Positions 1 to 64,000 of a stretch of DNA of 64,000 bases are shown one piece after another. Below the pieces are notes generated by a model. It did no database searches. It was not told where the DNA came from and was given only the letters and a program-made list of their open reading frames with translations. Source of the DNA: Desulfuromonas sp. AOP6 (lineage in GTDB: Bacteria > Desulfobacterota > Desulfuromonadia > Desulfuromonadales > SZUA-540). The DNA is taken from assembly GCF_009731355.2 (NCBI RefSeq), contig NZ_AP022810.1, positions 1,640,001 to 1,704,000 of the forward strand, given 5' to 3'. Each line of letters opens with the position of its first letter. Position 1 is the first letter of the stretch. Made by a program: the position numbers and the translations under genes.

Positions 1-2
1 CT

Positions 3-764
3 TTCGGTTCCGCTGATGCCGAACCTCTACCATACGGCTCGGAAATTTCCAGTCTCGAAAAAACGAATATCGACCAGTTGATATCCAATTTCGATCGCAA
101 CCAGGAGCGCGTTTTCGGCACCTTGGGGGACATTCTGGAGAAGAGTGAAGCTCCTATTGTGGAGTCCGCACAACGTATCGAAAGTATAGTCGCTAAAATC
201 GATGCGGGAGAAGGAATGCTCGGGAAACTGGTTAACGATGCCGCCCTTTATGAAGATCTTCAGTTTACGGTGGCCAGTCTGAATCAGCTTCTTCGCCGCA
301 TCGAGAGCGGTGAGGGTACTTTGGGGCGCCTTGTGTCCGATCCTGCCCTTTATGAAGAAACCACCGCGACCATGGCGAACCTTCGGGTACTGACCGACTC
401 TCTGCGGGGGGGGGAGGGAACCCTTGGCAAGCTGTTCACGGATGATGCTCTTTACACTGAGGCCTCGGATACTCTGGCTGAACTGCGAGGTATCACCCGC
501 AAAATAAACGATGGTCAAGGGACCCTGGGCAAGCTTGTCAATGAGGACAGCCTTTACATTGAAGGTGAAAAAACTTTCGCCAACCTCAGCAGCATTACCG
601 CCAAAATCAACGAAGGGCAGGGAACCCTTGGTAAACTTGTGAATGAGGATGACCTCTATCGCGACACCCAGTCCGCCGTTAAAAAAGTGGAGAAGGCGGT
701 AGACTCCATGGGGGATAGCGGCCCTATCTCTGTACTGGGAACAGCCGTCGGCACCTTGTTCTAA
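3..764 (+). CDS. MCE/MlaD-family protein, C-terminal part (5' end outside window)
   Basis: The reading frame is open from the first bases, so the start and the N-terminal membrane anchor and MCE domain lie upstream. What remains (about 253 residues) is built of five tandem units of about 37 residues. Each contains a G-(E/Q)-G-x-L-G-(K/R)-L core followed by an acidic stretch and LY, as in GEGTLGRLVSDPALY. Such G-E-G-T-L-G-K-L repeats are typical of the C-terminal regions of MCE proteins in Geobacter-like bacteria, which bind the inner membrane and help an ABC machine (Mla type) move lipids between membranes. The rest of that machine would be to the left. The two last units are close at DNA level, which suggests recent duplication. 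The family call is inferred from the repeat pattern because the MCE domain itself is not visible. Confidence 0.72.
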   Translation, partial: FGSADAEPLPYGSEISSLEKTNIDQLISNFDRNQERVFGTLGDILEKSEAPIVESAQRIESIVAKIDAGEGMLGKLVNDAALYEDLQFTVASLNQLLRRIESGEGTLGRLVSDPALYEETTATMANLRVLTDSLRGGEGTLGKLFTDDALYTEASDTLAELRGITRKINDGQGTLGKLVNEDSLYIEGEKTFANLSSITAKINEGQGTLGKLVNEDDLYRDTQSAVKKVEKAVDSMGDSGPISVLGTAVGTLF

Positions 765-789
765 GCCTTTTCATCCATTACCTGCGTGA

Positions 790-825
790 AAAAGCGCCGT
801 TTCCCTGGCTGGAAACGGCGCTTTT
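790..825 (+). terminator. Intrinsic terminator after the MCE gene
   Basis: A 15-bp perfect stem (AAAAGCGCCGTTTCC and its complement) with a 6-base loop lies 25 bases after the stop codon. The right arm ends in a short T run. It probably ends the MCE operon and separates it from the cytochrome genes. Confidence 0.85.
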
Positions 826-1030
826 GCGTAATTTCTCCAGACGCTTAACAAAGTATTTCCCCTTCTACTTCTTTCTAACGACAATAAATCAATGGCAGAC
901 TGTAGTTTTTTCGCCCTTCCCGCAGTTAGTTTATGAATCTATTGAAATATTTCATACTTTTTGCATGACAGAGGCTTGGCCAATGTTAAAGTTTCCGTGA
1001 GTTTTTTTGTTTCTTTCAAGGGGGAATGCC

Positions 1031-2005
1031 TTGATCAGAATTATCTTTTTGCTGATAGCCCTTGGTTTTTTGTACGCCTGTAGCGATCTACCTGCTCTGC
1101 GGGCCGACCATCCCATTTTGCCCGTTCGCGAATATGAGCAGCTGATCGTCGGACGTCTTGACGCGGATTATGTTGGCGATGCCAACTGTCTCGCCCAATG
1201 CCATAAGCATGACGAGATCCGCCGTGATTTTCAAATGTCTGTTCATGGGGAGCAGATTTCTGCCGAAACCGGTCTGCCTCTGGTCAACTGCGAGTCCTGC
1301 CACGGACCAGGCAGCCTGGCCATCTTGAACGCCAAACAAAATGAAAAATGCGATTTCAAAACACTTCTGCAGTTGGAGGAGCTTCCTTCTCAAGCCCAGT
1401 CTCTTATCTGCCTCAAATGTCATTCGGCGGCGTCAACCCCCAACCTCCATTTCTGGAATGGGAGCAGCCATGCCAGCAGTGATGTCAGTTGTTTTGACTG
1501 CCACAAGCTGCATCAGGGGCCACAGCAGAAGGTGCGTCGGCAGGAGATGGATGAGATGTGTTATTCCTGTCACATCAATACACGTATGGAGTTTGCCCAG
1601 TTTTCACGTCATCCCGTGCGCGAACAAAAAATGGCCTGTATTGACTGCCACGAGCCTCACGGTTCCTCACAAAAGCATGATCTCAAGGGACTCACCGTCA
1701 AAGAAATGTGCACTCGTTGCCATATGGACAAGCAGGGCCCTTTTGTCTATGAACATGCCGACCTGTCCGATAATTGTCTTACCTGCCACTCCCACCATGG
1801 TTCGGCCAACAACAGCCTGCTGAGAACGTCTGAACCCTTTCTCTGCCTTCAATGTCATGCCGGCCATCAGGACTATTCGCATCCTGCTTTGGCCAGTGAC
1901 ACGTTGAAAGGGGCCTTTTACTCACGCTGCACCAGCTGCCACTCGTCCATTCACGGAACGGATATTCCATCGTCCAAAGGCAGGGGTACGTTCATTGCCC
2001 GCTGA
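1031..2005 (+). CDS. Decaheme c-type cytochrome lipoprotein, DmsE/MtrA type
   Basis: There are ten CXXCH heme-binding motifs (CLAQCH, CESCH, CLKCH, CFDCH, CYSCH, CIDCH, CTRCH, CLTCH, CLQCH, CTSCH) spread over about 310 residues, the number found in the MtrA/DmsE family of periplasmic electron carriers. The start is set at a TTG codon preceded six bases upstream by AAGGGGG. This gives a short hydrophobic leader ending in a lipobox (LYAC, Cys17), so the protein should be a lipoprotein. An upstream TTG at 1007 would add eight residues but has no ribosome site. The next gene, 31 bp on, is an MtrB-like barrel, so the two should form an outer-membrane porin-cytochrome conduit that carries electrons to extracellular acceptors such as metal oxides. 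No third, cell-surface cytochrome gene (MtrC/OmcB type) is next to them. Confidence 0.92.
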   Translation: MIRIIFLLIALGFLYACSDLPALRADHPILPVREYEQLIVGRLDADYVGDANCLAQCHKHDEIRRDFQMSVHGEQISAETGLPLVNCESCHGPGSLAILNAKQNEKCDFKTLLQLEELPSQAQSLICLKCHSAASTPNLHFWNGSSHASSDVSCFDCHKLHQGPQQKVRRQEMDEMCYSCHINTRMEFAQFSRHPVREQKMACIDCHEPHGSSQKHDLKGLTVKEMCTRCHMDKQGPFVYEHADLSDNCLTCHSHHGSANNSLLRTSEPFLCLQCHAGHQDYSHPALASDTLKGAFYSRCTSCHSSIHGTDIPSSKGRGTFIAR

Positions 2006-2036
2006 TCGCCAAGAGTGATGGCAGGAGGAAATTTCA

Positions 2037-4115
2037 GTGAATAAAACGAGAATCCATTTTCTATTGCAGATTGTTGCTCTTGTGGCCGCGGGGACGCTTT
2101 CTCCGGTCTTTTCTGAAATGGATTGCCAGGACCCGGATCCACGGATTCTGGAGAGTGCGTTTTCCTTGGGGTATCGCGTGGTGGACTCACAGAAAAACAC
2201 ACAACGAGCAGGAGAATACAGTTTCCTCGAATCAGGCACGGTCGCCGGAATCGTCTTGAAGGACCTCAAAGCGACCCAACGGTTCCGTTTTGAAGCAGAC
2301 TACTTTGACCAAACGGACTACAACGCCGAAGTGGATTTTGATTATCGGGGTCTGTTCCGTCTCCACGCGACCAGCGCGACCTTCAATCATCAGCTTGAGC
2401 ACTTTCCTGGTATTGATGATGCGCTCCTTCCTCTGCAGGTAGAACCCCTGGTCAAATTCACCGACCATAACCCCGGAGAAGTGTACGCGATAGAGGTCAA
2501 AAGGGATGAAGTGAGTTTGCGGGCCAGGCTCCCTGAATTCCCGGCTCACTTCAATCTCGCCTACTGGCGGTTGCAGCGTCAGGGAACCCGGCAGGGATGT
2601 TTTGTGGATGAAGGCAGTGCGCAAAGCGCGGATTGCAATTCCTGCCACCTGCAGTCAAAAACTGAAAGGGTAAACCAGATCACCGAAGAAATCAGAGGAG
2701 GTCTGGATGCACATCTGGGGCGGGTCGACGTCAGCTATTCCGGTTTTTATCGTGAGTTGCGCAATAAAAGCCGTGCTCTTTCGGACCCCTTCGGGGAGCT
2801 TATCGACACTCACACAGATCCGGACACTCTCTATCGTCATGCGGGCGAATACGAGCACGATGCGGTCCCTGAGTCGCGCCACATCGCCCATTCCCTCAGC
2901 CTTCATACCTCTCTTTCTGGCGGCCTGACGGCTGGTGGTATGGTCAGCGTGGGCGAAATGGAAAGTGGGTCCAAGGTAAGTGATGTGGATTTCGTTAAGT
3001 CCAAAAGTGACTATTGGAAGGCGGCGGGAGACTTTACACTGACCCCTTCCAGCAAGTGGACCCTCACACTGCGTTATCGAATGCTCGATATGGACACGCA
3101 GAATTCGGACTTCATCACGGTAAGTGGGCTGCCAGACGCTTCCATCCCCGTTCGAGACAGCATGGATGTCAAGCGCGCCCACTACGGATCACGGCTTTCC
3201 TATCGACCCAATTACCGATTGACGATTCAGGGCGATTTGGAACGGGAAGAAGTTGAACGCACCACGACCGGGCCAATGCTTGACGAATACAACGATCCTT
3301 TTTGGCATCTGCCTGAAAAAGAGAATAAATCCTCCTATAAAGTCAGCCTCATCGCCCGTCCACTGGGTACACCAAAATTCAGACTCAATCTTTCTTATAA
3401 ATTTCTCACTTCGGATGACCCTTCTTACGGCACGTCCTTGAAAAATGGTCACCATGGCTTCGCTGGCACCACCTTGACCTTGACCGACCGAGCGGGCATG
3501 ACAGCCAACGTTCTTGTCATTCGGGAGGAGAACAATCGCATTGAACGAACCCTTTTTCACGATTCGACAACCCTCAACAGGTATCAGATATCTCGGCAGC
3601 TTGCCTCAGAAAATGCGACCGCCGGTTTCTGGGTTGTCCCCAGAAAGGGTTTACAGGTCAATATCCGTTATGGATATCTGCATAGTCGTACGGAACAGGG
3701 ACTGCTTTTCGGAAATGATCATTATTCCGACTATGTCATTCTGGATGAAAATGCCGAGTTCGAGCAGACCGTCCACACCGCGGAGCTATCCTCTGCCTGG
3801 CATATAAACGAACAGGTTTCCCTACAGGGCGAAGCCCGCCTGACCCGTTCCGCCAGTCGTTTTGATCCCAGTTTTGCCTATCAGCCTCTCGATTATTATG
3901 GTATCGGCACCACGGGGGTCGACTCGTCCACCCTCCGGCAACTGAGCGAATTGCATATTTTTCAGACGGCGTACAAGGTGGGTGTTGACTGGAAATTCAA
4001 GGATGAGTGGAAATGTTCCGCCCGTTACACCTTTGATCGCTATGAAGACCTGGAAGGTGCGGTTCTTGATGGCATAGTCCAGAGTTATCTGCTTTCTCTG
4101 TCGAGGGCCTGGTAG
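2037..4115 (+). CDS. MtrB/PioB-family outer-membrane beta-barrel with an internal heme motif
   Basis: 692 residues starting at GTG, with AGGAGG nine bases upstream. A signal peptide of about 26 residues (cleavage near VFS) is followed by many alternating-polarity strands such as KWTLTLRYRML and GLQVNIRYGYLHS, and the chain ends in the aromatic residue Trp, as barrel proteins usually do. Length and context match MtrB/PioB proteins, the porins that sheath a decaheme cytochrome in the outer membrane. Unusually, there is a complete CNSCH heme motif at residues 200-204, preceded by another Cys near residue 189. MtrB proteins often carry a CXXC pair near the N terminus, but a heme motif about 200 residues in is not expected. 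The gene forms an operon with the cytochrome upstream. Confidence 0.85.
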   Translation: MNKTRIHFLLQIVALVAAGTLSPVFSEMDCQDPDPRILESAFSLGYRVVDSQKNTQRAGEYSFLESGTVAGIVLKDLKATQRFRFEADYFDQTDYNAEVDFDYRGLFRLHATSATFNHQLEHFPGIDDALLPLQVEPLVKFTDHNPGEVYAIEVKRDEVSLRARLPEFPAHFNLAYWRLQRQGTRQGCFVDEGSAQSADCNSCHLQSKTERVNQITEEIRGGLDAHLGRVDVSYSGFYRELRNKSRALSDPFGELIDTHTDPDTLYRHAGEYEHDAVPESRHIAHSLSLHTSLSGGLTAGGMVSVGEMESGSKVSDVDFVKSKSDYWKAAGDFTLTPSSKWTLTLRYRMLDMDTQNSDFITVSGLPDASIPVRDSMDVKRAHYGSRLSYRPNYRLTIQGDLEREEVERTTTGPMLDEYNDPFWHLPEKENKSSYKVSLIARPLGTPKFRLNLSYKFLTSDDPSYGTSLKNGHHGFAGTTLTLTDRAGMTANVLVIREENNRIERTLFHDSTTLNRYQISRQLASENATAGFWVVPRKGLQVNIRYGYLHSRTEQGLLFGNDHYSDYVILDENAEFEQTVHTAELSSAWHINEQVSLQGEARLTRSASRFDPSFAYQPLDYYGIGTTGVDSSTLRQLSELHIFQTAYKVGVDWKFKDEWKCSARYTFDRYEDLEGAVLDGIVQSYLLSLSRAW

Positions 4116-4129
4116 GCGCTTTCCTTTAG

Positions 4130-5128
4130 ATGATGTGTAATGGTGTCCCTTTGATCCGTTTTTTTCGACATCCTCGTATTTTGATTCCTTTGGTGGCAGC
4201 CTGCCTGCTGATCCTCATACCCGTTGTCGGTTGGTGTAAAAAAGACGCCCTGGTGGCCGTGGTGATTACCGGCGACCTTCCCAGATACCAGCTTGCCCAC
4301 GAGGCTTTTATCCACAAGTTGGAAGAACTGACGCAGGATAGAGGCAAGGTGACAGTCTATGTACAGCGGCCCAATCCGGATGTCATGTCCTGGATAAACA
4401 GTATCCGCAAAGCCGTCGGCATCGGGGCCGACGTTATTGTTACTTATGGTGCGCCTGCGACACTGGCCGGTAAAAGTGAGGGAAGAAATATACCGATTGT
4501 TTTTGCAGAGGTATATGATCCCGTCGCTCTGGGGATTATTGCCGATATTGGCAGGCCGGGAGGGAATCTTACGGGAATGGCAGGACAAACGCCCCTTGAG
4601 ACCCTGTTGCACGCCTATTATTTATCCAAGGATGTGCGTAAAATCGGCGTTCTTTTTTCCCCTGAAGATCAGGCGTCGATCTACCAGAAAAATAAACTGG
4701 TGGAGATTGCCGAGAAAAAGGGGATTACGGTATTGCCGGCGGAAGTCAATGGACCTGGTGATCTCTGGAAAGAGCTTCAGACCCTGTCTCCCCACATCGA
4801 TTCTCTTTTTGTAGCGGAAAGCGCTGTTTTGGAAATGTCCGCCGCAAAAATCATGGACTTTTCCCAAAAGAACGGAATACCAGTTATTTCCCAGATCCAC
4901 GGCTTTTGTGATATGGGCGCCCTGATGACCCTTGAGGCCGATCCTTTTGAGCAGGGTAACGGGATCGCCGGCTATGTTTCTGAAATACTGTCAGGTAAAA
5001 AACCGGGCGAACTACCTGTCCGCACTCCACGTAAGGTCGCCCTGGTTATTAATCTGAACGTAGCCCGAGAACTTGGCCTTAAAATTCCTTTTCAGGCTTT
5101 AACCCTCGCCACACGTGTCATTCGTTGA
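4130..5128 (+). CDS. ABC-transporter-type substrate-binding protein (COG2984/PF04392 family)
   Basis: 332 residues. A hydrophobic leader covers about residues 15-35 (ILIPLVAACLLILIPVVGW). Two Rossmann-like halves of the type I periplasmic binding fold follow, with family sequences such as ADVIVTYGAPATLAGK, PIVFAEVYDP and GGNLTGM. Relatives bind small ligands, in some cases aromatic amino acids, for ABC importers. No permease or ATPase gene is adjacent, so it could instead feed a sensor protein or a transporter encoded elsewhere. It begins 14 bases after the barrel gene and may be co-transcribed with the conduit, but no strong ribosome site precedes the ATGATG start. The ligand cannot be read from the sequence. 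Confidence 0.82.
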   Translation: MMCNGVPLIRFFRHPRILIPLVAACLLILIPVVGWCKKDALVAVVITGDLPRYQLAHEAFIHKLEELTQDRGKVTVYVQRPNPDVMSWINSIRKAVGIGADVIVTYGAPATLAGKSEGRNIPIVFAEVYDPVALGIIADIGRPGGNLTGMAGQTPLETLLHAYYLSKDVRKIGVLFSPEDQASIYQKNKLVEIAEKKGITVLPAEVNGPGDLWKELQTLSPHIDSLFVAESAVLEMSAAKIMDFSQKNGIPVISQIHGFCDMGALMTLEADPFEQGNGIAGYVSEILSGKKPGELPVRTPRKVALVINLNVARELGLKIPFQALTLATRVIR

Positions 5129-5150
5129 TTCCTTAAGATCATCTGTAGTC

Positions 5151-6047
5151 CTATCCCTGCAACAAATAAAGAATAGTAGTCAGAGTCGCGGCGCTTAGCA
5201 GGGTCGTGACCAAGATGGTGCCTGCGACCAAGTCGGGCCGCATGCCGAAGCGGAGAGAGTACAGCAAAGGCAGAATGGCTGAGGGCGTGCTGGTCTGAAG
5301 AATGATGACATTTCTGGTTGTCCCGGACATGTCGAGCAGGGTCGCGATTGCCCAAGCAACCAGAGGTGCTATTCCCAGGCGGATAAGGGTGGCCAGAGAC
5401 AAAAAACTCCACTGGGCTTCCAATTTGGTTCTGGCCAGCTGCATCCCCAAAAGCAGGAGCATCAGAGGGATGGCCGCATCACCCAGAAGTTCGATGGCGC
5501 GCAGCAGGAAAAAGGGGACGGAAAGGTCCACTGCCTTAAAAAGAAAGGCCAGGGCCACCGCATGAAAGATGGGAATTTTGAAAGTGTTGACCAGGGCTTT
5601 TCCGAGAGGAACTTTTCCACCCTGGGCGACCACAATGGCCAGAGTGGACAAAGGGATATTGAACAGGACGAAAGTCAGTACGGAAACATTGAGTCCCTGT
5701 TCTCCAAAAGCAAAATAAGCAAGAGGAAGCCCAAAATTACCTACGTTCATGACGACAGTCGTCAAAACGAGAGCGCCGCTCTTTTCCTGAGGCATCGAGG
5801 TTGCCGCCGCGACAAACCGCACTAACAGATAGAGGGCCAGGGTATAGAGAACCATGAAGAAAAAAATATCGAGAGTCAACGTCAGTTGCAGATTCTGGCG
5901 AATGAGCGAAGAGAAGACGAGGGCTGGTGAAAAAATATAAAGAGAACAGTCGGTCAGCGTTCTAAAATCGAGACCGATCTTTTTCTCGGCCATGTAGCCG
6001 CAGAAAATCAAAATAAAGACAGGAAGAATGATGTTGACGAAGAGCAT
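5151..6047 (-). CDS. AEC-family (auxin efflux carrier type) membrane transporter
   Basis: About 298 residues, with roughly ten hydrophobic segments in two halves and the N-terminal pattern LFVNIILPVFILIFCGYMAEKK of AEC permeases. These inner-membrane carriers move organic acids such as malate or other weak acids. The start at 6047 is preferred over the upstream ATG at 6104 because AAGGGGA lies six bases before it and the extra 19 residues are polar and unlike the family. The gene is convergent with the ABC binding protein. The substrate is not predictable. Confidence 0.88.
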   Translation of the reverse strand: MLFVNIILPVFILIFCGYMAEKKIGLDFRTLTDCSLYIFSPALVFSSLIRQNLQLTLTLDIFFFMVLYTLALYLLVRFVAAATSMPQEKSGALVLTTVVMNVGNFGLPLAYFAFGEQGLNVSVLTFVLFNIPLSTLAIVVAQGGKVPLGKALVNTFKIPIFHAVALAFLFKAVDLSVPFFLLRAIELLGDAAIPLMLLLLGMQLARTKLEAQWSFLSLATLIRLGIAPLVAWAIATLLDMSGTTRNVIILQTSTPSAILPLLYSLRFGMRPDLVAGTILVTTLLSAATLTTILYLLQG

Positions 6048-6250
6048 AGGTTCCCCTTGACGGATTATTCCGTAAAAGCTAGCACGGTGACACCCATTCT
6101 TCAATGGCTGATAGGTGTTCGCGCCCTTGGATTGAAAAATGGGTGTCAGGAAATATCATTGACAAACGTATGATTAAGTTGCTTAAATAACAGGCTGTTC
6201 TTACTGGCGCCGGATCCGGCGAACATTCTTCACCCTTTGCGGAGGACATC

Positions 6251-7555
6251 ATGAATCCATTGGCTGCTGAACTGAACGACCTGCTTGCCCAACACAATCC
6301 CCATGTTCTGGAAATGCTTTCCGATTTGGGGAAAAACCTTTTCTTCCCCAAAGGTATTCTGACCCAATCCGCAGAAGCCAAGGACAAGGCCCATAAATAT
6401 AACGCCACCATCGGGATTGCCACCGAAAAGGGTGGTCCCATGTTCCTGCAATGCATCCAGGACAAGCTGTCGGCCTTCGACCCCAAGGATATCTATCCCT
6501 ATGCACCGCCCGCCGGCAAACCGGAACTTCGCGCGCTCTGGAAAGAAAAGATGCTGCGCGAAAACCCGAGCATGGCCGGCAAACATATCAGCAACCCCAT
6601 CGTTACCAATGCCCTGACGCACGGTCTTTCCATTGTCGGGGACATGTTTGTCGGCGCCGGTGACCACCTGGTGCTGCCTGACATGCTTTGGGGCAACTAC
6701 AATCTGACCTTTGGAACCTGCAACGGCGGTATTGTCAAAAAATTCCCGACCTTCACCACAGCCGGTGGCTATGATGTCGATGCCTTCAAGGCCGTACTCA
6801 AAAACAGCGCTGCCGAAAAAGGGAAGGCTGTCGTTATTCTGAACTTCCCCAATAACCCCAGCGGCTACACCCCGACAGTTGCCGAAGGGGACGCTATTGT
6901 CGCCGCCATTAAAGAGGTGGCCGAAGAAGGCTGTAACATCGTGGTCGTCACCGATGACGCTTATTTCGGTCTCTTCTATGAAGATTCCATTAAAGAGTCC
7001 CTTTTCGGAAAACTGGCCAACCTGCATCCCCGCATACTGGCCATCAAGCTTGACGGGGCCACCAAGGAAGAATTTGTGTGGGGTTTCCGCACTGGTTTCG
7101 TCACCTTTGCCGATGGCAACAGCTACGACAATCCCCAGGTCATCACTGCCCTGGAAAAGAAAACCATGGGTATCATCCGCGCCAAGATATCCAACTGCCC
7201 CCATCCTTCCCAGACTTTCGTCATTGAGGCCCTTCGCTCACCACAATTTCTGGCTCAGAAGGAAGAGAAGTTTCAGATCATGAAAGGGCGCGCACTCAAA
7301 ACCAAGGAAGTGCTCGACAGCGGCAAATACGACAAGGAATGGGAGTACTACCCATTCAACTCCGGTTACTTCATGTGCCTGAAGCTCAAAACGGTCGATG
7401 CCGAAAAGCTGCGCGTGCATCTTCTTGATAAATACGGGGTAGGGGCGATCTCCATTGGTAAAACAGACCTGCGTATCGCCTTCTCCTGTATCGCCGAAGA
7501 AAATATTCAGGAACTCTTCGACCTCATCCATCAGGCAGTTCTCGACCTGGCCTGA
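6251..7555 (+). CDS. PLP-dependent aminotransferase, class I/II
   Basis: 434 residues with a GGAGG ribosome site just before the ATG. It shows the fold-type I aminotransferase landmarks: NALTHGLSIVG in the cofactor region, LNFPNNPSGYTP, the aspartate in VVTDDAYFGLF, the likely Schiff-base lysine in DGATKEEFVWGFRTGF, and the substrate-binding arginine in the C-terminal DLRIAFSCI. It should exchange an amino group between an amino acid and a 2-oxo acid in the cytoplasm. The sequence around the lysine differs from the usual SFSKTF pattern of aspartate aminotransferases, so it belongs to a separate branch and the amino acid is uncertain. It stands alone, with terminators or divergent genes on both sides. 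Confidence 0.88.
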   Translation: MNPLAAELNDLLAQHNPHVLEMLSDLGKNLFFPKGILTQSAEAKDKAHKYNATIGIATEKGGPMFLQCIQDKLSAFDPKDIYPYAPPAGKPELRALWKEKMLRENPSMAGKHISNPIVTNALTHGLSIVGDMFVGAGDHLVLPDMLWGNYNLTFGTCNGGIVKKFPTFTTAGGYDVDAFKAVLKNSAAEKGKAVVILNFPNNPSGYTPTVAEGDAIVAAIKEVAEEGCNIVVVTDDAYFGLFYEDSIKESLFGKLANLHPRILAIKLDGATKEEFVWGFRTGFVTFADGNSYDNPQVITALEKKTMGIIRAKISNCPHPSQTFVIEALRSPQFLAQKEEKFQIMKGRALKTKEVLDSGKYDKEWEYYPFNSGYFMCLKLKTVDAEKLRVHLLDKYGVGAISIGKTDLRIAFSCIAEENIQELFDLIHQAVLDLA

Positions 7556-7581
7556 TCAGCCCAAGGCTTTTCTATCAGGGA

Positions 7582-7606
7582 GGGCCCGCTTCGGCGGGCC
7601 CTTTTA
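7582..7606 (+). terminator. Intrinsic terminator after the aminotransferase
   Basis: A GC-rich stem (GGGCCCGC paired with GCGGGCCC around TTCG) is followed by four T residues, 27 bases after the stop. The CCA enzyme starts just seven bases later, so that gene either has a promoter inside this region or depends on read-through. Confidence 0.82.
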
Positions 7607-7612
7607 GCTGCC

Positions 7613-8920
7613 ATGACGGAACTCAGGCGACTGCTCCATAAAGTTCTCATCCTGCCTCATCTCTTAACTCATCTTAAACCCGGGCAGTCCTGCCATCTGG
7701 TGGGAGGCGCTTTACGTGACTTCCTCCTGGGTCGACCCAGCACCGATTTTGACTTTGTTACCTCTTTCGATCCAACCGACCTGGCGCGAGCCTTCGCGAC
7801 AACCATCGGTGGCCACTGGTTTTCCCTCGATACGCAAAGACACCAGAGCCGGGTAATCCTTAAAAAAGAGGGATTCACCTATACCTATGACTTTGCGCCA
7901 TTAAGGGCTTCCTCTCTGAATGAAGATTTGTCTCTTAGAGATTTCACCATCAACGCTATCGCCCTCGACCTTGCCGGTTTTGACCGGTCACCTCACATCA
8001 TTGATCCTCTCGGGGGGCAGGTGGACTTGGAACGCTCCGTCTTGCGAGCTTGCTGCCACAGGGTGTTTGAGGATGATCCCTTGCGCGTTTTGAGGGGAGT
8101 GCGGCTTGCCCGCGTTTTGAATTTAGATATTGAACCTGACACCCTCACACTGATGAAAGACTCTGTCTCTGCATTATCTCGAGTTGCCCCTGAAAGGATA
8201 GGCAGTGAACTTGCTCAAATATTCACGGCCGACGACGGCACCCGTTCCCTTCCCCTGATGAAGCATCTTGGCCTTTTCCAAGCCCTGTTTGGAGAACCGG
8301 ACGGTCCTCAAGCGATTGCCGCCGGAATTCAGCAGGTCCAGATGGTGTCCCAGCATCTGGATCGATTAAAGCATAACGGGGTCGTCCCAGCTGAGTCATG
8401 GTTTGATGGTTTTCCCACGATAGCTATCCTCCGTCTGGCGGCTTTTCTTTCTGGCAGCGGCCTGTTGGCAAGACATAGCGATTTGCCGCGAAAATTGAAA
8501 TTTAGCCGACGGGTTGAATCTCTCCTGATGAATCTGGTCGCCCTGAAGCCTGAAGATGGAAATAAACTGTTACTCATGGAAACAACGGAAAGAGGTCTCG
8601 CTCTCTGGGTTGATCAACTTGGGCCGGATCCTCTCCTGAGTCTTCTGTACCTCGCCTCCATACGAGAACCCTCAGAGGAGTTTCCCCGTAAAGTTCGTGC
8701 CGTCATGGCCGCTTACCAAATCCATGCGCGCAACGGACGAGTACCCGACCTGGTGGATGGTTCCAGCCTTGGTCTTGCCCAGGGAGTCCTTGTGGGAGAG
8801 GCTTTGGCCTCCTTACGAATTGAAGAGATAGAAGGGCGGGTTCGAAACGTTCATGATGCGCATAACTACCTGAAATTATATGTGGAAAAAATTATTGACA
8901 AACCAGCGGATCATTCATAG
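7613..8920 (+). CDS. cca: CCA tRNA nucleotidyltransferase / poly(A) polymerase family protein
   Basis: 435 residues with the class II nucleotidyltransferase head: LVGGALRDFLLGRPSTDFDFV (the DFD aspartates bind the metals), then LRDFTINAIALD, RVFEDDPLRVLRGVRLA and RVAPERIGSEL, all near the N terminus. These enzymes add CCA, or only CC or only A, to tRNA 3' ends. Some relatives of this organism split CC- and A-addition between two proteins, and the sequence alone does not settle which type this is. The long C-terminal half is helical and less conserved. A tRNA gene starts 14 bases downstream. The start ATG lies directly after a terminator stem with no clear ribosome site. Confidence 0.87.
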   Translation: MTELRRLLHKVLILPHLLTHLKPGQSCHLVGGALRDFLLGRPSTDFDFVTSFDPTDLARAFATTIGGHWFSLDTQRHQSRVILKKEGFTYTYDFAPLRASSLNEDLSLRDFTINAIALDLAGFDRSPHIIDPLGGQVDLERSVLRACCHRVFEDDPLRVLRGVRLARVLNLDIEPDTLTLMKDSVSALSRVAPERIGSELAQIFTADDGTRSLPLMKHLGLFQALFGEPDGPQAIAAGIQQVQMVSQHLDRLKHNGVVPAESWFDGFPTIAILRLAAFLSGSGLLARHSDLPRKLKFSRRVESLLMNLVALKPEDGNKLLLMETTERGLALWVDQLGPDPLLSLLYLASIREPSEEFPRKVRAVMAAYQIHARNGRVPDLVDGSSLGLAQGVLVGEALASLRIEEIEGRVRNVHDAHNYLKLYVEKIIDKPADHS

Positions 8921-8934
8921 AATGCCACACCTAT

Positions 8935-9009
<75 letters not shown>

Positions 9010-9023
9010 TTAAAAACCAAGAG

Positions 9024-9055
9024 GCCCTGGCTGCGCTGGCATCCAGGGCTTTTTT
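9024..9055 (+). terminator. Intrinsic terminator after tRNA-Gly
   Basis: Stem GCCCTGG/CCAGGGC with a 12-base loop followed by a run of six T residues, 14 bases after the tRNA. Confidence 0.88.
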
Positions 9056-9145
9056 CTATTTTCACTAGTACCGTTGAGGCATTTTCCCCTCTGTGCTACA
9101 TTCCACCTAATGCAACTTTATACACACCGGATGGAGAACCCACGC

Positions 9146-9343
9146 ATGACGGATCGCCGAACAATTCGATGCCCGCGTTGCCGGCAGGAGACCCCGTGGC
9201 AGGATAATCCTTTCAGACCTTTCTGCTCACAGAAGTGCCAACTGGTCGACCTTGGCCGATGGGCCCAGGAAGAGTACAAGGTGCCCGGCCAGAAACTTAT
9301 GGAGCCGGACAATCTGCTTGAATTTCCGAACGATAACAACTGA
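9146..9343 (+). CDS. yacG: YacG-family zinc protein (DNA gyrase inhibitor type)
   Basis: 65 residues from the chosen start, with zinc ligands CPRC near the N terminus and CSQKC about 20 residues later, then the family sequence CQLVDLGRWAQEEYKVPG. E. coli YacG binds GyrB and inhibits gyrase. The start at 9146 has GGAGA nine bases upstream, while earlier in-frame ATGs (9074, 9131) would add residues that do not resemble the family. It sits 17 bases before queD and may be co-transcribed with it. Confidence 0.9.
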   Translation: MTDRRTIRCPRCRQETPWQDNPFRPFCSQKCQLVDLGRWAQEEYKVPGQKLMEPDNLLEFPNDNN

Positions 9344-9360
9344 TTCATAAGGGAGTATTT

Positions 9361-9732
9361 ATGTATCGCCTGACCATTTTCACTCATTTTTCCGCCGCCC
9401 ATAATCTTATGCATTATCAGGGGGATTGCGAAAATCTGCACGGACACAACTGGAAGGTTGAGGTGACTGTCGCGGCCAAAGAATTGGATAAGGCCGGACT
9501 GGGAATCGATTTCAAAATCCTGAAAAAGGAAACCAAAAAGGTATTGGGAACCCTCGACCACAAATATCTCAACGAATTGGCCCCGTTTATTAATCTGAGC
9601 CCTTCTTCGGAAAATATCTCCTGCTTCCTGTTCGAAGAGTTAGGCAAGGTTTTGAACAGCAACAATGTCCAGGTTGACAAGGTCACCGTCTGGGAATCCG
9701 ACAATGCCTGTGCTACATATTCCAAGGACTGA
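9361..9732 (+). CDS. queD: 6-carboxy-5,6,7,8-tetrahydropterin synthase
   Basis: 123 residues, the usual length. The zinc histidines are in FSAAHNL and CENLHGHNW, the catalytic cysteine precedes ENLHGH, and the later EYL-type region appears as DHKYLNEL. It converts dihydroneopterin triphosphate to carboxytetrahydropterin, the second step of queuosine/7-deazaguanine synthesis. GGGAG precedes the ATG. It overlaps queE by 29 bases, so the two pathway genes are translationally coupled. Confidence 0.95.
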   Translation: MYRLTIFTHFSAAHNLMHYQGDCENLHGHNWKVEVTVAAKELDKAGLGIDFKILKKETKKVLGTLDHKYLNELAPFINLSPSSENISCFLFEELGKVLNSNNVQVDKVTVWESDNACATYSKD

Positions 9733-10465
9733 AACCCCGCTGGTTGAACTGTTCAGCTCGATTCAGGGCGAGGGCATTCTCGTCGGCAAACGCCAGATTT
9801 TCGTTCGCTTTCCTGGCTGCAATCTCAATTGCGCCTATTGCGACACGGATTTTTCTTCTCCTGAATCCTGTCGAGGGGAAGAGGCGCCTGGCTCCGGGAT
9901 ATTCCGTAATCTTCCCAACCCCGTTTCCCTGGAAGTTCTAGCCGGTATTCTGTCGCATTGGGTCCAGCTGTTGCCCGGCGTTCACCACTCTATCAGCCTC
10001 ACGGGGGGCGAGCCTTTGCTGCACAGCGATGTACTCAGGGAATGGCTGCCGGTTCTGCGTGACATCTGTCCGCTTTTTCTTGAAACGAATGGCACCTTGC
10101 CCGCCAGTCTGCAACCACTGCTCCCCTTTATTGAATGGGTCTCTATGGATATCAAGCTGGCTTCCATGACGGGCGCTGAAACCCCGTGGGATCTCCATGG
10201 CGATTTCCTCGGGCTGATGGCCCATCACAAAGGTCAGGTGAAGGCCGTCGTTGGGGAGGAGACCCCTATGGAGGAGATCATGCAGGCCGCCCGTCTTGTA
10301 GAGGAATGCGCGCCGGCTCTGCCTTTGATCCTGCAGCCACGGACGGAAGAGGAACGAATTTCTCTGACGGGTCGGACGTTGCTCGACATGCAGGCCCGTG
10401 CTGCTCTTATCCATAGTGATGTGCGCATTATTCCCCAAACCCACCGCTTTATCTCTGTTCTGTAG
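9704..10465 (+). CDS. queE: 7-carboxy-7-deazaguanine synthase (radical SAM)
   Basis: About 253 residues. The radical-SAM cysteines are in CNLNCAYCDTDF (CX3CX2C), preceded by the family signature ELFSSIQGEGILVGKRQIFVR, and the SAM-binding GGE motif is in SLTGGEPLL. The enzyme contracts the pterin ring made by QueD into the 7-deazaguanine base. The start at 9704 lies inside the end of queD, and the family N terminus begins shortly after it. An earlier ATG at 9665 would only add out-of-frame queD sequence. QueC, QueF and tgt are not in this window. Confidence 0.94.
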   Translation: MPVLHIPRTETPLVELFSSIQGEGILVGKRQIFVRFPGCNLNCAYCDTDFSSPESCRGEEAPGSGIFRNLPNPVSLEVLAGILSHWVQLLPGVHHSISLTGGEPLLHSDVLREWLPVLRDICPLFLETNGTLPASLQPLLPFIEWVSMDIKLASMTGAETPWDLHGDFLGLMAHHKGQVKAVVGEETPMEEIMQAARLVEECAPALPLILQPRTEEERISLTGRTLLDMQARAALIHSDVRIIPQTHRFISVL

Positions 10466-10495
10466 TTTTCCGATTCCGGCCCAAGAAAGACGCGC

Positions 10496-11215
10496 ATGAT
10501 ACTCGAACAGATGACAATGAATGAGTTCGCCGAAGGTCTCCAAAAAACACGGACCGTTTTGATTCCTTTTGGTTCTACAGAAGAGCATGGCAGTCATTTG
10601 CCTCTGTCCACGGATACGTTACAGGCTTATGATGTCTGTTGTCGTCTTGCGCAAAGAAGAGCGCTCTTTGTCGCGCCTCCGGTCCACTATGGGGTCTGCC
10701 GCTCAACGGCCAACCACCCCGGCACGGTGAGCATCCGCACCTCGACGCTCAAAGCCCTTGCTATCGACATCGTCACATCTCTATACCGGCAGGGGCTGCG
10801 GTATTTCATCCTGCTTACGGGGCATGCCGGAGGAACGCACACCTCGGCCCTTATCGATGCAGGGGAGGAGTTGCTTGAACGGTTTGCCGATCTTGAAATA
10901 GCCGTACTTACCGAGTACATGCTGGCAGCCGGAGAAGGGCGAGAGATCATCGAGACACCTGATGATTCCCACGCCGGCGAAATAGAAACTTCACGCATGC
11001 TGCACTCATATCCGCATCTGGTTAAAGGGGAGGGCATACGTGAGTATCCGAGCTTTCCCACGGGCATTTTGGTGCGGAACAAGCAACGATACTGGCCTGG
11101 CGGGGTCTGGGGTGATCCGGGCAAAGCTTCGGCGGAAAAAGGGGCCAAAATTGAAAAGCTGGTGGTCGATGCCCTGGAACGGGTCGTCGATCTACTGGAA
11201 GATAAGGGACGATGA
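10496..11215 (+). CDS. Creatininase-family amidohydrolase
   Basis: 239 residues with the creatininase-fold metal sites: FGSTEEHGSHLPLSTDT (Glu, His and Asp ligands), NHPGT, and GHAGGT followed by a late DSHAGEIETS. The family includes creatininase, FAPy deformylase of archaeal riboflavin and F420 synthesis, and the mycofactocin peptidase MftE, so the substrate here is unknown. All cleave cyclic or linear amide bonds using two metals. It starts 30 bases after queE and could share its transcript. The following genes are on the other strand. Confidence 0.85.
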   Translation: MILEQMTMNEFAEGLQKTRTVLIPFGSTEEHGSHLPLSTDTLQAYDVCCRLAQRRALFVAPPVHYGVCRSTANHPGTVSIRTSTLKALAIDIVTSLYRQGLRYFILLTGHAGGTHTSALIDAGEELLERFADLEIAVLTEYMLAAGEGREIIETPDDSHAGEIETSRMLHSYPHLVKGEGIREYPSFPTGILVRNKQRYWPGGVWGDPGKASAEKGAKIEKLVVDALERVVDLLEDKGR

Positions 11216-11218
11216 GGG

Positions 11219-11413
11219 TTATTTCCCGATAGCGCTGTTCAGCTCTCTCACCAGGGTGTCTGTGTCAACTTGATGGACTTCGGCACCCGATTCGACGGAT
11301 TCTAGAGAAGCAATCTGACAGGTATGACAGTCCAGCCCGAAGCGTTTGAAAACCGCAAGTGTTTCAGGATATTCACGCAGTATTTGCTCGATGGTCATTT
11401 CCTTTGTGATCAT
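11219..11413 (-). CDS. DUF1858 domain protein, small
   Basis: 64 residues forming one DUF1858 helical domain: a leading MTIEQILREYPETLAVFKRFGLDC, a CHTC cysteine pair, and a C-terminal helix ending NSAIGK. The same domain occurs at the start of ScdA/RIC-type iron-sulfur repair proteins and as stand-alone small proteins in anaerobes. Its biochemical role is not established, though the paired cysteines suggest a metal or redox function. It is last in the rsmD-coaD direction and has a second copy at 28817-29020. Confidence 0.85.
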   Translation of the reverse strand: MITKEMTIEQILREYPETLAVFKRFGLDCHTCQIASLESVESGAEVHQVDTDTLVRELNSAIGK

Positions 11414-11439
11414 TCCGTCCCTTTCTGGGTACGCGCCCG

Positions 11440-11928
11440 TTACTTTTTGCTGAATTTTTCTTCAAGCGCCTGCTTGACTGCTGCTGGCACAAAGGTGTCG
11501 ATCGGTCCGTTGAGTGAGGCGACTTCCTTTACAATCGATGAACTCAGATAGCCATAGGGAACCGAAGTCATCATAAATAGGGTCTCGACTTCTTTCTGAA
11601 CGGTGTGATTCATCTGGGCAATCTGAAACTCATACTCAAAGTCGGAGACGGCGCGCAGTCCACGCAGAATAACTTTGGCTCCCCGGTTGATCGCGTAATC
11701 GACCAGCAACCCCTCGAACGTGTCTATCTCCAGCCGTGGATTATCACCTACTGTCTTCCGGATCATGTCGACACGCTCATTAATCGTAAAAAGGGCGTTT
11801 TTCTCCGAATTTCTGGCTACGGCGACAATGAGACGGTCGAAAACCTGTAGACCACGGGAGATAATATCAAGGTGGCCATTGGTGATCGGGTCGAAGGAGC
11901 CGGGATAAATAGCAATGGGATTTGGCAT
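11440..11928 (-). CDS. coaD: Phosphopantetheine adenylyltransferase
   Basis: 162 residues, the standard length. The nucleotidyltransferase motif is in YPGSFDPITNGHLDII, the second conserved block is GLRAVSDFEYEFQ, and the C-terminal phosphate-binding block is SSSIVKEVASL. It transfers AMP from ATP to 4'-phosphopantetheine, the fourth step of coenzyme A synthesis, in the cytoplasm. It follows rsmD by 12 bases, a common gene pairing in bacteria. Confidence 0.97.
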   Translation of the reverse strand: MPNPIAIYPGSFDPITNGHLDIISRGLQVFDRLIVAVARNSEKNALFTINERVDMIRKTVGDNPRLEIDTFEGLLVDYAINRGAKVILRGLRAVSDFEYEFQIAQMNHTVQKEVETLFMMTSVPYGYLSSSIVKEVASLNGPIDTFVPAAVKQALEEKFSKK

Positions 11929-11940
11929 GGCAATGGGACC

Positions 11941-12504
11941 TTATTCAGGCAGATGAGCAAAAAAGTAAATGGATGTTGCGCCATAGGTTCGTTCCTGAAC
12001 CTTGGATAAAGAGCCGAAATGTTCCGAGACTTCATCGGTTTTGGCGCCCTCAGCGCAAATAATACCCTGAGGAGATAAACAGTTCAATACGGACAGCCTC
12101 TCCATTGTACGATTGACAAGGTCTTGCCCATAGGGAGGATCAAGGAAAATCACATCGAAAGGCGCTGAATCAGCGAGCATGTCCAGGGCCTTGAAAACAT
12201 CCAGGTGAATCAGGCGGCTGCGGGATTTGAATCCGCAGGCTTGAAGGTTGTCTTGAATCACCTTCGCCGACTGCGCTCCCTGATCAATAAAAATGGCCCT
12301 GTCGGCGCCGCGGCTCAGCGCCTCAATTCCCATGGCGCCGCTACCGGCAAAAAGGTCAAGAACCGTCTTCCCCTGCCAGGACCCAAGGCGGCTGAACAGG
12401 CTACTGAAAACAGCTTCCCGAACCCGGTCTGGCGTTGGTCGGATGGTTCCTCCCGTGAAGGAGGCCAGTTTTTTTCCTCTTGCTGTTCCGCCTATTACGC
12501 GCAC
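11941..12504 (-). CDS. rsmD: 16S rRNA (guanine966-N2)-methyltransferase
   Basis: 187 residues starting at GTG (MRVIGGTARGKKL, the family N terminus). The SAM-binding glycine-rich loop is in LDLFAGSGAMGIEALSRGA, and the catalytic motif is FLDPPYG. It methylates G966 of 16S rRNA during 30S assembly. Rsm-CoaD operons are frequent. Nothing unusual. Confidence 0.95.
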   Translation of the reverse strand: MRVIGGTARGKKLASFTGGTIRPTPDRVREAVFSSLFSRLGSWQGKTVLDLFAGSGAMGIEALSRGADRAIFIDQGAQSAKVIQDNLQACGFKSRSRLIHLDVFKALDMLADSAPFDVIFLDPPYGQDLVNRTMERLSVLNCLSPQGIICAEGAKTDEVSEHFGSLSKVQERTYGATSIYFFAHLPE

Positions 12505-12683
12505 TTAAAAAATTCGCCTTTCCAAATGGAGCCTCTCCATAAGAGGTCAAAAACACCGTTCGATTTTCTAGCATGGGGCCGGACCGAGGTCAAGGCCAAT
12601 GATTCCCATCCCTTGACAACCCTGCTCGCGGGAGGGTTTAATGTCAACAGAAGTGTATTGTGAAATATTCCAAGGGTCTTCCT

Positions 12684-13820
12684 ATGAATAATGACAACCT
12701 GTTCGCTCCCTATGCAGCCCGAAGCACGGCCAGCCGTGGTCGCAAATACCAAGAGCCTTACAAGGATTCCAGACCTGTTTTTGAGCGGGACCGCGATCGT
12801 ATCATTCACTGCGCCGCTTTTCGTCGCCTTGAATACAAGACACAGGTTTTTGTTAACCACGAAGGGGATTATTACCGAACCCGTTTGACCCATTCTCTAG
12901 AGGTAGCCCAGATTGGCCGGGGCATCTCCCGCCGCCTGAACCTGAACGAAGATCTGGTGGAGGCACTGGCTCTCGCCCATGACCTTGGTCATACTCCTTT
13001 CGGGCATACGGGAGAAGTGGTGTTAAACCGGTTGATGGCTGACCATGGTGGTTTCGAACACAACAGGCAGTCCCTGCGCATTGTCGAACTGTTGGAAGAA
13101 AGATACCCCGGATTTGACGGCTTGAATCTGGCGTGGGAAACCCGCGAGGGCATCATCAAGCACTCGTCCCAGTACGATCACCCCGGACACCCAGAGGATG
13201 ACGATTACGAACCTGACAAACGACCGACTCTCGAGGCTCAGATTATCGATCTGGCCGATGAAATCGCCTACAATAATCACGATATCGACGACGGCCTCAA
13301 GGCCGGCTACATCACCCTTGAGGAGCTGGATTCCCTAGAGATCTGGCAGGACATGTCCGCTCTGGTTTCCCGTAAGTACCCCAGTCTTCGAGGAGAACGT
13401 CTTGCTTACCAGACGATCAGTCACCTGATTGGATATCTCATCGATGATCTGGTGCAGACAACCAATGAAAATATCAGGCACAATCATATCGGCAGCCTGG
13501 AGGCGGTACGTTCTCATCCGGATTATCTGGTCAGGCTCAGTGCGGAAACAGCTCGAAAGAACAAACAGCTCAAATCTTTCCTGTACCGCCAGTTGTACCG
13601 GCATTACAAGGTCGAACGCATGCGTATTAAAGCAGAGCGTTTTGTGTCACTGCTTTTTAGCAGCTACCAGGATAATCCTACGCTGCTGCCCCAAAAGTTG
13701 CAGCAGCGTTTCGATGAACATGGTAAGGAGAGGGTGATCTGCGACTATATCGCGGGGATGACGGACCGTTCGGCTCTCGATGAATACAAGCGCCTGTACG
13801 AACCCTACGAAAGGGTGTGA
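12684..13820 (+). CDS. dgt: Deoxyguanosinetriphosphate triphosphohydrolase-like protein
   Basis: 378 residues with the HD-domain metal ligands: RLTHSLEVAQIG (first His), ALAHDLGHTPFGHTGE (HD pair) and a later aspartate in DLADEIAYNNHDIDD. It belongs to the dGTPase family, which hydrolyses dNTPs to nucleosides and triphosphate, controlling the dNTP pool. Some members act on several dNTPs. The start at 12684 (MNNDNLF) is chosen over 12660 because AAGGG lies eight bases before it. Confidence 0.92.
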   Translation: MNNDNLFAPYAARSTASRGRKYQEPYKDSRPVFERDRDRIIHCAAFRRLEYKTQVFVNHEGDYYRTRLTHSLEVAQIGRGISRRLNLNEDLVEALALAHDLGHTPFGHTGEVVLNRLMADHGGFEHNRQSLRIVELLEERYPGFDGLNLAWETREGIIKHSSQYDHPGHPEDDDYEPDKRPTLEAQIIDLADEIAYNNHDIDDGLKAGYITLEELDSLEIWQDMSALVSRKYPSLRGERLAYQTISHLIGYLIDDLVQTTNENIRHNHIGSLEAVRSHPDYLVRLSAETARKNKQLKSFLYRQLYRHYKVERMRIKAERFVSLLFSSYQDNPTLLPQKLQQRFDEHGKERVICDYIAGMTDRSALDEYKRLYEPYERV

Positions 13821-13826
13821 AGCAGG

Positions 13827-14120
13827 TCAGGGGAGATTGATCTTCGCATCCTCGCTGCGGCGATAGAGAAGAATGGTTTTTCCCAGAATCTGGACGACGG
13901 CCGCTCCGCAGCGATTGGCCAGGATATCGGCGACTTCCTGGCGTGGAAGATCGCAACCTTCCTGGATTTTGATCTTGATCAGTTCATGACTGTTCAGAGC
14001 CTGGTCGATCGATGTGAGCAAGGTGTCGCTGATCTCACTTCTGCCGACCATGACAACGGGGTTGAGGTGATGCCCCAGGGAACGTAAATAACGAACTTGT
14101 TTTCCTTTTAAACTTTCCAT
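13827..14120 (-). CDS. yhbY: YhbY-family (CRM domain) RNA-binding protein
   Basis: 97 residues covering one CRM domain: LKGKQVRYLRSLGHHLNPVVMVGRSEIS at the N terminus, the middle HELIKIKIQEGC, and the C-terminal GKTILLYRRS with the G-x-x-G type loop. YhbY binds pre-50S ribosomal particles in E. coli and probably assists ribosome assembly. It is convergent with dgt, seven bases apart. Confidence 0.94.
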   Translation of the reverse strand: MESLKGKQVRYLRSLGHHLNPVVMVGRSEISDTLLTSIDQALNSHELIKIKIQEGCDLPRQEVADILANRCGAAVVQILGKTILLYRRSEDAKINLP

Positions 14121-14246
14121 CCTGCCTATCCTTGTTGGTTTTGATGTAAGTAAATAACGTGAAGAGCGGATTATATAGACCTATCAAGATCTTGAGAAGA
14201 AAAATCGTGTTTCAACTTCTTTCCTGCTTTCATTTAAGAGGTCTCC

Positions 14247-14888
14247 ATGCAGAATGAAGGAGTCATTAAATTCGACCTGGCCTTTGAGCCGGGAGCTTCT
14301 GTCGACAGGGAGTTCATCGGTAAAATCAACGCCTGGAGGCGTATTTTCTACCAGTTGCAGTTGATCGGGCAGCAACCTGAACGCTACGGCGGTTATGGTT
14401 TTGGCAATATCAGTCTACGCCTGCCACCCTATGACGCCCCGGCGCAACACCGCTCTTTTCTCATCAGCGGGACCCAGACGGGCCATCTGCCACATCTCGA
14501 TGGAAACCACTACACCCGGGTTATTGAGTACGATTGCAAAAAAAATCACGTTGTAGCAAAGGGCCCGGTTAAACCCTCCTCGGAAGCTTTGACGCACGCC
14601 ATGCTGTACGAGCTGGACGCGGGACTTCACTGTGTTATTCACGGCCATTCGCCGGACATCTGGGAAAACCGGTACCGCCTGAATCTGCCTGCGACTGACG
14701 AAGCGGCAGAATATGGCACGCCAGCCATGGCGGGAGAGGTGGCCCGACTTTATCAGGATGCCACTGTCCGTTCAGGCGGCATCATCGTCATGGGGGGGCA
14801 TGAAGACGGCGTTTTGTCTTTTGGACAAACCCTGGCTGAGGCCGGTTCTGTGCTGACCTGCACCCTGGCCAGGGCACTGGCATTGTAA
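14247..14888 (+). CDS. Class II aldolase/adducin-family protein
   Basis: 213 residues with the fold markers GGYGFGNISLRLP, KPSSEALTHAMLYE (catalytic-type Glu) and a zinc-binding HCVIHGHSP followed by a late HEDGVLSFG. The family includes fuculose-phosphate aldolase, ribulose-phosphate epimerase and methylthioribulose-phosphate dehydratase. The N-terminal half departs from the known sugar-phosphate aldolases, so the substrate is unassigned. A GAGG-type site precedes the ATG, and the gene ends three bases before the lipoprotein peptidase start. Confidence 0.82.
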   Translation: MQNEGVIKFDLAFEPGASVDREFIGKINAWRRIFYQLQLIGQQPERYGGYGFGNISLRLPPYDAPAQHRSFLISGTQTGHLPHLDGNHYTRVIEYDCKKNHVVAKGPVKPSSEALTHAMLYELDAGLHCVIHGHSPDIWENRYRLNLPATDEAAEYGTPAMAGEVARLYQDATVRSGGIIVMGGHEDGVLSFGQTLAEAGSVLTCTLARALAL

Positions 14889-14891
14889 ACC

Positions 14892-15986
14892 ATGGAAAAG
14901 CGTTCCTTCCTTATCCTTTTTCCTTTTGCCGCCGTGATTGTCATGCTGCTTACTTCGTGCACGGAAATCCCCTACATGGTTCATTGCGTCAAGGGTCACC
15001 TGCAACTTCTATCTAAACGCCAACCGGTCGAAAAAGTGCTTAAAGACCCTGATTGTTCCCCCCAATTAAAAAAACAGCTAGAGGTCAGTCAGCGCATTCG
15101 AGATTTTGCCAGCAATGAACTCTTTCTTCCGGAGAACGGCAGTTACCGCTCCTACGCCGATCTTGAGCGCCCCTATGCGGTCTGGAATATTGTCGCGGCG
15201 CCGGAGTTCTCGCTGATTCCCGTGCAATGGTGCTTTCCTTTTGCCGGCTGCGTTTCCTATCGAGGCTATTACTCCATTGAAAAAGCCGACCATTACGCTA
15301 GGAAACTCAAAGGGCAGGGCAAGGACGTTTACCTCTATGGTGTGGCAGCCTATTCAACCTTGAACTGGTTTGACGACCCGCTCCTTAACACCTTTTCCAA
15401 CGATCCCACTCCCGACTTGGCGGCTCTCATTTTTCATGAACTTTCCCATCAGCTCCTTTATGTCAAAGGAGATAGCGCGTTCAATGAAGCTTTTGCCAAA
15501 ACCGTGGAAAGGGAAGGGGTGCTGCGCTGGCTGGAAAAATATGCCACCGAAGAGGAGAAAACACTCCACTGGCACAGGTTACGGCGTGAAGAAGACTTTA
15601 TGGCTCTAATTGGGCAGACTCGGCAGGAGCTTGTTGGCCTCTATGCCGCTGATCTTTCCGATGAAGCCAAGCGACAACGCAAAAAGGAGTTACTTGAAAC
15701 CCTGCGTCACCGCTATGGCGAGCTAAAACGTTCCTGGGGTGACTACCCGGGATACGACCGCTGGTTCGAAAAAGACCTCAACAATGCCCGTTTTGTTTCT
15801 ATCGATACCTATCGGCGCTATGTGCCAGCCTTTGAAACTCTGTTGCGTCAAAGTGGAGGTGATTTGCGAAAATTCTACGCATTGAGCCGCTCAATAGCCG
15901 AACTTCCTCAGAAGGACAGGCATCTTCACATGGAGGCTCTGCTCGAAACCACGGAAGAGGGAAGATCGCTTGCCGCCGCGCCCTAG
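14892..15986 (+). CDS. Predicted lipoprotein aminopeptidase (COG4324/PF10023 type)
   Basis: 364 residues. A lipoprotein leader ends in LLTSC near residue 23. Family sequences include PVQWCFPFAGCVSYRGYY and a zinc-peptidase HELSHQLLY motif (HExxH). A polar helical C terminus of about 130 residues follows. Proteins of this family are annotated as aminopeptidases on weak evidence and would act in the periplasm, held to a membrane by lipid. It sits three bases after the aldolase-like gene and is likely co-transcribed with it, followed by a strong terminator. Confidence 0.85.
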   Translation: MEKRSFLILFPFAAVIVMLLTSCTEIPYMVHCVKGHLQLLSKRQPVEKVLKDPDCSPQLKKQLEVSQRIRDFASNELFLPENGSYRSYADLERPYAVWNIVAAPEFSLIPVQWCFPFAGCVSYRGYYSIEKADHYARKLKGQGKDVYLYGVAAYSTLNWFDDPLLNTFSNDPTPDLAALIFHELSHQLLYVKGDSAFNEAFAKTVEREGVLRWLEKYATEEEKTLHWHRLRREEDFMALIGQTRQELVGLYAADLSDEAKRQRKKELLETLRHRYGELKRSWGDYPGYDRWFEKDLNNARFVSIDTYRRYVPAFETLLRQSGGDLRKFYALSRSIAELPQKDRHLHMEALLETTEEGRSLAAAP

Positions 15987-16020
15987 ATGAGAGGTTCCTG
16001 AAAACCGTTGGTTCAAAAAA

Positions 16021-16054
16021 AAACGGCCCGTCAGATATTTCTGGCGGGCCGTTT
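16021..16054. terminator. Bidirectional terminator between peptidase and acyl-CoA synthetase genes
   Basis: Stem AAACGGCCCG paired with CGGGCCGTTT, extended by G-T pairs, with flanking A and T runs on either side. It lies between two convergent genes and can serve both. Confidence 0.85.
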
Positions 16055-16088
16055 GACTCTATGAGTTTATGAGTTCATCAAAATCGGA

Positions 16089-17954
16089 TTATTCTGTAGC
16101 CGCTATTTGAGCTTCCACTGCGAAGCGTTTGATTTTACGTGTTGTCGTCTTGGGGAACTCGTCTTCGCGCAAGGTAAACTTTTTCACCCTCTTGTAATCG
16201 GCCAGGCGTTTGCCTGACTCGAGAACCTCTGTCCGAATCAGTTTTTCAACCTGCTCTGTACTCATGGGAGATATGCCTTTTTCGCGGGCATAATTATCCA
16301 CCGCCTCCTGATCGGGAAAGATGCTGGCATGAATCTCTTCGGCGTTGGCATCTACCTTGTGTCCGTAGACCATGACTTCGGCGATGTAGGGACTTTGCAG
16401 AAGTTCGTTTTCCACCTCCTCGGGATAGACGTTTTTCCCGTTGGGGGTGACAATCAGATTTTTGACACGGCCACAGATGCTCAAATACCCGTTCTCGTCA
16501 ATCCTGCCAAGATCGCCGGTTGCATACCAGCCATCCTGTAAAACCTCGTCAGTGGCCGATGGGTTCTTGAAGTAGCCCTTCATTACGTTGGGCCCCCGAA
16601 CGACAATTTCTCCCACCCCTTCATCATTGGGCTGATGAATTTTCACATCAACTCCCTGCAATGGTAGCCCAACCGTTCCGATTTGTGTTTTTCCCGGCGA
16701 TTCAAGAGAAATGACGGGAGACGTTTCGGTTATGCCATAGCCCTGGTAGATTTGAATCCCCAGGTTTTTGAATCCCTGTGCAATGGTCGGATCGAGAGCG
16801 GCTCCTCCACTGACGAAAATGGTGTTGCCACCGAGGCGCGCTCGTACTTTGCTGGCGACGACATTTCGGGTTAAAGGCAGGCTGAAGAGTGTTTTTGAGA
16901 GTGGGTTGCCTTCGACCATCTTGATGATGCGGTCATAGAAAAGGCGATAGACGGCGGGAACCCCAAGGAAAAAGGTGGGTTTGACCTCCGAGAGATTTTC
17001 ACCAAGTTTTTTGAGGGACTCCGCGAAGGAGATCTTACCACCAACGGAGAGAGGCAACAGCACACCACAAACTTGTTCGAAAACATGATTGATCGGTAAA
17101 AAAGAGAGCGTGTGGATGGAGCTGTCAAGGGCAAAAGCAGTCTGCAGAGAAAGGATATTCGACACCATGTTGCCATGACTGAGCATTGCCCCCTTGGAGC
17201 GCCCGGTCGTACCGGACGTATACAGAATGACGGCGGTATCTTCAGCCTGGCGAGGCGAGGGCTCGGGAGGTGCGTCCACAAGCAGTTCATCAAAGGTGAG
17301 CAGTTTCCCTTTTTTGAGAAGGTGCTGCTTGATATGGCTCAGTGGCGAAAAAATATCAATTTTTGATGAGGGTTTATTCTCTTCAGCAGGAATGTTGGTC
17401 AGCGCCTGGTGGGCACGGTTGGCCAGCGCCTCAAGCGCAGCCTTCTTGTCACTGGGAAGATTAAACTCATCGGACAGTTTCCTCCATTCCTGCACAAGTG
17501 CGTCCACCGCTACCAGGACATCCCGGTTGGGCAGGAACTTGTCAGCGCTGGCATCGATGAGGACGATCTGCTCCAGGTGGGGAAGATCCAGTTTCAGGTC
17601 GAGAAGCATGTCAAGATACGTCTGGGAAGTGAAGATCAGCTTCGCCTCACAGTCGGATAGGATGTGCTTTAATTCGGAGGATTTCAGTTCTTTGTCTACT
17701 GGAACGGCGACCCCGCCAGCCTTGAGGATTCCCAGGTAAGAACAGACCCACTGAGGGGATGAAGGTGCCAGTAGCGCGGCATGAAAACCTGGTTTCATGC
17801 CGCTTTTCTGCAAACCTGAAGCTACCTGGTTACCAAAATCCAGGAACTGGGCATGGGTTGTTTCCTGCCAGGTTCCAGCCACCTTGTGACGCAGGGCGAC
17901 ATTTTTGAAATATTTTCGGCAACTGTAGTCGAGAAGAGAGTTGACTGTATCCAC
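16089..17954 (-). CDS. Long-chain acyl-CoA synthetase (AMP-forming ligase)
   Basis: About 621 residues, FadD-like. The AMP-binding motif is AVILYTSGTTGRSKGAMLSHGN, followed by GYGITETSPVIS and GWYATGDLGRIDENGYL, with the C-terminal hinge region containing the conserved lysine in DEFPKTTTRKIKR. It activates fatty acids with ATP and CoA. The start is set at GTG 17954, six bases after AAGGAG. The in-frame ATG at 18014 has no ribosome site and adds 20 atypical residues. The family is larger than FadD proper, so the chain length preference is not certain. It is divergent from lepA. Confidence 0.9.
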   Translation of the reverse strand: MDTVNSLLDYSCRKYFKNVALRHKVAGTWQETTHAQFLDFGNQVASGLQKSGMKPGFHAALLAPSSPQWVCSYLGILKAGGVAVPVDKELKSSELKHILSDCEAKLIFTSQTYLDMLLDLKLDLPHLEQIVLIDASADKFLPNRDVLVAVDALVQEWRKLSDEFNLPSDKKAALEALANRAHQALTNIPAEENKPSSKIDIFSPLSHIKQHLLKKGKLLTFDELLVDAPPEPSPRQAEDTAVILYTSGTTGRSKGAMLSHGNMVSNILSLQTAFALDSSIHTLSFLPINHVFEQVCGVLLPLSVGGKISFAESLKKLGENLSEVKPTFFLGVPAVYRLFYDRIIKMVEGNPLSKTLFSLPLTRNVVASKVRARLGGNTIFVSGGAALDPTIAQGFKNLGIQIYQGYGITETSPVISLESPGKTQIGTVGLPLQGVDVKIHQPNDEGVGEIVVRGPNVMKGYFKNPSATDEVLQDGWYATGDLGRIDENGYLSICGRVKNLIVTPNGKNVYPEEVENELLQSPYIAEVMVYGHKVDANAEEIHASIFPDQEAVDNYAREKGISPMSTEQVEKLIRTEVLESGKRLADYKRVKKFTLREDEFPKTTTRKIKRFAVEAQIAATE

Positions 17955-18191
17955 AAAAAACTCCTTTTTGTCGCGCCTATTGAAAGAAATTTCAGCATTT
18001 GCCGTGGTCTGCAAGGAATTAATCTTAGCGTTGACCCCTTGGATAAATCAAGGAAAAATCCGAACCTCCATAAGCCGGAACCCTGTTCAGACAGGAGGCC
18101 GCCTTGGGGGTTTTGTCCTTTACAAACATAGAAATATTCTATATTTTACGTGTTTGCGAAAAAGACAATCAAAGGACATCCCTGGACCCGT

Positions 18192-19991
18192 ATGAACAAA
18201 GACCTGATTCGAAATTTCTCCATAATCGCCCATATCGACCATGGCAAGTCAACCCTCGCCGATCGCCTGCTCGAAGAGACGGGCACTCTCAGTGCTCGGG
18301 AAAAGACGGCTCAGTTTCTGGACAAAATGGATCTGGAAAAGGAACGTGGAATCACCATAAAGGCTCAGGCGGTACGTCTGAAATATAAGGCCGATGATGG
18401 GAAAGACTACATTCTCAACTTGATAGACACGCCCGGTCATGTCGACTTCACTTACGAAGTTAGCCGCTCTCTCTCCGCCTGTGAAGGGGCCTTGCTGGTT
18501 GTTGACGCCTCTCAGGGTGTCGAAGCACAGACTCTGGCCAATGTTTATCTGGCCATCGACCAGAACCTTGAAGTCTTCCCCGTACTCAACAAGATCGACC
18601 TTCCCAGCGCGGACCCGGAGAAGGTAAAGGAAGAAATTGAGGAAATAATTGGCCTCGACACTCGGGACGCCGTGGGGGCCAGCGCCAAGGAAGGGATCGG
18701 CATTCACGATATCCTGGAACAGATCGTTTCCAAAATACCGCCACCTCGCGGTGATGAAACTGCTCTCCTCAAGGCCCTCATTTTCGACTCCTGGTATGAC
18801 TCCTATCAGGGTGTCATTATTCTTGTCCGTGTGATGGAAGGAACCCTGAAGAAGGGCGACAAGATTCAGCTCATGTCGAACCGTAAAAGTTTCGAAGTGC
18901 TGAAGCTCGGAGTCTTTTCGCCCCACCCCCTGGAGATGCAATCGTTGTCGGCAGGTGAAGTCGGTTTCATGATCGCCGGCATCAAGGTCGTGCAGGACGC
19001 CAAGGTCGGCGATACGATCACCCATCTGCACCAGCCGGCAGCGGCAGCATTGCCTGGTTTCAAGGAAGTCAAACCCATGGTCTTTTCCGGTCTGTATCCC
19101 ATTGATACGGCCGATTATGATCTGCTACGGGACGCTTTGGAAAAGCTGCGGCTCAACGATTCTTCTTTTTCCTTTGAACCTGAAAACTCCCTCGCCCTGG
19201 GTTTTGGCTTTCGCTGTGGTTTCCTGGGGCTTCTCCATATGGAAATCATCCAGGAACGCCTCGAACGTGAATTTGGCGTCGATCTGATTACCACCGCGCC
19301 GACGGTTGTATACAAGGTCACGACGGTCAAGGGGGAACTTCTTCGGGTCGAGAGCGCCAACAAGCTGCCCGAGGTTCAGCACATCCAGATCATTGAAGAA
19401 CCGTTTATCCTCGCCTCCATTCACGTTCCCAATGAGTTTGTCGGCACGGTTCTGGCCCTGTGTGAAGAGAAGAGGGGCGTTCAGCGGGAAATCAAGTATT
19501 TGACCGCCAACCGCGTCATGGTGGTCTATGAATTGCCCCTCAATGAAATCGTTCTCGATTTTTACGACCGGCTCAAGTCCATTACCCGCGGTTACGCATC
19601 GTTCGATTATGAACATCTCGACTACCGTGAAAGCAAACTGGTGCGCCTCAATGTTCTTATCAATGGCGAAGCTGTCGATGCCCTGTCCCTGATTGTTCAT
19701 CAGGACAAAGCTCAGGCCCGTGGCCGTGACCTGGCTTCAAAAATGAAAGAATTCATTCCACGACAGCAATACGAAGTGGCCATACAGGCCGCCATCGGCA
19801 ACAAAGTTGTGGCCCGGGAGACTGTCAAGGCCCTGCGTAAAGACGTCACCGCCAAATGTTATGGCGGCGACATTACCAGGAAGCGTAAACTTCTGGAAAA
19901 GCAGAAGGAGGGTAAAAAAAGGATGAAACAGGTGGGCAGTGTCGAATTGCCCCAGGAAGCCTTTCTGGCGATTCTGAAAGTGAAAGAGTAA
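18192..19991 (+). CDS. lepA: Elongation factor 4 (back-translocating GTPase)
   Basis: 599 residues from the chosen start, the exact family size. GTPase motifs are [29 protein letters not shown] and NKIDLP, followed by the LepA-specific domains and the lysine/arginine-rich tail [22 protein letters not shown]4 acts on stalled ribosomes. The start at 18192 ([10 protein letters not shown]) matches the family, while an ATG at 18150 would add 14 unrelated residues. lepB follows five bases later, the classical lepA-lepB pairing. Confidence 0.97.
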
Positions 19992-19996
19992 TAGAT

Positions 19997-20656
19997 ATGA
20001 CTTCATCTCCTGATACAGCCATCCAAGGCAAGGGGTCTAAATCCAAACTGCGCGAATACGCAGAGGCGTTGATCGTTGCTGCCATTCTGGCGCTGTTCAT
20101 CCGCACCTTTGTAGTTCAAGCCTTCAAGATCCCTTCCGGGTCCATGGAAGACACGCTGCTTATAGGCGATCATCTGCTGGTCAATAAATTTCTTTACGGT
20201 ATCAAGGTTCCTTTTACCGATAATCGCTTTTTAAGTATTCGCCACCCTGAGCGAGGGGACATCGTCGTTTTCGAATTTCCTGAGGACAAGGACAAGGGTT
20301 ATTTTCAGCGCCGCGATTTTATCAAACGCATTGTGGGCACACCTGGTGATGTGGTCGAAGTCCGCAACAAGCAGGTCTATCTCAACGGCAAGCCCTACAC
20401 TATCCCACAGGAAGTGCATAAAGAATCCGAAGTTCTTGGGGAAAAATACGGCCCTAGAGATTTCATGAAACCGGTAACGGTGCCTCAGGGTAAATATTTC
20501 GTCATGGGGGACAACCGTGATCGTTCCTACGACAGCCGTTTCTGGGGTTTTGTCGACGAAGAGGCGATCAAGGGAATGGCTTTCATTAAATATTGGTCTT
20601 GGGACCGGGATGATCTCAAACCACGCTGGAATCGCCTCGGCCGGCCGATCCATTAA
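19997..20656 (+). CDS. lepB: Signal peptidase I
   Basis: 219 residues. A single N-terminal membrane helix (LIVAAILALFIRTFVVQAF) precedes the catalytic serine in IPSGSMEDTLL and the catalytic lysine in FIKRIVGTPGD, with the conserved GDNRDRSYDSRFWG box near the C terminus. It cleaves signal peptides on the periplasmic face of the inner membrane. It is in an operon with lepA. Confidence 0.97.
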   Translation: MTSSPDTAIQGKGSKSKLREYAEALIVAAILALFIRTFVVQAFKIPSGSMEDTLLIGDHLLVNKFLYGIKVPFTDNRFLSIRHPERGDIVVFEFPEDKDKGYFQRRDFIKRIVGTPGDVVEVRNKQVYLNGKPYTIPQEVHKESEVLGEKYGPRDFMKPVTVPQGKYFVMGDNRDRSYDSRFWGFVDEEAIKGMAFIKYWSWDRDDLKPRWNRLGRPIH

Positions 20657-20683
20657 AACTCCGCCCCGTCCGAAAATTTACCG

Positions 20684-20711
20684 TTGACTTAGGTGGTGGT
20701 CTCCTGATAAA
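20684..20711 (+). promoter_or_regulatory. Likely promoter of the pyr operon
   Basis: TTGACT at 20684-20689 and GATAAA at 20706-20711 are 16 bases apart, giving a sigma-70-like pair. Transcription would start about 20718 and so include the PyrR-binding hairpin and the attenuator below. Confidence 0.5.
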
Positions 20712-20738
20712 GTCCTGAAAATTTGGTTTTTAAACGTC

Positions 20739-20771
20739 CCTTTTAAGTTAATCCTGAGAGATTAGCAAAGG
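20739..20771 (+). promoter_or_regulatory. PyrR-binding RNA hairpin (pyrimidine attenuation element)
   Basis: The leader folds into a lower stem CCTTT/AAAGG, an internal loop, an upper stem TAATC/GATTA and a six-base terminal loop CTGAGA. This loop fits the PyrR-binding consensus CNGNGA, and the region also fits the wider consensus (A-R-U-C-C-N-G-N-G-A-G) with one changed base. In Bacillus-type systems PyrR with UMP binds such a hairpin and so favours the downstream terminator. It lies 110 bases before pyrR, which encodes the predicted ligand protein. Confidence 0.8.
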
Positions 20772-20807
20772 TGGCCCATGCAAAACAGCGATCTGCTTAT
20801 CAATTAC

Positions 20808-20849
20808 AAAGGTACCTTTCCGTCACTGAACGGATAGGTACCTTTTTTT
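20808..20849 (+). terminator. Attenuator terminator ahead of pyrR
   Basis: A long stem (AAAGGTACCT with AGGTACCTTT, then TCCGT/ACGGA inside) ends in seven T residues, 31 bases before the pyrR start. It lies between promoter and first gene, so it must be conditional. With the PyrR hairpin 37 bases upstream it forms a transcription attenuator for the whole pyr operon. The antiterminator pairing was not resolved by eye. Confidence 0.85.
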
Positions 20850-20880
20850 GTACGTCAGTCCGAAAAAGGGGGGCCATTAC

Positions 20881-21417
20881 ATGACCAAAACAGCGACAAC
20901 TATCATGGACGGTGCCGGCATCGGCCGGGCCTTGACAAGAATCTCCCATGAGATCCTTGAGCACAACAAAGGCACTGAGAAACTGGCTCTGATCGGAATC
21001 CGTACCGGCGGAGACCATCTGGCCAAACTCATTCGCGCCCGCATCGCTGAAATCGAGGGCGTCGAGGTTCCTCTCGGGGTCATGGATGTCACCATGTATC
21101 GCGACGATCTAAGATCAAGAGGCAGCCTCCCCCTTGGGAAGACCGACATTTCTTTTCCCCTTGATGATGTCCGTGTTGTCCTCATCGACGACGTCCTTTT
21201 CACCGGTCGCACCATTCGGGCAGCTATGGACGCCTTGATGGACCTGGGGCGGCCCAGAAGCATCCAGCTCGCCGTTCTCGTCGATCGGGGGCATCGTGAG
21301 TTGCCTATCCGTCCCGACTATATTGGCCGCAACGTGCCTACCTCGCGGGAAGAAAAGGTCCAGGTCGAATTTGATGACGCGTCGATTCCGGTTGAAGTCC
21401 GGCTTTTGAAACCATAA
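20881..21417 (+). CDS. pyrR: Bifunctional pyr operon regulator / uracil phosphoribosyltransferase
   Basis: 178 residues from an ATG ten bases after a G-rich ribosome site (AAAGGGGGG). It has the PRPP-binding signature [21 protein letters not shown], an N-terminal [11 protein letters not shown] and the PyrR-typical [10 protein letters not shown]. It binds the leader hairpin of its own operon to lower expression when UMP is plentiful and has weak uracil phosphoribosyltransferase activity. It is first in the pyrR-pyrB-pyrC-carA-carB order. Confidence 0.96.
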
Positions 21418-21435
21418 TTTTCCAGGGGGTCCGTC

Positions 21436-22380
21436 ATGGCTTTTCCACACAAGCATATTCTTGGCACGGAGCAACTTTCCAAAGAAGACATCATCCAGAT
21501 TCTCGATACAGCGGAAAGTTTCCGGGAAATCAATTCCCGCGCCATCAAAAAAGTGCCGACCCTGCGGGGAAAAACGATCGTCAACCTTTTCTACGAGGCC
21601 AGCACTCGCACCCGCACTTCCTTTGAAATTGCTGGCAAACGGCTCTCCGCTGATACTATCAATATCAGCGCCAGTTCCTCATCCGTGGTCAAAGGGGAAA
21701 CCCTCGAAGATACCGCCCGCAACATTGAAGCCATGAAGCCGGATATCATCGTCATGCGCCATTCGGCCTCGGGCGCACCGAACTATCTGGCCAAGCGCCT
21801 GAACTGCTCGGTGATCAATGCCGGTGACGGGGCTCATGAGCACCCGAGCCAGGCGCTGCTTGACCTGCTCACTATCCGTCAGCACAAGGGCAGGATAGAG
21901 GGGCTCAAGGTCGCCATCATCGGCGACATCGCCCACAGCCGGGTGGCGCGCTCGGATCTCTACGCCCTGATCAAGATGGGCGCCACTGTTCGACTGGCCG
22001 GTCCCGGCACCATGATTCCTCCCGGCATCGAACGACTTGGCGCCGAGGTCTATACAGATATCAACCAGGCTCTGGAGGGGGCCGATGTCATCATGATGCT
22101 GCGCATCCAGTTGGAGCGTCAAGGCAAAACACTGCTCCCCACGTTGCGTGAATACGCGCGCTTTTACGGCCTGAATAAAGACAATCTTAAGCTCGCCCAA
22201 AAGGATGCCATCATCATGCACCCCGGCCCCATGAATCGGGGTGTCGAGATTTCATCTATCGTCGCCGATGGCGATCAGAACGTCATCTTGGATCAGGTTG
22301 AAAACGGCGTCGCTGTTCGTATGGCCCTGCTGTACCTGGTTGCTGGCGGGGATGCCGGCGAAGGATCGCCTGACGCCTGA
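21436..22380 (+). CDS. pyrB: Aspartate carbamoyltransferase catalytic subunit
   Basis: 314 residues. The carbamoyl-phosphate site is in [19 protein letters not shown], further active-site residues are in [12 protein letters not shown] and [17 protein letters not shown], and the C-terminal aspartate-binding block is [12 protein letters not shown]. It joins carbamoyl phosphate and aspartate, the committed step of pyrimidine synthesis. No pyrI regulatory subunit is present, which fits control by PyrR attenuation rather than allostery. Confidence 0.97.
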
Positions 22381-22417
22381 TAATAAGCAAGTTTATTACC
22401 CATATAGCGAGGTGAAA

Positions 22418-23695
22418 ATGGATATATTGATCAAGAACGGCCGCGTTATCGACCCAGGCAATAAAGTGGATCAGCAGTTGGATGTACTTATTCGTGACGG
22501 CAAGATTGCCCGTATCGACAAGGAGATATCAGGCGGAGAGGTCCGAGTTCTTGACGCCAAGGGATGCCTCGTCGTGCCGGGCCTGGTGGATATGCATGTC
22601 CATCTGCGTGACCCCGGTCTGGAGTACAAAGAGGACATCGTCAGTGGGACTCGTGCCGCGGCAGCGGGAGGCTTTACTTCGGTGGCCTGCATGCCCAACA
22701 CCAAGCCCGTCAACGACAACAAGGCGGTCACTCTTTATATTCGCAACAAGGCCAAAGAAGAAGGTTTCGCCAATGTCTTCCCCATTGGCGCCATCACCAA
22801 GGGGCAGAAGGGGGAATCGCTTTCGGAAATTGGCGAACTCAAGGAAGCCGGCTGCGTCGGCCTCTCGGATGACGGTGTCCCCGTTGGCAGTGGTGAAATG
22901 ATGCGCCGGGCCATGGAATATGCTCGCCCTTTTGGGCTGCCAATTATAAGCCACGCCGAAGATCTCTCCCTCGTGGGGGAAGGGGTTATGAACGACGGTT
23001 TCGTGGCAACGGAACTGGGGCTCAAAGGTATTCCCTGGGTCGCGGAAGATGCCGCCACGGCTCGCGAAGTGATGCTCTGCGAGTTCACCGGCGCCCGTTT
23101 GCATGTTGCTCACGTTTCGACGCGCGGTTCTGTTGAGATCGTGCGTGCCGCCAAAAAACGTGGCGTGAATGTTACCTGCGAGGCTACTCCGCATCACTTC
23201 ACCCTGACTGAAGAAGCGGTGCGCGGGTACGACACCAACGCCAAAATGAATCCGCCCCTGCGCACCGCCGATGATGTGGCGGCCATTCGCGAAGGTCTCG
23301 CCGATGGTACGATCGATGCCATCGCCACGGATCACGCTCCTCATCACTATGATGAAAAAAACGTGGAGTTCAATATTGCTCTCAACGGCATTGTGGGATT
23401 GGAAACCGCCTTGCCTCTGACCCTTCGCCTGGTCGAGGATGGTGTCCTCTCTCTGAACCAGGCCATCTCCCTGCTGACCGACCGGCCCGCCCGAATCCTT
23501 GGTCTCAATCGGGGTACACTTTCTGTAGGGTCCCCGGCGGATGTCACCGTTATTGACCCCTCTGACAAATGGGTTATCGATGCCAGTCGCTTTGAATCTA
23601 AGAGTCGAAACACCCCTTTTGGTGGCTGGAATGTCAAGGGTAGGGCTCTATACACGATTTGTGGCGGACGTGTTACGTTCGAAAATAAATTATAA
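22418..23695 (+). CDS. pyrC: Dihydroorotase
   Basis: 425 residues. Zinc ligands are in [18 protein letters not shown], the central lysine/His region is in [13 protein letters not shown] and [11 protein letters not shown], and the conserved C-terminal site is [16 protein letters not shown]. This is the type I (TIM-barrel) dihydroorotase that cyclises carbamoyl aspartate. The start at 22418 has GCGAGG upstream and matches the family N terminus ([16 protein letters not shown]). An upstream in-frame ATG inside pyrB is not credible. Confidence 0.97.
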
Positions 23696-23748
23696 GATCA
23701 GTAAGTTAAACTTATTTATTAAAGTTGTTTCTAGGGAGTTTTGCAGCT

Positions 23749-24870
23749 ATGAAAGCTATTCTGGCTCTTGCCGATGGCAGGGTCTTTCACGGTAAAAGCT
23801 TCGGCGCACCGGGTGAGGTAACGGGAGAGGTTGTTTTCAACACCAGCATGAGCGGCTATCAGGAAATATTGACAGACCCTTCCTACCGGGGCGAAATCGT
23901 CACCATGACCTATCCGCTCATCGGCAACTGTGGTGTCAATCCCGAGGATGTCGAGTCGTCACGACCTCATCTTGCTGGCTTTATCGTTAAGGAAGCCTGC
24001 GAAGCGCCGAGCAATTGGCGCTCTACCCTGTCCCTGGACGCCTATCTGAAAGAAAACGGGATTGTCGGCATCCAGGGCATCGATACCCGCGCCCTGGTTC
24101 GACATATTCGAGACAAGGGGGCACAGGCGGGCATTATTTCCTCCCTTGATCAGGACCCGGAGAGTCTCGTTGAAAAGGCTCGCAAGGCTCCGTCTATTGT
24201 CGGCAGGGATCTGGTCAGGGAAGTCACCTGTCAAAAGCCCTATGAATGGACGGAAGGGGGCTGGGATCTGGAGACGGGTTATCGGCAGGCTGATATTTCT
24301 CCCAAGTATCATGTCGTCGCCTACGATTTCGGGATCAAGCGCAATATTCTACGCAATCTGGTGGATGCGTACTGCCGCGTTACCGTCGTGCCTGCCGACA
24401 CACCGGCCGAAGAGGTGCTTCGCTTAAATCCCGACGGCATCTTTTTGAGCAATGGCCCTGGTGACCCCGAGCCCATTACCTATGCGCAGGAGAACATTCG
24501 AAAGCTTCTTGGGAAAAAACCGATTTTCGGAATCTGTCTGGGTCACCAACTGTTGGCTATTGCCATGGGCGGCAAGACCTACAAACTCAAGTTTGGGCAC
24601 CGCGGTGGCAACCAGCCTGTGCGGCGAGACGAAACGGGTAGGGTGGAAATTACCTCGCAAAACCACGGTTTTGCCGTGGATGCGGCTTCCATCAAGGACA
24701 CTGCCATAATTACCCACATCAATCTGAACGACGATACGGTGGAAGGACTTGCCCATTCCACCTCTCAGGCATTTTCGGTGCAGTACCACCCCGAAGCTTC
24801 TCCGGGACCACACGATGCGCGGTATCTTTTCGCCAAGTTCGTGGACATGATGGCTCAATCAAAAAACTGA
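23749..24870 (+). CDS. carA: Carbamoyl-phosphate synthase small subunit
   Basis: 373 residues. The N-terminal CPSase domain starts [19 protein letters not shown], and the class I glutaminase half has the nucleophile cysteine in [13 protein letters not shown] and the catalytic His/Glu in [12 protein letters not shown]. It supplies ammonia to carB. The start has AGGGAG ten bases upstream. Confidence 0.97.
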
Positions 24871-24973
24871 AATCAGCGAATGCCTGATAGCGTTCGCGCT
24901 TTCAACACGATACACCGGTTCACAAATATTACAGACATTACCAAACACCGACTACCCAATAAGGGATTTCAAT

Positions 24974-27900
24974 ATGCCCAAGCGTACAGACATCAAAAAA
25001 ATACTCATCATCGGCGCCGGCCCGATCGTCATTGGGCAGGCCTGCGAGTTTGACTATTCCGGCACTCAGGCTTGTAAAGCGCTCAAGGAGGAGGGATACA
25101 CTGTCGTTCTCCTCAACTCCAATCCGGCGACCATTATGACCGACCCGGGTTTTGCCGATCGTACCTACGTGGAACCGGTTACACCTGAAGTTCTGGCGCG
25201 CATCATCGAAAAGGAGCGCCCCGACGCGTTGCTGCCCACCCTGGGTGGGCAGACGGCTCTCAACACCGCCGTCGCCGTAGCCAAAAACGGCACCCTGGAA
25301 AAATACGGGGTGGAATTGATCGGGGCTAAGCTGCCGGCCATCGAAAAAGCCGAAGATCGCACCCTGTTCAAACAGGCTATGGAGAAAATCGGGGTTCCTG
25401 TTCCTCGCTCCGGCCTGGCGCACAATTTTCAGGAGGCGATGGAGATTATCGAACAAGTCAAGTTTCCAGCCATTATCCGCCCCTCCTTTACGCTGGGGGG
25501 CACTGGTGGCGGCATCGCCTACAATATGGAAGAATATGAATCCATGGCCATGGCCGGCATCGATGCCTCGCCGACCAATGAAGTCCTGGTGGAAGAATCT
25601 GTAATTGGATGGAAAGAATATGAACTTGAGGTCATGCGCGACCTCGCTGACAACGTGGTGATCATCTGTTCTATCGAGAATCTTGATCCCATGGGGGTCC
25701 ACACGGGAGATTCCATCACTGTCGCTCCGGCGCAAACCCTGACCGACAAGGAGTATCAGCTTCTCCGGGATGCATCCATTAAAATTATTCGTGAAATCGG
25801 CGTCGAAACGGGAGGGTCCAATATACAGTTTGGTATCAATCCCGCTGACGGCCGCATGGTCGTGATCGAGATGAATCCCCGGGTTTCCCGTTCTTCGGCC
25901 CTGGCTTCGAAAGCTACCGGTTTCCCTATCGCCAAAATCGCCGCCAAGCTTTCCGTCGGCTACACCCTTGACGAAATCCCCAATGATATCACCAGGGAGA
26001 CTCTGGCCTCCTTCGAGCCGACTATCGACTACGTCGTGACCAAGATCCCGCGGTTCACCTTTGAAAAATTTCCGCAGGCGGACGCCACCCTGACGACCCA
26101 GATGAAATCCGTCGGCGAAGTCATGGCTATCGGCCGAACCTTCAAGGAAAGCCTGCAAAAAGCCTTAAGGTCATTGGAAATCGACTCCCACGGCTTTGAG
26201 AGTCGTCTGTTTGATCTTGCTGCGGATCAGCGGCGGGCCCTGTCTGCCGAGGAGGAAGATATTCTGCGCGGCAAACTCCGGACTCCCGGATGGGATCGCC
26301 TCTGGTATGTTGCCGATGCTTTTCGCGCCGGCTTCAGCCTGGAGGAGATTCATCAACTGACCTATATCGACCCCTGGTTTTTGCACAATATTCAGCAGAT
26401 CCTCGCCATGGAAGATATTCTTCTGAGTCAGCGGAAAAAGGGCATCAGACAGGGGGACGAAGTCAAGGAACTCCTGCGCGCCGCCAAGCAATACGGGTTT
26501 TCCGACAAGCGCCTGGCGACCCTCTGGGGGGTTACGGAGAACGACCTCAGGCAGATACGTCTTGGATTGGGCATCCGCCCCGTATATAAGCGTGTCGACA
26601 CCTGCGGAGCGGAGTTCGAGGCCTATACTCCCTATCTCTATTCTTGTTATGAAACCGAATGCGAAGCCGAACCAACGGACCGTAAAAAAGTGATGATTCT
26701 CGGTGGTGGGCCCAACCGGATCGGACAAGGGATCGAATTCGACTATTGCTGCGTTCACGGCGTCTTTGCTCTGGTCAAAGACGGTTATGAAACCATCATG
26801 GTAAACTGCAATCCCGAAACGGTGTCTACGGACTATGACACCTCTGACCGCCTATATTTCGAACCGTTGACCCTGGAAGATGTTCTTGAAATCGTTGAGG
26901 TGGAAAAACCTGTCGGCGTCATCGTCCAATTCGGCGGGCAGACGCCCCTGAAGCTCGCTGTGGCCCTGGAGAAGGCAGGCGTTCCTATCATCGGCACATC
27001 CCCTGACGCCATCGACCGCGCCGAAGACCGTGAACGCTTCCAGGCTCTTCTGCATAAGCTCGATCTTCTGCAGCCGGAAAACGGTATTGCCCGCTCCGTA
27101 GAAGAGTCAGAAAAAATAGCCGACCGTATAGGTTATCCGGTAGTCGTGCGTCCTTCTTATGTTCTTGGCGGCCGGGCCATGGAAATTGTCTACAGCGCCG
27201 AACAGCTCCGAAATTACATGAAATATGCCGTCGAGGCCTCACCGGAACATCCCATCCTTATCGATAAATTTCTGGAAGAGGCCATCGAGGTCGATGTCGA
27301 TGCTCTTTCGGACGGCAGAGACGTTATTATCGGTGGCATCATGCAGCACATTGAGGAAGCCGGGATCCACTCAGGAGATTCGGCCTGCGCGCTACCACCG
27401 TTTTCCCTGGCCCCTGAAGTTTTGGATGAAATCAGGAGGCAGACCGTTGAACTTGCCCTTGAATTGAATGTGGTAGGATTGATGAACATTCAGTACGCCG
27501 TCAAGGGGCAAACGATATATCTGCTCGAAGTCAATCCCCGCGCCAGTCGGACCGTTCCCTTCGTCTCCAAAGCGACCGGACGCCCTCTGGCCCAGATCGC
27601 CGCCCGGATCATGGCCGGGAAAAGTCTGCGGGAACTTGACATCTCCGGTGAGATTGTTCCTCAGCATACGGCCGTTAAAGAGTCCGTCTTTCCCTTTGTT
27701 AAATTTCCTGGCGTTGATACTCTTTTAGGCCCTGAAATGAAATCGACCGGGGAGGTCATGGGCCTGGACATGGACTTCGGCAAAGCCTTCGCCAAAGCAC
27801 AGTTGGCGGCTGGCGTGAAGCTTCCGCTGACAGGAAAAGTTTTCATCAGCGTCAAAGATGCCGACAAAAAGGCCATTTTGGAGCCTGCCCGCAAGCTGGC

Positions 27901-28231
27901 TACGGCAGGATTTGAATTGGTGGCAACGGCGGGGACAGCCAGTTTTCTGAAGGAAAAGGGCATCCCTGTTCAGAGGATCAACAAGGTTAAGGAAGGGAGA
28001 CCTCATTGCGTTGACGCGATCAAGAGTCATGAAATCGCGATGGTTTTCAATACGACTTTTGGTGCTCAATCCGTTGCCGACTCCTATTCGATAAGGCGAT
28101 CGTCCCTTATGTACAACGTGGCTTATTACACGACCGTTGCCGGCATGATCGCCGCCGTGGATGGTATTTTGGCCATGAAGAGAGAAACTCTTGACGTAAA
28201 ACCTCTTCAAGAGTATCATTTTGGCCAGTGA
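24974..28231 (+). CDS. carB: Carbamoyl-phosphate synthase large subunit
   Basis: 1085 residues, full length. Two ATP-grasp halves are each marked by [15 protein letters not shown]-type or [20 protein letters not shown] nucleotide motifs. A C-terminal MGS-like regulatory domain ([18 protein letters not shown]) is followed by the sequence [19 protein letters not shown]. It makes carbamoyl phosphate from bicarbonate, ammonia and two ATP, shared by pyrimidine and arginine synthesis. It closes the pyr operon, followed by a terminator. Confidence 0.98.
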
Positions 28232-28272
28232 CAGCCTGAAGACAGGCCTGGCAAAACAACAAAACATCTTTT

Positions 28273-28302
28273 TCGGGCGGGGTAACCCGCCCGATGATTT
28301 TT
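28273..28302 (+). terminator. Intrinsic terminator after carB
   Basis: Stem TCGGGCGGG/CCCGCCCGA with loop GTAA, then a T run after TGA. It ends the pyrimidine operon 42 bases after carB and before greA. Confidence 0.88.
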
Positions 28303-28328
28303 TAAGGAGCGAAAAGGATCAAGGATTC

Positions 28329-28805
28329 ATGAATGACTCAGTACCCATGACTCGTGAAGGCTATCAGCGCCTCCAGGAAGAACTCAAAAATCTTATTCGT
28401 GTCGAGCGTCCTAAAGTCGTCCAGGATATTGCCGAAGCGCGTGGCCACGGAGACCTTTCGGAAAACGCCGAATACGACGCGGCCAAGAACCGCCAAGGAT
28501 TCATTGAAGGGCGCATCAAGGAGCTCAACGACAAAATTGCCAGGGCCCAGGTTATCAACCCGGCGGAACTCGACAGCGACAAGGTGGTCTTTGGAGCCAA
28601 AGTAACCCTCTTCGACGTTGATTCCGGGATTGAAACTACCTACCAGCTTGTCGGTGAAGATGAAGCCGATATCAAGTTCGGTAAAATATCCATCACTTCG
28701 CCCGTCGGTAAGGCCCTGATAGGTCATCAACTCGATGATGAGGTGCGCATTAAAGTTCCCTCAGGTCTTAAGGTCTACGAAATCATCGATATCAAATACG
28801 AATAG
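28329..28805 (+). CDS. greA: Transcription elongation factor GreA
   Basis: 158 residues. An N-terminal coiled coil starts MTREGYQRLQEELKNL, the family signature is EARGHGDLSENAEYDAAKNRQG (the acidic tip is in the DLSENAEYD region), and the C-terminal FKBP-like domain ends PSGLKVYEIIDIKY. It rescues backtracked RNA polymerase. The start at 28329 follows AAAAGGA. It is followed at once by a DUF1858 gene and recG. Confidence 0.96.
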   Translation: MNDSVPMTREGYQRLQEELKNLIRVERPKVVQDIAEARGHGDLSENAEYDAAKNRQGFIEGRIKELNDKIARAQVINPAELDSDKVVFGAKVTLFDVDSGIETTYQLVGEDEADIKFGKISITSPVGKALIGHQLDDEVRIKVPSGLKVYEIIDIKYE

Positions 28806-28816
28806 TGGAGGAAAAT

Positions 28817-29020
28817 ATGAGTGCCAAAGTAAACAAAGACATGACTTTTCATCAAGTTCTGCAGATGAGCCCCGAAGTGGCCAATGTGCTTCGCAAATAC
28901 AATCTTGGGTGCGTCGGCTGCATGGGCGCCATGAATGAGACCCTTGAGCAGGGCTGCATTGCCCATGGACTGGACGTCAACGACATCCTCAGAGACCTGA
29001 ACGCCCTTTTCGCTGAATAG
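28817..29020 (+). CDS. DUF1858 domain protein, small (second copy)
   Basis: 67 residues, one DUF1858 domain (MTFHQVLQMSPEVANVLRKYNLGC) with cysteines in LGCVGCMGA and a third in LEQGCIAHG, the usual spacing for the family. The role is unproven, and the cysteines hint at iron-sulfur or redox binding. It starts 11 bases after greA with GGAGG ahead of the ATG and is probably co-transcribed with greA and recG. Compare the copy at 11219-11413. Confidence 0.87.
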   Translation: MSAKVNKDMTFHQVLQMSPEVANVLRKYNLGCVGCMGAMNETLEQGCIAHGLDVNDILRDLNALFAE

Positions 29021-29033
29021 GGGGGGAGGGGAG

Positions 29034-31187
29034 ATGCCCCCGCTCCTTTCATACCAAAGTAGTCGCCACATTCTCTCGACCCCCCTGGAGCAGATCCGGG
29101 GGGTTGGGCCACGCCTGTTGGAAAAGCTGCGCCAAATGGGAATTTCCTCTCTTGAGGACGCCCTCTATACCCTCCCATATCGCTACGAAGACCGCCGGGA
29201 AATCCGCAAAATCGCTTGTCTGCGTGCCGGCAGAAGTGAAGTCTTCTATGGTGAAATCCTAGCCGCCAGTGAAACCCAGACCCCTCGAACCCGCAAGAAA
29301 ATCTTCGAAGTCATCGTCTCTGATGGTAGTGGACAAATATCCCTGAAATGGTTCCGCTATCAGCGCAACTGGATCAAAAATCGCTTTTCTATTGGGAAAA
29401 AAGGGCTTTTCAATGGCGACATCAAGAGGTTTGGATCACGGCCTGAGGTTCATCACCCCGACGTGGAATTTTTGCCGGAAGGGGTCTCCCTGCAGTCTCA
29501 TATGGCCTCGAATCCTCTCACCTTCGGCCGCATACTACCTGTTTATCCTTTGACAGAGGGCCTGTCGCAAAAAGTAGCAAGGAAAATATGGCATGATATT
29601 ACAGAGACTTATGCCTCCTGTCTCATGTCGCCAATACCCGTTGACATACTCGAAAAATATAACTTGATGCCTCTGCCCGCCGCCATCCAGCAGGCCCACT
29701 GGCCCACTGAAAAGGCTTCCTTGGAAGAACTGGAAGAGGGGAGGGACCAGGCCCGCCGCTCCATCGTGTTTGACGAGTTTTTCTTTTTAGAACTAGGGCT
29801 TGCCTTAAGACGCCGCGGCATGATTCTCGAAGAGGGAATCCCCTTTCAGGTGAACCATCTATATACCAAACCTCTGTCAGGGATGCTGCCTTTCAAACTG
29901 ACAGCGGCCCAAAAAAGGGTTCTTGGAGAGATCAAGAGGGACGTGATGAGCCCGCACCCGATGAACCGTCTTGTGCAGGGCGATGTCGGCAGCGGGAAAA
30001 CCATTGTCGCACTCATGGCGGCCTTGCTGGCCATTGAAAACAATACCCAGGTCGCTGTCGTTGCTCCTACCGAGATATTGGCTGAACAACACTTTTTTAA
30101 CTTTCGACCCTGGCTTGAATCTCTCAATCTGCAGGTGCGCCTCCTGTCAGGATCGTCTTCTCCGACTGATCGTAGGATTCTCCTTGACGACCTTCGTTCA
30201 GGCAGGATTCATCTTTTAGTAGGAACACACGCCGTTTTGCAAGAAAATGTCGAATTCAAACGACTTGGACTTGGTATCATCGACGAACAACATCGATTCG
30301 GTGTCAAGCAGAGGGCCGTTTTGCGAAAAAAGGGTGAAAATCCGCACATTTTGGTCATGACGGCGACTCCCATCCCGCGAACACTTTCTCTGACGCTCTA
30401 TGGCGATCTGGCCTTATCCGTTATCGATGAAATGCCTCCTGGCCGGACACCTGTCACCACCCGGTTAATTCCGGAAAATCATCCAAAAGCAGCCTATGAC
30501 ATCATCTCTCGTGAACTGGAAGCGGGGCGCCAGGCCTATATTGTCTATCCGTTGGTGGAAGAGTCCGAAAAAAGCGATCTGAAAGCCGCCACCGAAGCTG
30601 CCGAACATCTGGCTACGGAAATTTTTCCTCAACATCGGATTGGTCTGCTTCATGGGCGCCTGAAGTCCGACGAAAAAGAAGCCGTGATGACTGCTTTCAA
30701 GAATCAGCAGATCGATATTCTGGTTTCCACCACGGTCATTGAAGTGGGTATCGATGTGCCCAACGCCACCGTGATGCTCATTGAACATGCGGAAAGATTC
30801 GGGCTGGCTCAATTGCACCAACTGCGGGGACGGGTAGGGCGTGGCGCTCATCGAGGGTATTGTCTTTTAGTGCACTCACCCCGTTGTACTGAAGACGCCA
30901 GGCAGCGACTTGAAGTCATGGTTAAAACCACCGATGGTTTTCAAATTGCCGAGGCCGATCTACAAATCAGGGGGCCGGGCGAACTTATGGGAACACGCCA
31001 GGCTGGGTTGCCAGACTTCAGGGTGGCCAATCTGTTACGTGACGGTTATCTTCTTGAACAAGCCAGGGATGAGGCTTTTCATTTGGCTGAAAAGAAAGAC
31101 TTTTTAAGTAATCCCGATTATCAGGAGCTTCGACAGGCACTCATGGATCGATGGGGAGATAGGCTCGAGTTGGCGACAGTGGCATGA
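29034..31187 (+). CDS. recG: ATP-dependent DNA helicase RecG
   Basis: 717 residues. An N-terminal wedge/OB domain (QIRGVGPRLLEKLRQMGI and LYTLPYRYEDRR) precedes the helicase motifs: LVQGDVGSGKTIVALMAAL, IIDEQHRFGVKQR, VMTATPIPRTLSLTLYGD, STTVIEVGIDVPNA and HQLRGRVGRG. It reverses stalled replication forks and processes Holliday junctions. Its ribosome site is a strong GGAGGGG. Being next to a dif-like site fits its role in limiting over-replication at fork convergence, though that link is only inferred here. Confidence 0.97.
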   Translation: MPPLLSYQSSRHILSTPLEQIRGVGPRLLEKLRQMGISSLEDALYTLPYRYEDRREIRKIACLRAGRSEVFYGEILAASETQTPRTRKKIFEVIVSDGSGQISLKWFRYQRNWIKNRFSIGKKGLFNGDIKRFGSRPEVHHPDVEFLPEGVSLQSHMASNPLTFGRILPVYPLTEGLSQKVARKIWHDITETYASCLMSPIPVDILEKYNLMPLPAAIQQAHWPTEKASLEELEEGRDQARRSIVFDEFFFLELGLALRRRGMILEEGIPFQVNHLYTKPLSGMLPFKLTAAQKRVLGEIKRDVMSPHPMNRLVQGDVGSGKTIVALMAALLAIENNTQVAVVAPTEILAEQHFFNFRPWLESLNLQVRLLSGSSSPTDRRILLDDLRSGRIHLLVGTHAVLQENVEFKRLGLGIIDEQHRFGVKQRAVLRKKGENPHILVMTATPIPRTLSLTLYGDLALSVIDEMPPGRTPVTTRLIPENHPKAAYDIISRELEAGRQAYIVYPLVEESEKSDLKAATEAAEHLATEIFPQHRIGLLHGRLKSDEKEAVMTAFKNQQIDILVSTTVIEVGIDVPNATVMLIEHAERFGLAQLHQLRGRVGRGAHRGYCLLVHSPRCTEDARQRLEVMVKTTDGFQIAEADLQIRGPGELMGTRQAGLPDFRVANLLRDGYLLEQARDEAFHLAEKKDFLSNPDYQELRQALMDRWGDRLELATVA

Positions 31188-31214
31188 CAATATATAATTA
31201 TCAGGGAGAAACGG

Positions 31215-31796
31215 ATGGTACCCCAGCAGGTTGAGTTAATAACCGCGGTTCTCATAGGAATAGGCCTGAGCGCTGCCAGCGGATTCAGGGTTTTTGTGCC
31301 CCTGCTGGGAGTCAGCATTGCGGCCCATTTCGGCCAGCTGTCTTTATCGCCAAATTTCTCCTGGCTCGGCAGCGAGCCGGCGCTGGTTGCGCTGGCATTT
31401 GCCACCATCCTCGAAATAGCAGCCTATACGGTGCCCTTTATCGATAACCTGGTCGACTCGTTGACGACGCCAGGGGCCGTTATCGCCGGAACCCTGCTGA
31501 TGGCGTCCTTGCTAGGTGACGTATCACCATTTCTTCAATGGGCGCTCGCGATTATTGCCGGAGGAGGTACAGCAGGCTTGGTGCAGATCAGCAGCGTTAT
31601 TGTTCGCGGCGGGTCAAGTCTTGTCACCGGTGGACTGGGCAATCTTATTGTAGGCGGCCTGGAATTGATTGGCTCAATTCTGCTAACCATTTTGGCTTTA
31701 CTGGCCCCGATTTTTACAGTTGTTGGCCTGGTGATCTGCTTACTCCTGGTTTTTCGTTTTATTTACGGAAAACGGTTGGCTCGGCCCCAACAATAA
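31215..31796 (+). CDS. DUF4126 domain membrane protein
   Basis: 193 residues, with five or six hydrophobic segments and the family signature SGFRVFVPLLGVSIAAHFG at residues 22-40, then LEIAAYTVPFIDNLVDSL and GGLGNLIVGGLE. DUF4126 proteins are inner-membrane proteins of unknown function. AGGGAGA precedes the ATG. It is the last chromosomal gene before the dif-like site. Confidence 0.85.
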   Translation: MVPQQVELITAVLIGIGLSAASGFRVFVPLLGVSIAAHFGQLSLSPNFSWLGSEPALVALAFATILEIAAYTVPFIDNLVDSLTTPGAVIAGTLLMASLLGDVSPFLQWALAIIAGGGTAGLVQISSVIVRGGSSLVTGGLGNLIVGGLELIGSILLTILALLAPIFTVVGLVICLLLVFRFIYGKRLARPQQ

Positions 31797-31836
31797 GGGG
31801 CAGGTTATTTTTACCCACTTTCTTGCTCTATGTCCA

Positions 31837-31864
31837 AGTTTACATAATATATCTTATCCGACGT
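31837..31864 (-). other. dif: dif-like XerC/XerD recombination site (left junction of inserted element)
   Basis: On the minus strand the site reads arm ACGTCGGATAA, centre GATATA, arm TTATGTAAACT. The third part is the XerD-side arm known from Bacillus dif (all 11 bases) and matches E. coli dif at 9 of 11. The XerC-side arm ends ATAA as usual, and the centre holds TATA. The 11-6-11 layout is the standard one for dif, where XerC/XerD resolve chromosome dimers. Gene orientation flips around this point, as expected at the terminus. The match is by eye to remembered consensus sequences. Confidence 0.78.
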
Positions 31865-31894
31865 TACCATTAATCCGCTTGGCGAGGGGCGCTC

Positions 31895-32113
31895 ATGCTG
31901 ACCCCTGGCCAAAGGAAAACGGAACAATGTCGGCAGCGATCTGAACGGCTTCAGTTTTACGTTGACTGCCTGACCAATGCCGAGCGTTCCATCCTGGCCG
32001 CGCGTTACCTTCGGAAAACCCCCGCAAAGTATCAACGCTTCCTTCTTAAAAATCTGACCATTGCACAACTCGCTTTCTGTGAAGTCTTCTCCTGGGAGAA
32101 TCACGGATGGTGA
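31895..32113 (+). CDS. Small hypothetical protein of the dif element
   Basis: 72 residues, basic at the N terminus (MLTPGQRKTEQCRQRSERLQ), with two helices likely and no recognised domain. A G-rich stretch (GAGGGGC) lies four bases before the ATG. Its stop codon overlaps the start of the next frame (ATGGTGA), which suggests coupled translation with the Rep gene. It may be a small regulator or accessory replication protein, but nothing in the sequence shows which. It could also be a chance open frame. Confidence 0.45.
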   Translation: MLTPGQRKTEQCRQRSERLQFYVDCLTNAERSILAARYLRKTPAKYQRFLLKNLTIAQLAFCEVFSWENHGW

Positions 32114-33351
32114 AGCCTGGGCGATCTCATACCCCGTCACCCTCGTTGGCCCCCTCCTGCGCTGAGGCAGCCGAAAGCCACGGCGGTGTGTCATCCGCCG
32201 GGCGCAAGGCTGCCTCCAGGGCCGCTGCCGACATCGGCGGCGGAGTGAAGCCGTTAGGCGAAACGGCCATGCTGGGAACTTCTCCCCTTTCCCTCCGTTC
32301 CAATTCTTCGTCATGTCCAGGTTGTTTCTTTCGTTCCACTTGGACGGATAGTGGCTATCAGTCCTTTTGTTCTCGGCCTTGGCCATCTTTGGGCCATTTT
32401 CCTAAGTTTCACAACATTTACGGCCAAGGGGCATCGGGGGCAAGTGGCCGCCCGAGTGCCGCCCGTTCAGAAGATGCGGGAGGGCTTGTTTCTAGTTGCA
32501 TATCTCAACAACCCCCTTCGGCTCACCTCCAGATCTTCCCACAATCCCTTCGGGTCAAACGTCCAGGAACAGGAAATCCGAACCAGACCCCGCCAGAGAA
32601 AACGGCGATTAATTCCTTCTCCGATCACTCCCGGCGCCGGCTGCGCTTCCGGGCCTTGAACGCCTTCCCGGCCCTGGTGTCTCAATTCGGCCTGACCTAT
32701 CACAACGAATGGCCTACAGACGGCAGAGTCAGCAAGGCACATCTCAACGCCTGGTTAACGGCTTTACGTAGGCTTCTACCTGGTGTGGGCTATCTCTGGA
32801 TTCTGGAGTTTCAAAAACGCAAATCCCCTCATTATCACGTTTTTCTGACCACCCTACCCGACCCCGAAACCTGGGCGAGACTGGCCCAGGCATGGTGCAG
32901 GATCACCGATGGCACTGACGATCAGTTGTGGTGGCATGGGCCAGAGCGTGGGGAAAACTGGATAGCCTGGGATATGGGAAGCGGCTCCTATCTCTGTAAA
33001 TACCTCGACAAGGAAGCGCAAAAGGACATTCCCGAGGGATATAACCGCTTTGGGCGCTTCTGTGGCAATTCTCGTGGACTGGAAGCCTCTCCCGTTAACA
33101 TCCCCCTGGACGATCTCGATCAGGCCCAGGTCGACCAGGAGACCGGGGAGATTTACGGCGGCCAAACTCGGGTTATTCGCTGGCTTGGTCGATTGGCAGA
33201 GAAACAGACCAGGGGCTATTCCCGATTCAGAACCAGGGCGCAACGTGGTTCATATACCATCTTACAAGGCGCAAGAGCTTATAAGCAGATTGAAGCCTAC
33301 TTCTGCAAACTCCCAAAACCGCCAGCAGATGCCACCGAATCCCCATTTTAG
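32107..33351 (+). CDS. Rolling-circle replication initiator (HUH, two-tyrosine; REP_ORF2-G2P type)
   Basis: The C-terminal half (from about residue 170) has SFSDHSRRRLRFRALN, then LTYHNEWPTDGRVSKAHLNAW, LWILEFQKRKSPHYHVFL with the metal-binding HYH (residues 242-244), and SYLCKYLDKEAQK with two tyrosines (295 and 299) spaced as YxxxY. This is the layout of Rep proteins of ssDNA phages such as phiX174 gpA. The enzyme would nick one strand, stay bound through tyrosine and start rolling-circle copying. Residues 1-170 are rich in Ser, Pro, Gly and Ala with no recognisable domain. The true start could lie downstream of 32107, or this region could be a non-coding segment that is open by chance. The overlap with the 72-residue ORF argues for translation from 32107. 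Confidence 0.75.
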   Translation: MVKPGRSHTPSPSLAPSCAEAAESHGGVSSAGRKAASRAAADIGGGVKPLGETAMLGTSPLSLRSNSSSCPGCFFRSTWTDSGYQSFCSRPWPSLGHFPKFHNIYGQGASGASGRPSAARSEDAGGLVSSCISQQPPSAHLQIFPQSLRVKRPGTGNPNQTPPEKTAINSFSDHSRRRLRFRALNAFPALVSQFGLTYHNEWPTDGRVSKAHLNAWLTALRRLLPGVGYLWILEFQKRKSPHYHVFLTTLPDPETWARLAQAWCRITDGTDDQLWWHGPERGENWIAWDMGSGSYLCKYLDKEAQKDIPEGYNRFGRFCGNSRGLEASPVNIPLDDLDQAQVDQETGEIYGGQTRVIRWLGRLAEKQTRGYSRFRTRAQRGSYTILQGARAYKQIEAYFCKLPKPPADATESPF

Positions 33352-33467
33352 CACCTCACCCTTCCCCACCAGGTTTTCGCAGCGACCACAGGAGCGCTTG
33401 CACACCGGAGAAAAGAGGCACGCCCTGCGAGGCTGTCCGCCCGGTGCCATGAAACTGAAGAAAAAAG

Positions 33468-33514
33468 GGACTATAAGGCACACGCTCCGCTTTTGCGAGC
33501 GGTGCCGTTGTCCC
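33468..33514. other. Long imperfect hairpin after rep, candidate nick or attachment structure
   Basis: GGGAC pairs with GTCCC, GGCAC with GTGCC and GCTC-C-GC with GCGAGC around a TTTT loop, giving a 47-base folded arm with two small internal loops. It lies in the 409-base gap (33352-33760) between rep and the regulator. Rolling-circle elements place origin nick sites or packaging signals in such hairpins, and CTX-type phages use a folded strand as their attachment site. Which role, if any, applies is not shown. Confidence 0.5.
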
Positions 33515-33604
33515 TGTGCCTCGGCCGCTTGTCGGCAGAGAGGCGAGCGTTAGCGAGACGTGCAAAAAAAACCCAAGAAAATCGTGTAACCTATTGATTT
33601 ATCG

Positions 33605-33743
33605 TGTATCACATTTGTATCACACCATGTAATACCAATGGGCTTTCAAATTGGCTATATTTGTTTCGCCTCGGTTGATCGCAAGACGGGCGTGATTTTT
33701 CCTTGATTTTTTGTTTCGCGAAAATGTAATGTTTTGTATCACA
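33605..33743 (+). promoter_or_regulatory. Three TGTATCACA boxes upstream of the ribbon-helix-helix gene
   Basis: The nonamer TGTATCACA occurs at 33605-33613, 33616-33624 and 33735-33743, all in the same direction. The first two start 11 bases apart, close to one helical turn, and the third ends 17 bases before the gene's ATG. Ribbon-helix-helix proteins commonly bind short direct repeats at their own promoters, so these are candidate operators for autoregulation of the element. The rest of the gap (33352-33604) holds the long hairpin and no gene. Confidence 0.6.
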
Positions 33744-33760
33744 ATTTTAAGGGGCAAATT

Positions 33761-34018
33761 ATGGCAACAGACGCTCAGATTGCAATACGGCTACCCTCTG
33801 AAATCCTGGAACGTGCGCAGCTATTAGCTGACAAGTCCGGAATTTCTAGACACAAACTGCTCTCTAACCTGGTTATCGAAGGAATTGAGACTCTTGAAGA
33901 GTTGGATAGGCTTGGAATTTTCCGCGCGGCTCTCATTTCCAGGAGCTTCACGGAAACCTTAAAGCGGGCATCTATCCCTACCGGGCCGGATGCTCTCGGA
34001 GATAAAACAGGCAAGTAA
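33761..34018 (+). CDS. Ribbon-helix-helix (CopG/Arc-like) regulator of the dif element
   Basis: 85 residues. The N-terminal strand and helices read AQIAIRLPSEILERAQLLADKSGISRHKLLSNLVIEGIETLE, with the R-L-P-x-E and S-R-x-x-L-L patterns of CopG/Arc proteins. The C terminus is polar and short. AAGGGG lies six bases before the chosen ATG, and an upstream ATG at 33734 is less likely. It probably represses the element's own genes (copy control or lysogeny-like silencing), with the TGTATCACA boxes as targets. A role as antitoxin is less likely because no toxin-like partner is adjacent. Confidence 0.8.
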   Translation: MATDAQIAIRLPSEILERAQLLADKSGISRHKLLSNLVIEGIETLEELDRLGIFRAALISRSFTETLKRASIPTGPDALGDKTGK

Positions 34019-34088
34019 AACTCAGGTAAAGCTACATATACGGAAGCCGCCCGATTTTGCAGAATCAGACGGCCCCAGAAATAGGAAA

Positions 34089-34108
34089 CCGGGAGTTGCA
34101 GCTCCCGG
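34089..34108 (+). repeat. Perfect hairpin after the ribbon-helix-helix gene
   Basis: CCGGGAG and CTCCCGG form a 7-bp stem around TTGCAG, 70 bases after the regulator stop. No T run follows, so it is a weak terminator at best and may be another folded feature of the single-stranded form. The rest of 34019-34242 shows no gene. This is the 3' control region of the element. Confidence 0.5.
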
Positions 34109-34242
34109 CTCCGTTTACCAAATCCGCCCGTAACCTCTCACAGAAACAGGGGATTTCTTTGTGATTTTATGTAATACACCTGCCGGTGTCAACCTTTCTC
34201 CGCTCTCCTCCCCTGCTGTCACAGGCTTACCTTTTGAGCTTC

Positions 34243-34270
34243 ATCTACCGTTCTATATCTTATCCGACGT
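34243..34270 (-). other. Right attachment junction: XerC arm and centre without an XerD arm
   Basis: On the minus strand the XerC-side arm ACGTCGGATAA and centre GATATA are identical to the left site. The bases where an XerD arm should be (GAACGGTAGAT) match the left site at only 4 of 11. This asymmetry is expected if an element whose attachment site lacks a XerD arm recombined at dif through XerC, leaving an intact dif on one side only. Downstream of it, TGGTGTAGACACCA at 34272-34285 is a perfect 6-bp inverted repeat with a 2-base gap. Confidence 0.72.
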
Positions 34271-34436
34271 TTGGTGTAGACACCAGAATGCCTATCTGTT
34301 ATTTTTGGTCTTATCTCAAGAGACTGTGCCCTCTTAAGATATTCTCCTTTTGCTTGCGGGATTATGTTACGTTGCACGATCGGAGATGAAGCTTGGCAGC
34401 AAGATTCAGAAAAGATTTTACACGCAGGAGCGATCT

Positions 34437-34757
34437 ATGATTTTTGATTTCTATGTTTCTAACATGCCTTTTGAAACCACCGAAGAGGAATTGCAAAAAC
34501 TTTTTGAAGTTGTAGGGAAAGTCAAGTCTGTTCATCTGGTCAGCGACCGCCAGACAGGTCTCTTCAAGGGGAGCGGTTTTGTCAAGATGGTTGATGTTAA
34601 AGTACGGGAGGTGGTCGAAACTCTTGATGGTGCTCTCCTCGGCAATCGGAAGATTTCTGTTTCGGAGGCGCTGCCACAGAAGCCCGGCGGCTCAAATACT
34701 GGCGGCGGACGCGAGCGCCCTGGCCGAGGCAATCGCCCGGACAGGCGCAGGAAATAG
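34437..34757 (+). CDS. RRM-domain RNA-binding protein
   Basis: 106 residues with one RRM: RNP2 in DFYVSNMPF, RNP1 in KGSGFVKM, and the usual strands between. A short Gly/Arg-rich tail (GGSNTGGGRERPGRGNRPDRRRK) follows. Such small single-RRM proteins are common in cyanobacteria and Desulfuromonas relatives and probably bind single-stranded RNA or mRNA leaders. The start follows AGGAG by seven bases. Its 5' region (34271-34436) shows no gene. A DeaD-type helicase is convergent across a long shared hairpin. Confidence 0.92.
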   Translation: MIFDFYVSNMPFETTEEELQKLFEVVGKVKSVHLVSDRQTGLFKGSGFVKMVDVKVREVVETLDGALLGNRKISVSEALPQKPGGSNTGGGRERPGRGNRPDRRRK

Positions 34758-34810
34758 GCAAAAGGCAATAAAAAAGGCGACTCATGGTCGCCTTTTTTAT
34801 TGCCTTTTGC
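34758..34810. terminator. Bidirectional terminator, perfect 24-bp stem
   Basis: GCAAAAGGCAATAAAAAAGG and its complement, extended by CGAC/GTCG, form a perfect 24-bp stem with loop TCATG. It lies between the RRM stop and the helicase stop (which it touches) and has T-rich sides in both directions. Confidence 0.85.
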
Positions 34811-36567
34811 TAATCGTCTTTTGGACCCCGGCGACCGGCAGGTGTTTTTTTCCCGGTCGGTTTAGGTGGACGTGTCCCCTTCCCCTTAATCGGAGGTTTT
34901 TTTCGGCGGCCTTCCCCTGTGCCCGTTTCGGGCTTACCCGTATCGACACGAAGCTGCAACTGCTGTCCACAAACCCAGACATTCTGCAACAGACGCATGG
35001 TTTCTTTTGGGAGAACGGCAGGCAACTCAACCAGGCTGAAGGTATCGAACAATTTGATCTGACCGATATCGCTAGCGCTGAGTTGTGCCTCGTTGCTGAT
35101 AGCGCCGACAATATGGCGCGGCTCCACACCGTGTATGCGTCCGACTTCAATCCGATAACGCGACATGGCAGCTGTCGTTGTTTTGACCTTTCGGCTGCCG
35201 CTGGCAGGTGCCGCGGAAGGAGTGTCCATGACATCCTCTGTGCCCCCACCTTCGATCTGCAGCGGCTTGTCCTTCTGAACCAGGTAGGCCAGGGTCGAGG
35301 CGATCCGTCTCAATCCAACATCATATTCATCCTGATAGGTATCGATCAATTCTTCAAAGAATTCAAGGTCCTGAGACTCCATCGCCTCGGCGATCATCTC
35401 TTTGAAAAGACCAATACGTCTGTCTGTAATATCCTTACGGGTTGGCAGGGACATGGGAGTGATCGGCTGGCGTGTGGCCTGTTCAATCGCATTGAGCATG
35501 CGGCGCTCGCGGGGGGCCACAAATAAAATGGCTTTGCCCTCCCTCCCTGCCCTACCCGTGCGGCCAATGCGATGGATATACGCTTCGGTATCATAAGGGA
35601 TATCGTAGTTGACCACATGACTGATGCGCTTTACATCCAGCCCGCGGGCTGCCACATCAGTCGCCACGACGATGTCGAGAGAACCGTTCTTGAGACGCTC
35701 TATGGTCTTCTCACGCATGGCCTGTGTCATGTCGCCATTGAGAGGGGCACTTGAGAATCCGCGTGCTTCGAGCTTCTCAGACAATTCAACTGTGGCAATT
35801 TTAGTGCGAACGAAGATGATCATCGCTTCGATCTCTTCCGCTTCAAGAATACGGGTGAGAGCGTCCAGTTTGTGCAAGCCCTTGACCTGCCAGAAGCGCT
35901 GGCTGATGGTATCTACCGTCGAGGTCTTGCTTTTAATGCGGATCTCGACGGGACTCTTCAGGTGCCGGCGGGCCACTTGAATTACTTCTTTCGGGATGGT
36001 GGCGGAAAAGAGAACGGTCTGCCGCTCTGCCGGGGTGTGTTCGAGTATCTGCTCAACTTCCTCGATAAAACCCATCTTAAGCATTTCATCCGCTTCGTCG
36101 ATAACCACGGCCAGCAGGCGATCAAGCTTGAGGGTGCCGCGTCGCAGGTGATCCTGTATGCGTCCTGGCGTACCCACCACCGCGTGGACCCCTCGTTGCA
36201 ACTGCCGAAGTTGCTGGCTCATATTCTGGCCGCCATACACCGGCAAAACCTGGAATCCAGGCAGATGACGGGCATAGGTCTGCATCGCCTCAGCCACCTG
36301 CAGTGCGAGTTCTCGTGTCGGCGTCAGGACCAGAATCTGGGGAACCTTTTTCGACAAATCAATACGGCTCAAGAGGGGAAGAGAAAAAGCTGCGGTTTTG
36401 CCTGTGCCCGTCTGCGCCTGACCGAGCAGGTCCCTGCCCTCCAGCAAGGGAGGAATGCTCTGAGCCTGAATAGGTGACGGAGTCTCATATCCGACCTCGT
36501 CAATAACTTTAAAGACTGCGGGGTGAAGGCCAAGCTGGGTAAAACTGACAACGTCATTTTCAATCAT
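34810..36567 (-). CDS. deaD: DEAD-box ATP-dependent RNA helicase (DeaD/CsdA-like, with DbpA RNA-binding domain)
   Basis: 585 residues. Q motif and Walker A AQTGTGKTAAF near residue 50, the DEAD box in VVIDEADEMLK, SATIP, and RIGRTGRAGR in the second RecA domain. After the core comes a helical region and, at about residues 460-540, a DbpA-type RNA-binding domain (RIEVGRIHGVEPRHIVGAISNEA) with a Lys/Arg/Pro-rich tail. It unwinds structured RNA in ribosome assembly and mRNA decay and is often cold-induced. The convergent RRM gene suggests a shared RNA-handling role. Confidence 0.93.
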   Translation of the reverse strand: MIENDVVSFTQLGLHPAVFKVIDEVGYETPSPIQAQSIPPLLEGRDLLGQAQTGTGKTAAFSLPLLSRIDLSKKVPQILVLTPTRELALQVAEAMQTYARHLPGFQVLPVYGGQNMSQQLRQLQRGVHAVVGTPGRIQDHLRRGTLKLDRLLAVVIDEADEMLKMGFIEEVEQILEHTPAERQTVLFSATIPKEVIQVARRHLKSPVEIRIKSKTSTVDTISQRFWQVKGLHKLDALTRILEAEEIEAMIIFVRTKIATVELSEKLEARGFSSAPLNGDMTQAMREKTIERLKNGSLDIVVATDVAARGLDVKRISHVVNYDIPYDTEAYIHRIGRTGRAGREGKAILFVAPRERRMLNAIEQATRQPITPMSLPTRKDITDRRIGLFKEMIAEAMESQDLEFFEELIDTYQDEYDVGLRRIASTLAYLVQKDKPLQIEGGGTEDVMDTPSAAPASGSRKVKTTTAAMSRYRIEVGRIHGVEPRHIVGAISNEAQLSASDIGQIKLFDTFSLVELPAVLPKETMRLLQNVWVCGQQLQLRVDTGKPETGTGEGRRKKPPIKGKGTRPPKPTGKKTPAGRRGPKDD

Positions 36568-36688
36568 AGGAATCCTGTGAAACGGGTATGTAGGAACGAA
36601 TTTGAGGAAATTGATGGTGGGCGTCCGGGTAAAATGTGCCAGAAAATCCTCTGGAAATTATATATCCGAAACCCAGCCACATGTTACG

Positions 36689-36722
36689 AAAAAAGGGAGT
36701 GACTGAGTCACTCCCTTTTTTC
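36689..36722 (-). terminator. Intrinsic terminator after tRNA-Pro
   Basis: AAAAAAGGGAGTGACT and its complement form a strong stem, with a T run on the minus strand, five bases beyond the tRNA-Pro 3' end. It is symmetric and may also act for reads from the left. Confidence 0.9.
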
Positions 36723-36725
36723 TCG

Positions 36726-36803
<78 letters not shown>

Positions 36804-36918
36804 TCAATCAACGAGACCGGATTATGGTTTATTTGCTATTGAATGTCAAGGGAAAATTCACAAAAAAAAAGACAGCTAGCAACCCTAAACGAGCTATTAT
36901 TTCAAGTAGTTACAGGGG

Positions 36919-38220
36919 TCAGATTTTACGACGATCAATGACGCGGCTGGCTTTTCCCTCATATCTCTGAATAGAAGATGGCTCGACTAGCTTCACCTTG
37001 GCGCCAACACCCAGAGCAGAAGCAAGACGTTTCTCCACCATTTCGACAAAAGCCCGCTGTCTTTTCATTTCATCGAAAAAGATCCCTTCATTAACCTCTA
37101 CATGCACCTCCAGGGTATCCATGGTCCCTGCTCTGTCGACCACCAATTGATAATGCGGCTCACAACCTTCGACCTGAAAAAGGATTTCTTCAATCTGGGT
37201 CGGAAAAACATTAACTCCCTTGATAATGAGCATGTCATCGGAGCGACCGGCCGTTTTTTGCATTCGGGCCAGGGTTCGGCCACAAGCACAGGGTTCGTAG
37301 GTCAGACGGGTAATGTCGCGGGTACGATAGCGGATCATCGGAAAAGCTTCTTTGGTGATACTGGTCAGCACCAGTTCACCCACCTCCCCCTCCGGAAGGA
37401 CTGCGCCAGTTTCAGGGTTGATGATTTCAGCGATAAAATGGTCCTCAAACAGATGCATGCCACACTGGTGTTCGCATTCGCCGGCAATGCCCGGTCCCAT
37501 AACCTCGGAAAGCCCGTAGTTATCTGTCGCGAGGATTCCCAGCCGCTTCTCGATCTCCTTGCGCATTTCCTCGCTCCAGGGTTCTCCCCCGAAGAGACCA
37601 ACCTTGAGTGCCATGGAATCCGGCGAAATGCCCTGTTTCTCCATGCGATCAGCCAAAGTCAGCGCATAAGATGGTGTACAAACCAAGGCCGTAGAGCGGT
37701 AGTCCTGCATAATCATGAGCTGTTTATCGGTATTGCCGCTGGAGATGGGAATCACGGAGGCACCAATACGTTCTGCCCCATAATGAAGACCGAAGGCGCC
37801 CGTGAACAGACCATAGCCGAAGGCGATCTGTACAATATCGTCCGCACTCACACCAGCGGCCGTCATGAATCGGGCCACCAGCTCCGTCCAGGTATTGAGA
37901 TCGTTGCGGGTATAGCCAACAACGGTGGGTTTCCCGGTTGTTCCCGACGAGGAATGGATGCGAACGACCTCTCGCATGGGAACGGCAAACATGCCGTAGG
38001 GATAGTTTAGGCGCAGGTCTTCCTTCGTGGTAAAAGGGAGCTTGGACAGATCGGACAAGCTGGAAATGTTACCAGGTGTGAGCTTTAACTCACTGAACTT
38101 GTTCTGGTAACAGGGAACGTGTTCGAATACGCGGTGAACAGTACTTTTCAGTCCTTCCAGTTGAAGCTCTTTCAGGGTGCTTCTATCAAGACATTCTTTT
38201 TTAGGATTCCAAATGGGCAT
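36919..38220 (-). CDS. paaK: Phenylacetate-CoA ligase family protein (copy 1)
   Basis: 433 residues. AMP-binding motif [15 protein letters not shown], then [10 protein letters not shown], the linker [10 protein letters not shown], a cysteine pair CACGR, and the C-terminal [20 protein letters not shown]. PaaK activates phenylacetate or related aryl acids with ATP and CoA. The start at ATG 38220 is six bases after GGAG, while a TTG at 38232 would add only four residues. It is last in the run iorA-iorB-paaK-ACT-paaK and resembles the second copy at 38752-40059. Confidence 0.92.
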
Positions 38221-38289
38221 CAGAAGCTCCAAACCCTGAAGTTATTTCTAACTTCAGGGTTTAATTGTTCGATATTGCAGGGGATTGTG

Positions 38290-38721
38290 CTACATAGAAT
38301 AAATGCGGTCACCCTGCAGAACATTCACGTTATGCTGAGTCAACACCTTTATGGCTTCTTCAGGATTGTCGAAGCGGAAGATAATGACTGCGTTGCCGCC
38401 GCAGCGTTCAACAAAGGCATACATGTATTCAACATTGACGGAAGCACGGTCAAGAACCTGCAAGATGCCAAAAAGGCCTTTGGGGCGATCGGGGACTTCA
38501 ACAGCGACAACCTCGGTTTTGTTGACAGTAAAACCACGCTCTTTAAGGGTAGACTTGGCTAAATCCGTTTTGTCGACGATCAGTCGCAGGATGCCAAAAT
38601 CCGAGGTGTCAGCCAGCGAAAGGGCCCGAATATTGACGCCGGCATCCCCCAAGGCTTCGGTGACTTCAGCCAAACGACCGGACTTGTTTTCTATGAAAAT
38701 GGAAATCTGCTCTACTTTCAT
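38290..38721 (-). CDS. Tandem ACT-domain protein
   Basis: 143 residues made of two ACT domains: one from residue 4 ([20 protein letters not shown]) and one from about 74 ([29 protein letters not shown]), each with the glycine-rich turn after the first strand. ACT domains bind amino acids and regulate enzymes. Located between two phenylacetate-CoA ligase genes in the aryl-acid operon, it probably senses an aromatic amino acid or related acid there, but this is inference. GGAGG precedes the ATG. Confidence 0.88.
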
Positions 38722-38751
38722 CGATCTTCCTCCCCGTGCTAGGTGAAGCGG

Positions 38752-40059
38752 TCACTGACTCTCTTTACGACGATCGACTACGCGTTTGGCCTTCCCCTCG
38801 CTGCGAGCAATTGTTTTGGGCTCGACCAGGCGGACTTTGCAGGTAATCCCAAGCAAATCCTTGATTTCATGACGAATGCGGCTCGAAAGGTCCTGAAGAA
38901 CTTTGATCTCGTCGGAGAAGGTTTGTTCATTGACCTCAACCTGGATCTCCAGGGTATCGAGGTTTTCTTCCCGCTCCACAATAAGTTGATAGTGGGGCTC
39001 AACCCCTTCAATGCTGACAAGGACGCTTTCGATCTGCGAGGGGAAGACATTGACGCCACGAATAATCAGCATGTCATCGGTACGTCCACTCATGCGGGCA
39101 ATACGTCTGTGAGTGCGACCGCAAATACAGGGCTCGGCAATCAGCCTGGTGATGTCACGGGTGCGATAGCGGATCATCGGTATCCCCTCCTTGGTGATCG
39201 TCGTAATGACCAACTCGCCAAGTTCCCCGTCGGGAAGCACCTCACCGGTGTCGGGATTGATGATTTCTGGAATGAAGTGATCTTCCCAGATATGCAGACC
39301 GTGCTGTGCCTCATGACACTCGATGGCAACTCCCGGACCCAGTATTTCAGACAGCCCGTAGATGTCGATCGCCTTGATGTTGAGCTTGGCTTCAATCTCT
39401 CTACGCATCTCCTCCGTCCAGGGTTCGGCCCCGAAGATCCCGACCCTGAGCTTGAGATCCTGGATATTGACACCTTCCTCGGCCGCCGCTTCAGCCAGAT
39501 AGAGACTGTAGGATGGTGTGCAGGTCAGTACCGTTGAACCGAAATCCTGCATGATCATGATCTGTTTGCGGGTATTGCCTCCGGACATGGGAATAACCGA
39601 GGCTCCCAGTTTTTCTGCACCGTAGTGCGCCCCTAAGCCACCGGTAAAAAGTCCATATCCGTAAGCGTTATGGATGACATCTCCGCGATGAGCGCCGGCG
39701 GCCACAAAGGAGCGAGCCATCAATTCGGCCCACATCTTGATGTCTCGCCGAGTATAGCCCACCACTGTGGGTTTGCCTGTCGTGCCTGAAGAGGCATGAA
39801 TCCGAACGATCTGGTCCAGAGGGACAGCAAAAAGACCGTAGGGGTAGTTGTCCCTCATATCGCTTTTCAGGGTAAAAGGCAATCGCCGTAAATCGTCCAG
39901 CGACTTGATGCTTTCAGGGGTTACGTTGGCCTCTTTAAAGCTGTTGCGATAGAAGGGAACTGTGGCATAAACCCGTTCAATCGTCTGTTTGAGACGCTTG
40001 AGCTGAAGCGATTCGATCGCTTCTTTCGGAAGAGTTTCAAATTCATCATTCCATATCAT
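38752..40059 (-). CDS. paaK: Phenylacetate-CoA ligase family protein (copy 2)
   Basis: 435 residues with [45 protein letters not shown] and [20 protein letters not shown], a close relative of the copy at 36919-38220. The two genes flank the ACT protein gene. Two ligases may cover different aryl acids (phenylacetate, indoleacetate, hydroxyphenylacetate), or one may have taken over a regulatory or storage role. Sequence alone does not separate them. It follows iorB by 45 bases. Confidence 0.92.
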
Positions 40060-40104
40060 CGGTTTCTGCCTTTCCCTGTGCGGTCTCCAGAACAGCCCCT
40101 GCTC

Positions 40105-40683
40105 TTAAGCAGTTCTTCCAAGCTCGAACGCCTGGAGGTTTTCATTGACGAAACGTTCGGGCACCAGCTTCCTGATGGCCTCTTTCCACATGTCTTCCTT
40201 GATATCCAAGGAATTGGACAAAGCCCCGAGAAGGACTGTGTTAACAGTCCTGGCATTTCCTGATTTGAGAGCCAACGCAAGTCCTTGCACGACGTTTGAT
40301 TTAGGAAATGCACGCATGATTTTTTCCGGAATGTCTTTTGGATAAGATTCCTGGCCGAGGGCGACAGCCGGCGGTAAAATTTTCAGGTCGTTCACAATAG
40401 CCCGACCTTCTTTGCGCAGCAAGGGAAGGTAGCGATAGGACTCCAGCAATTCGAAGCCGAAAAGTATATCAGCCTCCCCTTCCGGTATGATTTCAGAATA
40501 GACTTTTTCACCAAAACGGACATGGCTGACCACGCTGCCGCCTCGCTGAGCCATGCCGTGAACCTCGGCTTTCTTGACATCGTAGCCGGCCATCATCAGG
40601 ACTTCGGACAGCACTTCACTGGCGAGGAGAGTTCCCTGCCCCCCCACACCGACAAGTAGAATATTGGTCACTTTATTTGTCAT
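40105..40683 (-). CDS. iorB: Indolepyruvate:ferredoxin oxidoreductase, beta subunit
   Basis: 192 residues of the pyruvate/ketoisovalerate oxidoreductase gamma type, with the N-terminal NILLVGVGGQGTLLASEVLSE and HGMAQRGGSVVSHVRFGE. With IorA it oxidatively decarboxylates arylpyruvates (from Trp, Phe, Tyr) to aryl-acetyl-CoA and reduces ferredoxin, in the cytoplasm. The gene overlaps the end of iorA by 11 bases. Confidence 0.95.
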   Translation of the reverse strand: MTNKVTNILLVGVGGQGTLLASEVLSEVLMMAGYDVKKAEVHGMAQRGGSVVSHVRFGEKVYSEIIPEGEADILFGFELLESYRYLPLLRKEGRAIVNDLKILPPAVALGQESYPKDIPEKIMRAFPKSNVVQGLALALKSGNARTVNTVLLGALSNSLDIKEDMWKEAIRKLVPERFVNENLQAFELGRTA

Positions 40684-42439
40684 CGCTTACTCCAAAAGCT
40701 CCAAACTTGCACACCTGTTCACAGACACCACATCCCACGCAGATCAGAGGATCGACATGGGCTTTGCCTTTTTCGCCGGCAGAATCGTCCCAGATGATGG
40801 CCGGGCACCCCAACTTCAGGCAGGCTTTACAGGCCGTACACTTATGAATGTCAACAACCAGCGGGGGCTTGCGCTTAACCACATCCCGTTTCATGAGCAT
40901 GCAGGGGCGGCGCGTGATGATTATGGAAGGCTCAGGCCTCTCCATCTCTTCACGAATGGTGGCCCGAGTCAGCTCGAGATCATAGGGGTCTACCACCTTG
41001 ACATGACGGACACCTATTGACAGGCAAAGTTGTTCAAGATTGACTTCCGGGGCTGGTTCTCCCATCAGCGTATAGCCCGATGAAGGATTTTCCTGCCGAC
41101 CGGTCATGCCGGTTATACGGTTGTCCAGAATGATGACGGTCCCTTGCGACTGATTGTAAACCATGTCAATCAGACCGTTGACACCCGTGTGTAAAAAGGT
41201 GGAATCCCCGATAACAGCGACGACTTTTTTCCGATCCTCAGGACTCAGGGCCTTGCAAAGCCCGGTCGCGTTACCAATACTCGCTCCCATGCAGACACAG
41301 GTATCCATGGCGGACAAAGGCGGCATAAAGCCGAGAGTGTAACAACCAATGTCGCCACTCACAAAGGCTTTAAGGCGATTAAGAGCAAGGAACACGCCAC
41401 GATGAGGGCAACCGGGGCACATGTTGGGCGGGCGATTCGGCAAAGCTTCGTCGTGTTGAAAGGCAACCTCTGCCTCCTTACCCGTAAGCCCCTTCTTTAC
41501 TCGACCAGGAGTCAGTTCACCACAGATCGGGAAAAGCTCCTTGCCCTTGACCTGGATGCCCATTGCGAGCAACTGCTCTTCCAGGAAGGGATCAAGTTCT
41601 TCAATAACGTAAAGAGTCTTGAAGCGCGCCGCGAACTCGCGAATCAGGCGTTTGGGCAGCGGGTAAACCATGCCAAGCTTAAGAATGCTGGCATCGGGAA
41701 GAACTTCTTTGGCGTATTGATAGGAAACTCCCGCCGTAATAACCCCAACGTCCTTGGAGCCCTCCTCCATGCGATTAAAGGGCTGGTCACTGGCCCACTC
41801 CTCCATGTCGAGCAATCGCTGTTCGATAATGGGGTGGCGACGTCTGGCGTTGCCAGGCAACATGACAAACTTGGGAGGATCTTTGACCAGTCCGATCTCA
41901 GGAGTTTCAGATACGGGCTCGCCCAACTCCACAATGGATTTCGAGTGGGAAATACGGGTGGTGGTGCGCAGGAACACAGGTGTATCAAATTTTTCACTTA
42001 CCTCAAAGGCAAGACGGGTGTAGGTGAGCGCCTCTTGACTGTCGCTCGGCTCAAACATAGGGATTTTGGCAAATTTAGCATAATTGCGGTTATCCTGCTC
42101 ATTTTGAGACGAGTGCATCTCTGGATCATCGGCGGTAACCAGAACAAGCCCGCCCCTGACTCCAGTATAAGTCAGGGTAAACAGGGGATCGGCAGCCACA
42201 TTCACACCGACATGTTTCATGGTGACCAGGGATCTGGCACCACCAAAACAGGCCCCGATCCCTACTTCAAGGGCGACCTTTTCGTTGGGAGCCCAGGAGG
42301 CATCGATCCCTTTGTATTGAATGATATTTTCGAGAATCTCCGTGCTCGGCGTGCCTGGATAAGCCGAGGCCACCTTCACCCCGGCTTCAAAAGCGCCGCG
42401 AGCAATTGCTTCATTTCCTGACAGAATGGCTTTTTCCAT
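40673..42439 (-). CDS. iorA: Indolepyruvate:ferredoxin oxidoreductase, alpha subunit
   Basis: 588 residues from the preferred start (MEKAILSGNEAIARG, six bases after AAGGA). The N-terminal transketolase-type TPP domains include VASAYPGTPSTEI and ASIGNATGLCKAL with GDSTFLHTGVNGL (TPP-Mg site). The C terminus carries two 4Fe-4S clusters: CTACKACLKLGC and CVGCGVCEQVC. It opens the aryl-acid operon iorA-iorB-paaK-ACT-paaK and is needed for oxidising aromatic amino acids, or for their synthesis if run in reverse. An upstream ATG at 42484 is weaker. Confidence 0.95.
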   Translation of the reverse strand: MEKAILSGNEAIARGAFEAGVKVASAYPGTPSTEILENIIQYKGIDASWAPNEKVALEVGIGACFGGARSLVTMKHVGVNVAADPLFTLTYTGVRGGLVLVTADDPEMHSSQNEQDNRNYAKFAKIPMFEPSDSQEALTYTRLAFEVSEKFDTPVFLRTTTRISHSKSIVELGEPVSETPEIGLVKDPPKFVMLPGNARRRHPIIEQRLLDMEEWASDQPFNRMEEGSKDVGVITAGVSYQYAKEVLPDASILKLGMVYPLPKRLIREFAARFKTLYVIEELDPFLEEQLLAMGIQVKGKELFPICGELTPGRVKKGLTGKEAEVAFQHDEALPNRPPNMCPGCPHRGVFLALNRLKAFVSGDIGCYTLGFMPPLSAMDTCVCMGASIGNATGLCKALSPEDRKKVVAVIGDSTFLHTGVNGLIDMVYNQSQGTVIILDNRITGMTGRQENPSSGYTLMGEPAPEVNLEQLCLSIGVRHVKVVDPYDLELTRATIREEMERPEPSIIITRRPCMLMKRDVVKRKPPLVVDIHKCTACKACLKLGCPAIIWDDSAGEKGKAHVDPLICVGCGVCEQVCKFGAFGVSDDK

Positions 42440-42546
42440 GAGGATCCTTGTCATTTTAAAATTAGAATTTTCGATATGGGGCATTAATCAGAGATGTAAA
42501 AACAGCTTGAAACTATAAATGAAGAGAACGAGAATTGTCAATTTAT

Positions 42547-43503
42547 TCAGGAGCCTCGTCTGTCCAGAAGATCAAGGATGACGCCTTCGAGCAGACCGGC
42601 ATCACTTACCACAAGTGATCTCTTTTGAAGCAGGACCATAAGGGCGAGAACCGATCGCAATCCCGGTACAATCAGATCTCCCCTCCCCTTTTCCATTCCG
42701 GGCATCCTCTCGCGAGTAACGGGATCAAGTCTTACAAGTCTCTCCAGTATTTGCTCCAGGGTCCCGTACAACAGTTTATGATTATTTATTTTTTGACGAT
42801 CATAGTTTTTCATCTTCAGGTCTATGGCGGCAAGTGTCGTCACGGTACCAGCCGTCCCAATAATTGGAGTCTTTGAATGCAGAACCTTGGCAAACAAACC
42901 CGCGTCAAGAAGATCCTCCTTCAGCAGAGTAAGAGTCCCCTTGATTATGTCTGCCTGTTTTTCAGAGCAGTGCCCGGCTTCGCATAAGCGCACAACGCCA
43001 AGAGGATAGCTGGCCTGAAACCTGATCTGTCGATTGTCCCATATGATAAACTCAGTGCTGCCTCCCCCAATATCGAAAATCATGCATGTATCAGGGACGG
43101 GATTGATCACGGAAAGAACACCGAGACAACTGAGGCGCGCCTCAGTGACACCATCAATTATGTCCAGGTGCAAATCGGTGCAACGGCCAACTTCCTGGAC
43201 AAAGTCACGAGCATTGCTAGCCTTGCGAAGGGCCTCTGTACCAACCGCACGAGGGTTCTCAATGCCATATTGAAGAAGAATCTCCTTGATTTCCAGAAGC
43301 GCCGAAAGAGTCCTCCGCATCGCATCCGGCGCCAGTCCCGTATCATCAGCAAGCCCACCAGCCAAACGGGTGATTTTGCGAAAGTAATAAATGGGGTGAA
43401 TAGTTCCCTGTTGCCCTGAAGCTATCAGCAGGCGAACCGTATTGCTTCCTATGTCAATAGAGGCGATCAGATCACCTCTGACCGATGATAGCTCTGGAGA
43501 CAT
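42547..43503 (-). CDS. ppx: Ppx/GppA-family exopolyphosphatase
   Basis: 318 residues. The ASKHA-fold phosphate motifs are ASIDIGSNTVRLLIAS at the N terminus, IFDIGGGSTEFIIW, and GTAGTVTTLAAIDLKM. The short length is the size of Ppx1-like or GppA-like single-domain proteins and lacks the helical C-terminal domain of E. coli Ppx. It removes phosphate from polyphosphate or pppGpp. It overlaps the end of the Na/Pi transporter gene by 32 bases, which links it to phosphate balance. Confidence 0.92.
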   Translation of the reverse strand: MSPELSSVRGDLIASIDIGSNTVRLLIASGQQGTIHPIYYFRKITRLAGGLADDTGLAPDAMRRTLSALLEIKEILLQYGIENPRAVGTEALRKASNARDFVQEVGRCTDLHLDIIDGVTEARLSCLGVLSVINPVPDTCMIFDIGGGSTEFIIWDNRQIRFQASYPLGVVRLCEAGHCSEKQADIIKGTLTLLKEDLLDAGLFAKVLHSKTPIIGTAGTVTTLAAIDLKMKNYDRQKINNHKLLYGTLEQILERLVRLDPVTRERMPGMEKGRGDLIVPGLRSVLALMVLLQKRSLVVSDAGLLEGVILDLLDRRGS

Positions 43504-45163
43504 TGAACGTGTGATCCCCTATTTTTTCAAAGTTGTGAAGCATATCAACAAAGATAAGACCAGGATCTACTGCACATTCGCTGGTGTTAAGCCGCGCAAT
43601 GTGGTTATTGCGAAAAGTTTCTTCAAGCTGGTCGATTTCATCTTCCATGAAAGAAGCTTTTTCCTTGATGGTTTTATCCTGACGCTCAAGGGCCTGCACC
43701 GTGAAGGAAAGAAAAGCCTTGCACTTTTCCCCCATCTCCTGGATTTCGGCGGTGGCAATTTCAGAGAATGGCGCTTTCTCTCCCTTTCGTCGTAAACCCA
43801 GTCGCCACAGGTTTTCGCAGTGGTCTCCGACCCTTTCCAAGTCATTGACCATGTGCATCAGCGAGGCAATGTCTTTGGAGCTTTCCTGGGAAATCGACTG
43901 TTGTGATAAGGCGACAAGAAAGTCCGTGATTTCTCTCTGTAACAGATCGACTGCCTCTTCTTTTTTATCCAGAGCGGGAATTCTTTTATCGTTATTGTCA
44001 GCTAAAAACTCAATAGTCTCTTCCAGCATCTCCACCGTCATCTGGGCCATGCGGCGGGTTTCGGCGCGGGCTTGCCCCAGAGCAATCGGCGGCGTATTCA
44101 GAACCCGGTTGTCGATGTACTTGAGATGATATTCCATCTCGATCTCCTTCCCCCTGATCAGCAAGGTAGACAACTTGGCCAGAATGCCGATCATGGGAAG
44201 AAAGATCAGGGTGTTGATGATGTTGAACAGGGTATGGGTGTTGGCGATATGCCTGGCTATAAAAGGCTTGTCGCCCACAGAAACGCCATAATTGACAGCC
44301 TGTTTTTGCGTTTCGACGACAAAATCGGCAGTGCCGGGGGTAATCATTTCGACAAAGTTCATAAAAATCGGCAAAAATGCAACCATGTAGGCCACACCGA
44401 TCAGATTGAACAGGAAGTGGGCCAAGGCCGTCCGCCTGGCAGCGAGGTTGGTGCCGATAGCCGCGAGATTGGCCGTAATCGTGGTTCCGATGTTTTCGCC
44501 GAGAATCAGGACAACACTGGCCTCGAAAGAAATGATACCACTTGTCGCGAGGGCCAGGGTAATCCCCAGGGTGGCCGTACTGCTTTGGACGATGATTGTC
44601 AGCACAGCCCCGATGAGCACACCCAACAGATAATGATCCCCCACCAGAAGAAACATATCTCGAAATTCAGTGCTGGTCTTCACCGGATCAAATGCCTCTT
44701 TCATGGTGGCCAGACCGAAAAAAAGAATACCAAAGCCCAGAAGTATTTCGCCGGTATAAACCCACTTCTTGTTTTTTGAAAAGAGCTTCAAGGCCGCCCC
44801 GGCTCCAATGGCAGGGAGGGCATAAGCGGTGATTTTAAAAGCGATCAACTGCGCTGTGATGGTGGTGCCGATATTGGCACCCAGGACAACGCCGATGGCC
44901 TGATAGAGAGACATCAGTCCCGCATTGACAAAACCCACCACCATGACGGTAGTGGCACTGGAAGATTGAATGATGGCGGTAACAGAAAGGCCAACGAGCG
45001 TGCTGATAAAGCGGTTCGCTGTCAGGGCGGAAAGAATTTTTCGCATTTTATCGCCGGCAACTTTCTGCAGTCCTTCAGACATGATTTTCATGCCGAACAG
45101 AAAGAGGCCCAGGCCGCCGAACAAACCAAAAATCAACGTCTGATTAAGCAGGATATCCAACAT
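43472..45163 (-). CDS. Na+/phosphate cotransporter (NptA/PNaS type) with C-terminal PhoU-like domain
   Basis: 563 residues. Two inverted membrane repeats carry the family QSSS motif: QSSSATTVMVVGFVNAGL and QSSTATLGITLALATSGI. A linker ends near residue 330 and is followed by a helical PhoU-like region with HMVNDLERVGDHCENLWR and MLHNFEKIGDHTFNVS, both with the E-R-I-G-D-H type pattern. It should import or balance phosphate across the inner membrane. The start follows AGGAG. It forms a tight unit with ppx, and the gap to the HU gene (45164-45424) shows only a terminator. Confidence 0.92.
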   Translation of the reverse strand: MLDILLNQTLIFGLFGGLGLFLFGMKIMSEGLQKVAGDKMRKILSALTANRFISTLVGLSVTAIIQSSSATTVMVVGFVNAGLMSLYQAIGVVLGANIGTTITAQLIAFKITAYALPAIGAGAALKLFSKNKKWVYTGEILLGFGILFFGLATMKEAFDPVKTSTEFRDMFLLVGDHYLLGVLIGAVLTIIVQSSTATLGITLALATSGIISFEASVVLILGENIGTTITANLAAIGTNLAARRTALAHFLFNLIGVAYMVAFLPIFMNFVEMITPGTADFVVETQKQAVNYGVSVGDKPFIARHIANTHTLFNIINTLIFLPMIGILAKLSTLLIRGKEIEMEYHLKYIDNRVLNTPPIALGQARAETRRMAQMTVEMLEETIEFLADNNDKRIPALDKKEEAVDLLQREITDFLVALSQQSISQESSKDIASLMHMVNDLERVGDHCENLWRLGLRRKGEKAPFSEIATAEIQEMGEKCKAFLSFTVQALERQDKTIKEKASFMEDEIDQLEETFRNNHIARLNTSECAVDPGLIFVDMLHNFEKIGDHTFNVSRAIIGQR

Positions 45164-45383
45164 TAAAGAGTCTCCTGTAGGGGTACCAGAGAAAAGACGA
45201 ATGAAAAAACGGGGTGACTATACCTGATAGATACCGCATTTTCAATGCTAAAGTCCCTGATGAACAAAGGAAATACCCTTTATGTTTCATATGCTTGCTA
45301 CAGAAAGACGGTTCGATTTCCGTCCGAGAGTTCGAAGCGGAAAATGCGGAATCAATATGAAATAAGCGGTAAGGCGGGCACAA

Positions 45384-45412
45384 AAAAGCCGGGCATAAAA
45401 CCCGGCTTGATC
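45384..45412 (-). terminator. Intrinsic terminator after the HU/IHF gene
   Basis: AAGCCGGG/CCCGGCTT stem around CATAAAA with a T run on the minus strand, 13 bases beyond the HU gene stop. The 261-base gap to the phosphate transporter otherwise shows no gene. Confidence 0.88.
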
Positions 45413-45424
45413 GAAAAATCTTCG

Positions 45425-45700
45425 TTATTTGTCTACGCGTTCTCGCAACTCCTTACCCACCTTGAAAAAGGGGAGCCGCTTGGGTTTAACCTGAATGATT
45501 TCTCCTGTTTTAGGATTGCGTCCGGTGTAGGCCTTGTAGTCCTTGACAACGAAACTGCCAAAACCACGAATCTCGATTCTTCCTCCATCAGCTAATTCCT
45601 GAGCCATGGAATCAAAGATGATATTGACGATTTCTTCTGATTTTTTGTAGGTGAGATTCTTTTCACCGGCCAGTGCTTCCACCAATTCCGACTTGTTCAT
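45425..45700 (-). CDS. HU/IHF-family DNA-binding protein (IHF-beta-like)
   Basis: 91 residues. It starts MNKSELVEALAGEKNLTYKK with the dimer helices, then IEIRGFGSFVVKDYKAYTGRNPKTGEIIQVK, whose RNPKTGE DNA-bending arm contains the conserved proline. The wording of the arm and body resembles integration host factor subunits more than HU. It bends and compacts DNA. GGAGG precedes the ATG, and it is a single gene with its own terminator. Confidence 0.93.
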   Translation of the reverse strand: MNKSELVEALAGEKNLTYKKSEEIVNIIFDSMAQELADGGRIEIRGFGSFVVKDYKAYTGRNPKTGEIIQVKPKRLPFFKVGKELRERVDK

Positions 45701-45876
45701 GTGGCCTCCCGGATAACAATACCTGCCAGCCGAAACCGACAGTCATGTGGTTGGTTTATCCTGAAAAAACGGACATGTCGTACATGGATTCATCGTGGCG
45801 GCCTGCTTCTACCGTCCTTCTGTGCAAAATATACTTGATACTGATACCTTGTCAATCAATGAGGTAGAATTTTCAG

Positions 45877-47145
45877 CTACTTCTCGGAGTTTTGTTCCCC
45901 CCTTGAAAGGTATAGCCGCCCTTTTTCCACCAGCTGGGAATCAAGATCTCCAGACTGAAGAAGCTTATTCAGGATGGCTTCCCCTTCCCTTTTCCAGCCT
46001 TTGGCCAGGTAGGCTTCAGCCATGCGGAAGGCCCACTTCAGATTCTGAGGCTCGTGAGCGGAGGCTTTCTTGAAAGATTCCAGTGCCTTATCACTGTTTT
46101 TGCCGTGGCGCAACCAAAACTCAGCCAAAGGGATATTGACCCCGCCACAGCCACCACCCTGAAGTTTTCCCAAGAGTATTTCAGCTTCCTCCAACCTGTC
46201 ACGGCTTTCCAATAGTGAGGCTGTCAGGAAAATGACTTCGGGTTCTTTCGAGCCGGCTCGAACAGCCTCGACGCCATGTTCCAGGGCCCTGTCTAGGCTT
46301 TGCTTGGCGGCATGGATGAGAGCCAGATGGCCATGACAAAAAGCAAGGTCAAACCCGTTTTTAAGTAGCCCCTGCAGCCGCCGTTCAGCCTGATCGACCT
46401 GATTAGCTGACTTTTCAAGATGGATCAGGGTTTCAAGAGCCATAAGGCTTTGGGGTTCCAACTCAAGACATCGGCGTAAATCGGCAAGGGCTTTTTCTGT
46501 CTCGCCCAGACGTCCGTATGTGGATCCCCGTTCAAAAAAGAAGATGGCGGTTCGGGAATCGACAGCAACTTGCTGAAAGAGGGTGAGGGCTTTATCGCTA
46601 TCGCCACGATGAGAATGGAGAAAACCGTCAAAGAAAGGAGGAACCATATCGATATACTTTTCCGCCCATTCCATGGGGTAGCCTGCCAGGATGAGTTCAA
46701 ATTCTTCCTCGGGGGGCAACTCGCTATCGTCAGGCGCGCCTCCACTGGTGGCAGGAGGACAACAGCTACCAACACAACTGCTAGAAAGTCCGGGGGCAGA
46801 AAGAGTCGCTGAGGAAGTTTCTATGCGCGTGGACTTGAGGCCCTCTTGTATTTTTTCGCGTAACAATTCGCTTTTCACCTGGGCGGAAGCCAGCACGAAA
46901 TGGTCGGCAGCGCGCTCCCTGTCGCCAGCTCGCAAAAAGGCTTCCCCTTCTTCGAAATTGATGCCAGCCAAAGCATCACCGGCTGTAGCCATCATCGTCT
47001 CGACTTCCTGCCGCAAAGATTCCTCCAGCTCATCTAAATCAAAAGCCTGGGCACGAGACAAAACCTCAGCATACTGTTTTTGATGAAAGGCTTTTTTAAG
47101 CGTATCGACGGGATCGGACTTGAAAAGACGGGAAAAGAAACTCAT
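45877..47145 (-). CDS. TPR-repeat protein
   Basis: 422 residues with no signal peptide. The N-terminal third (residues 1-110) is helical, a Ser/Cys-rich linker follows (residues about 118-140, SSSCVGSCCPPATSGG), and then five to six tetratricopeptide-like helix pairs such as AIFFFERGSTYGRLGETEKALADLRRCLELEPQS. TPR proteins scaffold protein complexes, and this one is not linked to a recognisable system. The four cysteines in the linker are unusual and could bind a metal. It precedes, in transcription order, nothing clearly related, since the XRE-cupin genes end 24 bases upstream of it. Confidence 0.82.
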   Translation of the reverse strand: MSFFSRLFKSDPVDTLKKAFHQKQYAEVLSRAQAFDLDELEESLRQEVETMMATAGDALAGINFEEGEAFLRAGDRERAADHFVLASAQVKSELLREKIQEGLKSTRIETSSATLSAPGLSSSCVGSCCPPATSGGAPDDSELPPEEEFELILAGYPMEWAEKYIDMVPPFFDGFLHSHRGDSDKALTLFQQVAVDSRTAIFFFERGSTYGRLGETEKALADLRRCLELEPQSLMALETLIHLEKSANQVDQAERRLQGLLKNGFDLAFCHGHLALIHAAKQSLDRALEHGVEAVRAGSKEPEVIFLTASLLESRDRLEEAEILLGKLQGGGCGGVNIPLAEFWLRHGKNSDKALESFKKASAHEPQNLKWAFRMAEAYLAKGWKREGEAILNKLLQSGDLDSQLVEKGRLYLSRGEQNSEK

Positions 47146-47169
47146 AGAAGGAAACCTGCCGGAAAAAAA

Positions 47170-47736
47170 TCAGATAGTAGTGAAGGGCGAAAGGGTCCAG
47201 ATAACCTTGGCATCTTTTTCGCCAATATTATCCCATCGATGAGGCAAATGCGACTTAAAAGAAAGGCTGTCCCCGGCATGCAGGGTGTATTTATCCCCGG
47301 CGATATCGACCAGCAAGCTCCCCTCCAGCACATAAATAAGCTCATCGCCAGGATGGTACATATTCTTGCGGCCACTCGACCCTCCCTTTTTTACCGTGCA
47401 GAAAAAGGAAGAAAACTGAGGATCTCTAAGCCCAGAGGTAAAAGACTCGGTATGCATGTTGAACTCATCGTCATAGACGGTTTTGTCCCGATTGCCAGGT
47501 GATGAAAAAACCATTTCATGCGTGGTGGTAACTTCTTCAACAAAATAATTGATACTTTTATTAAAAACCCCGGCCAGCTTCATTAGGATTTCAACGGAGG
47601 GGATCGTCAGGCCCCTTTCAACACGGGAAATCATGTTGGATGAAACGGATGATCTGTCTGCCAATTCCTGTATGGTCATGTCGTTTTTTAACCGAATTGC
47701 CTTGAGTTTTTTACCGAGTATTTTTTTTACCTTCAT
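47170..47736 (-). CDS. XRE-family regulator with C-terminal cupin domain (copy 1)
   Basis: 188 residues. The helix-turn-helix is at residues 10-60 (KKLKAIRLKNDMTIQELADRSSVSSNMISRVERGLTIPSVEIL). A cupin sensor domain (about 110-185) has HPGDELIYVLEGSLLVDIAGDKY and LSFKSHLPHRWDNIGEKDA with the cupin His/Glu pattern. Such regulators respond to small molecules, often amines or amino acids. It is close in sequence to the gene at 47805-48368 and the pair are a tandem duplication. A TGTTCTA half-site lies in the gap at 47775-47781. Confidence 0.92.
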   Translation of the reverse strand: MKVKKILGKKLKAIRLKNDMTIQELADRSSVSSNMISRVERGLTIPSVEILMKLAGVFNKSINYFVEEVTTTHEMVFSSPGNRDKTVYDDEFNMHTESFTSGLRDPQFSSFFCTVKKGGSSGRKNMYHPGDELIYVLEGSLLVDIAGDKYTLHAGDSLSFKSHLPHRWDNIGEKDAKVIWTLSPFTTI

Positions 47737-47804
47737 AGAGACCTCACTAAATGGCCATGCCTTGGATATAAAGATGTTCTATTTACGAAAAGTCTGAAGC
47801 GTGC

Positions 47805-48368
47805 CTACTCAACCTGGGGCGCGGGAGACACTACCCACAGAACCAGGGTAGTCCCTTGATGTATATTGCGCCATCGATGCGGCAGTGACGCCTTGAATAC
47901 AAGACTATCCCCTTCGTTAAGCACATAGCGGTTCCCGTCAATAACAAATTCCAGTGATCCCTCAACAACTTGGGCAAACTCTTCACCAGTATGAACCATT
48001 CCCCCTTCACCACTGCTGCACCCCTCTTCAATGGTGTCATAAAAAACGGTAAAACTGGGATCACGGATCCCTTGCGTAAGGCTTGTTATCTGGTGCTTGT
48101 CTTCAAAAAAGAAAATGGGTTCCCCTTTTCCCTTGGGAGTAAAAACCTGGGTTGAGCCTTTTTCCGCCTCTTCGACAAAATAACTGATACTCATACCAAA
48201 AGCGTTGGCGAGCCTCATGAGGATCTCAACGGAGGGGATGGTAAGGCCACGCTCTATCCTTGAAATCATATTGGACGAAACCCGCGACCTTTCAGCTAGA
48301 TCTTGAATTGTCATATCGTTTTTCAGCCGGGTGTCTTTTAGTTTTTTCCCAATGATTTTCTTGACCAT
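47805..48368 (-). CDS. XRE-family regulator with C-terminal cupin domain (copy 2)
   Basis: 187 residues, the same two-domain layout: HTH KKLKDTRLKNDMTIQDLAERSRVSSNMISRIERGLTIPSVEIL, cupin with VHTGEEFAQVVEGSLEFVIDG and KASLPHRWRNIHQG. The HTH recognition parts of the two copies are nearly the same, so they may bind the same or overlapping sites. The cupin parts differ more, so they may sense different ligands. A perfect palindrome lies 32 bases upstream of the start, a likely autoregulatory operator. The two genes are transcribed away from bioB. Confidence 0.92.
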   Translation of the reverse strand: MVKKIIGKKLKDTRLKNDMTIQDLAERSRVSSNMISRIERGLTIPSVEILMRLANAFGMSISYFVEEAEKGSTQVFTPKGKGEPIFFFEDKHQITSLTQGIRDPSFTVFYDTIEEGCSSGEGGMVHTGEEFAQVVEGSLEFVIDGNRYVLNEGDSLVFKASLPHRWRNIHQGTTLVLWVVSPAPQVE

Positions 48369-48399
48369 GATCCCCCCATGAAATCTAAAAATGAAATGA

Positions 48400-48419
48400 T
48401 GTTCTACACTAATAGAACA
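48400..48419. promoter_or_regulatory. Palindromic operator candidate for the XRE-cupin genes
   Basis: TGTTCTA and TAGAACA form a perfect inverted repeat with six bases between (CACTAA), the size of a dimer HTH site, 32 bases upstream of the XRE-cupin gene at 47805-48368. The same half-site, TGTTCTA, appears at 47775-47781 before the second copy. It is placed to be the operator for one or both regulators. Confidence 0.6.
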
Positions 48420-48474
48420 AATGTGTCAATACGATATGAGAATAAATCGTCCATAAATGGTAATTTAAACGAAA

Positions 48475-48504
48475 CGTAAACCTGGATACTGCTCAGGGTT
48501 GACA
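48475..48504 (+). promoter_or_regulatory. BirA-type biotin operator upstream of bioB
   Basis: CGTAAACC at 48475-48482 and GGTTGACA at 48497-48504 are inverted around a 14-base gap. The known BirA consensus is TTGTAAACC with 14 or 15 bases and GGTTTACAA, so one arm differs in one inner base. The right arm overlaps the likely -35 hexamer, so BirA-biotin binding would block the bio promoter. No birA gene is in the window. Confidence 0.68.
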
Positions 48505-48528
48505 TTTACTTGAAAAATCGGGTATGCA
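48499..48528 (+). promoter_or_regulatory. Likely bioB promoter
   Basis: TTGACA at 48499-48504 and TATGCA at 48523-48528, 18 bases apart, about 40 bases upstream of the bioB start. The -35 sits inside the predicted BirA operator. Confidence 0.5.
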
Positions 48529-48567
48529 AGGAAGCATTATGCACAATATTGAAAGAAAGGTTTGACC

Positions 48568-49551
48568 ATGACAAAGAGGCCCCTGGACATAACCGAGAAG
48601 GTTCTTGCCGGAGAAAGATTGAACAGAGACGAGGCCTTGGCCATCCTGAAGGCAGAGGGCTCTGAGCTTGGTTATTTTTTTGCCGGTGCGCAACGCATTA
48701 AGGAAAAGTACCATAGCGGCAAAGTATCCCTGTGTGCCATCATAAATGCCAAATCCGGCATATGTCCTGAAAACTGTGCTTTTTGTGCCCAGTCTTCTTA
48801 TTACCAGACAGATGCTCCTGTTTTTCCTCTCAAAGACGTGGATGAGATTTTCTCGGGAGCCCAATTCGCTCAACAGGCTGGTGCTCATTGCTATGGCATC
48901 GTCACCAGCGGCACAGCCATAAATGGAGGCGATGAACTGCAAACGATTTTGAAAGCTGTTCGCAAAATCCGGCAGGAGCTAGCCATCGAGCCATCGGCCT
49001 CTTTGGGGTTGCTGGACCATGAATCAGCTCGCGCTCTCGCCGAGGCCGGCTGTATCACCTACCACCACAATCTTGAAACCGCCCCATCCTTTTTCCCTGA
49101 AATCTGCACCACACACCCCTATGAGGCAGACCTGGCTACTGTACGCTTTGCCAAGTCTGCAGGGATGCGCGTGTGCAGTGGAGGCATCCTGGGACTCGGC
49201 GAGACGCTCGATCAGCGCATTGAACTGGCGGAAACACTGCGTGACCTCGAGGTGGACTCCGTCCCCATCAATTTCCTTGCCCCGGTCAAGGGAACTCCGC
49301 TGGAGAATTCCCAGCCCATCGCTCCGATGGACTGCCTGCGGGCCATTGCCATGTTTCGCTTTATTTTGCCGGATCGAAGCATTAGAGTGTGCGGAGGCCG
49401 TGAAAAAAATCTGCGTGAGATGCAGTCAATGATTTTCATGGCCGGAGCCAACGGTGTCATGGTAGGCAATTATCTGACGGTGCATGGTCGGAATATCCAG
49501 GATGACAAGCAGATGATTATGGATGCAGAGGGGACAGTCCATGAATTCTAA
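48568..49551 (+). CDS. bioB: Biotin synthase
   Basis: 327 residues. The radical-SAM site is in CPENCAFCAQSSYYQTD (CX3CX2C), followed by HYGIVTSGTA and the 2Fe-2S cysteine region in CITYHHNLETA and CSGGILGLGE. It inserts sulfur into dethiobiotin. The ATG at 48568 is seven bases after GAAAGAAAGG, while an earlier TTG at 48562 would add two residues. First of bioB-bioD-bioA. Confidence 0.96.
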   Translation: MTKRPLDITEKVLAGERLNRDEALAILKAEGSELGYFFAGAQRIKEKYHSGKVSLCAIINAKSGICPENCAFCAQSSYYQTDAPVFPLKDVDEIFSGAQFAQQAGAHCYGIVTSGTAINGGDELQTILKAVRKIRQELAIEPSASLGLLDHESARALAEAGCITYHHNLETAPSFFPEICTTHPYEADLATVRFAKSAGMRVCSGGILGLGETLDQRIELAETLRDLEVDSVPINFLAPVKGTPLENSQPIAPMDCLRAIAMFRFILPDRSIRVCGGREKNLREMQSMIFMAGANGVMVGNYLTVHGRNIQDDKQMIMDAEGTVHEF

Positions 49552-50281
49552 AGCAGGTGTTTTTGTGACGGGTACCGACACGGGTGTCGGCAAAACAATG
49601 GTCACGGCGGCAATCGCCCTCTACCTGAGAGAGCGCGGTGTGAACGTTGGTGTTATGAAGCCCATTGAAACAGGTGTCACAGACACTGCCCGGCTTGGGG
49701 AAGATGGGGATCTTCTGCAATGGGCGGCTGGTACCACCGATGCCCCCGAGCTGATCACCCCCTATCGTTTCAAAGCTCCTCTGGCTCCTTCTGTTGCAGC
49801 CAAAAAGGAAGAGCGCACCATCGATATTTCGGTTATTCTGACGGCCGCGGAAACTCTTCGTCAACGGCATGAATTTCTACTGATCGAAGGAGCCGGTGGC
49901 CTGATGGTTCCCTTGGCCGGCGGTCTTCTGCTTGCCGACCTTGCTCGGCAACTGGCTTATCCTCTTCTCGTCGTGGCGCGTCCGGATCTGGGAACCATCA
50001 ACCACACCCTGCTGACGACCTTCGCCGCGCAGGGGATGAACATCCCTCTAGCCGGCTTCATGATCAACAATATGCCCAAAAACCCTGATGAGGTCTGTGC
50101 TTCCGCGCCCAAGGCCCTGGTAACACTGGCTTCAGCCGATCTGCTGGGAGTCCTCACCCACCAAAATGGCAGCCCGCGCGATATTGTGACAGCTCTTGCC
50201 CGCGAAATTTCCGGTATAAATACGCTACCTTGGATGCTGATGAATTTCGGCCTTCGTCATCTTATTCAGAAACAAGGATAG
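49541..50281 (+). CDS. bioD: Dethiobiotin synthetase
   Basis: 246 residues. P-loop GTDTGVGKTMVTAAIA near the N terminus, VMKPIETGV, and LIEGAGGLMVPLAGG. It makes dethiobiotin from DAPA, carbon dioxide and ATP. The ATG overlaps the end of bioB by 11 bases, and GAGGGGA precedes it. Confidence 0.96.
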   Translation: MNSKAGVFVTGTDTGVGKTMVTAAIALYLRERGVNVGVMKPIETGVTDTARLGEDGDLLQWAAGTTDAPELITPYRFKAPLAPSVAAKKEERTIDISVILTAAETLRQRHEFLLIEGAGGLMVPLAGGLLLADLARQLAYPLLVVARPDLGTINHTLLTTFAAQGMNIPLAGFMINNMPKNPDEVCASAPKALVTLASADLLGVLTHQNGSPRDIVTALAREISGINTLPWMLMNFGLRHLIQKQG

Positions 50282-50288
50282 ACCAGCG

Positions 50289-51638
50289 ATGGATTCCCAA
50301 ACTCTTCTTCGCCTCGACAGGGAACATGTCTGGCACCCCTGTACCCAGCAAAAAGATCATGAAACACTGCCGCCGATCCCTATCGAGCGGGCTGAGGGCG
50401 TTTATCTCATCGATAAGGCGGGCCGCCGCTACGTCGATGCTGTATCATCCTGGTGGGTCAATCTCTTTGGACACAACCATCCACGGCTCAATGACGCCCT
50501 TAAGACCCAGATCGACAAGGTCTCTCATCATATTTTTGCCGGTTTTACCCATGAACCCGCCGTGGAGCTCGCCAGCAGGCTCTGCGCTCTGGCTCCGGCG
50601 GGCCTGAACCGGGTTTTCTTCACAGACAACGGTTCTTCGGCCGTGGAAGCGGCTCTGAAGATGAGTTTTCAGTATTGGCAGCAGACGCAGCGGCCCCAGA
50701 AAACCAAATTCCTTTCCCTGACGGATGCCTATCATGGTGAAACGGTGGGAGCTTTGTCGGTTAGCGGTTGCAGTCTCTACAGGGACATCTATCGCCCTAT
50801 CCTTTTGGAAGGATTTCAGGTGCAAGGGCCCGACTGCTTCCGCTGCCCTTACGGGCTGAAGCGTGACACCTGTCAGTCACCCTGCTTCGAGGCTCTTGAA
50901 CAGTTGGTGTCCGACCGTCACAGGGAAATTGCCGCCATCATTGTTGAGCCTCTTCTTCAAGCCGCCGCAGGAATGCGCATCTACCCTCCAAACTACCTGT
51001 GTAAATTGCGCGAACTCTGTGATCGGTATGACGTTCACTATATCGCTGACGAAATAGCTACAGGTTTCGGTCGTACGGGAAAAATGTTTGCCAATAATCA
51101 TGCCGGTGTTTCTCCCGACCTCATGTGTCTTTCCAAAGGCATTACCGGGGGCACCATGCCTCTGGCCGTCGTCCTGGCCACTGACCGTATCTATGAGGCT
51201 TTCTATGGGGATTATGTCGACCTGAAAGCGTTTCTCCACTCACACTCTTACACGGGCAACCCTCTGGCCTGTGCTGTGGCCGTGGAAGTACTCAATATCT
51301 TTGAGCAGGAGAACATTCTGGGTTCCCTGGCAGATAAAGAAGCTTTACTGGCCGACAACAGGTCGCGTTTTGAAGCCTTGCCCCATGTCGGTGAGGTACG
51401 ACAGTTGGGCATGGTGTGGGCCGTAGAGATGATCAAGACGCAAGAGGGGAAAATCCCTTATGCCTGGCAGGACAGAATGGGATTGGAAGTCTACAAACAG
51501 GCTCTGGAACGAGGCGTTATTCTTCGACCCCTGGGAAATGTTATTTACTGTATGCCACCTTTGACCACGCCAGAAAGCGTGCTGCAGGAGGTTCTTGATG
51601 TGGCCTTTGAGGCGATTGTTGAGGTGACAAGATTGTAA
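50289..51638 (+). CDS. bioA: Adenosylmethionine-8-amino-7-oxononanoate aminotransferase
   Basis: 449 residues. Begins with HVWHPCTQQKDHE and VDAVSSWWVNLFGHNHPRLN, then NGSSAVEAALKM (cofactor contact), DEIATGFGRTGKMFA and the Schiff-base lysine in LSKGITGG. It converts KAPA to DAPA. bioF and bioC/H are not in this cluster, so they are elsewhere or replaced by other enzymes. A strong terminator overlaps the stop codon. Confidence 0.96.
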   Translation: MDSQTLLRLDREHVWHPCTQQKDHETLPPIPIERAEGVYLIDKAGRRYVDAVSSWWVNLFGHNHPRLNDALKTQIDKVSHHIFAGFTHEPAVELASRLCALAPAGLNRVFFTDNGSSAVEAALKMSFQYWQQTQRPQKTKFLSLTDAYHGETVGALSVSGCSLYRDIYRPILLEGFQVQGPDCFRCPYGLKRDTCQSPCFEALEQLVSDRHREIAAIIVEPLLQAAAGMRIYPPNYLCKLRELCDRYDVHYIADEIATGFGRTGKMFANNHAGVSPDLMCLSKGITGGTMPLAVVLATDRIYEAFYGDYVDLKAFLHSHSYTGNPLACAVAVEVLNIFEQENILGSLADKEALLADNRSRFEALPHVGEVRQLGMVWAVEMIKTQEGKIPYAWQDRMGLEVYKQALERGVILRPLGNVIYCMPPLTTPESVLQEVLDVAFEAIVEVTRL

Positions 51639-51683
51639 AAAAAGCCTGACAGCCGTAAAAAGAGCGGCTGCCAGGCTTTTTTT
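51637..51683. terminator. Bidirectional terminator after bioA
   Basis: AAAAAAAGCCTGACAGCCG (19 bases) and its complement, with one mismatch, form a strong stem flanked by A and T runs. It serves the bio operon and, on the other strand, the tail-specific protease gene. Confidence 0.88.
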
Positions 51684-51727
51684 GCCAGAAGAACCCACCT
51701 CAGGCGTTACTCTTCAGAAGCCTGTAC

Positions 51728-53872
51728 CTAAGGGGCGGCTTTGCGCATGTCCATGAGGATGTCCATCGCCTCGCGGGTATAGGGATCCTCCTCGAGTTCC
51801 TCAATCCATCGTTTCTGTTTTTCGTCTTTGCTCAACTCTTCTGCCTTTTTATCCTCTTTTTTGTCCATGGGGCCATGAGGTGCTCCGCCATCGGCTTCCA
51901 GGCGAGCTTTACTTTCCTGCCACTCCTTGCGAACCGTTTCAAGATCAATGGCTTGCAGGGTCTTTTCCCGTCGCGCCAAGGCTGCTTGGTTTTGCTCTAC
52001 AATGCTCGCGAAATCCTTATCCTGGCTCACACGCCCATCGCTTTCCCGGCGCAGGACATCAAGGTCTTCCACAGGCTTATTCCAAGGTCGGAACGGGATT
52101 TCCTGCACCGTATCCCAGGGCAGCGAATGATCAAGGTACTGTTCTCCCGTTTCCAAATGTTCGAGGTTGTCGGGTAATACAATGTCGGGGACGATCCCAC
52201 GATATTGGGTGGATTCGCCCGTCACACGATAGAATTTCTGGGTTGTGACCTTCAAAGCGCCCAAAGGCAGGTATTTGCCCATATTAAGAAAGGGAACCCG
52301 CTGGTTCAGGTCGATCATCGCCTGCACAGTCCCTTTGCCATGGGTATGTTCCCCTCCGACAACGATGGCCCGGCCGTAATCCTGCAGAGCGCCGGCCACA
52401 ATTTCGGAAGCGGATGCGCTAAACCGATTGACCAGCACAATTACGGGCCCCTTGTAACCAATAAAAGGGTCCCTGTCTTCGAGCGTTTCCATACGGCCGT
52501 CACTGCTTTTAATAAGGACGACAGGCCCTGTTTCGATGAACAGGCCGGTAATGGAGACAGCATCCATCAATGAGCCGCCGCCGTTATTGCGCAGATCGAG
52601 AATCAGTCCGTCAATGCCTTCTTTTTTGAGGGACTCCAACTCAGCCAGCACGTCATCCGTGGAGTTGCGCCCCTTCTTACCGTTCTGCGTAGCGGCAAAG
52701 TCACGATAAAAAGAAGGAACTTTGATATAGCCGTAAGAAACTCCCTTTTTCTTACCAGAAAGCACAGTAGACTTCACGAATGATTCCTCAATCTGAACTA
52801 CATCGCGCACAATCGGGATAATCATCTGTGAACCATCGCTCTTCTTGACCGTCAAGCGCACTTCTGTCCCCTTTTTCCCGCGGATAAGGGCCACGGCGTC
52901 CCGTATGCGCGTATCGGTCACATCGACAGGCTCTCCAGCCCCCTCCCCTACCTTGAGGATGACGTCCTCCGCCTGCAACTGCCCCTGTTTGGCGGCGGCA
53001 CTACCGGGTATGATGCTGACGACCTTGATATAGCCGTCCTCTTCCCTGAGCAGTGCCCCGATACCTTCCAAGGAACCTCGCATGCTGATATCGAAGTCTT
53101 CCTTCTCGGTAGGAGGCATATAATGGGTATGGGGATCGAACGCTCGGGCTACCGTGTTAAAATAACGGTCGAAATGATCCCGCAGAGTCTCCTGCTGCAT
53201 CCGCTCTAGAAAGTCCGTTTGACTTTTCAGGACTTTTTCGCGGGCTTCCCGGAACAGGTCCTCTTCGGAAGGAACCGCCTTATCTTTGTCTTCCGTCGCG
53301 TTGAGCTGATCCTCACGGAGGTTGAGATAACGTACGATCACCTGGTATTTAAGGTTTTTGCGCCACCGTTGACGGAGTTCGTCCAGTGACGAACAGAAAT
53401 CCAGTTTTTTGGGATCGGTCTCCAGGTTCTCCGATTTGTCATAGTCAAGATCCTGAGCCAGGATACTTTCAACCATTTCCCTGACCTGTCCCACGCGTTC
53501 CCTCAGGATGGATGAAGCAACGGCAGGCAAGGTTATTTTGCCGAGATTCATTTCATCGTCAATAGAGGTCCGAAAAGATTCCAGTCGTTCCACATCCTGC
53601 TTCAAAAGAAAACGTTTCTGAAAATCAAGCTGCTTCAGGTAAAGATCGTACGCCGCGGTCGATAGCTCATCGTCCATCTGCTTGTGGCTGAAATGCGCCA
53701 TGATGAGCTGGTGCCGCAAAATATAGCTGAGCAGTTTCGCCCTTCCCGCCTCATCAGGATCGGTGGCCTGCGGAACATTCAGGGCGACAGAGAAACTGGT
53801 CAGAAGTAAAAACAGCAACACGACCAGACTGGACTTCCAAGTCAGTCGCTTTAGACATCTAAGGTTAAACAT
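51728..53872 (-). CDS. prc: Tail-specific (C-terminal processing) protease, Prc type
   Basis: 714 residues. A signal segment (LVVLLFLLLTSFSVALN) is followed by a long N-terminal domain, a PDZ domain (GIGALLREEDGYIKVVSIIPGSAAAKQG) near residues 280-370, and the S41 serine-protease core with the Ser in VNRFSASASEIVAGALQDYG and the catalytic Lys in HTHGKGTVQA. It degrades or trims periplasmic proteins at their C terminus. The length and wording fit Prc rather than shorter CtpA proteases. Confidence 0.93.
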   Translation of the reverse strand: MFNLRCLKRLTWKSSLVVLLFLLLTSFSVALNVPQATDPDEAGRAKLLSYILRHQLIMAHFSHKQMDDELSTAAYDLYLKQLDFQKRFLLKQDVERLESFRTSIDDEMNLGKITLPAVASSILRERVGQVREMVESILAQDLDYDKSENLETDPKKLDFCSSLDELRQRWRKNLKYQVIVRYLNLREDQLNATEDKDKAVPSEEDLFREAREKVLKSQTDFLERMQQETLRDHFDRYFNTVARAFDPHTHYMPPTEKEDFDISMRGSLEGIGALLREEDGYIKVVSIIPGSAAAKQGQLQAEDVILKVGEGAGEPVDVTDTRIRDAVALIRGKKGTEVRLTVKKSDGSQMIIPIVRDVVQIEESFVKSTVLSGKKKGVSYGYIKVPSFYRDFAATQNGKKGRNSTDDVLAELESLKKEGIDGLILDLRNNGGGSLMDAVSITGLFIETGPVVLIKSSDGRMETLEDRDPFIGYKGPVIVLVNRFSASASEIVAGALQDYGRAIVVGGEHTHGKGTVQAMIDLNQRVPFLNMGKYLPLGALKVTTQKFYRVTGESTQYRGIVPDIVLPDNLEHLETGEQYLDHSLPWDTVQEIPFRPWNKPVEDLDVLRRESDGRVSQDKDFASIVEQNQAALARREKTLQAIDLETVRKEWQESKARLEADGGAPHGPMDKKEDKKAEELSKDEKQKRWIEELEEDPYTREAMDILMDMRKAAP

Positions 53873-53979
53873 GAAGTATGAGCTCCATCTGCTGGAAATG
53901 TTATGATATGTCCTGACAAAATAACACTTGTGACTTTACCACAGGATACCCCAAAAAGGGAAAACAAAGTCTCTCCGAG

Positions 53980-56900
53980 CTACCCTTGCAATTCCCACCA
54001 CCCGTTAAACAGCGGAAAATAAAGGGCAGACCGCACCTGGCGTAAGGGCTCCAGGTTGGACCAGAGACGAACATAGGTGGCAAGCTGATGTTTGTATTTC
54101 TCGGCTTCCTTTTTCATGAACTGATCCGGTTTCATGGCTGTGTCCTCTGTGACTTTGTAGTCGATGATCCAACGAATACCTTGTGCATCGACAAAACTTC
54201 TATCAATGACCGCCTGTACCTGCCGGCCATCGATCACGCCTGAAAGTGGTACTTCCGTTTCAGTTTGCTCGTAGTCGGCAAGGACCCAGCGGCCCCGATC
54301 GCTGGTCAGGGCGACACGCAAAGCACGCAGGACGTTTTCCGTCCCCTTAACTGCCTCATCCAAGGGGACGCCAAGAGCATTGAGCTCTTTGGTAATTGCG
54401 TTCCGTCGTTTCTCCAATCGATCACCAGTCCACGAAGAAAGACCTTCGCGGGCAAAGACGTCAAGATAGGCGTGTGTGACAGTCCCTACATGTCTGGCTG
54501 TTTCAGCTTCCCATCCGGAGAAAAGGCTGACTTCATCCCCCCTGGCTGATGGCGTGTGAACCAATGAATCGGATGTAAAATAAGAAGCTGAGAAATGGGG
54601 CGATTCCCATGCGGCAGGCAAGCGCCGAATAGGCCAGTCCCGTTCGATAACACTGGTCGCCTTGTGAGAAAGGACGGAATGTTGGGAAATTCCTGCAAAA
54701 ACCTTCTCCACCACCGGCCATAATTTCTGCAAAAGAGATCCACTTGCAGGCGTAAAGGTATCCTCCTGATTGCATTGAGCATGACCGACCAGATGCAGAC
54801 GATTTTTTGCGCGGGTGGCTGCGACATAGAGAAGACGGATCACCTCCTGATCTGCCTTGTCCAGTTCCAATCGGCCCAAAAGGTCGAATAATGGGTTTTT
54901 ACCTTTGGAACCTGTTGGCTCCACAGGAGCCAACAGCAGACCCCACTCAGGAGATTCCAGCCAACGCAATAGAGGTTTGTTGTTGTGTCTTGGCGGGTGC
55001 CCAAGTCCTGGGATAATCACGGTGTCGAATTCAAGCCCCTTGGCTTTGTGGATCGTCATGACCTGAAGTCCGATTCCACTTGAAGCGTCCGCTGCGGCAA
55101 AAAGTTTGGACAGGCTTTCCTCCAGCGCCTCGAACGATTCAATGTCGCCGCCAGCATCATGCTGATCCAGAAGGGCAAAGACCGTATCGGCGTCAGCCAG
55201 ATCGGTGGCGTCGACACAGGCCGGCCCTCCGAGAGCCATCCAACTGCTCTCGACGAGTTGCCGCAAATCAATTCGTCCTTTATATCGGAGCCCGCGAGCA
55301 AGAAGCGGCCCAATGCGGTGAAGGCGTTTTTGGGCATCTTCCGACAGGAGCTTTAACGTCTCAGGATCTTGAACCTGTTCGAGAATGGTTTTTTGTACCC
55401 CCGCATGACTCAAAACATGCAGATCTGCCAAGGCCAAACCACACCAGGGAGCCCTCAGGACAGCGAGCCATGCCAACCGATCGCCAGGATGAAGCAGGGC
55501 ACGGGTCAGGGATAGAATATCGAGAGCCACGGCTCTTTGCTGGAGTGAATCGATCTCATGGGCCTGATAGTTGATTCCGGCTTTGCGAAGGCCCAGAAGA
55601 ATGCTTGGCAGGTGACTGCGTGAACGCACCAGAATGGCAAGACTTTCAGTAGGGTTGTCAATCTGAACTTCCTGCACTATCTGCACGACAAGGGATGCTT
55701 CTTTTAGGGCATCTTTGCCGACCAGCGGATGAAATGTAACGGCCCGCCCAGGCAAGGGGGGGTGGATGGGATTGGCCATGCTGTAGGTAACAGCCCCTTT
55801 GGTTTCATCCTCCCGGCAAGGGAAAAGCGTCGAAAAACTGGCGTTAATCCAGTGAACGATATTTTCCTGGGATCGAAAATTTGTGCATAGATTAAGGGAT
55901 TCAAGAGGCACGCCAGCCAGGCCGTTGTGGCGGACTTTTAGAAAAAGCCCTACTTCGGCTTCTCGAAAGCGGTAAATGGACTGCATGGGATCGCCTACCA
56001 CAAAAAGAGTCCGTCCGTCACCGGGAGTCCAACCTTCTGTGAGGGCCTCCAGCAGAGAATACTGCTGAAATGAGGTGTCCTGAAATTCATCGACCAGGAT
56101 GTGTTGAATTCTGCTGTCGAGCTTTAAAAGCAATTCGGAAGGTTGCCCCCCTTCCTGCAAGGCGTCCAGTGCCTTCAAGGCAATCTCACTATAGTCGGCT
56201 TGATTTTCTTGACCGAAGACAAGCCAGAGTTCTGCCGCGGCAAGAACCAGGACATCGATGAGTGCCGACAGGGTCTGCCAGTCCTTCTCGGAATAAACGG
56301 CTGGTGGCAACATAGAAACCATTTTGAGCTGCTCCGCCAGACCGGGAATGGCATCGAGCTCAGCGATAGCTTCACTCAAGGCCTTTTTCATCTCCTTGCT
56401 GGAACCATGGCCCGGTGGAAAACCCACGGTAACATTAAGCGCGCGGCGAAAGTCGCCCTTAGCGGTCAACAGCAAGTCAGCCAACCCCTTCCAGGCAGGC
56501 AGTTCTGTCGGGTCATCACCTGGGAAATCGGTAATATTTCGCAAAGTGCCTAGAGGGCGATCGTTGTCATTTGCGAGATTTTCCGCTGCAAAACGTACCC
56601 CTTCCAGCAAAACGGCTCTTAACGCTTCGGGTATGGTTTCGGCAAGTTGGGAGAGATATTTTTGAATCAAGTGGGACAGGGCTTGTTCCAGTTCTGCCCT
56701 CTCACGCTGCGGATTCCCCTTTACGACGTGACGAAGCCACTGGTCGCGTCGGGGCAGCATGCTGACCAGAAGATCCTGCAGCGTATCCATACGGTTGTCG
56801 AGGTGGGCAAGCAGGTCTTGGACAGCCTCACTCCCCCTTTGATCGTCCTGCAGTCTTGCGAGCACCTTTTGACAGGCCCGTCGGTACAAAGGAACAGGAT

Positions 56901-57345
56901 CATCGGCAATGTCGGGCATCCCCCCAAGTCGCGACAGCCAGGGCATGTGGCGGACGAGGGACGCATTGAAGCTGTCGATCGTCTGAATCGTCAACCGAGA
57001 CGGGTTTGCCAAAATGTTCCACCCCAGAGCGCAGTCTCGTTCAAGGGCCTGACGCGCAAGCTCCCAGGTTCTGGCTGCATGGGGTTTCTCAGGTCTGGGG
57101 TCACCAGCCTCACCCAGAGCTTCCAGCAGACGGTGCCTCATCTCCCCGGCCGCTTTTCGCGTAAAGGTAATCGCCAGGATATCTTCTGGGCGGTTGACCG
57201 TAGCTAACAGCGCCAAAAATCGCTGGATGAGGAGCTCGGTCTTTCCCGACCCGGCGGGCGCCTGGACAATGAAGGAACGGCGCGGATCGACCCCCTGCTC
57301 TCTTTGCAGGGCATCCGAGAGAATGGGGGCTGGGATCTGATTCAA
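53980..57345 (-). CDS. addA: AddA-like helicase-nuclease (UvrD/RecB family)
   Basis: 1121 residues. UvrD-type motifs: Walker A VQAPAGSGKTELL, ITFTRKAAGEMRHRL, LVDEFQDTS (Walker B), VMTIHKAKGLEFDTVII and VLYVAATRAKNRL. A C-terminal RecB-type nuclease region (VIDRSFVDAQGIRWIIDYKVT) has the D and DYK residues. It unwinds and cuts DNA ends for recombination repair, in a complex with AddB. The start is TTG at 57345, six bases after GAGGAGG, overlapping the addB stop (TTGA). addB-addA is the typical AddAB order. Confidence 0.9.
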   Translation of the reverse strand: MNQIPAPILSDALQREQGVDPRRSFIVQAPAGSGKTELLIQRFLALLATVNRPEDILAITFTRKAAGEMRHRLLEALGEAGDPRPEKPHAARTWELARQALERDCALGWNILANPSRLTIQTIDSFNASLVRHMPWLSRLGGMPDIADDPVPLYRRACQKVLARLQDDQRGSEAVQDLLAHLDNRMDTLQDLLVSMLPRRDQWLRHVVKGNPQRERAELEQALSHLIQKYLSQLAETIPEALRAVLLEGVRFAAENLANDNDRPLGTLRNITDFPGDDPTELPAWKGLADLLLTAKGDFRRALNVTVGFPPGHGSSKEMKKALSEAIAELDAIPGLAEQLKMVSMLPPAVYSEKDWQTLSALIDVLVLAAAELWLVFGQENQADYSEIALKALDALQEGGQPSELLLKLDSRIQHILVDEFQDTSFQQYSLLEALTEGWTPGDGRTLFVVGDPMQSIYRFREAEVGLFLKVRHNGLAGVPLESLNLCTNFRSQENIVHWINASFSTLFPCREDETKGAVTYSMANPIHPPLPGRAVTFHPLVGKDALKEASLVVQIVQEVQIDNPTESLAILVRSRSHLPSILLGLRKAGINYQAHEIDSLQQRAVALDILSLTRALLHPGDRLAWLAVLRAPWCGLALADLHVLSHAGVQKTILEQVQDPETLKLLSEDAQKRLHRIGPLLARGLRYKGRIDLRQLVESSWMALGGPACVDATDLADADTVFALLDQHDAGGDIESFEALEESLSKLFAAADASSGIGLQVMTIHKAKGLEFDTVIIPGLGHPPRHNNKPLLRWLESPEWGLLLAPVEPTGSKGKNPLFDLLGRLELDKADQEVIRLLYVAATRAKNRLHLVGHAQCNQEDTFTPASGSLLQKLWPVVEKVFAGISQHSVLSHKATSVIERDWPIRRLPAAWESPHFSASYFTSDSLVHTPSARGDEVSLFSGWEAETARHVGTVTHAYLDVFAREGLSSWTGDRLEKRRNAITKELNALGVPLDEAVKGTENVLRALRVALTSDRGRWVLADYEQTETEVPLSGVIDGRQVQAVIDRSFVDAQGIRWIIDYKVTEDTAMKPDQFMKKEAEKYKHQLATYVRLWSNLEPLRQVRSALYFPLFNGWWELQG

Positions 57346-60020
57346 TCGACATCCTCCTCAGTATGGTCCTGTTCGAGAATGCGACACAAAGGGTGAAGGT
57401 CGCAATAACGACAGGCCTTTATTCTGTGAACAGGCCTTACGGGAGCCTCACCTGCTGCAAAATCCCGCGCAAAGCTTTCCAAATCCTCGAACCAGCGCTG
57501 AAGCAATTGATTCCAATCCGAAACACCCTGTCGTATCAGCGACTTACAATTGCCAACGGATTCGACCCGCGGCAAGATGCCTTCATTTCTGGAGATACCT
57601 TTAAAAGCGCATTCATCGGATCTGAGAATGGCGAATGCAACCCCGTCGAGTGAATCCTTTTCGGAATTCAGACCATAGATGGCAAGTTGCGGCTCCAGCA
57701 GAGGCCTGTCAAGAAGTCCGTTCAGTTCAGGTCGCCCGGTTTTGTAATCGATGATCACCAGACTGTCATTGTTCAGACGGTCTACCCGGTCGGCCCGAAC
57801 TTCCAGGGAAAGGGGGCCGACCGGTACCACCTGTCGTGACTCCACTGCCATCACGGAAAAAGGAACCCGCGACATTTCAACATCGGTCAACCACAAAAGG
57901 ACAAGCCTTTTCACGCGCTCTTTTTCAAGGTTTTGGACAAAAAGAGGGATATCCAGATCGTTTTCAGGAAAAAAACGGCTGGCCGCCTCCTGAACGCAGG
58001 TTTCAACGCGACGGGAAAGTTCTTCAAGACTCAAAGCGACAAGGCCAGCGTGATCACAGGTAATCGACCAGAACTTTTCCAGAACCGCATGCAGGAGATT
58101 TCCCCGTGTGCCCGCATCGACGCCAAGAGTACCTGCCTGGGGAACCTTGATACGCAGGCGATGGTGGGCAAAAGCCCTGAAAGGGCAAAGGGCCTGGTCC
58201 CTCAACAGATTGGTGCCGCCACTGACATCCTCATCCTCTGACAAGGGGGGGCCGGTCTGATCAACGAGAGTCTCCAGGTCGATGCCAGCAGAATGGAGAA
58301 CGTTGACAGGGTCCTGACTTAGAACAGTCGGAAAGTTCGTGGGGGGCACCATGGCAACAAAAGGGCTGGGGCGCAACAGGCAGTCCCCCTCCCACTGCGG
58401 GTAGCTCAGAGTAATGTGCGGCGCCGATTGAAACAAGCGGGAGCAGACTCGATTGGCGTAATCCAGTTCACGTTCGCTACTGGAATGGGGCATTTGATGC
58501 ACAACCTGCAGAGTAATTGGCAAAAAAGGATTGGGCCGCGCTCGGGCCGGCAGCGAGCCTTCATCTAAGCCCATGACCCAGAGATGATTGAACTGAAGGC
58601 CGGCGGATTCCAGCAATCCCATGATCTGCAGCGGACTTTGAGGACCTTCAGGTTGAAAAACCGTTTCAGAAGCAATTCGCCGCAGAAGATTGAAAGCCTG
58701 TCCATATAACATAGGAGAACTGACGCCATCGAGACAGGCCAATTGCGGCAGGATTTTTTCCTGCCAGGCTTTGTAAAGCTGGTAATCCTCACTGTTTAGC
58801 GATCTTTCGCCGGGCCAGCCCACGGCAGTGAGCAGGCGGGAGAAGGTAGTAGCCCAGGCTCCGGGCAATTGACGCAGTTTCTCGCCTCTGAATTCTCGGA
58901 GAGTTTTCCATATGTCGGCCATATGGGGGCACGGTGAAAAGGTCTGCGACCGGCAGTAACTCTCAAGACGGGCCAGAGAAAACTCTGTCTTCCGAAGAAA
59001 ACGCAAGCCCTGTTCACAGCGACTGCGAGTGAAAACCTCCTGCTGACTACCCCAAAGGTAGGGCGTGCGAAGCAGGAAACTCGCATCGTCCATGGACAGA
59101 CGCAAGGCGGGCTCCAGAATTTTAAGAGCTGAAAAAATCAGCCCCTTATGGCTGGCACGGTCGCCAAGAGAGAGTGTGAAGCTTCCCTCTTCCATGCCAG
59201 GGTCCATCAAGGAACGGGGATCGACCTCAGCCGTGAAAATTCGCTCAATAAGGCGCTGATATCGAGGCAGATCAGGTACGACGACACCTATTTGGGTCTC
59301 TCCCGCGGCCAGCAATTCTCTGGCCCATAGGGCCGCGGCGCGGACTTCCGCCTGCCGATCCTGGCAGGAGAGCATCGACAGAATACCTGTTTCTCCCAGA
59401 ACACTGATAAATCGGGCCTCACCGTCACAGGCGAGCATGAGTTCCTGGCTGAGGGCAACGAGTTGCGGGGAAATATCATCGAATCCAACAAACAAAACGT
59501 TGTCGGGGAAAACGCTCTGTTTGTCACGAATCCTCGGGAGGATGAAATCAAGCAGGCCGGCGGTGTCGACCCATCGATCGGCCGCGCATTTATTTATGTA
59601 GGCCCGGCGCCATCGGCAGAAAGCCTTCTGGTCCGCAGTGAGATTCGACGTCTCGACCTCCAGACCATGGTCCTGCAGGAGTTGATGAGCCTCAGCCGCC
59701 TGGACAGCCGTTTTAGCGGTATGGAGAAGATCGTTGCCTGTGACCTTGATATCCTCTTCGATGATTCGCTCCCAGAGGTAAAGGGCGGGAAATCGTCCAA
59801 GAAACTGCCAACCTTCGGCAAAAGAGGTAAATGTCCTTTTGAGCCAGGCATCCAGGCTGAGGATCTCAGGGGTTCGCCACGCCAATCGCCCTTCCTGCTC
59901 CATCCGCTCATCAAAGGCTTGACGCAACTGTCGCGCCAGCCTCTTGTTCACGGTCAGGAGCAAAGCACCCGCTTGCGCCTCATCAAGAATACTATCCCGG
60001 GCCAGGAAAGTGGCTTTCAT
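57342..60020 (-). CDS. addB: AddB-like nuclease subunit (PD-(D/E)XK family)
   Basis: 892 residues with low similarity in its helicase-like N-terminal region and a C-terminal nuclease domain: DSLVIIDYKTGRPEL (D and DYK), with iron-sulfur cysteines in QALCPFRAFAHHRL and CRYCDLHPLC. AddB nucleases hold a 4Fe-4S cluster bound by such cysteines. It forms a complex with AddA. There is an overlap of four bases with vanZ upstream and with addA downstream. The pairing with UvrD-type addA supports the AddAB call even though the helicase motifs are hard to see. Confidence 0.86.
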   Translation of the reverse strand: MKATFLARDSILDEAQAGALLLTVNKRLARQLRQAFDERMEQEGRLAWRTPEILSLDAWLKRTFTSFAEGWQFLGRFPALYLWERIIEEDIKVTGNDLLHTAKTAVQAAEAHQLLQDHGLEVETSNLTADQKAFCRWRRAYINKCAADRWVDTAGLLDFILPRIRDKQSVFPDNVLFVGFDDISPQLVALSQELMLACDGEARFISVLGETGILSMLSCQDRQAEVRAAALWARELLAAGETQIGVVVPDLPRYQRLIERIFTAEVDPRSLMDPGMEEGSFTLSLGDRASHKGLIFSALKILEPALRLSMDDASFLLRTPYLWGSQQEVFTRSRCEQGLRFLRKTEFSLARLESYCRSQTFSPCPHMADIWKTLREFRGEKLRQLPGAWATTFSRLLTAVGWPGERSLNSEDYQLYKAWQEKILPQLACLDGVSSPMLYGQAFNLLRRIASETVFQPEGPQSPLQIMGLLESAGLQFNHLWVMGLDEGSLPARARPNPFLPITLQVVHQMPHSSSERELDYANRVCSRLFQSAPHITLSYPQWEGDCLLRPSPFVAMVPPTNFPTVLSQDPVNVLHSAGIDLETLVDQTGPPLSEDEDVSGGTNLLRDQALCPFRAFAHHRLRIKVPQAGTLGVDAGTRGNLLHAVLEKFWSITCDHAGLVALSLEELSRRVETCVQEAASRFFPENDLDIPLFVQNLEKERVKRLVLLWLTDVEMSRVPFSVMAVESRQVVPVGPLSLEVRADRVDRLNNDSLVIIDYKTGRPELNGLLDRPLLEPQLAIYGLNSEKDSLDGVAFAILRSDECAFKGISRNEGILPRVESVGNCKSLIRQGVSDWNQLLQRWFEDLESFARDFAAGEAPVRPVHRIKACRYCDLHPLCRILEQDHTEEDVD

Positions 60021-60412
60021 TGGTCACTTCCCCTGCTGTATGCACGTGATCGCTTCCACCAGAAGGCGAAAGTAGCGGTCAGCAGAGCACCAATACCGTC
60101 CGCCAGAATATCCAAGGTCTCGAACCGACGATTACTGGTCAGATATTTCTGCAAGATTTCAACGATCACACCAAACCCCAGAGATAGGGTAAAGGCTGCG
60201 GCCCAGGTCACCCAAAGAGGTCGTTTGAAAACTTGTACGAGACCTCCGGCAGTCAGGGTAAGCACCGCATAGGCCAAGGCATGTTGAAGCTTATCCCACG
60301 ACAAAACTTCCCAGGAAGGCACCGGAGGATCGGGATCAAGAGAGAGCCACAGGATACTGGTTGCCGTACCAATAAAAATAAAAATACGAAAAATGACCAG
60401 GAGACTATTCAC
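60017..60412 (-). CDS. VanZ-family membrane protein
   Basis: 131 residues with four hydrophobic segments and the VanZ signature WDKLQHALAYAVLTLTAG (Lys, His, Tyr) and ERRFETLDILADGIGALL (a D-x-x-x-N/G region). VanZ proteins are membrane proteins of uncertain function first seen near glycopeptide-resistance genes. The GTG start overlaps nothing and has GGAAGGA ahead. It overlaps addB by four bases, an unrelated pairing found in several genomes. Confidence 0.85.
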   Translation of the reverse strand: MNSLLVIFRIFIFIGTATSILWLSLDPDPPVPSWEVLSWDKLQHALAYAVLTLTAGGLVQVFKRPLWVTWAAAFTLSLGFGVIVEILQKYLTSNRRFETLDILADGIGALLTATFAFWWKRSRAYSRGSDQ

Positions 60413-60567
60413 GAGGTAGGTTCCTTCCAGACAGTCGATGGTTTTGAAAATACACCGATCGGGAAGGAAACTAAAGGATAAATCCCGCAGATTTATATCA
60501 GGGATTGTCAGTGGTAGGCAAATAGGCTATAAAAAGGCGGTTCTTAATTCAATCAGGGGAGGATGGC

Positions 60568-61212
60568 TTGAACATTTCAATTATCAGAAGACTGTGGGTT
60601 CTGCTCGGTGTTTACGTCATCGGATTTTACGCATCCTGCCTCAATCGCTTCACAACGAAGGGGTGGCAGAACATCCCCTCCTCCGGCGGCGTTCTCCTGG
60701 CCTCTAATCACATATCAGGCTATGAGACGGTCTTTCTGCCCTGGGCAGTCATTCGACGCTTCCCCCTGCAGATGATCTGGGCCCCCGCCAAAGAGGAACT
60801 TTTCACCAATCCGTTCTTGAGTTGGCTGTTCCGTTCATGGGGAGCTTTTCCTGTGCGACGCGGGAGAGACATGCGGGCCGGTGAAAATATTTCTCAGTTG
60901 TTGCAAACAGAAAAGGTCATGCTTTTCCCTGAAGGGACCCGCCACAAAGACGGCACCCTCGGCAAAGGCAATCGCGGTGTCGGCAAGCTGATTTACGACA
61001 GCCGCCCCGTTGTCATCCCTGTAGCGCTTACAGGACTCAATGACTGGAAGTTTCCAGGAGTTGGACAGCGGGCCCAGGCCCTTTTCGGTGCCCCCATCGA
61101 CTTTTCAGACCTGTTTTCCAGTGAGAACAACAAGGAAACCCACGTCCTCATCGTCGACCGCGTCATGGCCCGCATTGCAGAACTCCTGCCGGAGCAGCCT
61201 AAGTCAACCTGA
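60568..61212 (+). CDS. Lysophospholipid acyltransferase, PlsC type
   Basis: 214 residues starting at TTG (GGGGAGG ribosome site). A membrane leader is followed by the PlsC motifs: ASNHISGYETVF (motif I), GAFPVRRGRD, FPEGTRHKDGTLGKGNRG (motif III), and IPVALTG (motif IV). Motif I has H-x4-E instead of H-x4-D. It acylates 1-acylglycerol-phosphate or a related lysolipid at the inner membrane. It is a single gene. Confidence 0.85.
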   Translation: MNISIIRRLWVLLGVYVIGFYASCLNRFTTKGWQNIPSSGGVLLASNHISGYETVFLPWAVIRRFPLQMIWAPAKEELFTNPFLSWLFRSWGAFPVRRGRDMRAGENISQLLQTEKVMLFPEGTRHKDGTLGKGNRGVGKLIYDSRPVVIPVALTGLNDWKFPGVGQRAQALFGAPIDFSDLFSSENNKETHVLIVDRVMARIAELLPEQPKST

Positions 61213-61245
61213 AAAATGATACCTTAAAGTCCCTGAAAACTTTTC

Positions 61246-61659
61246 TCAGGCGACCCTGCTTAGCCTGACCCCCGACTGTCTTGCCCCACGCAACCGGTGA
61301 AGACGAGCTGCCAGATTTGCCGTATTCTCTTCAGTGCTGCCATCAAGTATGACCACATCGGCAAACCTCTGGGGATACCTGTCGATCAGAGTCCTCACCA
61401 GCTCAGCATTGAAATGACTGGCGGCCACAACGGCACGTCCCGTACCCAGGTAGTTCATCAAGGCCACCACTTTCCCAGCCAGGCTGCAATCCCTTGACTC
61501 GCCGGTTTGCGACAAATCGGGAACAATCACCCGATACCCCGATTCCGCCAAAAGGTTTTCCTGCGCAAGAGCCTGCTCCTCGCCACCCAACAAAACGACG
61601 GCTTTACCTTGCCCTGCGACACTGTAGTTGATTTTTTTCCCGTTAACGATAGCTTTCAT
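61246..61659 (-). CDS. Shortened alpha/beta-hydrolase-like protein
   Basis: 137 residues from ATG 61659 (AAGGGA eight bases before). The first two strands of an alpha/beta-hydrolase can be followed: AVVLLGGEEQALAQENLLAESGYRVIVPDLSQTGESRD and RAVVAASHFNAELVRTLIDRYPQRFADVVILDGS. The nucleophile elbow reads A-A-S-H-F instead of G-x-S-x-G, and the C-terminal half with the acid and His residues is missing. It may be a non-catalytic relative or a gene decaying from a full enzyme. The last residues are basic (RLHRLRGARQSGVRLSRVA). It is convergent with the PlsC-like gene. Confidence 0.6.
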   Translation of the reverse strand: MKAIVNGKKINYSVAGQGKAVVLLGGEEQALAQENLLAESGYRVIVPDLSQTGESRDCSLAGKVVALMNYLGTGRAVVAASHFNAELVRTLIDRYPQRFADVVILDGSTEENTANLAARLHRLRGARQSGVRLSRVA

Positions 61660-61704
61660 GGCAATCCCTTCTTCATTGTATAGAGGCCAAAAGATATTTG
61701 ACAC

Positions 61705-61986
61705 TCACTATCAGCAAAAGGCATACCATCGTTCTACTTTTGGTCGTATGGGTGTTTTTGCGTTTAATTACGAATGCTTACAGGGGTGAGAATTCCTAAC
61801 AGATTAGATGTTAAGGCGTGTTTTTCGCACAGAAGCAAAAAGAGAATACCCCGAAAAGCTAACCAAGGATGTGACCTAACGACTAATTTATGGTGCATTA
61901 CCGGCTACTTAACCATCAGGACAAGGCCTTTGCATTTATATCAAAAACACTTTTTTATTTTTGCATAAATGCAAAATCTCACCATC
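61705..61986. other. Intergenic region with no recognised gene
   Basis: About 280 bases, A+T-richer than its surroundings. Weak pairings exist, for example GGGGT with ACCCC across about 70 bases and CCTAAC/GTTAAGG, but no reading frame of note, no terminator and no match to a known RNA family that can be defended. It ends at the hairpin terminator of the next gene. Confidence 0.5.
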
Positions 61987-62033
61987 AAAAAAAATCGCCC
62001 CCAAAGAATCCGCACAGGCACTTTGGGGGCGAT
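61987..62033 (-). terminator. Intrinsic terminator after the Met/His-rich gene
   Basis: ATCGCCCCCAAAG and CTTTGGGGGCGAT form a 13-bp perfect stem with a 14-base loop. An A run on the + strand (a T run on the minus strand) follows it, 16 bases beyond the gene stop. Confidence 0.92.
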
Positions 62034-62048
62034 ATTCTGTGTTGATAT

Positions 62049-62522
62049 TTATTGTTGAGTGAACTCGAATTGAAACTGACGTTTCTCTCCGTCGGTCAGC
62101 TTGGTGCCCACCTGAAATGTATAAGTGCCTTTTTCCTTGAGTGCAATGTCGGCACCATAGCCGCCATGCATTCCCATGAGTTTAATAGCCCCGCTCGTCA
62201 CTCCTGACGGTGAGGTAATTTTCAACGCAACGACTCCTTCTTCGATTGGTTCATACTTTTGGGTATCCACAAACATAACCATGAAATGGTGCGTGGCTTC
62301 CATGCCCATCTGCGCCATAGCTTTGGAAATATCTTTCATCTCAGCCAGGGCCTCTACACCATTTTCGGTGACCGACCCCAGGTCGACCATTTGACCACTG
62401 GCGTCCATGCCGGCATGGTTCATTTTACTATGGTCCATTTTACTGTGATCCATAGCTGGAGAAGCTGAAGAGAAGACCGGTGACAATAGAACGGCAGTCA
62501 AGAGAAACAGGAAAACTTTCAT
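62049..62522 (-). CDS. Met/His-rich periplasmic protein, probably metal-binding
   Basis: 157 residues. A signal peptide of about 22 residues (AVLLSPVFSSASP) is followed by a Met/His-rich stretch (MDHSKMDHSKMNHAGMDAS) and further Met/His pairs (THHFMVMFV, MGMHGGYG). The C-terminal half looks like a small beta-sandwich (ALKITSPSG, GTYTFQVGTKL), as in periplasmic FixH/YtkA-type or copper-carrier domains. Such methionine-histidine clusters bind copper or silver, so a role in copper resistance or delivery is inferred. No copper ATPase or regulator is nearby. Confidence 0.6.
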   Translation of the reverse strand: MKVFLFLLTAVLLSPVFSSASPAMDHSKMDHSKMNHAGMDASGQMVDLGSVTENGVEALAEMKDISKAMAQMGMEATHHFMVMFVDTQKYEPIEEGVVALKITSPSGVTSGAIKLMGMHGGYGADIALKEKGTYTFQVGTKLTDGEKRQFQFEFTQQ

Positions 62523-62664
62523 TTAATCCTCCATAGGTTGGTGCTCGTTTTAGAGCGGAAATCAGGAATAGTTACCCTGTACGTATATCATGATCTATGC
62601 CATTCTTTAAAATATGCAATTTCAAACAGTTAGCGAAAAAAGATTCGATCGCAGCAGTCATGAA

Positions 62665-62699
62665 GTAGAATATTCCGCAGCTTTTTGAGAATATTCTAC
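62665..62699. repeat. Perfect 11-bp inverted repeat ahead of the glucan phosphorylase
   Basis: GTAGAATATTC and GAATATTCTAC flank a 13-base gap. It lies between two divergent genes, 124 bases before glgP and 142 bases before the Met/His-rich gene start. The size fits an operator for a dimer regulator, or a stem in a leader RNA. There is no T run. Confidence 0.6.
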
Positions 62700-62773
62700 G
62701 ACCATCAGCGTCAGGGTTGACCAGACCGACAAATACCGATCTCTATCTATCACCATGAAACATTTTGACGTGG

Positions 62774-62779
62774 TATAAT
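62774..62779 (+). promoter_or_regulatory. Possible -10 element for the phosphorylase gene
   Basis: TATAAT lies 43 bases before the ATG. No convincing -35 hexamer lies at the right distance (TTGACG is only four bases upstream), so an extended -10 or activator-dependent promoter is possible. Other sequence in 62523-62822 shows the inverted repeat and no gene. Confidence 0.35.
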
Positions 62780-62822
62780 AGCTCCTTTGAAAAGGTGCGA
62801 ATATGACGAGAGGATATGCGCA

Positions 62823-64000
62823 ATGACGAACTGGAAAAACTATACAAGAGAGTCGCGAATCGCTTACTTTTCCATGGAGATAGGTCTTTCCGCAGACATC
62901 CCCACCTATAGCGGCGGGTTGGGAATCCTCGCCGGCGACACCATTAAGAGCGCTGCAGACCTGAAACTTCCCATGGTGGCTGTCACCCTGGCAAGTCGGA
63001 AGGGCTACTTCCGCCAGGTTGTTGATCAGGAGGGATGGCAGAAGGAACTTCCCGTGGACTGGAAGCCCGAATCATTCATGGAACTTCTTCCCACCAAAGT
63101 CCTCGTAACCATAGAGGAACGAGATGTTAAGGTTCAGGCCTGGCTCTATCGGGTTAAAAGTCCAACAGGGGGTGAAGTCCCAGTACTTTTTCTCGATACG
63201 GACATTCCCGGCAATGTCGAGCAGGATAGACGTATCACAGACCATCTCTACGGGGGCGATCTGACCTATCGGTTAAAGCAGGAGATTGTCCTGGGTATTG
63301 GAGGAGCCAGGGCCTTGGACGCCTTGGGCTTCTCCATCCGCAAGTACCACATGAATGAAGGGCATGCCAGCTTCCTGACCCTTGAACTGTTGAGTCGTGC
63401 CAGGCGACCTATCGAAGAAACCTGGGATGAGCGGGCGGCCTGGGACACCCAGCATGTTCTTGGGCAATGTGTTTTTACAACCCACACGCCCGTTGAGGCG
63501 GGCCATGACAGATTCCCCTACGATATGATCCAGCAAATCATGGGAGAACCCGTACCCCTCACCCTGTTGAAAGAACTCGCTGGCAAGAACGAGTTGAACA
63601 TGACCATGCTGGCCCTCAATCTAAGCCGTTATGTTAACGGCGTCGCGAAAAGGCATGGGGAGGTTTCCAAATCGCTCTTTCCCGGGTTTGAGATTCACGC
63701 CATCACTAACGGTGTCCATCCCTTTACCTGGGCTTCGCCCTATTTTGTCACTCTTTTTGACAAGTACATTCCGAGTTGGGCGCATGAGCCCGAACTCCTT
63801 GTCCGGGTGGACAATATTCCCGACGAAGAGCTATGGGAAGCTCACTGTGGCGCCAAGGCCTATCTTTTTCAATACATTCAGGAGACTACTGGGACTGAAA
63901 TGGATCCGGATGTTTTGACCATAGGCTTTGCAAGACGGTTTGCCACCTACAAAAGAGGCGACCTTATCTTTAGTGATATTGAGCGGCTCACCCGGATGGG
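62823..64000 (+). CDS. glgP: Alpha-glucan phosphorylase, N-terminal part (runs past the window)
   Basis: About 392 residues visible, open to the window end. The N terminus AYFSMEIGLSADIPTYSGGLGILAGDTIKSAADL, then YHMNEGHASFLTLELLSR, TTHTPVEAGHDRF and TNGVHPFTW, are landmarks of bacterial alpha-glucan phosphorylases (the short, GT35 group with a GHASF box). It releases glucose-1-phosphate from glycogen or maltodextrins. The C-terminal PLP-binding lysine region lies outside the window. A GAGAGG site precedes the ATG. It is a single gene, divergent from the Met/His-rich protein. Confidence 0.94.
   Translation, partial: MTNWKNYTRESRIAYFSMEIGLSADIPTYSGGLGILAGDTIKSAADLKLPMVAVTLASRKGYFRQVVDQEGWQKELPVDWKPESFMELLPTKVLVTIEERDVKVQAWLYRVKSPTGGEVPVLFLDTDIPGNVEQDRRITDHLYGGDLTYRLKQEIVLGIGGARALDALGFSIRKYHMNEGHASFLTLELLSRARRPIEETWDERAAWDTQHVLGQCVFTTHTPVEAGHDRFPYDMIQQIMGEPVPLTLLKELAGKNELNMTMLALNLSRYVNGVAKRHGEVSKSLFPGFEIHAITNGVHPFTWASPYFVTLFDKYIPSWAHEPELLVRVDNIPDEELWEAHCGAKAYLFQYIQETTGTEMDPDVLTIGFARRFATYKRGDLIFSDIERLTRM

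Follow-up and report, generated by a model that had tools for sequence, protein, structure and literature searches.

A conserved putative heme site in an MtrB-like outer-membrane porin family paired with decaheme cytochromes

In the established picture of the MtrCAB conduit of Shewanella, the outer-membrane barrel serves only to insulate and every heme is carried by another protein, with heme A10 of MtrA lying within 8 Å of heme C5 of MtrC at the cell surface (PMC7198977). A precedent for a heme-bearing barrel is Cyc2, a single-heme porin of 16 strands whose cytochrome domain is predicted to form a plug on the periplasmic side (PMC8406198). In addition, GM18_3465 of Geobacter sp. M18 has been predicted to be a porin-like outer-membrane cytochrome with 10 hemes, whose motifs would lie in long, solvent-exposed loops of a predicted barrel (PMC4245776).

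The nearest relatives of the porin examined here form a sister family that is already named for its CXXCH in NCBIfam (NF041027, 'GSU2204 family CXXCH-containing (seleno)protein'). GSU2204 itself is listed as a 'cytochrome c family protein, putative' that is upregulated together with OmcK on hematite and magnetite (PMC4070692), and work on the partners of methane-oxidising archaea names a porin, OmcL, beside OmcK as upregulated on the same minerals (PMC10553843). The pair GSU2204 and GSU2203 (OmcK) thus appears to be the OmcKL conduit of the latter study, with OmcL corresponding to GSU2204; that study finds it unusual that no gene for a periplasmic cytochrome adjoins OmcKL, and treats OmcK as extracellular (PMC10553843). 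A 2026 review places the GSU2204-type family among the selenoprotein families, as a barrel of the MtrB/PioB family (PMC13188914). In the literature that we searched, largely titles and the openings of abstracts, we found no statement on the role of a barrel heme beyond such annotation names.

The window, the whole 64,000-nt stretch of Desulfuromonas sp. AOP6 DNA in which all coordinates below are given, contains an ORF of 692 amino acids (2037-4115, plus strand, GTG start), directly downstream of an ORF for a DmsE/MtrA-type decaheme c-type cytochrome (1007-2005, plus strand; TIGR03508, 260.5 bits against a cut-off of 192.2) that we presume to be the wire in the barrel. The downstream protein matches Pfam PF11854 (MtrB_PioB) above its cut-off of 23 (38.8 bits, 6.1e-10), and an earlier sequence-only reading of this DNA was thus right to see an MtrB/PioB-like barrel paired with a cytochrome. 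Because its score against TIGR03509 (25.6 bits) falls below the cut-off of 240, we file the porin as MtrB-like and not as a member of TIGR03509; its score against NF041027 (156 bits, and 150 in a second run) is likewise under the cut-off of 350. The complete CNSCH motif noted in that reading is indeed present at residues 200-204 (2634-2648, plus strand), at the outer end of predicted strand 8, where it is the single CXXCH of the chain and shares an alignment column with the CXXCH of NF041027. Searches with the window protein alone against genome contigs returned 14 pattern matches and no relative, and those with the L012 porin against viral contigs 17 pattern matches and no relative; against PDB sequences, phmmer with the window protein found none, and a profile of alignment A2 gave three matches only (E 0.076 to 0.85).

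The fold was predicted with AlphaFold for the window porin (pLDDT 73, pTM 0.65, 14 sequences) and for the porin of locus L099 (pLDDT 70, pTM 0.61, 15 sequences), and each model, at moderate confidence and as counted from its strand list, has 26 strands of six or more residues, as in the MtrB fold. The best match in the PDB is MtrB of Shewanella baltica (6r2q_B; Foldseek E 2.7e-19, TM 0.67), for which VIA gave a Z of 23.2 over 559 aligned positions (rmsd 3.3, 11% identity), the next row reaching 14.6. With MtrB, PioB, MtoB or DmsF and MtrA, as in Shewanella MtrCAB (6R2Q), the window locus shares a predicted 26-strand barrel and a decaheme partner of the DmsE family. Like Cyc2 and Cyt572 of iron oxidisers, the porin combines one c-type heme motif with a porin in a single chain, and the conserved attachment motif expected of a c-type cytochrome is present in it; the arrangement of Cyc2, with CXXCH in an N-terminal cytochrome domain ahead of a 16-strand porin, is not the one found here, where the barrel has 26 predicted strands, the motif is predicted to lie in one of its outer loops and a decaheme gene adjoins. 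From GM18_3465, compared with it by description, the window porin differs in having one motif instead of ten distributed over several loops, as predicted for that protein.

With the GSU2204 family, the window porin has in common the barrel, the motif column and the upstream decaheme gene. However, 32 of 35 GSU2204-type ORFs end in TGA followed by 140-165 in-frame codons, whereas the window porin ends in TAG, with the next in-frame stop five codons on, and shows no selenocysteine-type continuation past a TGA; unlike the GSU2204 type, it also has a partner whose first motif is CX3CH and a PF04392 gene downstream. The same genome carries a second pair, consisting of an NF041027 member over the cut-off (619 bits) with a CDSCH motif and a decaheme neighbour. 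This second porin, of GSU2204 type (G000:C1 207278-209167, minus strand; loci L081, L004 and L002), ends in TGA and continues for 159 in-frame codons starting ANDVSSGQFGSIC. SelB is found over the cut-off in this genome (394.9 bits), and a tRNA search of L081 returned none. The second porin is probably both a selenoprotein and a heme protein, its selenocysteine lying past the end of the NCBIfam profile; the possibility that selenocysteine replaces a motif cysteine was rejected, as the TGA lies beyond the profile end in 32 rows and CX2CH is intact.

Relatives were collected in the order, where 84 of 136 genomes had an NF041027 match at E 0.001 and 50 were over the cut-off, and in a sample of 345 genomes of the phylum, 44 of which had a match at E 1e-10; to these we added 15 named loci, nine titled Desulfuromonadales or Desulfuromonas and six Deltaproteobacteria. 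Keeping ORFs of at least 440 amino acids and one sequence per identical core left 104 distinct porins; a smaller early alignment had held 23 of 30 ORFs, with L018 and L021-L026 left out. At the motif column, 78 of the 104 porins have CX2CH, 16 have CX3CH, one has CX5CH and nine have none, a count in which the truncated L095, whose motif region is absent, stands as 'none'. Both cysteines and the histidine are therefore present together in the 94 rows with X2 or X3 spacing, and the tree requires no fewer than nine switches of spacing between X2 and X3, with CH intact throughout. The sequence-only reading had suggested that a CXXC is common here in MtrB proteins, which is not borne out, and that homologues with CXXC and no histidine would speak against a heme: none of the 127 rows of the larger alignment has the cysteine pair without the histidine, and the 24 canonical rows lack any cysteine in the aligned segment. 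Because a disulfide needs neither a histidine nor an adjacent CH, this pattern fits a heme better, and motifs of the CX3-4CH type have been confirmed to bind heme covalently (PMC4245776). We judge it very likely, from conservation across the family, that the putative heme site is real.

As controls, we used TIGR03509 matches at E 1e-20 among 341 genomes of the phylum, which gave 30 matching genomes, 13 of them over the cut-off. Two of the 30 loci yielded the wrong ORF (L206 and L213), and among the 28 readable ones, 27 ORFs match the expected frame length, that of L205 being shorter (933 vs 973). Unlike the window porin, none of these 28 TIGR03509 (MtrB/PioB) porins, 13 over the cut-off and the rest below it, contains CX2-5CH. 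A FastTree phylogeny of 103 family porins (L095 omitted) and 24 control rows (L191, L196, L200 and L205 also left out), in which 79 of 124 inner branches are starred, separates 101 family rows, 94 of them with the motif, from 26 rows that lack it, namely the 24 controls and two MtrB-like family hits, L096 and L097. The distribution of the motif requires 5 changes on this tree, against a mean of 29.2 when shuffled, and none of 500 shuffles was as low. The motif is present in all 59 rows of the GSU2204-type clade (support 94) and in 35 of the 42 rows of the window's clade (support 100). The simplest account of these sequences would be that the motif was gained once, at the family's base, with losses in L143-L146, in L147, in L090 and, as CX5CH, in L109.

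In both models, each of a porin alone, the motif lies in the loop that joins strands 7 and 8, which in the window porin comprises residues 189-203 (2601-2645, plus strand), and its last residue is modelled as the first of strand 8; residues 189-206 have pLDDT below 50. Since the number of strands is even, both chain ends are on one side of the membrane, and in both models the turns after even strands are short and the loops after odd strands mostly long. In MtrB, the periplasmic turns are tight and the outer loops long (PMC7198977), and by this rule we take the side of the motif, indicated by strand count and loop length, to be extracellular. Of the sites that the sequence-only reading had offered for a covalent heme, lumen or periplasmic loop, the latter is thus unlikely, as both models put the motif on the long-loop side, and the former would apply in that the loop could bend inward and reach the lumen at its outer mouth; its suggestion of covalent attachment as such gains from the family-wide signature.

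Two histidines on the same side of the model barrel as the motif loop were considered as distal ligands. His122 (2400-2402, plus strand), in the outer loop after strand 5, occurs in 83 of 94 motif rows, in 3 of 9 family rows without the motif and in 1 of 24 canonical rows, an association with the motif that is significant when rows are counted singly (Fisher p 1.3e-4, 104 rows). However, it is missing from 11 of the 94 motif rows, and a test on 5 independent pairs, of which 1.5 went the same way, 2.0 the opposite way and 1.5 showed no difference, gave no support for linkage, so that we retain it only as a candidate, albeit the best one for the distal ligand of the putative heme. His118 (2388-2390, plus strand), at the end of strand 5, is shared by 93 of the 94 motif rows, all 9 family rows that lack the motif and 20 of 24 canonical rows, and is therefore probably older than the motif.

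The decaheme protein of the window has ten heme motifs, the first being CX3CH (CLAQCH, 1187-1204) and the other nine CX2CH. A multiheme ORF lies directly upstream of the porin at 103 of the 104 family loci, the exception ending at a contig edge, and it has ten motifs in 100 of the 103, the remaining three being cut at the locus edge. One CX3CH and nine CX2CH are found in the partners at 41 of 42 window-clade loci (the last is cut), and GSU2204-clade partners have ten CX2CH where complete. An account from 2014 describes Mtr cytochromes as having no known atypical motif (PMC4245776), and our literature search on CX3CH and maturation found no paper. The signal of the window's decaheme protein ends in ...LYACSDL, and that of several relatives in ...ACTDL, which we take to resemble a lipoprotein box.

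Further multiheme genes were surveyed as ORFs with three or more heme motifs within 5 kb of the porin. There were none at 20 window-clade loci, nor at the window locus itself (L235), which in this respect is unlike MtrCAB, and 3 at 20 GSU2204-clade loci, all on the opposite strand (p 0.15). Canonical loci had one in 6 of 16 cases (p 0.004 against the window's clade, kinship uncorrected) and none nearby in the other 10, after exclusion of 4 of 20 that gave no porin of the set; because flanks are shorter than 5 kb on one side at several canonical loci and at two loci of the window's clade, L242 and L247, the canonical counts are a lower bound. An MtrC-type protein (TIGR03507) over the cut-off was not found in the window's genome, which gave six weak stretches only, and occurs in 11 of the 136 genomes of the order. 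Since 7 of these 11 genomes also have the porin family, a replacement of MtrC by the porin is not general: the absence of MtrC is usual, not a rule.

We consider it more likely than not that the porin is a c-type cytochrome and a barrel in one, and that its putative heme on loop 7-8 extends the decaheme wire outward. The decaheme protein would sit in the barrel as MtrA does in MtrB and carry electrons through the outer membrane. A single heme bound at C200, C203 and H204 would stand at the outer mouth of the barrel and follow next after the terminal heme of the decaheme chain, exchanging electrons in either direction with an outside acceptor, a mineral, a nanowire cytochrome or a partner. The porin heme would thereby take the place of the first heme of the docked MtrC in Shewanella, and the outcome would be an eleven-heme conduit made of two proteins. 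The upstream decaheme gene, the contact between MtrA and MtrC, the scarcity of additional multiheme genes and the frequent absence of MtrC together favor a wire whose last heme is that of the porin, at the outer mouth, and on balance an exit heme at the surface is the likelier arrangement. More tentatively, and with a little less than even confidence, we propose that this eleven-heme conduit is widespread in Desulfuromonadales and other Desulfobacterota, that its barrel holds the terminal surface heme such that no MtrC-like cytochrome is needed, and that it arose when an MtrB-like porin gained CXXCH and His122. If the barrel has a conserved heme of its own, the construction of the wire's exit would have to be seen differently, and the barrel may conduct as well as insulate. 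Conduits of the OmcKL type could then be explained by a partner of the DmsE/MtrA family within the lumen and a porin heme as the outermost one. New here are the second clade, the clustered gain of the motif, the switching between X2 and X3, the predicted placement in an outer loop and the model of a two-protein conduit.

The alternative that survives best, unlikely as we consider it, is that the putative heme lies inside the lumen beside the decaheme wire and acts as a structural clamp, a redox buffer or a lock instead of an exit. In MtrB the pore is narrowed to about 15 Å by outer loops that fold across it (PMC7198977), so a heme on loop 7-8 could point inward. The motif is, moreover, absent from L143-L147 and L090, which retain the decaheme gene and the downstream gene: the conduit can evidently manage without the site, which fits a dispensable aid. 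However, the lumen of MtrB in the known complex is already filled by the decaheme partner (PMC7198977), and the lack of any further multiheme gene at 20 window-clade loci leaves room for the porin heme as the exit. The class-level relatives L143-L146, which keep the decaheme protein, the porin and the PF04392-like gene and have lost both cysteines, His204 and His122, are natural controls for the role of the heme.

A redox-active CXXC is present near the N-terminus of MtrB. By analogy, the CXXCH of the window porin might be heme-free, serving as an unmodified dithiol or disulfide, as the sequence-only reading had also considered, or as a metal site. The joint conservation of both cysteines and the histidine, the changes of spacing with CH intact and the lack of any CXXC without histidine argue against a plain disulfide as they do against chance, and covalent heme attachment by CX3-4CH motifs is stated to have been confirmed (PMC4245776). 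We accordingly rejected a disulfide as the main reading, and a heme-free site of any of these kinds now seems improbable.

The window's clade has a conserved third gene, which encodes an ABC_sub_bind (PF04392) binding protein in the window (4130-5128, plus strand; Pfam 6.6e-39). A PF04392-like gene lies just downstream of the porin and on the same strand at 32 of 81 loci with at least 1200 b of downstream sequence, all of them among the 39 window-clade loci with such room and none among the 42 others. The next gene in the window (5151-6104, minus strand) encodes a PF03547 transporter, not an ABC permease. Three downstream proteins tested, at L083, L104 and L108, are all chemoreceptors (MCPsignal and HAMP). 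These neighbours would agree with a sensory or gating heme, by which the conduit, together with the PF04392 protein and a chemoreceptor, would inform chemotaxis of a ligand or of the redox state outside; such a link between sensing and an electron conduit would be unusual. However, porins of the other clade keep the heme site with no PF04392-like gene, and L143-L147 and L090 keep the gene with no heme motif; because each occurs without the other, the two are not tied, and a sensory role strikes us as highly improbable. Lastly, a chance CXXCH, which the sequence-only reading had raised and for which nothing but the length of the protein speaks, can for practical purposes be dismissed, given that only 182 of 200,000 shuffles of the residues of the window porin (5 cysteines, 24 histidines) contain any CXXCH and that 94 of 104 relatives have the motif in one and the same column.

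A single deviating site was seen among the relatives: in the porin of L109, which is the same as that of L059, CYSTIGCH (CX5CH) near residue 229 replaces CX2/3CH, and may represent a decaying or very unusual heme site.
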